Positions 1-34,097 of a stretch of 34,097 nucleotides of DNA are shown one piece after another. The DNA lies in NCBI GenBank assembly GCA_012271265.1, contig JAAXGQ010000021.1:1-34097 (forward strand), in the 5' to 3' direction. Below the pieces are notes generated by a model, which ran no database searches, was not told the DNA's origin, and saw only the letters and a program-made list of their open reading frames with translations. The first letter of the stretch is position 1; each line of letters opens with the position of its first letter. Both the position numbers and the translations under genes were made by a program. This DNA comes from Vicinamibacteraceae bacterium (GTDB taxonomy: Bacteria > Acidobacteriota > Vicinamibacteria > Marinacidobacterales > Marinacidobacteraceae).

Positions 1-43
1 GCCACACCCTCCGTCGGTCAGGCAATCTCGTGCCGACCGCGCC
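1..43 (+). repeat. Degenerate partial copy of the dispersed 77-81 bp repeat
   Basis: This stretch aligns by eye with the second half of the repeat unit found at 33742-34097: the GCCACACC start, the TCAGGCA...TGCC inverted repeat and the following GACCGCGCC are shared. The small stem GGCA/TGCC is kept (bases 22-35) although the bases between the arms differ. It is probably the edge of a decayed array that may continue upstream of the window. Confidence 0.6.
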
Positions 44-101
44 GCCGCACCGCCGGATCGTTGGCCGGGAGGCCCACGGACCATGCCCGCCTGCGGCGTT
101 G

Positions 102-126
102 GCCGGTGAGGACACCGGCGCTCCAT
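102..126 (-). repeat. Inverted, diverged copy of the repeat core
   Basis: Reads as the reverse complement of the core element that starts ATGGAGCGCCGGCG. It has two A/G-to-T/A-type differences in the hairpin arms. It lies head-to-head with the plus-orientation core at 158-185, so this locus carries both orientations within 85 bp. Confidence 0.6.
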
Positions 127-157
127 GCGAGGAGTGCCCGGTGAGAGCGCCGGCGCC

Positions 158-185
158 ATGGAGCGCCGGCGTCCTCGCCGGCCTG
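158..185 (+). repeat. Core hairpin element of the dispersed repeat
   Basis: A perfect copy of the core: ATGGAGC followed by GCCGGCG-TCCT-CGCCGGC, a 7-bp stem with a 4-base loop, then CTG. The same core begins each unit of the array at 33742-34097 and appears as its reverse complement three times at 21563-21748. Confidence 0.75.
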
Positions 186-244
186 CTCAGGCGGTCCGGC
201 CAGCCTGCGTGACATGGACATCGCTCCCACGCCGCGGGCGCCGG

Positions 245-682
245 TCAGCCGCCGATGCCGTCCGCGGTGAAGAAGCTGACCACCGACTCGAGTTCCTCGC
301 GCTCCTCGTCGAGCTTGTGCTTCAGGACGCGTCGCACGGTTGCCATCGCGATCACGCGTCCGTCTTCAAGAATCGGAAGGTGGCGGAAGCCGCCGGTCAC
401 CATGATTTCCAGGGCTTCCTCGAGCGTGGCCCCGGCTGCGACCGTCACCGGCTTCCGGGTCATGGCCTCGCCGACGGTGGCGGTCCGCGGGCTGAGGCCG
501 CGATCGATGACCCGCGTCATCAGGTCCCGCTCGCTGAACATCCCCAGCAGCGTGCCGCCGGGCCCCACGACGGCCGCAGCGCCGACATGGTCGCGGACCA
601 TCGTGGACACTGCCTCCCGCACCGTGGTTTCGGGCGCAAAGCACGCTGCCGGCCGGTGGCTGATGTTGAGCAGGCGCGACAT
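245..682 (-). CDS. CBS-domain pair protein
   Basis: A 145-residue cytosolic protein made almost entirely of two tandem CBS motifs (about residues 1-65 and 68-125). CBS pairs usually bind adenosyl ligands such as AMP, ATP or SAM and act as regulatory modules; stand-alone pairs are common in bacteria and their targets are often unknown. The pattern MFSERDLMTRV near residues 48-58 and the HLPILEDGRVIAM strand near 101-113 are typical. The last 20 residues form a charged, Glu-rich helix that could dimerise. The ATG at 682 is preferred because a GGGGGA Shine-Dalgarno-like stretch lies a few bases upstream, although the frame stays open far beyond it. It is divergent from bshA with about 180 bp between the starts. 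Its target cannot be told from context. Confidence 0.88.
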   Translation of the reverse strand: MSRLLNISHRPAACFAPETTVREAVSTMVRDHVGAAAVVGPGGTLLGMFSERDLMTRVIDRGLSPRTATVGEAMTRKPVTVAAGATLEEALEIMVTGGFRHLPILEDGRVIAMATVRRVLKHKLDEEREELESVVSFFTADGIGG

Positions 683-720
683 GGCTGTCCCCCGGACGCG
701 ATGCGAATCTCTTGGTGAGC

Positions 721-752
721 CGCCCGGCGCTGCCTGAAGGACCCGCCGGGCG
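721..752. promoter_or_regulatory. 9-bp perfect inverted repeat between CBS gene and bshA
   Basis: CGCCCGGCG (721-729) is the exact reverse complement of CGCCGGGCG (744-752), with a 14-base loop. It lies in the divergent intergenic region, so it cannot terminate either gene. It could be an operator or a hairpin in the bshA leader. Confidence 0.4.
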
Positions 753-813
753 CATGGAAGCGGACCCGCTAGTGTCCCAGAAGGCGGGGCGGCTGCGCAA
801 AGGCCTTGGATGT

Positions 814-838
814 TCCGGGGAGAATTGAGCCCCCCGGA
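814..838 (+). promoter_or_regulatory. Second hairpin in the bshA leader
   Basis: TCCGGGG (814-820) pairs with CCCCGGA (832-838) across an 11-base loop, ending ten bases before the bshA ribosome binding site. A hairpin this close to the start could modulate translation; this is inference. Confidence 0.35.
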
Positions 839-848
839 GCCGATCCGG

Positions 849-854
849 AAAGGA
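849..854 (+). promoter_or_regulatory. Ribosome binding site deciding the bshA start
   Basis: AAGGAG lies 8 bases before the GTG at 863, favouring that codon over the in-frame ATG-initiated frame that opens at 806. Confidence 0.7.
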
Positions 855-862
855 GCGATCAC

Positions 863-2026
863 GTGCGCATCGCCATCGTCTGTTACCCGACTCACGGCGG
901 CAGCGGTGTGGTGGCGTCGGAACTCGCCATCGCATTGGCCGATTCCGGTCACGACGTGCACGTCGTCAGTTACGCGGTCCCGTTCCGGCTTCGCGGCTTT
1001 CATCCCGGCGTCCGCTTTCATGAGGTGGAGATCGCCTCCTATCCCCTCCTCCGTTTCCCGCCCTACACCCTCGGGCTCGCGACGAAGCTGGCAGAAGTCG
1101 CGAGCGAGGAAGGCCTCGACGTGATCCACGCCCACTACGCGGTGCCGAACGCCGTGAGCGCCTTTCTCGCCCGCGAGATCATCGGCAGCCCGCGCCCCCG
1201 CCTCGTGACGACCCTGCACGGAACCGACATCACCCTGGTGGGCGCGGACCGATCGTTCGATCGGGTCATCCGCTTCGCGCTGGAGCGGTCCGACGCGGTG
1301 ACCGCGGTCTCCGGATATCTGGCCGAGCGCACCCGCCGGGACTTCTCGCCCCACCTTCCCATCGCCGTCATTCCCAACTTCGTGGACACCGCGCTCCCTC
1401 CTGCGGACACCTCCGCGTGCGCCCGCGAGGCGTGGGCCCCGGCCGGTGAGGCGATCCTCATGCACATCTCCAACTTCCGGCCGGTGAAGCGGATCAGCGA
1501 CGTGGTCCGGGTATTTCACGCCGTCCGCCAGGAGGAGCCGGCCAGACTGGTACTCATCGGAGAGGGGCCGGAGCGGCTGTTTGCCCAACAGCTGGTGCGG
1601 GAACTCGAACTCGGCGACGATGTCCTGTTTCTCGGTCAGCAGGACGATGTCCAGGGACTGCTCGCCTGCGCCGACCTGCTCCTCCTTCCCAGCGAACAGG
1701 AGAGCTTCGGCCTGACCGCTCTGGAAGCGATGGTTGCCAGAGTGCCGGTCATCGCCACTTCGATCGGCGGCCTCCCGGAGGTGGTGACCGATGGGGAGGC
1801 CGGGCGCCTCCTGCCCGTCGGCGATGTCAGCGGCATGGCCAGGGCGGCTCTGAAGCTCATTCGCGATCCGGGCTCCCGGAAGGCGATGGGCCGAGCCGGG
1901 CGCGAGCGGGCGAAGCGGCACTTTCGCCGGGAGCTGGTGGTTCCCCGCTACGAAGCGCTCTACCGCCGGTTGGCCGCCGAGCCCCGGGACCGGTCGTCCG
2001 TGCCGATGGCCGGATCGCCGTCGTAG
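863..2026 (+). CDS. bshA: BshA-type family 4 glycosyltransferase (N-acetyl-alpha-D-glucosaminyl L-malate synthase)
   Basis: A 387-residue GT-B glycosyltransferase. BshA joins N-acetylglucosamine from UDP-GlcNAc to L-malate, the first step of bacillithiol synthesis. The N-terminus (RIAIVCYPTHGGSGVVASEL) is the characteristic BshA opening with the GGSGV donor loop. HAHYAVPNA and TTLHGTDIT follow, then VIPNFVD, HISNFRPVKR and the C-terminal ESFGLTALEA acidic motif that holds the nucleotide sugar. Length fits the family. The GTG at 863 is chosen for its AAGGAG site; starting at 806 would add a non-conserved leader. The bshB and bshC partners are not in the window. The 3' end overlaps the convergent DUF523 gene by 67 bp. 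A generic GT4 enzyme is the main alternative, but the N-terminal signature argues for BshA. Confidence 0.87.
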   Translation: MRIAIVCYPTHGGSGVVASELAIALADSGHDVHVVSYAVPFRLRGFHPGVRFHEVEIASYPLLRFPPYTLGLATKLAEVASEEGLDVIHAHYAVPNAVSAFLAREIIGSPRPRLVTTLHGTDITLVGADRSFDRVIRFALERSDAVTAVSGYLAERTRRDFSPHLPIAVIPNFVDTALPPADTSACAREAWAPAGEAILMHISNFRPVKRISDVVRVFHAVRQEEPARLVLIGEGPERLFAQQLVRELELGDDVLFLGQQDDVQGLLACADLLLLPSEQESFGLTALEAMVARVPVIATSIGGLPEVVTDGEAGRLLPVGDVSGMARAALKLIRDPGSRKAMGRAGRERAKRHFRRELVVPRYEALYRRLAAEPRDRSSVPMAGSPS

Positions 2027-2973
2027 ACATCCTCCCGGTAGCGGAGCACGGAAGCGCGAGACTCGAGGGCTGCCTGGTCGAGGAGACTTCGGACGCCCAG
2101 CCGGCGCGCTTCCCTGGCGATCGCCCGGGTTGGCGCGGCAAGCGCCGCGCGGCCTTCGCGAAAGGCCCGGATCGTCTCCTGGATCCTCTGTCGCGCGCGG
2201 AGGCCGATGCGCGCCTTCAGGTGCCCGGCGAGGCGTTCGAGGACGTTCGCGTGGGTTCCCCGCGAGGTGGGGCCGGCGAACCCGGCGCGAAACCCCTCCC
2301 CGTACTCCCCGAGGACATCTCCGGCGCTCGTTGCCGCGGCGAGCTGGCGGCCAAGGCGGCGGGCCGACGCCTCCGAGTGCGCCATGAGCGCCATCTTCCA
2401 GCGGCCCTGAAACCGGAAGAGCGCATCCATGCGCAGGGTGGAGGCCTCTTCGAGTCGGCTGAGTTCGGCGCCTGCGAAGACCCGGGTGAGCCAGTCGTCG
2501 CGAAGAGCGGGCGCCCCGAGGTCCGAGGCGCGGATCAGGGGAATGCCGGGGGCCTCGCGGCGGAGCGTGCGCGCGAACACGCCGGTGCTCCGGCCGACGT
2601 TCCGATGGCCATCCCACACGCGGGCGTCCCCCAGACCGCAGCTTGGGGAGCGTGACTTGAGCACCGCGCCGGCGACCCCGGCACGGCGGAACCGATGAGC
2701 GGTCGCCTCGGCGTAGCACTCCATCACGGCGGTGAGGTCGCGGCCGTCGGAGCCGATGAGCCGCTCGCCGGAGTCTCCCGGCTCGAGGTGGATCTTCGGC
2801 CTCGGAACCCCGAGCCCGATCCCCACCTCGGGGCACTCCGGGACCAGCTCGAACGCCTCCGAGAGAGCTCCGGTGACGTACCTGCTGGCCCGGTGGTAGC
2901 CGTCGTAACGCACGGCCTCCCCCACCACGCACGCCGAAACCGCGATCCGAATGCGCCCGGCCCCTTCGACCAC
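1960..2973 (-). CDS. TudS-like DUF523 / DUF1722 (YbgA-type) fusion protein
   Basis: A 337-residue two-domain protein. The N-terminal DUF523 domain (about 8-150) has the three cysteines expected to hold a [4Fe-4S] cluster: Cys15 in SACVVG, Cys47 in ECPEVG and Cys112 in SPSCGLGD. Members of this family (TudS) are thiouracil desulfurases, and TudS-DUF1722 fusions have been reported to act on thiolated uracil compounds. The C-terminal DUF1722/YbgA domain (about 185-310) carries the FRFQGRWKMALMAHS motif. The last 25 residues are Arg/Asp/Ser-rich and overlap the end of bshA. The start is a GTG with no clear ribosome binding site. It is divergent, 49 bp away, from a uracil-DNA glycosylase. E. coli ybgA neighbours a photolyase gene, so a nucleobase-damage or salvage role is plausible; the substrate here is unproven. 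Confidence 0.88.
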   Translation of the reverse strand: MVEGAGRIRIAVSACVVGEAVRYDGYHRASRYVTGALSEAFELVPECPEVGIGLGVPRPKIHLEPGDSGERLIGSDGRDLTAVMECYAEATAHRFRRAGVAGAVLKSRSPSCGLGDARVWDGHRNVGRSTGVFARTLRREAPGIPLIRASDLGAPALRDDWLTRVFAGAELSRLEEASTLRMDALFRFQGRWKMALMAHSEASARRLGRQLAAATSAGDVLGEYGEGFRAGFAGPTSRGTHANVLERLAGHLKARIGLRARQRIQETIRAFREGRAALAAPTRAIAREARRLGVRSLLDQAALESRASVLRYREDVYDGDPAIGTDDRSRGSAANRR

Positions 2974-3007
2974 GCCCGAAGTATGGCTCCGCTGTTCGAC
3001 GGAAGTC

Positions 3008-3013
3008 GGGGAG
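3008..3013 (+). promoter_or_regulatory. Ribosome binding site deciding the UDG start
   Basis: GGGGAG sits 9 bases before the GTG at 3023, making that start better than the in-frame ATG at 2951, which would overlap the divergent gene. Confidence 0.6.
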
Positions 3014-3022
3014 AATCACGGC

Positions 3023-3742
3023 GTGCCTGCCACCCGGGACGCTGCGGCCCCACTCCCCGCCGGTCTCGCTGACCGGGTCACCGCCTGCCGCCGCTGTCCC
3101 CGCCTCGTCGCCCACCGGGAGGCCGTCGCCGCAGCGCCTCCGCGGCGCTTTCGGGGCCAGGCGTACTGGGCCCGACCGGTCCCTTCGCTGGGAGACCGCG
3201 ATCCCCGGCTGCTGATCGTGGGGCTCGCGCCGGCGGCGAACGGAGCGAATCGGACGGGGCGGATGTTCACCGGCGACCGCTCGGGTGAATGGCTCTTCGA
3301 GGCGCTCCACCGCTACGGTTTTTCGACCGGGCCTCACTCTCCCGATCCGGACGACGGGCTCCGGCTCCTCGACGCCCGGATCACGGCTGTCATCCACTGC
3401 GCTCCGCCCGGGAACCGGCCCGCTGTGCAGGAAAAGTCCGCCTGCCGTCCTTTCCTGGTGGAAGAGATTCGCCGGGGGACCCGACTCCGGGTCGTCGTCG
3501 CGCTCGGCGGCGTGGCCTTCCAGGGCTTCCTCCGCGCCTGGCGCGAGGCCGGGCGCACGGCGCCGAAGCCGCTCCCGCGCTTCGGCCATGCCGCCGCCTG
3601 CCGGCTCGAAGGCGGCGTGCGTCTCATCGCCAGCTACCACCCCAGCCAGCAGAACACGTTTACCGGCCGGCTGACGCGTCCCGCCTTCCATGGAGTTTTT
3701 CGCGACGCCCGGCGCCTCCTTGCCGGCGCCGAAACCAGCTGA
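3023..3742 (+). CDS. Family 5 uracil-DNA glycosylase (UDGb), [4Fe-4S] type
   Basis: A 239-residue base-excision-repair glycosylase that removes uracil, and in this family also other deaminated bases, from DNA. The family 5 motif GLAPAANGANRTGRMFTGD spans residues 67-85; it lacks the polar catalytic residue of family 1 enzymes, as expected for UDGb. The second motif, HPSQQNTFTGRLT, is at 206-218 and corresponds to the DNA-intercalation loop. Four cysteines at 22, 25, 126 and 141 (CRRC, HCAPPGNRP, ACRPF) fit the iron-sulfur cluster. The GTG at 3023 is preferred because of GGGGAG upstream. It is divergent from the TudS-DUF1722 gene, and the alpha/beta hydrolase reading frame starts inside its 3' end. 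Family assignment is firm. Confidence 0.93.
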   Translation: MPATRDAAAPLPAGLADRVTACRRCPRLVAHREAVAAAPPRRFRGQAYWARPVPSLGDRDPRLLIVGLAPAANGANRTGRMFTGDRSGEWLFEALHRYGFSTGPHSPDPDDGLRLLDARITAVIHCAPPGNRPAVQEKSACRPFLVEEIRRGTRLRVVVALGGVAFQGFLRAWREAGRTAPKPLPRFGHAAACRLEGGVRLIASYHPSQQNTFTGRLTRPAFHGVFRDARRLLAGAETS

Positions 3743-4535
3743 GGGGGACCTGGACGCGCGTCCCGTGGAACATACCGTCGCCCCGGAAGCCACCGGGCAG
3801 GCCCCGCTGGCCCTGAGCTGGACGGCCGGGCACGAAGGCGAGGCGCCGTGGCTGTTCGTGCACGGGCTCGGGGCCGATCGGAACGGGGACAAGGCCCGAC
3901 GATTCCGGGATCACCTGACCGCGCGCGGCCGCCCGTTCGGCGCCTTCGACTTCACCGGGCACGGTGACTCCGGGGGCGACTGCCGTGGTCTGTCGCTCTC
4001 GCGGAACATCGAGGACATCGGGCGCGTGGTCCGCTTCCTTCGGGCCGCGGCGCCGGGACCGCCGCCAGGACTGATCGGGTCTTCGATGGGAGGGATTGCC
4101 GCTCTCTGGTACGCCGGCCTGCATCCCGGGTCTGTGTCCGCCGTCTACGCAATCGCTCCGGCCTTCGGGATGGCGCGGCGCCTCGCCGCCAGTCTTTCGG
4201 CCCCGGAGCGCCGCGCGTGGGCGCAACGGGGCTTTCTTTCCTTCCCGATCGGGGATCGGGTCCTGGACTTCGGCTGGGGTGCGGTGACCGACGAGGACCG
4301 CTACCCGGACGAGGCGCTGGCCGCGCGGCTGACCACCCCGTCTCTCCTCCTTCACGGTGCGGCCGATGCCGTGGTTCCGGTGGAACTCTCCCGGGACTTT
4401 GCTGCGAGCTGCCCTGCGGCCACCCTGTTGGAAATCGAGGGCGGGGACCACCGGCTTGGCGCACATCGCGACCTGTTGTTCGAGCTCATCTGGACCCGCG
4501 CCCCCGAAAACCCTGCCCGGTCCAGGAGGCGATGA
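3690..4535 (+). CDS. Alpha/beta-hydrolase fold protein
   Basis: A 281-residue cytosolic hydrolase of unknown substrate. The catalytic triad is visible: nucleophile Ser132 in GSSMGG, Asp226 in LHGAADAVVP and His254 in EGGDHRLG. The oxyanion/HG motif LFVHGLGADRNGDK follows the first strands, and the region is otherwise like small acyl-esterase or peptidase-like members. Without conserved partners no substrate can be named. The start is uncertain: the ATG at 3690 overlaps the uracil-DNA glycosylase by 53 bp with no ribosome site, while a GTG at 3765 avoids the overlap but lies some 16 bases after GAGGGGGA. Residues 1-35 are therefore doubtful. Its TGA overlaps the ATG of the MscS gene (ATGA), indicating translational coupling. 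Confidence 0.85.
   Translation: MEFFATPGASLPAPKPAEGDLDARPVEHTVAPEATGQAPLALSWTAGHEGEAPWLFVHGLGADRNGDKARRFRDHLTARGRPFGAFDFTGHGDSGGDCRGLSLSRNIEDIGRVVRFLRAAAPGPPPGLIGSSMGGIAALWYAGLHPGSVSAVYAIAPAFGMARRLAASLSAPERRAWAQRGFLSFPIGDRVLDFGWGAVTDEDRYPDEALAARLTTPSLLLHGAADAVVPVELSRDFAASCPAATLLEIEGGDHRLGAHRDLLFELIWTRAPENPARSRRR
4524..4529 (+). promoter_or_regulatory. Ribosome binding site of the MscS gene
   Basis: AGGAGG lies 2 bases before the ATG at 4532 and 5 bases before the ATG at 4535, so the second ATG has the better spacing. Confidence 0.65.
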
Positions 4536-5605
4536 TGGAACTTCCGTTCGGCGACGTCCTGATTTATCTCGGCACGGCGGCGGCCGCTTTCCTGCTCGGG
4601 CTGGCGTCGGAAAGGTGGGTGCGGGGCTGCGTCATCCGCTGGGCCGAGCGCACCGAGGCGCAATGGGACGACTGGTTCGCGGCGCGGGCCTTCCACTTCG
4701 TGCCCTCGATGCTGCTTGCGCTGATCGCCATCCGGATCCTCATGGCGTTCCGGCCCCCTTCGGCGTCCGCCGAGGCTCTCGCGACCGGGAGTCTGCGGAT
4801 CCTCCTTGTCGTCGTGGGCGTCAAGGTGGTCCTCGATCTGGTCATCGGCGGCTTCGTGTTCCGCGCCGAGCGGCTCGGTGTCAAGGGCGTTTCGATCCTG
4901 CGCAACTCGCTCGTGGCAGTGGCTTCGGCGGTCGGTCTGCTCCTCATCCTCGACCAGCTGGGCATCTCCGTCACTCCGTTCCTCGCGACCCTGGGGGTGG
5001 GCGGCATCGCGCTGGCCCTCGCTCTCCAGCCGACTCTCGGAAACATCTTCGCCGGGATGCAGCTCGTGGCCGCGCGCAATTTCGAGGTGGGGCACTTCGT
5101 CCGGGTCGAGAGCGCAAACCTGCACGGCTACGTCCGGGACATCGGCTGGCGCACGACCACGTTCACCAGCCTGGGAAACGACGTCATCGTTCCGAACGGC
5201 GTCCTCGCGGATTCGATCATGACGAATCACAACACCCCGGAGCCGTACCTGCGGATCCGGATCCCGGTCGGCGTCCACTACGACAGCGATCTCGAGCAGG
5301 TGGAACGGGTCACCCTGAAGGTCATTCGCTGGGTTCAGGACCGGACGAGCGCCGGCGTGCCGGGTTTCGAGGGACAGATCCGCTGGACCGCTTTCGGCGA
5401 CTCGGCGATCACCTTCGATGCGATCCTGCAGACCGCGGTGCCCCGTGACCGCCACGACATCGCCAGCGCCTTCATCAAGCGCCTGCACGTCCGCTACCGG
5501 GAGGAGGGCATCGAGATCCCGTACCCCATCCGCACGCTGCACTTCGGCTCGGCGTCGGAGGAGATCGACCCGGGGGCTGCCCCCACCGGGGTTCGGTCCG
5601 GGTGA
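4535..5605 (+). CDS. MscS-family mechanosensitive ion channel
   Basis: A 356-residue inner-membrane channel that opens under membrane tension and releases osmolytes. Three hydrophobic segments are seen near residues 5-22, 45-65 and 75-100, with further hydrophobic stretches leading to the pore helix. The signature pore helix region TLGVGGIALALALQPTLGNIF is followed by the beta-domain entry motif (NFEVGHFVRVES, then GYVRDIGWRTTTFTSLGNDVIVPNG), both highly conserved in MscS. A cytosolic vestibule of mixed alpha/beta fold ends in HVRYREEGIEIPYPIRTLHF. Start: ATG 4535, five bases after AGGAGG; ATG 4532 is an alternative and overlaps the hydrolase stop. Coupling to a hydrolase gene is visible, but a functional link is not established. 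Confidence 0.93.
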   Translation: MELPFGDVLIYLGTAAAAFLLGLASERWVRGCVIRWAERTEAQWDDWFAARAFHFVPSMLLALIAIRILMAFRPPSASAEALATGSLRILLVVVGVKVVLDLVIGGFVFRAERLGVKGVSILRNSLVAVASAVGLLLILDQLGISVTPFLATLGVGGIALALALQPTLGNIFAGMQLVAARNFEVGHFVRVESANLHGYVRDIGWRTTTFTSLGNDVIVPNGVLADSIMTNHNTPEPYLRIRIPVGVHYDSDLEQVERVTLKVIRWVQDRTSAGVPGFEGQIRWTAFGDSAITFDAILQTAVPRDRHDIASAFIKRLHVRYREEGIEIPYPIRTLHFGSASEEIDPGAAPTGVRSG

Positions 5606-5651
5606 CGGGTTCGAGCCCGACCACCCCTGATGCTTCGAAGGCTTCTCCGGT

Positions 5652-5695
5652 CTGCAGCCGGCGAACCGGTATCGTTCCGGTTTGTCGCCGTGCAG
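5652..5695 (+). ncRNA. Extended hairpin in the leader of the nucleobase permease gene
   Basis: CTGCA (5652-5656) pairs with TGCAG (5691-5695), CGGCGA (5659-5664) with TCGCCG (5685-5690), and ACCGG (5665-5669) with CCGGT (5677-5681). This gives 16 pairs with a 7-base loop (5670-5676), a GC bulge on the 5' side and a TTG bulge on the 3' side. There is no T-run after it, so it is not a classic terminator. It lies about 80 bases before the permease start. It may be a cis-regulatory RNA; no known class was recognised. Confidence 0.45.
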
Positions 5696-5708
5696 GGTTG
5701 GATGGGCC

Positions 5709-5722
5709 CCGGCGGGCGCCGG
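5709..5722 (+). promoter_or_regulatory. Short GC hairpin downstream of the leader hairpin
   Basis: CCGGCG (5709-5714) pairs with CGCCGG (5717-5722) over a 2-base gap. It could be an alternative structure to the larger hairpin at 5652-5695 or a chance GC palindrome. Confidence 0.25.
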
Positions 5723-5762
5723 TTGAACGGCCATCTTCTGTCGCGGATTTCCGCACCGAGGC

Positions 5763-5768
5763 AGGAGG
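5763..5768 (+). promoter_or_regulatory. Ribosome binding site selecting a TTG start
   Basis: AGGAGG sits 7 bases before the TTG at 5776 and decides the permease start. The frame is open further upstream, but only through the hairpin leader. Confidence 0.7.
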
Positions 5769-5775
5769 CAGCACC

Positions 5776-7542
5776 TTGACGAGCCAGGAGCCCTCGGGTA
5801 ACGGCGGCGATCGCGGGAGCGCGATCCGCTTCCAGCCGAACGAGAACCCCCCTACGCCGCTGGCGATGGGGCTCGGGGCCCAGTTGGCGCTGGTCCAGAT
5901 CGCGGGGATCATGCTGACGCCGGTGATCGTGGTGCGAGCCGCGGGCCTCGCGGAGGATGCCTATCTCTCCTGGGCCGTTTTCGCCGCGGTCCTGGTGAGC
6001 GGGATCTCCACGATCCTGCAAGCGGTGAAGGTGGGCCGCCTGGGCGCCGGGCATGTCCTCACCATGGGAACCTCGGGCGCCTTCATCGCCGTCTCGGCCA
6101 CGGCGCTCCGCATCGGCGGCCCGGGGCTTCTGGCTTCGCTGGTGATGGCGTCGTCGCTCTGCCAGTTCGTGCTGGCCTGGCGCCTCTCCTGGCTGCGCCG
6201 CATCGTGACGCCGACGATCGCCGGCACCGTGATCATGCTCATCGCGGTGGCGGTAATGCCAATTCTCTTTCCGATGCTTTCCGATGCCCCCGAGGGGTCG
6301 CCGCTCTCGCACGCCGCGATCCCGGCGGGAGTGACCCTTGCTGCGATCATCGCCCTGGCCCTTCGCGGAGCCGGCCAGCTCCGCGTCTGGGCTCCGCTCA
6401 TCGGAGTTGCGGTGGGATCGGCCACGGCGGCGATCCTGGGCGTCTACGACACGACGGCGATCCAGGAGGCCGCGTGGTTTGGCGTTCCCGCGGCGGCCTG
6501 GCCCGGGTTTCGGCTGGACTTCGGGCCGTCGTTCTGGGCGATGCTGCCGGCCTTCGTGTTTGTGACCATGGTCGGGGCCATCGAGACCATCGGCGACGCC
6601 ATCGCGATCCAGCGCGTCTCGTGGCGCGGTCGAAGGGCCCCCGACTACCGGGTCGTGGAGGGGGCGGTGGCGGCCGACGGCGCCGGGAACCTCCTTTCCG
6701 GCCTCGCCGCCACGGTCCCCAACACGACCTACTCGACCACGGTCGCGGTGACGGAACTCACCGGCGCGGCCTCCCGCCGCATCGGGGTCTGGATCGGCGT
6801 GTCCCTCCTCGCCCTGGCCCTGCTGCCCAAGGCCGGCGCCCTCTTCCTGGCCGTGCCGAATCCCGTCGTGGGAGCCTTCGGGCTGGCCATGATCGCCATT
6901 CTGTTCACCGTCGGGATGCGCATGGTGGTCCAGGACGGCATGACGATGCAGAAGGCGACCGTCGTCGGAATCTCATTCTGGATCGGCGCCGGGTTCCAGG
7001 CCGGGGCCATCTTCGGGGACACGCTGGGGGCCTCGGTGCCCCTGCTACAGAACGGGATGACGGCGGGTGGGCTGGCAGCCATCCTGCTGATGGTGTTCCT
7101 GATTCTCACCGGCCCGAGGGCGCGCCGGCTCGACGCGACCCTCGAGGTCGCCGCCGGGGAGCGCATCGCGGCTTTCCTCTCGGGTCTGGCGGCGGAGCGC
7201 CGCTGGGATAGCCGGTCGACCTACCGGCTCCTCTCGGCCGGCGAGGAAGCGCTGCTGAGCCTCGCGGGTGACGCGGAGGAGGAAACCGCTGCCGGGGCAG
7301 CCGGAGTGCGGAAGCTACGGCTCACGGCCCGGCTGTCCCGTGAGAGCGCGGAACTGGAGTTCGTGGCCTCGGCCGGCGAGGACAATCTCGAAGACCGGTT
7401 GACCCTGCTCTCCGGCCACAGCGAGGCCGCCGAGCCCGGCGACCTTTCGCTCCGCCTTCTGGGCAATTACGCGAGCGCCGTGCGCCACCAGAAGTACTAC
7501 GGGCTGGATGTCGTCACGGTCCGGGTGGACGCCCGGCGCTGA
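5776..7542 (+). CDS. NCS2-family xanthine/uracil-type permease with C-terminal soluble domain
   Basis: A 588-residue inner-membrane nucleobase:cation symporter. The hydrophobic core spans about residues 35-447 with some 12-14 helices. Family landmarks are visible: FVTMVGAIETIGD in the substrate region, GAVAADGAGNLLSGLA, and the signature PNTTYSTTVAVTELTGAASR. The substrate (xanthine, uric acid, uracil or similar) cannot be set from sequence alone. Unusually, about 140 residues (448-588) follow the last helix; GEEALLSL, a beta-rich LRLTARL...AELEFVAS stretch and LGNYASAVRHQKYYGLDVVTVRV suggest a weak resemblance to an RsbW-like HATPase fold. Start is a TTG with an excellent AGGAGG. A 170-bp leader carrying a hairpin precedes it. 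Confidence 0.92.
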   Translation: MTSQEPSGNGGDRGSAIRFQPNENPPTPLAMGLGAQLALVQIAGIMLTPVIVVRAAGLAEDAYLSWAVFAAVLVSGISTILQAVKVGRLGAGHVLTMGTSGAFIAVSATALRIGGPGLLASLVMASSLCQFVLAWRLSWLRRIVTPTIAGTVIMLIAVAVMPILFPMLSDAPEGSPLSHAAIPAGVTLAAIIALALRGAGQLRVWAPLIGVAVGSATAAILGVYDTTAIQEAAWFGVPAAAWPGFRLDFGPSFWAMLPAFVFVTMVGAIETIGDAIAIQRVSWRGRRAPDYRVVEGAVAADGAGNLLSGLAATVPNTTYSTTVAVTELTGAASRRIGVWIGVSLLALALLPKAGALFLAVPNPVVGAFGLAMIAILFTVGMRMVVQDGMTMQKATVVGISFWIGAGFQAGAIFGDTLGASVPLLQNGMTAGGLAAILLMVFLILTGPRARRLDATLEVAAGERIAAFLSGLAAERRWDSRSTYRLLSAGEEALLSLAGDAEEETAAGAAGVRKLRLTARLSRESAELEFVASAGEDNLEDRLTLLSGHSEAAEPGDLSLRLLGNYASAVRHQKYYGLDVVTVRVDARR

Positions 7543-7790
7543 GGTCGGGGATCCCACCGGCGTCACCGCCCCGGAGCGGTCCCGGCCGGCGGGGGGACAG
7601 GGTCAGGGACCGTCCGGGAAGCGTGAATTCCGGATGCGCCCGCGCAGCGCGGATCGGCTCACCCGGAAGAACGGGCGGATCCGGCCCGCCCCCGCGTGGG
7701 CGCGCGGAACCGCGCGGAACGACGAAGTGCGTGGGGTACGCTCACCGGTTGCGCGGCTCCGCGTCCGGGACGTGCGCGGAGCACGCAACG

Positions 7791-7797
7791 AAGGAGG
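7791..7797 (+). promoter_or_regulatory. Ribosome binding site of the propeller-protein gene
   Basis: AAGGAGG lies 8 bases before the ATG at 7806 and identifies that codon as the start, even though the frame is open from 7623. Confidence 0.75.
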
Positions 7798-7805
7798 CAA
7801 GGCCC

Positions 7806-10800
7806 ATGTTTTCCCCGCCTGGAGCACGCGCGAGGTTCCGCGTCGTTCGCGCCGGTTTGCTGTCTGCCGCGACGTTGTCGTTCGGGGCCGCCTCGTCCAG
7901 CGCCCAGACCGCAGGGCAGGTGGCGTCCGTTCTCAACCGGATCGAGTGGCGCAACATCGGCCCGGCCATCATGGGAGGCCGGATCGATGACGTGGCCGTT
8001 GTCGAGTCGGACCCCCGGGTGTTCTGGTTGGCGACGGCTTCGGCGGGCGTGTGGAAGACCGAGAACCACGGCACGACCTGGATCCCCCAGTTCCAGAACG
8101 AGGCGGTGTCCTCGATCGGTGCGATCGCGGTGGCCCCCTCCGATCCGCAGGTTGTCTGGGTGGGCACCGGCGAGCCGGCCAACCGCCAGAGCAGTTCGTG
8201 GGGGAACGGCGTCTACGTATCCCGCGACGGCGGAAACACCTGGACCCATACCGGCCTCGAGGACACCCACCACATCGGGCGGGTCCTGGTCCACCCGACC
8301 GACCCGGACACGGTCTACGTCGCCGCCCTCGGCCACCTGTGGGGGCCAAACGAGGAGCGCGGCGTGTTCCGCACCACCGACGGTGGCGCCACCTGGGAGC
8401 AGGTTCTCCGAGGGGATGTCGACACCGGCGCCGTGGAGATGGCGATGGACTGGGAGAGTCCGGACACCCTGTACGCGGCTCTTTATCAGCGCCGTCGCCG
8501 CGCCTACGGGTTTGCCGGAGGGGGACCCGGCAGCGGCATCCACCGCACGACGGACGGCGGCGACACCTGGATGAAGCTCGGCGGCGGGCTGCCCGAGGGC
8601 GACACCGGCCGCATCGGCCTCAGTGTCTACCGCCGGGACCCGCGCGTCGTCTACGCGATCGTCGAAAACCGCGAGGGCGGGGTGTTCCGCTCGGAGGACC
8701 GCGGCCTCACCTGGCGGCGGATGAGCGACACGAACCCGAGGCCGATGTACTACAGCCAGATCCGGATCGATCCGAACAACGACCAGCGGATCTGGGTCCT
8801 CGGGACGCGGGTCCACTATTCGCAGGACGGCGGGCGCACCTTCGTCACCGACTGGGTGGACCGGATCCACGTGGACTTCCACGCGCTCTGGATCGATCCC
8901 GCCGACTCGAACCACATGATTCTGGGCTCCGACGGGGGGATCAACGTCTCCCGCGACCGAGGCCGCAGCTGGCGGTTCGCCAACAACATCGCCCTCGGCC
9001 AGTTCTACGAAATCGGCTTCGACATGAGCACTCCCTACATGGTCTACGGGGGCCTGCAGGACAACGGGAGCTGGGGGGCTCCCTCGCGCACCTTCTTCCA
9101 GCAGGGCATCAGCAACGAGGACTGGTTCCGGGTGGGAGGCGGCGACGGCTTCTACACCCAGGTCATCCCCGATGACCCGGACATCATCTACGTCGAGTCA
9201 CAAAACGGAAACCTGCGCCGCCTGAACCGTCGCACCTCGGAGACGAAGCTGATCCGGCCCCAGCCGGACGACGGGCAGGAGCGCTACCGCTTCGACTGGA
9301 ACAGCCCCATCGTCATCTCCCCGCACGACGGGAACACCGTGCTCTACGGGGGCAACCGGCTCTTCATCTCGTCGAACCGGGGGGACAGCTGGACGGCCAC
9401 CGACGACCTCACCAAGCGGCTCGACCGCGACGAATTGCCCATCATGGGGCAGCCGGTGACCGACGAGACCCTTTCCCGCCACGACGGGATCTCCACCTTC
9501 GGGCAGATCGTCACCATCGCCGTCTCGCCGCTGGAGGCGGGCGTGATCTACGTGGGCGCCGATGACGGCAACGTGCAGCGCAGCCGCGACGGGGGCGCGA
9601 CCTGGAACGACCTCACCGGCAACCTGACCGGGATTCCGGACCAGACCTACGTCACGCGCCTCGTGGCTTCGGCCCACGCGGCCGGGCGGGTCTACATCAC
9701 CCTCGATGGGCATCGGAACGACGACTACGCCACCTACGTGCTGGTGAGTGAGGACTACGGCGACAGTTTCCGGTCGCTCGCGGGTGGCCTGCCCCCGGAA
9801 GAAGCCGTGAACGTCCTCCGCGAACATCACGACAACCAGAACCTGCTGGCCGTGGGCGGGGAGTTCGGCGTCCACCTCACCTTCGACCGCGGGGAAACCT
9901 GGCACCGCCTCGAAGGCGACTTCCCCACCGTCCCGGTGGACGACCTCGCCTTTCATCCGAGGGAGAACGACCTGATCCTCGGCACCCATGGGAGGAGCGT
10001 CTGGATTGCCGATGACATCGCCCCGCTCTCGACGTTGAACGCCGAAGTCTTTGAAGCCGGCCTCCACCTGTTCGCGATCCGCGATGCCGTGGCGTGGCGG
10101 ATGTACAACCACAAGGGAAACACCGGCCACGACTTCTTCATCGCCGAGAACCCTCCCGAGGGCGCCCTGCTCCACATCTACGCCGCCGAGTCCGGCACCG
10201 CGCAGATCACGGTGAAAGGCGCTGACGGAAGCACCGTGCGATCGCTGGAGGCGGAACTGGAGGCCGGCCTGAACCGGACCAGCTGGAACCTGCGTCACGA
10301 CGCCGCGGTCGCCGGCGTCGGCGGCTTCGGGGGCCCGCCGCCGGGCCCGCGGGTCCTGCCCGGGACCTATACGGTGTCGGTGGCGCAGGGGGAGCGCACG
10401 GTGGAAGGCGCGGTCAACGTGGCCGAGGATCCCCGGATCGGGATCAGCGAGGCCGACCGCCGCGCGAACTACGACGCGCTCATGCAGGTCACTGCCGCGC
10501 TCCGTCGGATGAGCGAGGCCCACCGCGAGGCCGAGGCGACGGCGGCCGAGGCCCGCGACCTGGTGGCGGCCTTCGCCGCCGAGGCCGACGGTGATCTGAA
10601 GGCCCGCGTCACCGCGTTCTCGGAGGCGGCCTCGGCCGCGGCGTCCGGCCTGTCCCGCACCGAAGGCCGGCAGGGTTTCGGGGCGTGGCCCCAGCCTCTT
10701 TTCCGTCGGATCGGGGCGGTCGGCCGCAACCTCGACGCCTATACCGAGGCGCCGAGTTCCGAAACGACCGCCCGCCTCGGATCCCTCGAGGGCGAGCTGG

Positions 10801-10910
10801 AGGAACGGATCGCCGCCTGGGAGGCGGTCCGGGGCCAGATCGCTTCGCTGAACGAAGCGGTGCGCTCCGGTGGCCCTCCCCGCCTCACCCCTCGTCCTCC
10901 CCAGAACTGA
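7806..10910 (+). CDS. Secreted Asp-box (BNR/VPS10-type) beta-propeller protein
   Basis: A 1034-residue exported protein related to sortilin/VPS10-type 'glycosyl hydrolase' annotations. A signal peptide is clear (Arg-rich start, hydrophobic LLSAATLSFGAASSSAQ, cleavage near residue 34). About ten Asp-box motifs of the S-x-D-x-G-x-T-W form are seen, for example SRDGGNTW, TTDGGATW, SEDRGLTW and SRDGGATW. They span roughly residues 80-730 and imply two stacked propellers. A beta-sandwich-like segment follows (about 770-890), then an Ala/Glu-rich helical tail (about 890-1010) that may form a coiled coil. The enzymatic role of such bacterial proteins is generally unproven; binding or peptide handling is as likely as glycoside hydrolysis. 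It is followed after 22 bp by a secreted amidohydrolase, probably in one operon. Confidence 0.9.
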   Translation: MFSPPGARARFRVVRAGLLSAATLSFGAASSSAQTAGQVASVLNRIEWRNIGPAIMGGRIDDVAVVESDPRVFWLATASAGVWKTENHGTTWIPQFQNEAVSSIGAIAVAPSDPQVVWVGTGEPANRQSSSWGNGVYVSRDGGNTWTHTGLEDTHHIGRVLVHPTDPDTVYVAALGHLWGPNEERGVFRTTDGGATWEQVLRGDVDTGAVEMAMDWESPDTLYAALYQRRRRAYGFAGGGPGSGIHRTTDGGDTWMKLGGGLPEGDTGRIGLSVYRRDPRVVYAIVENREGGVFRSEDRGLTWRRMSDTNPRPMYYSQIRIDPNNDQRIWVLGTRVHYSQDGGRTFVTDWVDRIHVDFHALWIDPADSNHMILGSDGGINVSRDRGRSWRFANNIALGQFYEIGFDMSTPYMVYGGLQDNGSWGAPSRTFFQQGISNEDWFRVGGGDGFYTQVIPDDPDIIYVESQNGNLRRLNRRTSETKLIRPQPDDGQERYRFDWNSPIVISPHDGNTVLYGGNRLFISSNRGDSWTATDDLTKRLDRDELPIMGQPVTDETLSRHDGISTFGQIVTIAVSPLEAGVIYVGADDGNVQRSRDGGATWNDLTGNLTGIPDQTYVTRLVASAHAAGRVYITLDGHRNDDYATYVLVSEDYGDSFRSLAGGLPPEEAVNVLREHHDNQNLLAVGGEFGVHLTFDRGETWHRLEGDFPTVPVDDLAFHPRENDLILGTHGRSVWIADDIAPLSTLNAEVFEAGLHLFAIRDAVAWRMYNHKGNTGHDFFIAENPPEGALLHIYAAESGTAQITVKGADGSTVRSLEAELEAGLNRTSWNLRHDAAVAGVGGFGGPPPGPRVLPGTYTVSVAQGERTVEGAVNVAEDPRIGISEADRRANYDALMQVTAALRRMSEAHREAEATAAEARDLVAAFAAEADGDLKARVTAFSEAASAAASGLSRTEGRQGFGAWPQPLFRRIGAVGRNLDAYTEAPSSETTARLGSLEGELEERIAAWEAVRGQIASLNEAVRSGGPPRLTPRPPQN

Positions 10911-10932
10911 CCTCCGCCTCATGGAGCGCCTG

Positions 10933-12660
10933 ATGCCTCGACCCAAGGATCACCATCTCACCCGCGCCGAGTTCCTGAAGCTCGGCAGCGCCGCGGCCGC
11001 CTCCGGGCTGGTCACGGCGGCCGGCTGCCAGACGGGCGGGTCGGCCCGCCCGGACCTCATCGTTCACAACGCCCGCGTCTACACCTCGGAGTACTCGGAG
11101 GGCGCCGAGACAATGGACCGGGCCGAGGCCATCGCCGTCCAGCACGGCCGGTTCGTCGCCGTTGGGTCGAACGACGAGGTCATGAATCTGGCCGGCCCCG
11201 GTGTCGAGACCGTCGACGCCGGGGGCATGACCGTGGTTCCCGGCTTCATCGACGCCCATTGCCACCCGGGCGGGATGCGGGATCTTTTCGAGGTGAACCT
11301 CGATGTCCGCACCATCGAGGACATCAAGATGGCGATCCGCGCTGCGGCCGCCGACACCCAGGCCGGCTACTGGGTGGACGGCTTCAAGTACGACGACACG
11401 AAGGTCACCGACGAGAACGGCCAGTACCGCCGGATCACCCGGCACGACCTCGACGAGGCGACTACCGACGTTCCCGTGCGCGTCTCCCACCGGGGCGGCC
11501 ACATCGCCTGGTACAACTCGAAGGCCTTCGAAATGGCCGGGGTTACGCACAGCGTCGCCGATCCCGTGGGAGGCCGATTCGAGAAGGATGCAAACGGCGA
11601 ACTGACCGGTCTCGTCGAGCAGAAGGCCCAGGAAGTCTTCGACGGCATCGGCCAGCGCCGCGTGTACCGCCGGGCCGAGTTCCAGCAGGGCGTGGCTCAC
11701 ATGTCGAAGCTGATGACTGCCGCCGGGATCACGAGCGTCCATCAGACCGGCGGCGACGCCGACGGGCTTCGCGCTCTCGAGGACGCCTACGCCGCCGGCG
11801 AGCTGCGTTACCGGATGTACTACTTTCCGTCGGGCGGCTCGGACCTCTACGGCGCGATGAAGGCCGGCGGGATCTATACCGGCTTCGGCAACGAGTGGCT
11901 CCGGCTCGGGGCGGTGAAATTCGCCGCAGACGGCTCGGCGTCCGGCCGGACGATGTACATGAGCACACCCTACGAGGGGACTGACGACCACGGCATCCTC
12001 ACGATGATGCCGGAGGAAATCGTGGAGGCGGTCGAGGATGCCCACGCCCACGACTTCCAGATCGCGATCCACGCGAACGGCGATCTCACGATCGGCTACG
12101 TCCTCGACGCCTACGAGAAGGTCCTCGCGGAGGAGCCGAGGGATGCCCGCCACCGGATCGAGCACTGCTCGCTGGTGAACCCCGACCTCCTCGCCCGGAT
12201 CCGGGACTCCGGCTCGATCCCGACGCCGTTCTGGACGTACGTCCACTACCACGGGAACAAGTGGGTGGAGTACGGCGCCGAGAAGATGAAGTGGATGTTC
12301 GCCCACCGCTCCTTCCTTGATTACGACATCAAGGTCGCCGGAGCCTCGGACTACGTTCCGGGCCCCTACGAGCCGATGATGGCGCTCCAGGCGATGGTGA
12401 CCCGCAAGGACACCGAGGGCCGGGTGTGGGGCGAAAACCAGAGAGTCACGATGGACGAGGCGCTGCGGATCGGCACCATCAACGGCGCTTGGGCCTCCTT
12501 CGAGGAGAACCTCAAGGGCAGCATCAAGGTGGGCAAGCTCGCCGACTTCGTGATGCTCGAACAGGATCCCCACGACGTGGCGGCGAGCGATCCGGACCAG
12601 CTCAAGCACATCGCCGTCCACCGGACCGTGGTCGGCGGCAAGACGATGCACCAGGCCTGA
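10933..12660 (+). CDS. Exported amidohydrolase family 3 (YtcJ-like) metal-dependent hydrolase
   Basis: A 575-residue member of the amidohydrolase superfamily that hydrolyses C-N bonds of an unknown substrate. The metal site is visible: His109 and His111 in DAHCHPG, then IAIHANGD and RIEHCSLV for the later histidines, and a GASDYVPGPYEPM segment for the catalytic Asp. The N-terminus (LTRAEFLKLGSAAAASGLVTAAGC) looks like an export signal ending in a relaxed lipobox at Cys32, so a periplasmic or outer-membrane lipoprotein is likely. It resembles the Tat-type 'R-x-F-L-K' pattern but has only one Arg. Two ATGs compete; 10933 has GGAG six bases upstream, while 10921 lacks a site. It lies 22 bp after the propeller gene. 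Confidence 0.9.
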   Translation: MPRPKDHHLTRAEFLKLGSAAAASGLVTAAGCQTGGSARPDLIVHNARVYTSEYSEGAETMDRAEAIAVQHGRFVAVGSNDEVMNLAGPGVETVDAGGMTVVPGFIDAHCHPGGMRDLFEVNLDVRTIEDIKMAIRAAAADTQAGYWVDGFKYDDTKVTDENGQYRRITRHDLDEATTDVPVRVSHRGGHIAWYNSKAFEMAGVTHSVADPVGGRFEKDANGELTGLVEQKAQEVFDGIGQRRVYRRAEFQQGVAHMSKLMTAAGITSVHQTGGDADGLRALEDAYAAGELRYRMYYFPSGGSDLYGAMKAGGIYTGFGNEWLRLGAVKFAADGSASGRTMYMSTPYEGTDDHGILTMMPEEIVEAVEDAHAHDFQIAIHANGDLTIGYVLDAYEKVLAEEPRDARHRIEHCSLVNPDLLARIRDSGSIPTPFWTYVHYHGNKWVEYGAEKMKWMFAHRSFLDYDIKVAGASDYVPGPYEPMMALQAMVTRKDTEGRVWGENQRVTMDEALRIGTINGAWASFEENLKGSIKVGKLADFVMLEQDPHDVAASDPDQLKHIAVHRTVVGGKTMHQA

Positions 12661-12674
12661 CCCACCGGGCCTGG
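12651..12674 (+). terminator. Hairpin spanning the amidohydrolase stop codon
   Basis: CCAGGCC (12651-12657) pairs with GGCCTGG (12668-12674) over a 10-base loop that includes the TGA. No T-run follows, so it is at best a weak or Rho-assisted terminator. Confidence 0.25.
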
Positions 12675-12915
12675 ACCGACGCCGAGCCGCCAGGACCCGT
12701 GACGGAGCGCGGGCGTCATCGAATCCCCGGGCTCCACTTCGAAGGGAAGCGGGGTGCGGCGTGCCTCATTCTTCCCCTCGGAGGCGCACGGGGCTCCCGT
12801 CTTCGGCAGTTTCCCGGACGCCGTCCGTGGAGCCTTTCTCCCCGCCTGATGGCGAATCCCGCGGGAGGGCGGGAACCATGCCCGGACGTTCCCTTACGGC
12901 GCCCGAGGCGATGAC

Positions 12916-13944
12916 GTGGCTACGCTCGCGCGTCTGATGTCCCGGAAACCGCTTGCCGGCCGGGTCGCGGTGGTCGCCGGCGCCACCCGAGGCGCGGGCC
13001 GCGGGATCGCGCGGATGCTGGGGGAGGCGGGCGCGACGGTGTACTGCACCGGGCGAAGCGTCTCGGGCCGTCCGGCGACGCCGGGACGGCCGGAGACCCT
13101 CGAGGAGACGGCAGAGCTGGTCGCGGCGGCCGGAGGCCGCGCGGTCGTCGTGCGGACGGACCACACGGTCGAGGCCGAGGTCGAGCGTCTCTTCGCCCGG
13201 GTGCGGAGCGAGGAGGGCCGGCTCGACATCCTGGTCAACGACATCTGGGGCGGCGACCCGCTGACCGAGTGGGGTTCGCCGTTCTGGAAGCTCTCCCACC
13301 GGCAGGGCCTGAAACTCCTGGAGCGAGCCGTGCATACCCACCTCGCCACCAGCCGGCACGGGGCGCCGCTCATGGTGGAGCGGAACACCGGGCTCATCGT
13401 CGAGGTGACCGACGGAGACACGCTTGGCTACCGGGGCAACCTCTTCTACGACTTGGCGAAGAACGCGGTGATCCGGCTCGCCTACGCGATGGCCGCCGAC
13501 CTCGAGGCCCACCGGGTCACCGCGCTGGCCATCACCCCCGGTTTTCTTCGCTCGGAAGCGGTGCTGGACCACTTCGGCGTCACCGAGGCGAACTGGCGGG
13601 ACGCCATCGCGAAGGATCCCTGGTTCGCCGAGTCGGAGACGCCGTGTTACGTGGGGCGGGCCATCGCGGCGCTGGCGGCGGATCCGGACGTCAAGTCCCG
13701 GAGCGGCGGACTCTTCTCCAGTTGGGCGCTGGCGCAGGAATACGGATTCATCGACGTGGACGGCCGCCGTCCCGATTGGGGGAGTTTCTTCCTGAGCCGG
13801 GTGGACGAGATCGTTGCGCGGGACGACCCGTCGGACGATCTCGACCGCTTCGTGGTGAGGAGCCGGCTATTCCAGACGGATCTCGACCCCATGCTCCGGG
13901 ACGAGAGCGCCCGATTGCGAGCCTGGCTCGCGGAGCAGGTCTGA
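12916..13944 (+). CDS. Short-chain dehydrogenase/reductase (SDR) with atypical NNAG region
   Basis: A 342-residue NAD(P)-dependent oxidoreductase of unknown substrate. The Rossmann cofactor motif AGATRGAGRG lies at 21-30, and Arg47 in CTGRS is well placed to favour NADP(H). Catalytic Tyr178 and Lys182 appear in YDLAK. The usual NNAG after strand 4 is VNDIWGG here (108-113), and the position of the catalytic Ser before Tyr178 seems to be Thr165. The C-terminal 90 residues extend beyond a typical 250-residue SDR. The GTG at 12916 has GAGG seven bases upstream; an ATG at 12937 is an alternative. About 255 bp separate it from the upstream amidohydrolase. No substrate can be inferred. Confidence 0.88.
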   Translation: MATLARLMSRKPLAGRVAVVAGATRGAGRGIARMLGEAGATVYCTGRSVSGRPATPGRPETLEETAELVAAAGGRAVVVRTDHTVEAEVERLFARVRSEEGRLDILVNDIWGGDPLTEWGSPFWKLSHRQGLKLLERAVHTHLATSRHGAPLMVERNTGLIVEVTDGDTLGYRGNLFYDLAKNAVIRLAYAMAADLEAHRVTALAITPGFLRSEAVLDHFGVTEANWRDAIAKDPWFAESETPCYVGRAIAALAADPDVKSRSGGLFSSWALAQEYGFIDVDGRRPDWGSFFLSRVDEIVARDDPSDDLDRFVVRSRLFQTDLDPMLRDESARLRAWLAEQV

Positions 13945-13980
13945 CCGGTCCGCCGGAATAGACTTCGCCGGTTCCGACCC

Positions 13981-14667
13981 ATGCGCACCGAAGAACGCCA
14001 AAAGCTCGAAAGCGACGCCCTCGTCCTCTGGGTGGACCGGGCCTGGGACTGGTCCGTCGCCAACCGCCGCCGACTGTTGACCTGGGTGGCCGCCGCAGCC
14101 GGCGCTGCGCTGCTGACCGGCGGATTTCTCATGAACCGCAGCAGCCAGCAGGCCGACGCCCGCGCCCGCCTTGCCGAACTGACCCGTCCGATCCAGGAGG
14201 CGATGGGAGGCGAGGCCGGTCAGCGGGCGCCGTGCGAGACGGTGCTGCCCGACCTGGAGCGGCTCGCTGCGAGTCAGGGCAGTTCGGCGACCGGCCGCTC
14301 GGCCGCGTACTACGCCGGCGTCTGCCATCGGGCCTTCGGCGATCACGAAGCCGCCGCCGCGCGCTTCGCCGCCGCGCGAAGCCGCGGCGGCCTCCTCGGC
14401 GACATGGCCACCATGGCCTATGCGGGTGTGCTGCGGCGCGTCGGGAATCCCGAGGAGGCAGCCGCGGCCTACCGCAGCCTGCTCGATGGCGGCGCGGCCT
14501 TGCCGGCCGATCCGATCCTCTTCGAGCTCGGGGTGCTGGAAGAGGAGCAGGGACGCCCGGAGGCCGCCGCAGTCCTCTACCAGCGGCTTTCGGACGAGCA
14601 TCCGGATTCGGCGTTCGTGGAACTCGCCGAAGCGCGCCGGGACCGCCTCCCGGTCGAACAGCGGTAG
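13981..14667 (+). CDS. Membrane-anchored TPR-like protein
   Basis: A 228-residue protein with a short cytosolic N-terminus (WDWSVANRRR), one transmembrane helix at about 34-52 and a helical periplasmic part with tetratricopeptide-like repeats (about 85-215), e.g. AAYYAGVCHRAFGDHEAAAARFAAA and AMAYAGVLRRVGNPEEAAAAYRSL-type pairs. The arrangement recalls YfgM, an ancillary factor of the Sec translocon, but sequence alone does not prove this. Such proteins usually scaffold protein complexes. It starts 36 bp after the SDR gene with no obvious ribosome site, and sppA, a membrane protease gene, follows 71 bp later, which fits an envelope-protein role. Confidence 0.8.
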   Translation: MRTEERQKLESDALVLWVDRAWDWSVANRRRLLTWVAAAAGAALLTGGFLMNRSSQQADARARLAELTRPIQEAMGGEAGQRAPCETVLPDLERLAASQGSSATGRSAAYYAGVCHRAFGDHEAAAARFAAARSRGGLLGDMATMAYAGVLRRVGNPEEAAAAYRSLLDGGAALPADPILFELGVLEEEQGRPEAAAVLYQRLSDEHPDSAFVELAEARRDRLPVEQR

Positions 14668-14738
14668 CCGGTGGCTTCTTCCGGCGCACGCGGACCGGGA
14701 GCCTCTTCCGCAGAGTCCGGCGCGTCGCGGCAGCGGCG

Positions 14739-16487
14739 ATGAGTACGGCGCCCCCGTTGCCGGCGCCGGAACTCCCCGGGCCGCGCGGACCGAAGCGGCG
14801 CGGCTGCCTGCTCACCGCGTTGTTCGCCGGAGCAGTGCTCGCCGCGCTCCTGGTGCTGGTCGTCGGCCTGGCCGCGCTGCTCACCCAGGCGCCGCCGGTT
14901 CCGGAAGGCAGCATCCTGGTCGTCGGGACAGAACGGCCGTTCCCCGAGGCGCTTCCCTACGCGCCGATGCCCTTCGCGGACGCCGGTCCCTCCTTCGGCG
15001 AAATGGTCCGTCTGGTTGCCGGCGCGGCGGACGATTCCCGGATCTCCGGACTGCACCTGCGGATTGGAGGCGCCGGCCTGGGATTCGCCGGAGCGCGGGA
15101 GCTGCGCGAACTGGCGGCGCGTTTTCGCGAGAACGGGAAGCGGGTGACCGCCGCGGTGGAGCGGGCCGGACTGCTCGATTACTACCTGGCCACGGCAGCC
15201 GACCGGATTCACCTGCACCCCCGGGGGGAGCTGGGGCTCTTCGGCGTCTCCTTCGAGACGATGTTCTTTGCCGACCTCTTCGAGGAACTGGGCATCGAGG
15301 CCCAGTTCGAGGCGATAGGCCCCTGGAAGACCGCGCCCGAGACGTACACCCGGTCCGGCATGAGCGAGGCGCAACGCAATCAGCTCACTGCGATCGCCGC
15401 CGGATATCGAGCCGAGGTCACGGAAGCGGTCGCCGAGGCGCGCGGCCTCGACGGCGCGGAGGCGGCCGGGATCCTGGCGGATGGGCCCTACACGGCGGAT
15501 CACGCGCTGGCGCTCGGCCTCGTCGATGTCCTCACCTATCGGGACGAACTCGAGGACGACCTCCTCGGATCCCCGAGGCTCGATCTTCGCGACTACGCCC
15601 GGTCCCGCCGCTTCGGGCCGGGCGGCGGCGTGGGCGACGTCGTTGCCGTCGTCCACGTGGATGGAGCGATTCTTCCCGGGGCGAGCCTGGAAGACCTGGT
15701 GCTGGGGAAGGTTGCCGGAGCCGCCACCGTGGCCGACGCCCTGGTCGAAGCGCGGGATGACCCGGCGGTCGCGGCCATCGTGATGCGGGTCTCGAGCCCG
15801 GGAGGCGTGGACACCGCGGCGGACACGATCTGGCGGGCGGCCGCGTTGGCGGGAGAGCAGAAGCCGCTGGTCGCGTCGTTCGGGGACACCGCCGCGTCCG
15901 GCGGGTACTGGGTGGCGACGGCGGCTTCCCACATCGTGGCGGATCCTTTCTCGCTCACCGGCTCGATCGGAGTCTTTGCCGGCAAGTTCAGCGTGGGCCG
16001 GATGCTGGGCAAGATCGGCGTGGGGATGGAGGTGGTCTCCTCGGGCGGGAATCCTGACTGGCTGTCTCCGGCGCGACCGCTCGACGAGGAGGACCTCTCG
16101 CGCCTGCGTCAGACGATCCGCGAGACCTACGAGGTTTTCCTGGACCGGGTTGCCGACGCCCGCGGGATGACCCCCGCCGAGGTTGAGGCCATTGCGGGGG
16201 GCCGGGTGTTCACCGGGCGCCAGGCGGTCGAGGCGGGGCTCGTGGACGACCTTGGCGGCCTGCTCGACGCCGTCCGCCTCGCGGCGACCGAAGCCGGCCT
16301 CCCGGACGATGTGCCGCCGGCTGTGCGCTTTCTCCCGCATCCTCCAACCTTCCTGGAGGCGCTCGAAGCCCGCCTGCTTCCCGGCGGCGGCCTTCGCGAA
16401 GCCGCCCGGCGCCAGATTCCCCTCCTGCGCACCATGGGCAGCGGCGCCCGGATGGCGCTCCTGCCGTTCCAACCCGCGATTCGCTGA
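14739..16487 (+). CDS. sppA: Signal peptide peptidase SppA (double-domain form)
   Basis: A 582-residue membrane-anchored serine protease that degrades leftover signal peptides at the inner membrane. One transmembrane helix lies at about 23-48. Two tandem SppA domains follow, as in the E. coli 67-kDa form: the first carries Lys197 (AIGPWKTAPETY) and the second Ser387 (GDTAASGGYW), which together form the Ser/Lys dyad, matching the family positions. The SSPGG motif (352-356) and SLTGSIGVFAGKF are also typical. The N-terminus is Pro-rich. The start is ATG 14739, giving a normal-length protein. Gene order TPR protein then sppA suggests one transcription unit. Confidence 0.94.
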   Translation: MSTAPPLPAPELPGPRGPKRRGCLLTALFAGAVLAALLVLVVGLAALLTQAPPVPEGSILVVGTERPFPEALPYAPMPFADAGPSFGEMVRLVAGAADDSRISGLHLRIGGAGLGFAGARELRELAARFRENGKRVTAAVERAGLLDYYLATAADRIHLHPRGELGLFGVSFETMFFADLFEELGIEAQFEAIGPWKTAPETYTRSGMSEAQRNQLTAIAAGYRAEVTEAVAEARGLDGAEAAGILADGPYTADHALALGLVDVLTYRDELEDDLLGSPRLDLRDYARSRRFGPGGGVGDVVAVVHVDGAILPGASLEDLVLGKVAGAATVADALVEARDDPAVAAIVMRVSSPGGVDTAADTIWRAAALAGEQKPLVASFGDTAASGGYWVATAASHIVADPFSLTGSIGVFAGKFSVGRMLGKIGVGMEVVSSGGNPDWLSPARPLDEEDLSRLRQTIRETYEVFLDRVADARGMTPAEVEAIAGGRVFTGRQAVEAGLVDDLGGLLDAVRLAATEAGLPDDVPPAVRFLPHPPTFLEALEARLLPGGGLREAARRQIPLLRTMGSGARMALLPFQPAIR

Positions 16488-16522
16488 TCCGCGCGTTCGG
16501 GCTCGGCGTCCCGGGGCGGGCG

Positions 16523-16596
16523 TACGCCTGGAGGGACTCGAACCCCCGGCCTACGGATTAGGAATCCGTCGCTCTCTCCTCCTGAGCTACAGGCGC
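16523..16596 (-). tRNA. tRNA-Arg (anticodon CCT)
   Basis: A complete 74-base cloverleaf on the minus strand. The acceptor GCGCCTG pairs with CAGGCGT (one G-T pair at the end), the D arm is GCTC/GAGC, the anticodon arm ACGGA-TTCCTAA-TCCGT gives CCT, and the T arm is GGGGG-TTCGAGT-CCCTC. CCA is not encoded. It reads AGG codons, which are minor in such a genome. It lies 50 bp downstream of apt on the same strand. Confidence 0.97.
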
Positions 16597-16646
16597 AACG
16601 ACGCCGCCGGCGCGCGGATGCTACCGCCGCGGGGAGCGCGCCCCCG

Positions 16647-17192
16647 TCACGGAAGGTCCAGCACGGCCCGGACCGGCGTCCGCAGCCCGTCGAGCCGTTC
16701 CCGGCCGCCCAGACTCTCGAGCGTGAGCAGGAACGAGAAGCAGACCACCTCGACCCGGAGCTTCTCCAGCAGGCGGAACGCGGCGACCGCTGTTCCCCCC
16801 GTCGCGAGGACATCGTCCACGATCGCGACGCGCGACCCCGCTCGAACCGCCCCGACCGGGACTTCGAGCGCGGCCATTCCGTACTCCAGGGTGTAGGACT
16901 CGGATCGCAGCGGCGGCGGCAGCTTTCCCGGCTTGCGCAAGGGGAGGAGTCCTGTGCCGAGGCGCGCCGCGATCGGGGCCCCGAACCAGAACCCGCGGCT
17001 CTCGATCGCCGCCACCGCGTCGATCTCCGTGCCGGTGAGCGAGGACGCCATCGCCTCGACCGCCTCGGCGAAGGCAGGGGCATCGGCGAGAAGCGGCACG
17101 AGATCCCGAAACAGCACTCCGGCCTGCGGCCAGTCGGGAACCGGGCGGATGCGCCGGAGAATGCGTGACGTCCGCGTCGGCGCCTCGGTCAC
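16647..17192 (-). CDS. apt: Adenine phosphoribosyltransferase
   Basis: A 181-residue cytosolic salvage enzyme that turns adenine and PRPP into AMP and pyrophosphate. The PRPP-binding loop VAIVDDVLATGGTA spans 122-135, the AAIESRGFWFGAPIA segment (61-75) and LRKPGKLP (85-92) are typical of Apt, and EYTLEYG-type residues near 99-105 close the active site. Length fits the family. It begins with a GTG whose last bases overlap the TGA of the upstream PLP-enzyme gene, so translation is probably coupled. Function is firm from motifs. The tRNA-Arg downstream may share the transcript. Confidence 0.95.
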   Translation of the reverse strand: MTEAPTRTSRILRRIRPVPDWPQAGVLFRDLVPLLADAPAFAEAVEAMASSLTGTEIDAVAAIESRGFWFGAPIAARLGTGLLPLRKPGKLPPPLRSESYTLEYGMAALEVPVGAVRAGSRVAIVDDVLATGGTAVAAFRLLEKLRVEVVCFSFLLTLESLGGRERLDGLRTPVRAVLDLP

Positions 17193-18415
17193 GCGGCGGT
17201 CCCGAGTGCGGCTCTGAGGTCGGCCAGCAGATCGACGTCGTCTTCGACGCCCACCGAGAGGCGGATCAGACCGTCCGTCACCCCGATCTCCTCCCGGATC
17301 GGCGCCGGGATCGAGGCGTGGGTCATGGTGGCCGGGTGGTTCACCAGGCTCTCGACGCCCCCGAGGCTCTCGGCGATGGTGAACAGGCGGAATGCCTCCA
17401 TGACGCGCCGGGCGCGGTCCACGTCGCCCACTTCGAAGGACACCATGCCGCCGAATCCGGTCATCTGCTCCCGGGCCAGGGCATGCCCCGGGTGGTCAGG
17501 CAACCCCGGCCAGAAGACACGGGAGACCTCCGGACGCTCCACCAGCATCCGCGCCACCCTGCCGGCGTTCTCGTCGTGCCGCTCCATGCGGAGCGCGAGG
17601 GTGCGAGCGCTGCGGAGCAGCAGCCAGGCGTCGAACGGCGAGAGGACCGCCCCCGCTGCGTTCTGCAGGAAGCGCAGTCGTTCCAGGAGCGCCGGATCGC
17701 GGACGGCCAGCACGCCGCCGACTCCGTCACTGTGGCCGTTCAGGTACTTCGTCGTCGAATGGAGCGCGATGTCCGCGCCGAGCTCCAGCGGGCGCTGAAA
17801 GAACGGCGACATGAAGGTGTTGTCCACCACCAGGAGAGCGCCCTCGGAGCGGCAGGCCGAGGCAATGGCCCGGAGGTCCGCGATGCGCAGCAGCGGGTTC
17901 GTGGGCGTCTCCACGAACACCATCGAGGCCCCGGCGCGGATGGCTTCCGTGGTGGCGGAAAGGTCGCTGGTGTCCACCCAGGCGAACTCGAACCCGTGCC
18001 GCCGGAACACCTGTTCGCCCAGCCGGAAGGTCCCGCCGTAGCAGTCGCGGGTGGCCACGACCCGGCTGCCCGCGTCGAGGAGCTGGAGCGCCATCGTCGT
18101 CGCCGCCATCCCCGAGGCGCAGGCCACGGCGCCGACGCCGCCCTCGAGCGACGCCAGATTCGCTTCGGCGGCGTTGCGGGTGGGATTCCCGGTCCGCGAG
18201 TATTCGAACGCACCGGGACTCCCGGGGGAGCTCTGGGCGAACGTCGCCGAGGACACCAGCGGGACGACCACGGCTCCGGACGCCGGGTCAGGACCCTGCC
18301 CGGCGTGTACCGCCCGCGTCGCGAAGCCTTCCCAGCCGGCGTCGTCAGGGCGCTTGAGAGCGGTCACGGCGCGCGAATCGTAGCCGCCGCCTGCGCCATA
18401 ATCGGCTTCCGCCAT
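17189..18415 (-). CDS. metB: Cystathionine gamma-synthase/lyase-type PLP enzyme
   Basis: A 408-residue trans-sulfuration enzyme of the Cys/Met metabolism family. Lys223 in HSTTKYLNGHSD is the PLP lysine, TRAVHAGQ opens the conserved region at 33, and EYSRTGNPTR (71-80), ASGMAA (100-105) and LVVDNTFMSP (195-204) are landmark motifs; the end ESLGGVESLVNHPATMTH is also typical. Whether it acts as a synthase (MetB) or a lyase (MccB/MegL) cannot be decided from this alone. About 28 extra N-terminal residues precede the usual start. A GAAGGAGG motif lies about 21 bases before the ATG, too far for a normal ribosome site. It is divergent from the serine hydrolase with 87 bp between, and is coupled to apt. 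Confidence 0.9.
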   Translation of the reverse strand: MAEADYGAGGGYDSRAVTALKRPDDAGWEGFATRAVHAGQGPDPASGAVVVPLVSSATFAQSSPGSPGAFEYSRTGNPTRNAAEANLASLEGGVGAVACASGMAATTMALQLLDAGSRVVATRDCYGGTFRLGEQVFRRHGFEFAWVDTSDLSATTEAIRAGASMVFVETPTNPLLRIADLRAIASACRSEGALLVVDNTFMSPFFQRPLELGADIALHSTTKYLNGHSDGVGGVLAVRDPALLERLRFLQNAAGAVLSPFDAWLLLRSARTLALRMERHDENAGRVARMLVERPEVSRVFWPGLPDHPGHALAREQMTGFGGMVSFEVGDVDRARRVMEAFRLFTIAESLGGVESLVNHPATMTHASIPAPIREEIGVTDGLIRLSVGVEDDVDLLADLRAALGTAA

Positions 18416-18502
18416 GAGGCCGCCACCGCGAGATGCCTCCTTCAGGTCCTTTCACGAACGGGAGGTTCCCCTGGCTTCACGGGCGCCGGGGGGCAAGACG
18501 GG

Positions 18503-20236
18503 GTGACGGGTTTCGATCGGTCGACGCCGCGCGCGACGGGGATTCTGCTGGCGATCGGGCTCGGTCTGACAGGCCTGCCGTCCGCCGGCGCCCAGGAGGC
18601 CACGCAGGCGGCGATGGACCGCATCTTCGCGGCTTGGGACCGGACCGATTCGCCGGGCTGCGCCGTCTCGGCACTCGCTGCCGGGGAACCCGTGTTTCGA
18701 GGCGCCTACGGGATGGCCAACCTGGAGCACGGAATCCCGCTGACTCCGGATTCCATCTTCCGCATGGCTTCGGTCTCGAAGCAGTTCACGGCGGCGGCCG
18801 TCCTGCGCGCCGAAGACCTCGGACTGCTCTCGGTCGACGATCCCCTCCGGCTGCACTTCCCGGATCTCCCCGCGTGGGCGGATCCGGTGCGGGTCCATCA
18901 CCTGATCCACCACACCAGCGGGATTCGGGATTACCTGGTCGTCATGGAGCTTGCCGGCCACGGGGAGGACGACCACTACTCCGACGCGGACGTGATGGCC
19001 GCTCTTGGTCGGCTCGAGCGGCTGAACTTCGCCCCCGGCACGGAATACCTCTACAGCAACTCGGGGTACTGGCTTCTGGGCCGGCTCATCCATCGCGCCT
19101 CGGGAAAGACCCTGCGGGAGTTCGCCGACGAGCAGTTGTTCGCGCCGCTCGGCATGGCGAACAGCTTTTTCCTGGATGATGCCCGGGAACCCGTTCCCGG
19201 CCGCGCCGCCGGGTACCGGCCGCGACAGGGAGAGGGAGGGGGTTACGAGATCGACCAGACCTCGCTGGAGATGGTGGGCGACGGCGGTCTTTTCACCTCG
19301 GCGAACGAGCTCCAGCGCTGGGAGCGGATGTTCCTGGACGCCGCCGCCTTCGGCCCCGATTTCCTTGCCCGACTGACCGAACCGGGCCGTTTCTCCGACG
19401 GCTCGGCCCAGGACTACGCCGGGAGCCTTGCCCTTGGCAGCCACCGCGGCCTTCTGACGGTCGCCCACGGCGGCGGTTTCGTGGGGTATCGGACGTACAT
19501 GCTGCGGTTCCCGGAGCGGGACTTCGCGGTCTTCGTGCTGTGCAACGCCGCCTCCGCGGAAGCGGGCCGATTGGCGACGGAGGTTGCCGGGCACTTCCTC
19601 GGGAACGTCATGGCAGAGGCGCCGGCCGCCGGGACCGGGCCGGACCGGTCGGCCGCCCCGCCCGGAGCCCGGGGTCTCTACTGGGATGGCGCATCCGGAG
19701 CCGTGGCCACCATCCGCGACGCCGAAGCGGGTGGCGGCCTGGTGCTCCTCGCCGGGGGGCAGTCGGCGCGCCTCCGCCCGGAGGGTGAGGGGTTCGTCAC
19801 GGTGCGGGGCGGTGCGCGAGTCCACGTTCTTCCGGCGCCGAACGGCTTCGACGCCGGGCTCACGGTGCGACGCGCCGGACAGCGCGATGTCCCCTACCGC
19901 CGGGTCGAGCCCGGCAGCCCGTCTCCGAAAGAGGTCATGGACCTGGCCGGGCGCTTCTTCTGCCGCGAACTCGACGTGAGCTGGGAGGTGCGCACGGTTT
20001 CCGGATCCGACGGAGCCCCGGCACTGGCGCTTGTGACGCCGACGGAGGAGCACCCCCTCACGCCCGTCTTCGTGGATGTGGAGGGTGAGGCGCCGGCCCC
20101 CGTCTATCGCTGGGCGTGGGGCGCCGTCCGCTTCCTCCCCGATCAGGAAGGCTCCCGCGCCCGAGGCTTCGAACTCTCCGCCGGCCGTGCGCGAGGCTTC
20201 GAGTTCCGGAGGCTCCCCCCGAACCGCCGCAACTGA
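18503..20236 (+). CDS. Secreted beta-lactamase-fold serine hydrolase (class C / PBP4*-like)
   Basis: A 577-residue exported hydrolase. A signal peptide is seen (hydrophobic GILLAIGLGLTGLPSAGAQ, cleavage near residue 30). The three family motifs are present: Ser90-x-x-Lys93 (SVSK), Tyr184-Ser-Asn186 and His322-Gly-Gly, with HHTSG at 136-140. Such proteins may be esterases, D-aminopeptidases or peptidases; true lactamase activity is not implied. The last 200 residues form a beta-rich extra domain ending in Arg/Gly-rich GRARGFEFRRLPPNRRN. The start is a GTG with weak upstream G-rich sequence. The last 179 bp overlap, tail to tail, the dioxygenase gene. Confidence 0.87.
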   Translation: MTGFDRSTPRATGILLAIGLGLTGLPSAGAQEATQAAMDRIFAAWDRTDSPGCAVSALAAGEPVFRGAYGMANLEHGIPLTPDSIFRMASVSKQFTAAAVLRAEDLGLLSVDDPLRLHFPDLPAWADPVRVHHLIHHTSGIRDYLVVMELAGHGEDDHYSDADVMAALGRLERLNFAPGTEYLYSNSGYWLLGRLIHRASGKTLREFADEQLFAPLGMANSFFLDDAREPVPGRAAGYRPRQGEGGGYEIDQTSLEMVGDGGLFTSANELQRWERMFLDAAAFGPDFLARLTEPGRFSDGSAQDYAGSLALGSHRGLLTVAHGGGFVGYRTYMLRFPERDFAVFVLCNAASAEAGRLATEVAGHFLGNVMAEAPAAGTGPDRSAAPPGARGLYWDGASGAVATIRDAEAGGGLVLLAGGQSARLRPEGEGFVTVRGGARVHVLPAPNGFDAGLTVRRAGQRDVPYRRVEPGSPSPKEVMDLAGRFFCRELDVSWEVRTVSGSDGAPALALVTPTEEHPLTPVFVDVEGEAPAPVYRWAWGAVRFLPDQEGSRARGFELSAGRARGFEFRRLPPNRRN

Positions 20237-21176
20237 GCCGCTGGCGCCAGCTCTGGAACCGGGTGGGGGGATCCTGAAGGAGGGAATCGGGGCCGGCGAA
20301 CGTGACGCGGTAGAGGAGCCGCGCCTCGGTCTCGTCGAAGGGGGAGCCGGCGTGCATCGCGGACCGGTTGTCCCAGACGGCGACATCCCCCGGCTGCCAC
20401 GCCCAATTCACCGAGAATTGCGGCTGCGTGGCGTAGGCCACCAGGTCCCGGAGCAGCTCGCGGGTCGCATCCGGGGAGAGGCCGCTCACTGCCGCGATAT
20501 GACAGTCCGGGATACAGAGCACCTCGCGGCCGGTCTCGGGATGATGGGAGAGCAGCGGGCGAACGACGGGGGGGTGACGGCGACGCACCTCCCGCGAAAG
20601 CGGCCGCCGGTGCGGGTTGGTCTTCCTGAGCTCGGTGTCGAGGAAGGAGTAGGAATGAACTGCGTGGCGTCCGGCGGTGCGCCGCCGGAGTTCCCGCGGC
20701 AGGGCCGCGGCGGCATGCGCCATGCCGGCGTACCAGGTGCCGCCGCCTTCCTCCGGATGCACCCGGCAGAGGAAGATGGACCCGGCCGGCTGCGGACAGC
20801 GGAAGCTGTCATCGGTGTGCCACTGGATGCGGGCGCCCCGGTCGGCCCGCACGAAGAGCGACCGGTACCGGCCGCCCCGGCGCAGGTTTCCGAGCCGGAG
20901 GATCTCCGGATAGCCCGGCAGCAGGTAGTCCGGGTCGTATTTCTCGTTCTTCTCCAGCGCTCCGAAGGCCTCACAGAAACGCAGGAAGTCCCTGGGGCAG
21001 ACTGACTCGGCGCCCCGCAGGATCAGGAGCCCGCCCGATGCGAGCCATCGTCGACGCAGCGCGGCGAGCGCCTCGTCGTCCGCCGCGCCCAGGTCAAATC
21101 CCCGGATCAGCGTCCCGAAGCCGGATGCGGTGACCGGTTTTCCGACGGGCAGGGATCCCTCCTGGCGTCGGGTCAT
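20058..21176 (-). CDS. TauD/TfdA-family Fe(II)/2-oxoglutarate dioxygenase
   Basis: A 372-residue non-haem iron oxygenase. The iron-binding triad is His120-x-Asp122 (WHTDDS) and His275 (DNRSAMHAGSPF), and Arg290 in ARLLYRVTF would bind 2-oxoglutarate, all in family order. TauD-type enzymes hydroxylate taurine, sulfonates or other small carboxylates; the substrate here is unknown. The domain ends near residue 300. Residues about 314-372 are Arg/Gly/Pro-rich, antisense to the serine hydrolase gene, and look unrelated to any fold, suggesting an extended reading frame after loss of an earlier stop. ATG at 21176 has GAAGGA about ten bases upstream. Confidence 0.88.
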   Translation of the reverse strand: MTRRQEGSLPVGKPVTASGFGTLIRGFDLGAADDEALAALRRRWLASGGLLILRGAESVCPRDFLRFCEAFGALEKNEKYDPDYLLPGYPEILRLGNLRRGGRYRSLFVRADRGARIQWHTDDSFRCPQPAGSIFLCRVHPEEGGGTWYAGMAHAAAALPRELRRRTAGRHAVHSYSFLDTELRKTNPHRRPLSREVRRRHPPVVRPLLSHHPETGREVLCIPDCHIAAVSGLSPDATRELLRDLVAYATQPQFSVNWAWQPGDVAVWDNRSAMHAGSPFDETEARLLYRVTFAGPDSLLQDPPTRFQSWRQRLSCGGSGGASGTRSLAHGRRRVRSLGRGSLPDRGGSGRRPTPSDRRGPAPHPPHPRRRA

Positions 21177-21382
21177 GCGTTTGCGGTCCTTCGAAGCGCC
21201 GGGAGGTCGTCCATGGGATCAGCCCCCGTGTGGGAGACGGTCCGCCAGCATGTTCGGAGCGCGGGGAAGTCGTAAGGATCCAGCGTGTCGAGGTGTCCGC
21301 TCGGGTGTGATGCCGTCGGGAGCGCGAGCCGGAACCGACGCGCGACGGGAGGCATGATAGGCGAGGGTGAGGCTGTGATCAT
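21173..21382 (-). CDS. Possible small protein or gene remnant coupled to the dioxygenase
   Basis: A 69-residue reading frame whose TGA overlaps the dioxygenase ATG (ATGA). Its second half has codon use like real genes here (G/C-rich third positions) and two copies of a D-P-x-D-x-PALR motif (DPYDFPALR and DPMDDLPALR). No ribosome site is seen before the ATG at 21382 or the in-frame ATG at 21355. It does not match any family I recognise. It could be a true small gene, the 3' remnant of a longer gene cut by the repeats, or a chance frame. Confidence 0.3.
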   Translation of the reverse strand: MITASPSPIMPPVARRFRLALPTASHPSGHLDTLDPYDFPALRTCWRTVSHTGADPMDDLPALRRTANA

Positions 21383-21520
21383 GTGGATCGGGCCATGCCG
21401 CCGGAACGTCCCATGTCCCAGGGGGCCAACCGGATCACAGGGTCCCACGCACCGGGACGTCATTCGGTGGGTTGGGGAGTCCCCGGGGCAAGGACCGCTG
21501 TTCCGGCGGTACGGCGGCAG
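21383..21520. other. Gene-poor stretch before the repeat array
   Basis: Part of the 698-bp interval between the dioxygenase and the S9 peptidase (21177-21874). I see no coding signal, RNA gene or strong hairpin in this 138-bp part. The rest of the interval holds the small frame at 21173-21382, the tandem array at 21521-21762 and about 110 bp of leader with nothing recognised. Confidence 0.5.
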
Positions 21521-21762
21521 TGTCGGCAAGAGACTGCCTATGGGACCGAAGGTGCGGCGCAGGCCGGCGAGGACGCCGGCGCTCCATGGGGCCGGCGGCG
21601 GTGTCGGCAAGAGACTGCCTATGGGACGAAGGTGCGGCGCAGGCCGGCGAGGACGCCGGCGCTCCATGGGGCCGGCGGCGGTGTCGGCAAGAGACTGCCT
21701 GAGGGACCGGAGGTGCGGTGCAGGCCGGCGAGGACGCCGGCGCTCCATGGGGCCGGCGGCGG
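21521..21762 (-). repeat. Tandem array of three 80-81 bp hairpin repeats (minus orientation)
   Basis: Three consecutive units begin at 21521, 21602 and 21682 (periods 81 and 80). Each contains GGCAAGAGACTGCC, the reverse complement of GGCAGTCTCTTGCC, and the core hairpin (GCCGGCG-AGGA-CGCCGGC) at 21563, 21643 and 21724. It is the reverse complement of the 77-bp family at 33742-34097. Differences between units are few, so duplication is recent. The array encodes frames on both strands, but the 80-81 bp period shifts the frame at each unit, so it is not protein coding. Confidence 0.85.
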
Positions 21763-21874
21763 ACGGCATCGCTTCCCCGGTACGATAGGGACGCCTGTTC
21801 TGGACCCTCCGCGCCGTCGTCGCAGCCTGCCGGCGCGAGCCTGAGCATTCAGGCTGCGGAGTGGAGCCCTCCCC

Positions 21875-23929
21875 ATGTGGATCCAACGGATTCGCCGACT
21901 GGCCGTCCCGGCTGCCCTTCTTGCCTCGGTCGCTCTGGCGTCCACCTCGTTCGCCCAGGATGGCCGGCGTTCGCTCGCACTCGCGGACTACCTCTCCTGG
22001 GAGGCGGTGAGGTCACCGCAGATTTCCCCCGACGGCCAGGCCATCGTCTACGAGCGACGGTTTGTGGACGCCGTGGCCGACCGCTGGAAGACGGAACTCT
22101 GGGTCATCGGCCGCGACGGTTCCCGGAACCGGTTTCTGACAGACGGCGGCTCGCCGCAGTGGTCGCCGGACGGGACCCGGATCGCTTTCACCCGGAGCGC
22201 CGATCCCGGCGGGTCGCAGATCTTCGTGCGCTGGATGGACGCCGAAGGCGCCGAGAGCCAGATCACCCGGCTCGACAGCGCTCCGTCGCAGATCCAGTGG
22301 TCTCCGGACAGCCGGTCGCTCGCCTTCCGGGCGGTCGTTGACCCCGGTCCGGCGCCGGAGTGGGCGATCGACATGCCGCAGGCGCCGGAGGGCGCGCAGT
22401 GGACGAAGCCCCCCCGGATCGTGACCCGGTTGAACTATCGGCGCGATGGCTCCGGGTACACCCCGGCGGGCTACCGGCACATTTTCCTGGTGAGTGCCGA
22501 CGGCGGGACGCCGAGACAACTCACGAGCGGCGACTACCACCACGACGGGCCCCGTTTCCTGGGTGACGGCGGGAGCATCGTGTTCACCTCCCTGCGCACG
22601 GCGGACGCCGAGCACGCCTGGCGGGAGTCAGACATCTACCGGGTGGACATCGCCACCGGCAGCATCACCGCGCTCACGACCCGCTCCGGCCCCGACTCGG
22701 GCCCGGTTCCCTCACCGGACGGCAGCCTCATCGCCTTCACCGGGATGGACCACACCACGGACACCTACCGGGAAGAAGGCCTCTACGTGATGGCCGGCGA
22801 CGGCAGCGGCTCCCGCGTGCTTGCGACCGAAATGGGGCGGCGCCCCGGGATCGTGGGCTGGGCCCCGGACGGCAGCGGGGTGTATTTCAACGCCCAGCTC
22901 AAGGGGACGGCGAACCTCTTCTTCGCGCCGATCGCCGACGAGGCGCGGCCCGTCAGCGCCGGCAACCACATGCTCTCGGTCTCGACGATCGCGGAGGACG
23001 GGACAGCGGTCGGCGTGGTCAGCTCGTACCACACGCCGGGAAACCTGGTCGCGTTCGACGTCGACGCGCCGGGGAAGGTCTCCACGCTCCACGTCACGAA
23101 CGAGTCCGTTCTCGCGGAAGTCCAGCTCGGTGAGGTGGAGGAACTCTGGTACCGGTCGCCGGACGGCCTCGACATCCACGGATGGATCGTGAAGCCGCCG
23201 GACTTCGACCCCTCACGCCAGTGGCCGCTCATCCTCCGGATTCACGGCGGGCCGCACGCGATGTACAACTCGGGCTTCGACTTCAAGAATCAGGATCACG
23301 CCGCGAACGGGTACGTCGTTCTCTACACGAACCCCCGGGGCAGCAGCGGCTACGGGAGTCCTTTCGGCAACGAGATCAACAACGCCTATCCGGGGAAGGA
23401 CTACGACGACCTCATGGCCGGCGTGGACGAAGTCCTGTCCAGGGGCTACATCGACGAGCGGAACCTCTTCGTCTACGGCGGCAGCGGGGGCGGCGTCCTG
23501 ACCTCCTGGCTCGTCGGACGCACCGATCGCTTCACGGCCGCGGTCGCCAAGGCGCCCGTGACGAACTGGCTCAGCTTCGTGGGCACGACCGATGGCGCCA
23601 GTTGGTACCGGAACTTCGAGAAGATGCCCTGGGAGGATCCCGAGGAGCACCTCCGCCGCTCCACCCTGATGTACGTGGGGAACGTCACGACCCCCACGAT
23701 GCTGATGACCGGCGAACGGGATCTCCGCACTCCGATGGAGCAGACCGAGCAGTACTACCGGGCCCTCAAGATGCGGAAGATTCCGACGGCGATGGTGCGG
23801 CTCACCGACGGCTGGCACAGCCGCAGTCTGCCCCCCACAAACTTCCTCAGGGTCCAGCTCCTCCTCCGCAACTGGTTCGAACGCTTCGCGGTCACTGCCG
23901 GGATGGCGACCGACGCATCGGGCCAGTAA
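21875..23929 (+). CDS. Secreted S9-family prolyl-oligopeptidase-type peptidase
   Basis: A 684-residue exported serine peptidase. A signal peptide is seen (RRLAVPAALLASVALASTSFAQ, cleavage near 28). Residues about 45-420 form a seven-bladed-type propeller with repeats such as SPQWSPDGTRIAF and SDIYRVDIATG, which gates entry of small peptides. The C-terminal alpha/beta-hydrolase domain carries the triad Ser537 (GGSGGG), Asp616 (GERDLRT) and His648 (GWHSRS). The nucleophile context GGSGGG differs from the common GGSYGG. Members release dipeptides or acyl-amino acids. The ATG at 21875 follows a GGAG-like site. It is followed 57 bp later by the GGT-like gene. Confidence 0.92.
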   Translation: MWIQRIRRLAVPAALLASVALASTSFAQDGRRSLALADYLSWEAVRSPQISPDGQAIVYERRFVDAVADRWKTELWVIGRDGSRNRFLTDGGSPQWSPDGTRIAFTRSADPGGSQIFVRWMDAEGAESQITRLDSAPSQIQWSPDSRSLAFRAVVDPGPAPEWAIDMPQAPEGAQWTKPPRIVTRLNYRRDGSGYTPAGYRHIFLVSADGGTPRQLTSGDYHHDGPRFLGDGGSIVFTSLRTADAEHAWRESDIYRVDIATGSITALTTRSGPDSGPVPSPDGSLIAFTGMDHTTDTYREEGLYVMAGDGSGSRVLATEMGRRPGIVGWAPDGSGVYFNAQLKGTANLFFAPIADEARPVSAGNHMLSVSTIAEDGTAVGVVSSYHTPGNLVAFDVDAPGKVSTLHVTNESVLAEVQLGEVEELWYRSPDGLDIHGWIVKPPDFDPSRQWPLILRIHGGPHAMYNSGFDFKNQDHAANGYVVLYTNPRGSSGYGSPFGNEINNAYPGKDYDDLMAGVDEVLSRGYIDERNLFVYGGSGGGVLTSWLVGRTDRFTAAVAKAPVTNWLSFVGTTDGASWYRNFEKMPWEDPEEHLRRSTLMYVGNVTTPTMLMTGERDLRTPMEQTEQYYRALKMRKIPTAMVRLTDGWHSRSLPPTNFLRVQLLLRNWFERFAVTAGMATDASGQ

Positions 23930-23986
23930 TCCCCCCTCCCGACCGATTTGCCATCCCCCTCGCCGGAAGCCCACAATAGCCATCTC

Positions 23987-25948
23987 ATGCCTTCTCCCCC
24001 GACCTTCCGCCCTCTCCGATCCGTCCGGCTGCCGCGTCGCCTCGCGGCGGTTTTCGTCGCGCTCGCGGTGCTCGTCCTGCCGGCCTCCGCCGTGGCGCAG
24101 CGGTCGCAGAAGCCGGTGCTGCACGGCAAGCACTGGATGGCCATCACCGGCAAGCCGCTCGGCGCCACCGCCGGCGCGCTGATCTTCGCCCAGGGCGGAA
24201 ACGCCGTGGACGCGGCCTGCGCCATGCTCGGCGCCACAGCGACCATGTTCGACGCGCTGAGCTGGGGCGGCGAGACCCAGGCGTTGATCTGGCACCCCGA
24301 AGAGAAGCGCGTGATCGGGATCAACGCGCTCGGCGTCGCGCCCACCGGGGCAACCCCGGACTTTTTCCGCAGCCAGGGGATGGACTACCCGCCGTCGGTG
24401 GGCCCGCTCGCGGCGGTGACACCGGGGACCCCCGGCGGGCTGCTCACGATGCTCGCCGAATACGGCACGATGAGCCTCGCCGAGGTGCTGGCGCCTTCGA
24501 TCGAGATGGCCGACGGCTACCCGATCGAGGCCGCGACGGCCCGCGGAATCCAGCGCGGCGCTGACCGGATCGCCGAGTGGCCCTGGTCCCGCCGCACCCT
24601 GTTGCCGCACCGAGACCAGCGCTCGGCCGCCTCCGGGCCTCAGGACGAGAGCGGCAACTACTGGGATCGGGAAGACGAGTCCACGCGCGACTTTGACGCT
24701 GGCGGCCCGCTGCCCGGTGAAGTCTTCCGCCAGCCCGAACTCGCCGCCACTCTCCGGAAGCTGGTCGCCGCCGAAGGCGAGGCGCTCGCTGCCGGAAAGA
24801 GCCGGAAGGAAGCGATCTACGCGGCCTACGACCGGTTCTACCGGGGCGACATCGCCGCGGAGTTCGCCCGGGGCGTCCAGGAGCAGGGCGGCCTGATCAC
24901 GACCGACGACCTCGACGGGTGGAAGGTTCACATCGAGGAGCCGGTCTCCACCAGCTACAAGGGGATCGAGGTCTACAAGTTGACGCACTGGGTGCAGGGG
25001 CCGGTGCTGCTCCAGGCCCTGAACATCCTGGAGCCGTTCGACCTGAAGGCGATGGGGTACAACAGCTCGCGCTACATCCACACGCTCTACCAGGCGATGA
25101 GTCTCGCCTTCGCCGACCGCGACTTCTACTACGGCGATCCCTACTTCCCGCCGGAGGAACCGATCGCCGGGCTGCTCTCCAAGGACTACGCCCGCCACCG
25201 CGCCGAAGGGATCGATCCCAACCGGAACGATCCAGACATCGGGCCCGGCGATCCGTATCCGTTCCAGGGCGGTGAGAATCCGTTCCGCCACTACCTCGAC
25301 GCGTTCGGCGGCGGCGACACGCCGACCACGGAGGAGGAGCGCCAGGAGTTTCTCGACGGCTTCCTAGCCGGCACGACTTCGATCCAGGCGGCCGACGCGG
25401 ACGGCTGGGTGGTGTCGGTCACGCCGAGCGGCGGCTGGCTCCCTGCGGTACTTGCCGGGGAAACCGGGATCGGACTGAGCCAGCGGATGCAGAGCTTTGT
25501 CCTCGACGAGGCCATGAACCCCTACAACGTGCTCGAGCCGGGCAAGCGGCCCCGCGCCACGCTGACACCCAGTCTCGCCATCAAGGACGGCGCGCCGTTC
25601 CTCTCCTTCGCGGTGCAGGGCGGAGACGGCCAGGACCAGAACCTTCTCCAGTTCTTCCTGAACGTGGTCGAGTTCGGCATGGACGTCCAGTCGGCGGCCG
25701 AAGCGGCCAACTTCAACAGTTATCAGATGCGGAGTTCCTTCGGCGAACACGAGAGCGAGCCCGGCGGACTCCTGCTGAACGAGGCCGTGCCGGACTGGAT
25801 CCGCGCCGAGCTGGCCAGGATGGGGTATTCGCTGTCGTACTCGCGACGGACCTCCGGGCCGATCAACGCGATCTGGTTCGACCCGGTCCACGGCACCTTC
25901 TGGGGCGGGTCCAGCCATCACGGCGAGGACTACGGGGTGGCCTGGTGA
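23987..25948 (+). CDS. Gamma-glutamyltransferase-family (Ntn) hydrolase, secreted
   Basis: A 653-residue exported protein of the GGT family, which cleaves gamma-glutamyl bonds or similar acyl-amides after self-processing. A signal peptide is seen (RLAAVFVALAVLVLPASAVAQ, cleavage near 38). AQGGNAVDAACAM (68-80) and TPGTPGGL (145-152) are conserved in the large chain. Thr463 in AGTTSIQAADADG is the predicted nucleophile and start of the small chain; the third residue is Ser where classical GGT has His (TTH). GDGQDQNLLQFFLNV (623 region) is typical. A canonical glutathione role is not certain; acylase-like members exist. The ATG at 23987 has no good ribosome site. Its TGA overlaps the start of the next gene. 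Confidence 0.9.
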   Translation: MPSPPTFRPLRSVRLPRRLAAVFVALAVLVLPASAVAQRSQKPVLHGKHWMAITGKPLGATAGALIFAQGGNAVDAACAMLGATATMFDALSWGGETQALIWHPEEKRVIGINALGVAPTGATPDFFRSQGMDYPPSVGPLAAVTPGTPGGLLTMLAEYGTMSLAEVLAPSIEMADGYPIEAATARGIQRGADRIAEWPWSRRTLLPHRDQRSAASGPQDESGNYWDREDESTRDFDAGGPLPGEVFRQPELAATLRKLVAAEGEALAAGKSRKEAIYAAYDRFYRGDIAAEFARGVQEQGGLITTDDLDGWKVHIEEPVSTSYKGIEVYKLTHWVQGPVLLQALNILEPFDLKAMGYNSSRYIHTLYQAMSLAFADRDFYYGDPYFPPEEPIAGLLSKDYARHRAEGIDPNRNDPDIGPGDPYPFQGGENPFRHYLDAFGGGDTPTTEEERQEFLDGFLAGTTSIQAADADGWVVSVTPSGGWLPAVLAGETGIGLSQRMQSFVLDEAMNPYNVLEPGKRPRATLTPSLAIKDGAPFLSFAVQGGDGQDQNLLQFFLNVVEFGMDVQSAAEAANFNSYQMRSSFGEHESEPGGLLLNEAVPDWIRAELARMGYSLSYSRRTSGPINAIWFDPVHGTFWGGSSHHGEDYGVAW

Positions 25949-28146
25949 TGTGGCGCCGACGACCGGTCTCCCACGTTCCGACAGGGATGATGCAGAGCGC
26001 CACCCGGCTGGGACTGGCCGCGGCGTTGCTGGTTCCCGGCTCCACGGCGCTGGCCCAGGAAGAGGCGGCGGAAGAGCGCAGAGCGGCTTCGCTTCGGGTA
26101 AGCCCGGAGGAGGTCACGCTCACGGCGGGCGAGACCGCCCAGTTCGAGGTGGATGTCCTCGATGAAGCCGGGACGGTGATCGAGGACGCCGAAGTCCTTT
26201 ATCTGCCGCTTTACGGGCAGTACTGGAACCTCGACAAGCGGACCTGGGGCTTCAACATCTTCAAGGTCTCCCGCGAGGGCGAAATCTCGACCCGCCGGCC
26301 GGGCGAATTCGCGATCATGGTGCGGGCCGTCGGCTCCGGCCCGGATCCGGACGCGCGCGACGCCGAGGCCGGGGGTTACCTGGAGCAGCGCGTGCCGCTC
26401 ACGATCCTGCCGCGTCCGGTCGCTTCACTGGACGTGACCGTGGACGGCCCGCTCTACGCGGGCACCGAGGTCGAGGCGCGCGCCGCTCCAAGGGATGCTC
26501 TTGGAGAACTCGTCGAGGGCGCCGAGGTCTCCTGGAGTTCTTCCGACGTCGCGAAGGCCGCGCCGATCGGCCGGCCCACGACGATCGAGCGGACCGCCAC
26601 CCGGGGACTGCTGCGGCTCGGGGACTCCGGCCCGGTCATCGTCAGCGCCACTGCCGGAGGCGCCACTGCCGAGGTGAGTCTCGAGATCCTGTCCAGTCCC
26701 GTCGCGCGGATGGAACTCCGCCCGGACCGGACAGCGGTCCGCACCGGCGACGTGGTGCGGATGGAGGTCCGCCTTGCGGACACCTCCGGTGTCCCGCTCG
26801 AGGACGTGCCAGTTGGCTTCAGCGTGGCGGCCATCACCGACGCCATGGGGACCGGCGGGCCTTCGTCCGGACTCATCACCCCCGACGGCCGCTTCGTGGC
26901 CGATCTTCCCGGCGTCTACACCGTGGTCGCCCACACCGGCGGGGCTTCCGCCTCGACGGTCATCAGCGTGACCGAACGCGGCGCCCGTCGCCACATTGAG
27001 CTGGTCGGCCACGGACGGGTGCGCGACCGGGCCACTTCCGACCTCTGGGTCTGGGAAGCGCCGAACGGCCGCGACTACGCGATCACCGGCACCCACAGCG
27101 CGGCCGGACACGCCTACATCTGGGACGTGACGAACCCGGAGAGCCTGGAGATCGTCGATGTCGTGCGCGTGGATGCGCGCACGGTGAACGACGTGAAGAT
27201 CAGCGAGGACGGGGCGACGGCGGTGATCTCTCGGGAGGGAGCCTCGAACCGCCGCAACGGGCTCGTCATCCTGGATGTCTCGGACCCGTCGGTCGGGGTG
27301 CAGATCGTCGCCGAGTACGACGACCAGCTCACCGGCGGGGTGCACAACACCTTCATCCACGACGGCCACGTCTACGCTCTCTCCGGCGGGCGACGCTTCG
27401 ACATCGTGAACATCGAGGATCCGACCGTCCCCCACCGGGTGGGCAGTTTCGCCCTCGACAACCCGGCGCGCTCGATTCACGACGTCTGGGTCGTGGAAGG
27501 CATCGCCTACTCCGCGAACTGGAGCGACGGGGTGGCGGTCATCGACGTCGGCGGAGCCGGCAAGGGGGGCACGCCCCAGGACCCGAAGCTCGTCGGGCAG
27601 TTCCCGTTCCCGACCGGCTGGAACCATGCCGTGTATCCCTACCGGAGCGTCTCGACCGGGAAGTTCTACATCTTCGCCGGCGACGAGGCGGCGCGCAGCG
27701 GGCGCTACAGCCCCCAATCCGAGATCGGCACCGGCACGCCGGGGTACGAAGACGAGCCAACGCGCTGGCGCGGGTGGATTCACATCCTCGAGTGGGATGA
27801 GCAATTCAACTCCCCGCCGGAGCTGGTCGGGCGTTACGAAGTGCCGGAGGCTGGCAGCCACAACATCTGGATCGAGGACGACGTCATGTACGTCGCCTTC
27901 TACAACGGAGGCCTGCGGGTGGTGGATGTTTCCGGCGAGCTGCTCGGCAACCTCTACCGCCAGGGGCGGGAGATCGCCCGCTTCCTGCCGCTCGACCCGG
28001 ATGGCTTCCTGCCGAACGCTCCCCAGGTCTGGGGCGCCCAGCCGCACAAGGGCACGATCTTCTTCTCGGATCGTAACTCCGGCCTCTGGGCCGTTCGCCT
28101 CACCGACGCCCCTCCAGCCACCGCCACGGACGACCACCAGCCGTAA
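25948..28146 (+). CDS. Secreted Ig-like/LVIVD-repeat protein
   Basis: A 732-residue exported protein. A signal peptide ends near residue 37 (SATRLGLAAALLVPGSTALAQ). Three beta-sandwich Ig-like (Big-type) domains occupy about 45-330, each beginning with a LRVSPEEVTLTAGE, SLDVTVDGPLYAG or MELRPDRTAVRTGD type strand. The rest (about 335-720) is an LVIVD-type propeller with repeats such as NGLVILDVSDP, FDIVNIEDPTVP and LRVVDVSGE. No catalytic residues are apparent, so a binding or adhesion role is likely; this is inference. The ATG overlaps the GGT stop (TGATG), so translation is coupled. An in-frame ATG pair at 25987 and 25990 gives a shorter signal peptide. Confidence 0.87.
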   Translation: MWRRRPVSHVPTGMMQSATRLGLAAALLVPGSTALAQEEAAEERRAASLRVSPEEVTLTAGETAQFEVDVLDEAGTVIEDAEVLYLPLYGQYWNLDKRTWGFNIFKVSREGEISTRRPGEFAIMVRAVGSGPDPDARDAEAGGYLEQRVPLTILPRPVASLDVTVDGPLYAGTEVEARAAPRDALGELVEGAEVSWSSSDVAKAAPIGRPTTIERTATRGLLRLGDSGPVIVSATAGGATAEVSLEILSSPVARMELRPDRTAVRTGDVVRMEVRLADTSGVPLEDVPVGFSVAAITDAMGTGGPSSGLITPDGRFVADLPGVYTVVAHTGGASASTVISVTERGARRHIELVGHGRVRDRATSDLWVWEAPNGRDYAITGTHSAAGHAYIWDVTNPESLEIVDVVRVDARTVNDVKISEDGATAVISREGASNRRNGLVILDVSDPSVGVQIVAEYDDQLTGGVHNTFIHDGHVYALSGGRRFDIVNIEDPTVPHRVGSFALDNPARSIHDVWVVEGIAYSANWSDGVAVIDVGGAGKGGTPQDPKLVGQFPFPTGWNHAVYPYRSVSTGKFYIFAGDEAARSGRYSPQSEIGTGTPGYEDEPTRWRGWIHILEWDEQFNSPPELVGRYEVPEAGSHNIWIEDDVMYVAFYNGGLRVVDVSGELLGNLYRQGREIARFLPLDPDGFLPNAPQVWGAQPHKGTIFFSDRNSGLWAVRLTDAPPATATDDHQP

Positions 28147-28323
28147 CGCCCTCGCCGGTCCCCCGGCCCGATTTCGTCGCGTGGGCAGGTCCGGAACGCG
28201 GGTGCCTTCTGCTCCGGTGTACGGCAGGACGACGTGACGCGCTGGACGGTTCGTGGAGGCGCTGGAAGGGAGTCAGAGAAGGGCCGCGATCGGGTTCGTC
28301 GCGACGCTTTCCTGCCTCGCTCG
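28147..28323. other. Intergenic region upstream of hslV
   Basis: First part of the 363-bp gap between the LVIVD-repeat gene and hslV. It begins with a possible weak terminator (28154-28167) and shows no coding signal or RNA gene that I can recognise. The remainder holds an inverted repeat and an AT-richer promoter-like patch. Confidence 0.5.
28154..28167 (+). terminator. Weak hairpin after the LVIVD-repeat gene
   Basis: GCCGG (28154-28158) pairs with CCGGC (28163-28167), followed by a short ATTT. It is small and lacks a strong T-run. Confidence 0.25.
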
Positions 28324-28340
28324 GGGGCACGATCTGCCCC
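28324..28340. promoter_or_regulatory. Inverted repeat upstream of hslV
   Basis: GGGGCA (28324-28329) is the exact reverse complement of TGCCCC (28335-28340), with a 5-base loop. It could be an operator or a terminator stem before the hslV promoter patch. Confidence 0.35.
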
Positions 28341-28357
28341 GGCCGACGCGCATGAGC

Positions 28358-28391
28358 TTGACGGGACCTGTGATATAGGGCCGGATAGACT
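28358..28391 (+). promoter_or_regulatory. Candidate hslVU promoter region
   Basis: An unusually AT-richer patch contains TTGACG at 28358-28363, an extended -10-like TGATATAGG at 28371-28379, and TAGACT at 28386-28391. The -35/-10 spacing for TTGACG is not standard (10 or 22), so only the extended -10 reading is reasonable. Confidence 0.3.
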
Positions 28392-28509
28392 AATCGGCTT
28401 TGCGTCTACGTTGATCGAACGCAACGGCGCTGGCTGCTGTCGGCCCCCCGGCGCAGTCTTCGGGGTCTGCTCGGTCGCGCGGAGCCGCGTTCGGGAAGAC
28501 GGAGGTTCC

Positions 28510-29043
28510 GTGCAGTTTCCCGCTCGCTCCACGACCGTCCTTGGCGTTCGCCGTCACGGGAAGTGTGTGCTTGTCGCTGACGGTCAGGTCACGCTGGGCG
28601 ATGTTGTCGTCAAGCAGCGGGCCCGGAAGCTCCGTCGGATGGACGGGGAGGTGATCGCCGGCTTTGCCGGAGCCACCGCGGACGCCCAAGCGCTGTTCGG
28701 GAAGTTCGAGACGAAGCTGCAGGCTCATCGCGGCAATCTCGAGCGGGCCTGCGTGGAACTTGCGCAGGACTGGCGCACGGACCGAATCCTTCGCCACCTG
28801 GATGCGTTGCTGCTGGTCGCGGACCGGAAGCAGATGTTTCTGCTTTCCGGTGACGGCGATCTGATGCAGCCGGATGACGGCGTCATGGCGATCGGCGCGG
28901 GCGCGCCGTTTGCGTTGGCAGCGGCGCGTGCGCTCCTGGAGTTCACCGAGTTGTCGGCCCGCGAAGTGGCCGACGCTGCGATGAAGGTGACGCGCGGCAT
29001 CTGCATCTACACGAACGGCGAAGTCGCCTTCGAGGAGGTGTAG
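28510..29043 (+). CDS. hslV: HslV peptidase subunit of the HslUV protease
   Basis: A 177-residue proteasome-like Ntn threonine peptidase; with HslU it forms an ATP-dependent protease in the cytosol. A 7-residue propeptide (start MQFPARS) precedes Thr8-Thr9, so Thr8 should be the mature nucleophile. Counting from it, Asp17 (ADGQVTLGD) and Lys33 (RARKLRRM) of the catalytic set are present. GFAGATADAQALF, DWRTDRILRHLDALLLVAD and GICIYTN are family landmarks. The GTG at 28510 is chosen for GGAGG four bases upstream; the frame runs back to 28234 without conserved content. It is separated from hslU by 2 bp. Confidence 0.95.
   Translation: MQFPARSTTVLGVRRHGKCVLVADGQVTLGDVVVKQRARKLRRMDGEVIAGFAGATADAQALFGKFETKLQAHRGNLERACVELAQDWRTDRILRHLDALLLVADRKQMFLLSGDGDLMQPDDGVMAIGAGAPFALAAARALLEFTELSAREVADAAMKVTRGICIYTNGEVAFEEV
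29032..29038 (+). promoter_or_regulatory. Ribosome binding site of hslU inside hslV
   Basis: GAGGAGG lies in the last codons of hslV, 7 bases before the hslU GTG at 29046. Confidence 0.7.
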
Positions 29044-29045
29044 GC

Positions 29046-30521
29046 GTGGTTCGCTACCTGCGTCCGATCGGTCCGGAGCTTCCGGAAGTCCTGGCCGAGC
29101 CCACGCCGAAGGAGATCGTAGAGGAGCTGGACCGCTTCGTGGTCGGTCAGGAGGCAGCGAAGCGTTCCGTCGCCATTGCGCTTCGGAACCGGGCGCGAAG
29201 GGCGCACGTTGGCTCGGAGATCGCCGATGAGATCCAGCCGAAGAACATCCTCATGGTGGGGCCGACCGGAGTAGGCAAGACCGAAATCGCACGGCGGCTG
29301 GCCCGTTTCTCCCGGTCTCCCTTCGTCAAGGTGGAAGCCTCCAAGTTCACCGAAGTGGGCTACGTCGGCCGCGACGTGGAAGCGATGGTGCGCGAGCTGG
29401 TCGAAGTGGCCGTGGAGGTGCTGCGGGAGGAGCTCCTGGAGGATGTCCAGCCGCAGGCAGAGATCAACGCCGAAGAACGCATCCTCGACCTGCTGTTGCC
29501 GCCCACCGGTCCGCTTCCCGCATCGCTCGGGTTCGACGGGCCCGCGCCGAACGGGGACGCCGCACCGGAAGCGGCCTCGGAGGCGGAAGGAGGCGATGGG
29601 GACCCGGCCGAATCCGGACGGCATGCGGAGGACGCCCGTCGCGCGCTCCGAACCCGGGAAAAGCTGCGTGCCCGATTACGGCGGGGAGAGATGTCCGAGC
29701 GGATTGTCGAGGTGGAAATCCGAGAGCCCCAGGCCCCGTTCCTCGAGGCTCTCTCCGGCCCGGTGGAAGAGTTCGACGTCAACACCGGGGAGATGCTGCG
29801 CAGCATGTTCGGGCCCCGTTACCGGAAGACGGAGATGGTGGTGCCGCAGGCGCTCGACTACCTCATTCACGAGGAGGAGGAGCGTCTTGTCGACCTTCGC
29901 CAGGTCTCGCGGCTGGCTCTGGAGCGGGCCGAGGGCCACGGCATCGTCTTCATCGACGAACTCGACAAGGTCACGAGCGCCGGCGACGCCGCGGGGCCGG
30001 AAGTGTCCCGCCAGGGCGTGCAGCGCGACCTCTTGCCGATCCTGGACGGGTCCACGGTCACAACCCGCTACGGGTCCATCCGCACGGACCACATCCTGTT
30101 CATCGGCGCCGGCGCCTTTCTTGACCGTCGTCCGTCGGACCTCATTCCGGAACTCCAGGGCCGGTTCCCCATCCGCACCGATCTTCACCCGCTCACCGTT
30201 GACGATTTCGAGAAAATCCTCACCGAGCCGGAGGGCGCGCTGCTGAAGCAGTACACCGCGCTCCTCGCAACCGAAGGGGTGAGGATCGGATTCGAGAGCG
30301 AGGGCATCCGGGAAATGGCTGAGGTCGCCGCCAGAATGAACGCGCGGATGGAGGACATTGGCGCCCGCCGGCTTCAGACAATTCTGGAACGGGTGCTCGA
30401 GGACCTGTTGTTCGATGCGCCCGACGTGGAAGAGCACGAATGGACCATCGACGCCGACTACGTCCGGAAAAGGCTTGCCGACGCTCTCGAAGAAGAGGAT
30501 CTGTCCCGGTTCATCCTCTGA
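29046..30521 (+). CDS. hslU: HslU ATPase subunit of the HslUV protease
   Basis: A 491-residue AAA+ unfoldase that feeds substrates into HslV. Walker A GPTGVGKT lies at 72-79, the pore loop GYVG at 105-108, and Walker B VFIDELDK at 301-308. The C-terminal ending LSRFIL is the tail that docks into and activates HslV. The intermediate (I) domain is longer than usual: residues about 155-200 are an Ala/Glu/Pro/Gly-rich insert, making the protein nearly 50 residues longer than E. coli HslU. The GTG at 29046 has GAGGAGG upstream. Co-translated with hslV. Confidence 0.96.
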   Translation: MVRYLRPIGPELPEVLAEPTPKEIVEELDRFVVGQEAAKRSVAIALRNRARRAHVGSEIADEIQPKNILMVGPTGVGKTEIARRLARFSRSPFVKVEASKFTEVGYVGRDVEAMVRELVEVAVEVLREELLEDVQPQAEINAEERILDLLLPPTGPLPASLGFDGPAPNGDAAPEAASEAEGGDGDPAESGRHAEDARRALRTREKLRARLRRGEMSERIVEVEIREPQAPFLEALSGPVEEFDVNTGEMLRSMFGPRYRKTEMVVPQALDYLIHEEEERLVDLRQVSRLALERAEGHGIVFIDELDKVTSAGDAAGPEVSRQGVQRDLLPILDGSTVTTRYGSIRTDHILFIGAGAFLDRRPSDLIPELQGRFPIRTDLHPLTVDDFEKILTEPEGALLKQYTALLATEGVRIGFESEGIREMAEVAARMNARMEDIGARRLQTILERVLEDLLFDAPDVEEHEWTIDADYVRKRLADALEEEDLSRFIL

Positions 30522-30532
30522 ATCGGAACGCC

Positions 30533-32203
30533 ATGCCCGGGACCCGCGCTTCCCTTTGGCGGTTTCTCCCGGTCCTGCTTGTGCTGCTGGCCGCGTGCGG
30601 TCGGCGCGGGCCCCCGCTGGCGCCTCAACGCATCATGCCGGAGGCGCCCATCCTGTTCCCCTTGCGCCAGCAGGAGGGGCAGCTGGAAGTGCGGTGGCAG
30701 GCGCCGCGCCTCGACAACCGGGGAGCGCCAGGAGACCTGCGGCTCAGGAAAGCGATCCTCGAGATGCGGGTGGTCGATCTTGGGGCGCTCGCCGCCGCGG
30801 CCCGCGAGGAGGCCCGACGCCCGCCCGATCCTGAGCCGGAACCCGATCCCGAGCCGGAACCCGATCCCGAAACCATCGCGTCGGACGAAGCGTCCGGGTC
30901 ATCCCGTGACGATCCGACAACGACCCCGGAGGATGCGCCAGACGACGTGACTCCCGAGGGGGAAGACGTCGCGGCAGAGGAGGAGAGCCTGCCCGTTGTT
31001 GCGGCAGTGGATCGGGCCGAGGAAGACCTCCCCACCGCCGAAGGGATCGACAGGCAGACCCAGGAGCCTCCCGTCGAGGTGATCCCGCTGGGCGAACAGC
31101 GGGAGGGGGCAGCGGAGGCCGCCCCGGAGGCATCCGAACCAGGTCCCGAGCCATCCGCTCTTCCCCCCGGGGCCCCGGCCTCCGCGGAGAGCGAGCCGGA
31201 ACTTCAACTGCCTGGGGCCGCTGCCGATGAGCCAGAGAGCGACGAGGATGCGCCTCCGGAGCCCCAGGCGCTGAGTCTGGATCTCGAGGGGATCGAGTTC
31301 GAAGTCCTGGCCGAGCTCGACCCGGGGGCGCCAGGAGAGGTATTGGTCCACGAAATCCCGCTGGAGCCCGGCTGGGTGGGCCGCCGGATCGAGATTCTGG
31401 TGCGTTACGAATCCGGGGCGGGGCCGACCGACGAGAGCGAGACCGTGGCCTTCCACGTCACTCCCCCGCTCCCGATGCCGTCCGGACTGGTCGCGGAGGT
31501 CGCGGAACACCGGGTCGCCGTCCAGTGGGAAGACACCCGCGAAGACCTGGACCCGTTTCGCATCGCCGATCCCCAGTTCGAGCTGCTGCGACGGGTGGCG
31601 GGAGGCTCGCTCGAGAGGGTCGGGCGGTCGCTTGGCCCAGGTCTCTCCGATCGGCAGGTCGCCTGGGACCAGGAGGTCTGTTACCAGGCGCGGGTGCTGC
31701 TGGTGGGGAACGAGGAGGGCTGGACTCTTGGCGAAGCCCCCCCGGCGGGTCCCCCTGATGCCGGGACGCCTCCGGAGCCTGCCGAACTTGACGGGCAAGA
31801 GCCGGATGAAGTCCGGGAGCCGCTGCCGGTGCGCGTGCCGCCGACGGGTTCGGGAGCAGTGAGCGCCGGAGAACTTTCCGAGCCGTTGTGCGTGGTTCCT
31901 CGGGACACCTTCCCGCCGCCGCCCCCGGGCGACGTGCGCGCCATCCGGCTCCCCGAACACACCGAGATCAGCTGGAGGGCTCCGCCGGATGGCGGGGTCT
32001 CGGGCTACCACGTGTACCGTCTCGGCGAAGAGGGCATTCCCCCCACCCGTCTCAACGAGGCGCCTGTCACCGGCCGGGTGTTCCTCGATGCAGCGCCCAA
32101 TCCGGAAGAGACGCACGAGTACGCGGTGACGGCGCTCGACGGCGCCGACCCTCCGAACGAGAGTGCGCTGTCCGCCCCGGTGACGGTGGTCCCCCGCCGA
32201 TGA
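30533..32203 (+). CDS. Acidic-linker fibronectin type III-like lipoprotein
   Basis: A 556-residue lipoprotein. The lipobox LLAAC puts the lipidated residue at Cys22, followed by GRRGPPLAP, like many LptM/YifL-type small lipoproteins. After a short beta segment there is a long, highly acidic, Pro/Glu/Asp-rich linker (about 98-245) containing PEPDPEPEPDPE repeats. Two fibronectin type III-like domains follow (about 310-410 and 465-555), with VAVQWEDT and GGVSGYHVYRLGEEG strands. Such proteins are probably envelope spacers or binding proteins. No partner is known. It lies 11 bp after hslU, so it may share its transcript. Confidence 0.82.
   Translation: MPGTRASLWRFLPVLLVLLAACGRRGPPLAPQRIMPEAPILFPLRQQEGQLEVRWQAPRLDNRGAPGDLRLRKAILEMRVVDLGALAAAAREEARRPPDPEPEPDPEPEPDPETIASDEASGSSRDDPTTTPEDAPDDVTPEGEDVAAEEESLPVVAAVDRAEEDLPTAEGIDRQTQEPPVEVIPLGEQREGAAEAAPEASEPGPEPSALPPGAPASAESEPELQLPGAAADEPESDEDAPPEPQALSLDLEGIEFEVLAELDPGAPGEVLVHEIPLEPGWVGRRIEILVRYESGAGPTDESETVAFHVTPPLPMPSGLVAEVAEHRVAVQWEDTREDLDPFRIADPQFELLRRVAGGSLERVGRSLGPGLSDRQVAWDQEVCYQARVLLVGNEEGWTLGEAPPAGPPDAGTPPEPAELDGQEPDEVREPLPVRVPPTGSGAVSAGELSEPLCVVPRDTFPPPPPGDVRAIRLPEHTEISWRAPPDGGVSGYHVYRLGEEGIPPTRLNEAPVTGRVFLDAAPNPEETHEYAVTALDGADPPNESALSAPVTVVPRR
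30827..30870 (+). repeat. 18-bp in-gene repeat encoding Asp/Glu/Pro units
   Basis: GAGCCGGAACCCGATCCC occurs in tandem, flanked by a variant, and encodes the DPEPEPDPEPEPDPE stretch of the lipoprotein linker. Its 18-base period keeps frame, so it can change length without breaking the gene. Confidence 0.7.
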
Positions 32204-32267
32204 ACCGGCTCCGGGAGACAATGCGCGTCTTTCCGCCCCCAATCCCTCTGAGGAGAGGACCGCTCCC

Positions 32268-33668
32268 GTGTTTCGACCACTGATCCCGTCTGCCCTGCTG
32301 CTCGCCCTTCTCGCTCCCGCCACCGGCTTCCCCCAGCCTGAAACCCAGCGCCAGGTGGTGGACCGCCGGGAGTTCCTCGCGGGAGTACCGACCTCCGACG
32401 ATCCCCGTCGGGTTCCGGCGCCTCCGGGCGAGCGCGGGCCGGAGGGAGTGCGGGTGCTGTTCGGCGGCTTCGTGTTTGATGGCACCGGGTCGGATCCCGC
32501 CCCGGGGTCGGTGGTGGTCGAACGGAACCGGATCGTTGCCGTGCTCCCGGAAGGGGACACCGACTGGCCGGAGGGCGCCGAAGTGCTCGATGTCCGCGGC
32601 CACACCGTGTTGCCCGGCCTGATCGATCTCCACACCCACCTCACCTACACCGAACCCGGGATTCCCCAGGCGCTCGCCATCGATCCTGCCCATCAGACCC
32701 TGCGGGCCATGGAACGCCTGCACGTATTCATCGGCTCCGGGATCACCTCGATCCGGGATACCGGTTCCGCGGGCACCGTCCCCTTCATCGTCAAGGACTG
32801 GGTGAACCAGGGGCGCCTCCCCGGCCCACGGGTTTTCGCCGCGGGTTCGCTCATCACCGGCGCCGGGGGCCACGGCGCCGAGGGCCTATCGATCCACCAC
32901 CCTCTCTACGGCGGAATCGTGGAGGCGTCCGGCCCTGACGAATTCCGGGACGCCGTCCGCCAACAGTTCAAGATGGGCGCCGATCTGATCAAGATCGCCA
33001 GCCATTACTCGCGGGAGGAGATCGCCGCCGCCGTGGACGAGGCCCACGCCCTGGGACTCAAGGTGACCGTGGACTCGGAGACCTTCTACACGGGATGGGC
33101 CGTCGAGGCCGGAGCCGACACGATCGAGCACCCTCTTCCCCGCACGGACGAGGTGATCTCGATGATGGTGCGGCAGGGGACCGCTTCGGTCCCCACGATC
33201 ATTACCTACGACTACATCTTCAACGAGCGGGGCAGCTACCACAGCTCGACCTCCCGCCGCTTCAGGTTGGACGGTCAGATCAGCCGGGCGATGCTGCGCA
33301 AACTGAAGGACGCCGGCATTCTGATCGGCGTGGGGACCGACCTGATTCTGGAGAACTACCGGGATCTGCCGTACGCGTACATCTGGGAGCTGGAGGCCTA
33401 CGTGGAGGCCGGTTTCACTCCCGCCGAGGCCCTGGTCGCCGCGACCCGGGACAGCGCCCGCATCCTGGGCATGGACGACAAGCTGGGGACGATCGAGCCG
33501 GGCAAGCTGGCGGACATCCTGATCGTCGAAGGGGATCCATCCACCAGTCTCGGCGCGCTCGCGAACGTGGCCGAGGTCTTTCGTGACGGCTACTGGGTGG
33601 TCAAGGGCGGCCGTGTCGAGCCCACGCCTCCCGCCACGCGGATTCGTCCCGGCCCCGGCATCGAATAA
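32268..33668 (+). CDS. Secreted amidohydrolase family protein with altered metal site
   Basis: A 466-residue exported metal-dependent hydrolase, imidazolonepropionase/prolidase-like. A signal peptide is seen (LIPSALLLALLAPATG, cleavage near 22). The metal-site residues visible are His122-x-His124 (LIDLHTHL), Lys242 (ADLIKIASHY), His288 (DTIEHPLPR) and Asp358 (GVGTDLI). The usual histidine on the fifth strand is not obvious: the region reads VTVDSETFYTG (267-275). The protein ends in a typical LGTIEPGKLADILIV segment. Substrate unknown. The GTG at 32268 is preferred for the GGAGAGG upstream. It follows the lipoprotein gene by 64 bp. Confidence 0.9.
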   Translation: MFRPLIPSALLLALLAPATGFPQPETQRQVVDRREFLAGVPTSDDPRRVPAPPGERGPEGVRVLFGGFVFDGTGSDPAPGSVVVERNRIVAVLPEGDTDWPEGAEVLDVRGHTVLPGLIDLHTHLTYTEPGIPQALAIDPAHQTLRAMERLHVFIGSGITSIRDTGSAGTVPFIVKDWVNQGRLPGPRVFAAGSLITGAGGHGAEGLSIHHPLYGGIVEASGPDEFRDAVRQQFKMGADLIKIASHYSREEIAAAVDEAHALGLKVTVDSETFYTGWAVEAGADTIEHPLPRTDEVISMMVRQGTASVPTIITYDYIFNERGSYHSSTSRRFRLDGQISRAMLRKLKDAGILIGVGTDLILENYRDLPYAYIWELEAYVEAGFTPAEALVAATRDSARILGMDDKLGTIEPGKLADILIVEGDPSTSLGALANVAEVFRDGYWVVKGGRVEPTPPATRIRPGPGIE

Positions 33669-33672
33669 CCCC

Positions 33673-33686
33673 CGGCGGGGCCGCCG
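33673..33686 (+). terminator. GC hairpin after the amidohydrolase
   Basis: CGGCGG (33673-33678) pairs with CCGCCG (33681-33686) right after the TAA at 33666-33668. There is no T-run, so termination would be weak. Confidence 0.3.
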
Positions 33687-33725
33687 AAGACACCGTCGCC
33701 CCATGAGAATGCCGCGCCCTGACGC

Positions 33726-34097
33726 ATGGAGCGCCGGCCCCATGGAGCGTCAGCGTCCTCGCCGGCCTGCGCCGCACCTTCGCTCCCTCAGGCAGTCACC
33801 TGCCGACCGCGCCACCCCATGGAGCGCCGGCGTCCTCGCCGGCCCGCGCCGCACCTTCGCTCCCACAGCCAGTCACCTGCCGACCGCGCCGGCCCATGGA
33901 GCGCCGGCGTCCTCGCCGGCCCGCGCCGCACCTTCGCTCCCTCGGGCAGTCACCTGCCGCCCGCGCCGGCCCATGGAGCGCCGGCGTCCTCGCCGGCCTG
34001 CGCCACACCTTCACTCCCTCAGGCAGTCACCTGCCGCCCGCGCCGGCCCATGGAGCGCCGGCGTCCTCGCCGGCCCGCGCCGCACCTTCGCTCCCTC
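33726..34097 (+). repeat. 77-bp tandem repeat array with conserved hairpins, running off the window
   Basis: A partial unit (33726-33741) is followed by units starting at 33742, 33819, 33896, 33973 and 34050, exactly 77 bp apart; the last is cut by the window end. Each has the core GCCGGCG-TCCT-CGCCGGC hairpin (the first unit has a mutated left arm) and a second hairpin GGCAG-TCAC-CTGCC (broken in the unit at 33819). Unit identity is high. The period is not a multiple of three and no unit has a ribosome site, so the array is not protein coding. It is the same family as 21521-21762 and 1-185, in the opposite orientation to the former. Confidence 0.9.

Follow-up and report, generated by a model that had tools for sequence, protein, structure and literature searches.

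The window, which is the whole stretch of DNA analyzed (34,097 nucleotides), ends in a tandem array that begins approximately 60 bp downstream of the stop of an amidohydrolase gene. As the earlier note had proposed, five units follow one another at an exact spacing of 77 bp, which is borne out both by TRF (92% matches, 0% indels) and by the starts of the five hairpin cores, although the first core is degenerate (Table 1). Each unit consists of (C/T)GGAGC, a stem of 7 bp that encloses the loop TCCT, and a linker of approximately 50 bp. The 4.8 copies counted by TRF represent the part of the array within the window, since the array runs on across an assembly gap, a run of Ns at C80:34098-34245 (L009:6099-6246), and units reappear beyond it as far as approximately C80:34576, based on genome matches to the unit. 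Because the units on either side of the N run are out of 77-bp phase, the size given for this gap is an estimate. Many other arrays of this kind likewise lie at contig ends, and they account for many of the contig breaks in the source genome. The two arrays of the window are of the direct type, while the pair of cores near its start is of the alternating type.

Table 1. Features of the window, named according to the interpretation reached in the text.
Feature	Position	Strand	Basis
REP core, compensatory variant GCCGGTG-TCCT-CACCGGC	102-124	-	core match
REP core, exact; faces the opposite way to 102-124 and forms a BIME/REPIN-like pair of the two variants with it	160-182	+	core match
tRNA gene	16523-16596	-	Rfam RF00005, 68 bits
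Second direct REP array, 80/81-bp spacing, cores at 21563, 21643 and 21724	21512-21762	-	TRF, core match
Direct tandem array of REP-plus-linker units	33731-34097	+	TRF; 77-bp period, 4.8 copies in window
REP core 1, degenerate (2 mismatches, stem partly broken)	33744-33766	+	core pattern match
REP core 2, exact GGAGC-GCCGGCG-TCCT-CGCCGGC	33821-33843	+	core pattern match
REP core 3, exact	33898-33920	+	core pattern match
REP core 4, exact	33975-33997	+	core pattern match
REP core 5, exact; final whole core ahead of the gap at 34098	34052-34074	+	core match, N run

The hairpin is abundant throughout the genome. The 23-base core GGAGCGCCGGCGTCCTCGCCGGC (core 2 in Table 1) occurs in 852 exact copies in 3.4 Mb, divided 434 to 418 between the strands, and in 1366 copies when up to two mismatches are allowed. 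The whole 77-bp unit has 194 matches. As controls, the reversed core pattern had 0 copies in the whole genome, and 100 dinucleotide shuffles of the window contained 0 matches to the hairpin core. The earlier note, which had proposed this genome-wide search and strand count, regarded an array found only here, with no compensatory change in copies elsewhere, as grounds to call it an isolated tandem duplication; the copies found across the genome have the opposite character. An isolated duplication or an assembly artefact at one locus, as might be suspected from the gap inside the array, is thus refuted by the 852 cores and 194 unit matches, and the second array in the window and the related elements in relatives make it still harder to sustain. 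Its probability is very low.

Conservation is nearly complete across the 23-base core and high in the three preceding bases, which have the consensus CAT. On the 3' side, a variable pair is followed by approximately 10 bases that are mostly 70-90% conserved, and conservation fades over approximately 70 bases. The copies are mostly extragenic. In the array-bearing loci, to which the gene-context figures are restricted and in which genes were called with a simple codon-usage gene caller, only 35 of 223 copies fell within called genes, though 75% of the DNA is coding.

The 7-bp stem with its TCCT loop, also put forward in the earlier note, is supported by covariation. Among 1140 copies in the whole genome, stem pair 10/17 is C-G in 852, T-A in 257 and broken in 31; the 257 T-A copies are the compensatory variant GCCGGTG/CACCGGC. 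In the fetched array loci, the corresponding counts are 182, 44 and 4. Hence, the palindrome is maintained through complementary changes. These variant counts were used instead of the 40-unit alignment (A1), which contains C-G type units only and cannot reveal covariation in this stem. The same note described a second conserved hairpin in every unit. This stem, GGCAG-TCAC-CTGCC, is found in most copies in the window, yet it is often broken elsewhere. Across the units of the genome, 82.5% of cells are paired and 17.5% unpaired, with no compensatory change, and RNAalifold did not predict the second hairpin from the 40 units. It was therefore rejected as a conserved structure.

The arrangement of the copies was examined in the approximately 40 array-bearing loci that were mapped. 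The usual distance between same-facing neighbors is 76-78 bp, smaller groups lie at 33-37, 95-96 and 153-154 bp, and the periods of direct arrays range from 54 to 96 bp. In the source genome (G000), the same hairpin forms direct arrays with 54-bp spacing at C14:7645-8153 and C20:14307-14491. Opposite-facing neighbors are C/T heterodimers of the two stem variants in 66 of 89 cases, compared with approximately 31% expected from the variant frequencies, whereas 52 of 60 same-facing neighbors are C/C. The alternating arrays therefore show the BIME pattern, with two stem variants in alternating orientation. Linker identity is 86% within arrays and 80% between them (0 of 2000 shuffles were as extreme), while 33% would be expected from composition. 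This likeness indicates that the REP-plus-linker unit is itself a dispersed family, and the closer likeness within arrays suggests that it is also amplified locally. A regularly spaced palindromic repeat could also belong to a CRISPR-like or integron-like array. However, as the earlier note had pointed out, the bases between hairpins are conserved: the would-be spacers are approximately 80% identical across the genome, and CRISPR was rejected because its spacers should be unique. In addition, the period varies and orientation alternates in many arrays, making this the least probable of the explanations considered.

The genome encodes a single Y1_Tnp gene, on contig C268, whose product scores above the cut-off for PF01797 and matches REP_Tyr_transpos (NF047646), the NCBIfam model of REP-associated tyrosine transposases (RAYTs), at 84.7 bits against a cut-off of 80. 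By sequence, the only solved relative of this RAYT is the E. coli TnpA-REP (4ER8). In the alignment with 4ER8, with residues counted by hand, the tyrosine of the motif VGYIRRNPV lies opposite E. coli Tyr115, the catalytic residue of that enzyme (PMC8266576). The HVH motif and the tyrosine at the catalytic position are invariant in 15 aligned RAYTs. When genome contigs were searched for this RAYT, just two matches came up, both distant, in an Opitutia MAG and a Flavobacteriales MAG at 44% identity. No related RAYT was found in viral contigs, and the exact 23-base hairpin was present in just one of them, at L109:8391-8413 (IMGVR_UViG_3300048819_000301).

In locus L060, where the RAYT gene spans approximately 3495-4298, exact hairpins surround it with their heads outward, at 3129 and 3365 (+) upstream and at 4394 and 4603 (-) downstream. 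Because opposite-facing copies also occur upstream, the locus is a mosaic. Moreover, with hairpins this abundant, finding the single RAYT bracketed by them is only moderately improbable by chance, with a rough estimate of 0.005, and the weight of the bracketing argument is on the relatives rather than on this locus. Two hairpins of a rarer class with the same layout, GG(A/T)CC-GTGGGCG-TCCC-CGCCCAC, also lie beside the gene (L060 2974-2996 and 4517-4539, contig C268); with the tag tested, the genome holds four copies of this class in all.

All nine of the other genomes from the same family possess a RAYT. In eight of the nine (G001-G007 and G009), at least one RAYT lies between inverted hairpins, and in G008 the hairpin is found downstream only, where the contig begins shortly upstream of the gene. 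The tag of most of these hairpins is GGAGC or GGAAC. Their stems all begin with GCCG, while the remainder varies by genome and stays self-complementary. The inner stem covaries in the relatives, as GCC/GGC, GTC/GAC, ACC/GGT and GCT/AGC, at bases that were left free in the search. Hairpins of the relatives' forms number 55-327 per genome in eight genomes, and the source genome's own stem is nearly absent from them. The copies flanking the RAYT often form direct repeats 77-86 bp apart (G001, G004, G006 and G007), indicating that a spacing of approximately 80 bp is not private to the source genome. Beside the RAYT at L096 and L099 (G003 and G005), every unit carries a second hairpin directly after the REP, for example GCGGCCC-GCA-GGGCCGC; this one is strong, whereas the second stem of the window's units is weak.

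Overall, the array is best interpreted, with a probability of roughly 0.93, as a direct tandem cluster of repetitive extragenic palindromes (REPs) of the BIME type and as the non-coding component of a RAYT-REP system. The defining features of such systems are present, the GT(A/G)G tag excepted, and the copy number exceeds the more than 100 per genome by which REP and BIME palindromes of 20-40 bp are recognized. The RAYT, a Y1/HUH single-strand endonuclease, would recognize the folded REP strand and spread single REPs or pairs of them in trans. Tandem duplication, through slippage or unequal recombination, may then have multiplied the REP-plus-linker unit locally and given the 77-bp array. Mobilization by the RAYT is the probable source of the copies. 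The suggestion in the earlier note that the array spreads by itself holds with regard to spread through the genome, but probably not with regard to autonomy, because a REP-associated transposase gene lies between copies of this hairpin, which most likely moves in trans.

A different reading is that the arrays are kept mainly as host DNA or RNA structures, such as gyrase- or IHF-type sites, stabilizers of mRNA 3' ends or a repeated small RNA, and that the RAYT explains their origin rather than their present function. The position of the array just past the amidohydrolase gene and the conservation of linkers between arrays agree with such a role, as does the binding of E. coli BIMEs by gyrase, IHF and DNA polymerase I (PMC2817692). 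It is nevertheless rather unlikely. When the whole window was searched against Rfam at the gathering threshold, the tRNA alone was matched and no family was found for the array, and the gaps between genes that hold REPs have no clear preference for gene orientation, although the numbers are small. Furthermore, the stem is wholly changed between relatives, which fits a transposase partner more than a site for a host protein.

The interpretation as a REP-RAYT system is in keeping with several described cases. As in the E. coli REP/BIME-2 elements and TnpA-REP (RayT/YafM; PDB 4ER8), high-copy extragenic palindromes occur in two alternating stem variants and bracket a single Y1/HUH transposase gene with an aligned Tyr115. 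In contrast to E. coli, the tag is GGAG instead of GTAG, the stem is perfect, without the E. coli bulge, and many arrays are direct. The REPINs and tandem GI REP arrays of Pseudomonas fluorescens SBW25 also have short, perfectly paired stems; inverted doublets occur, copies cluster next to the RAYT, and REPs facing the same way form arrays at even spacing, so that such arrays have already been described (PMC3116915). However, the tag in SBW25 is of the GTGG type, the strain belongs to a different phylogenetic group, and direct arrays were reported at two sites there, compared with many in the source genome. In the survey of GTAG REPs and TIR-flanked RAYT-like genes by Di Nocera et al., tyrosine transposase genes are likewise bracketed by tagged palindromes or inverted repeats, also outside the Proteobacteria (PMC3733652). 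The system is therefore known as a kind, and this one known kind of mobile element accounts for the array and more than 1000 other hairpins in the genome.

The tag is unusual in that it departs from the GT(A/G)G rule. The REPs described as flanking RAYTs carry a GT(A/G)G tag (PMC2817692, PMC3686654), and this 5' tetranucleotide defines the superfamily of Nunvar and Di Nocera. In the source genome and most relatives, the tag is instead (C/T)GGAG or (C/T)GGAA, and for this reason the element is not filed as a GTAG REP. A literature search, in whose coverage many journals were missing, found no paper on GGAG-tagged REPs. Work on TnpA-REP suggests that the tetranucleotide serves as a guide, with bases 3 and 4 (AG) matching the CT cleavage site (PMC8266576). 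Since GGAG retains the AG, a similar role as cleavage-site guide is plausible by analogy. It is possible, at slightly less than even odds, that the RAYT lineage of this family uses a non-GTAG guide (GGAG/GGAA) and that stem and tag have changed together with the RAYT across the ten genomes, a natural series from which the recognition code could be deduced by comparison. The related genomes, which each have one or a few RAYTs bracketed by differing self-complementary stems, offer a useful basis for comparing how RAYTs recognize REPs and how direct REP arrays arise.

The GTAG tag is absent from the element described here, yet in the wider class one RAYT, in G025, has CGTAG-tagged hairpins on both sides, and another has CGGAG-tagged ones. 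In G049, of the same class, hairpins tagged GGTCC/GGTGC with the stem GCCGGCCT bracket a RAYT at L105, and 20 GGTGC-type hairpins with another stem occur elsewhere in that genome.
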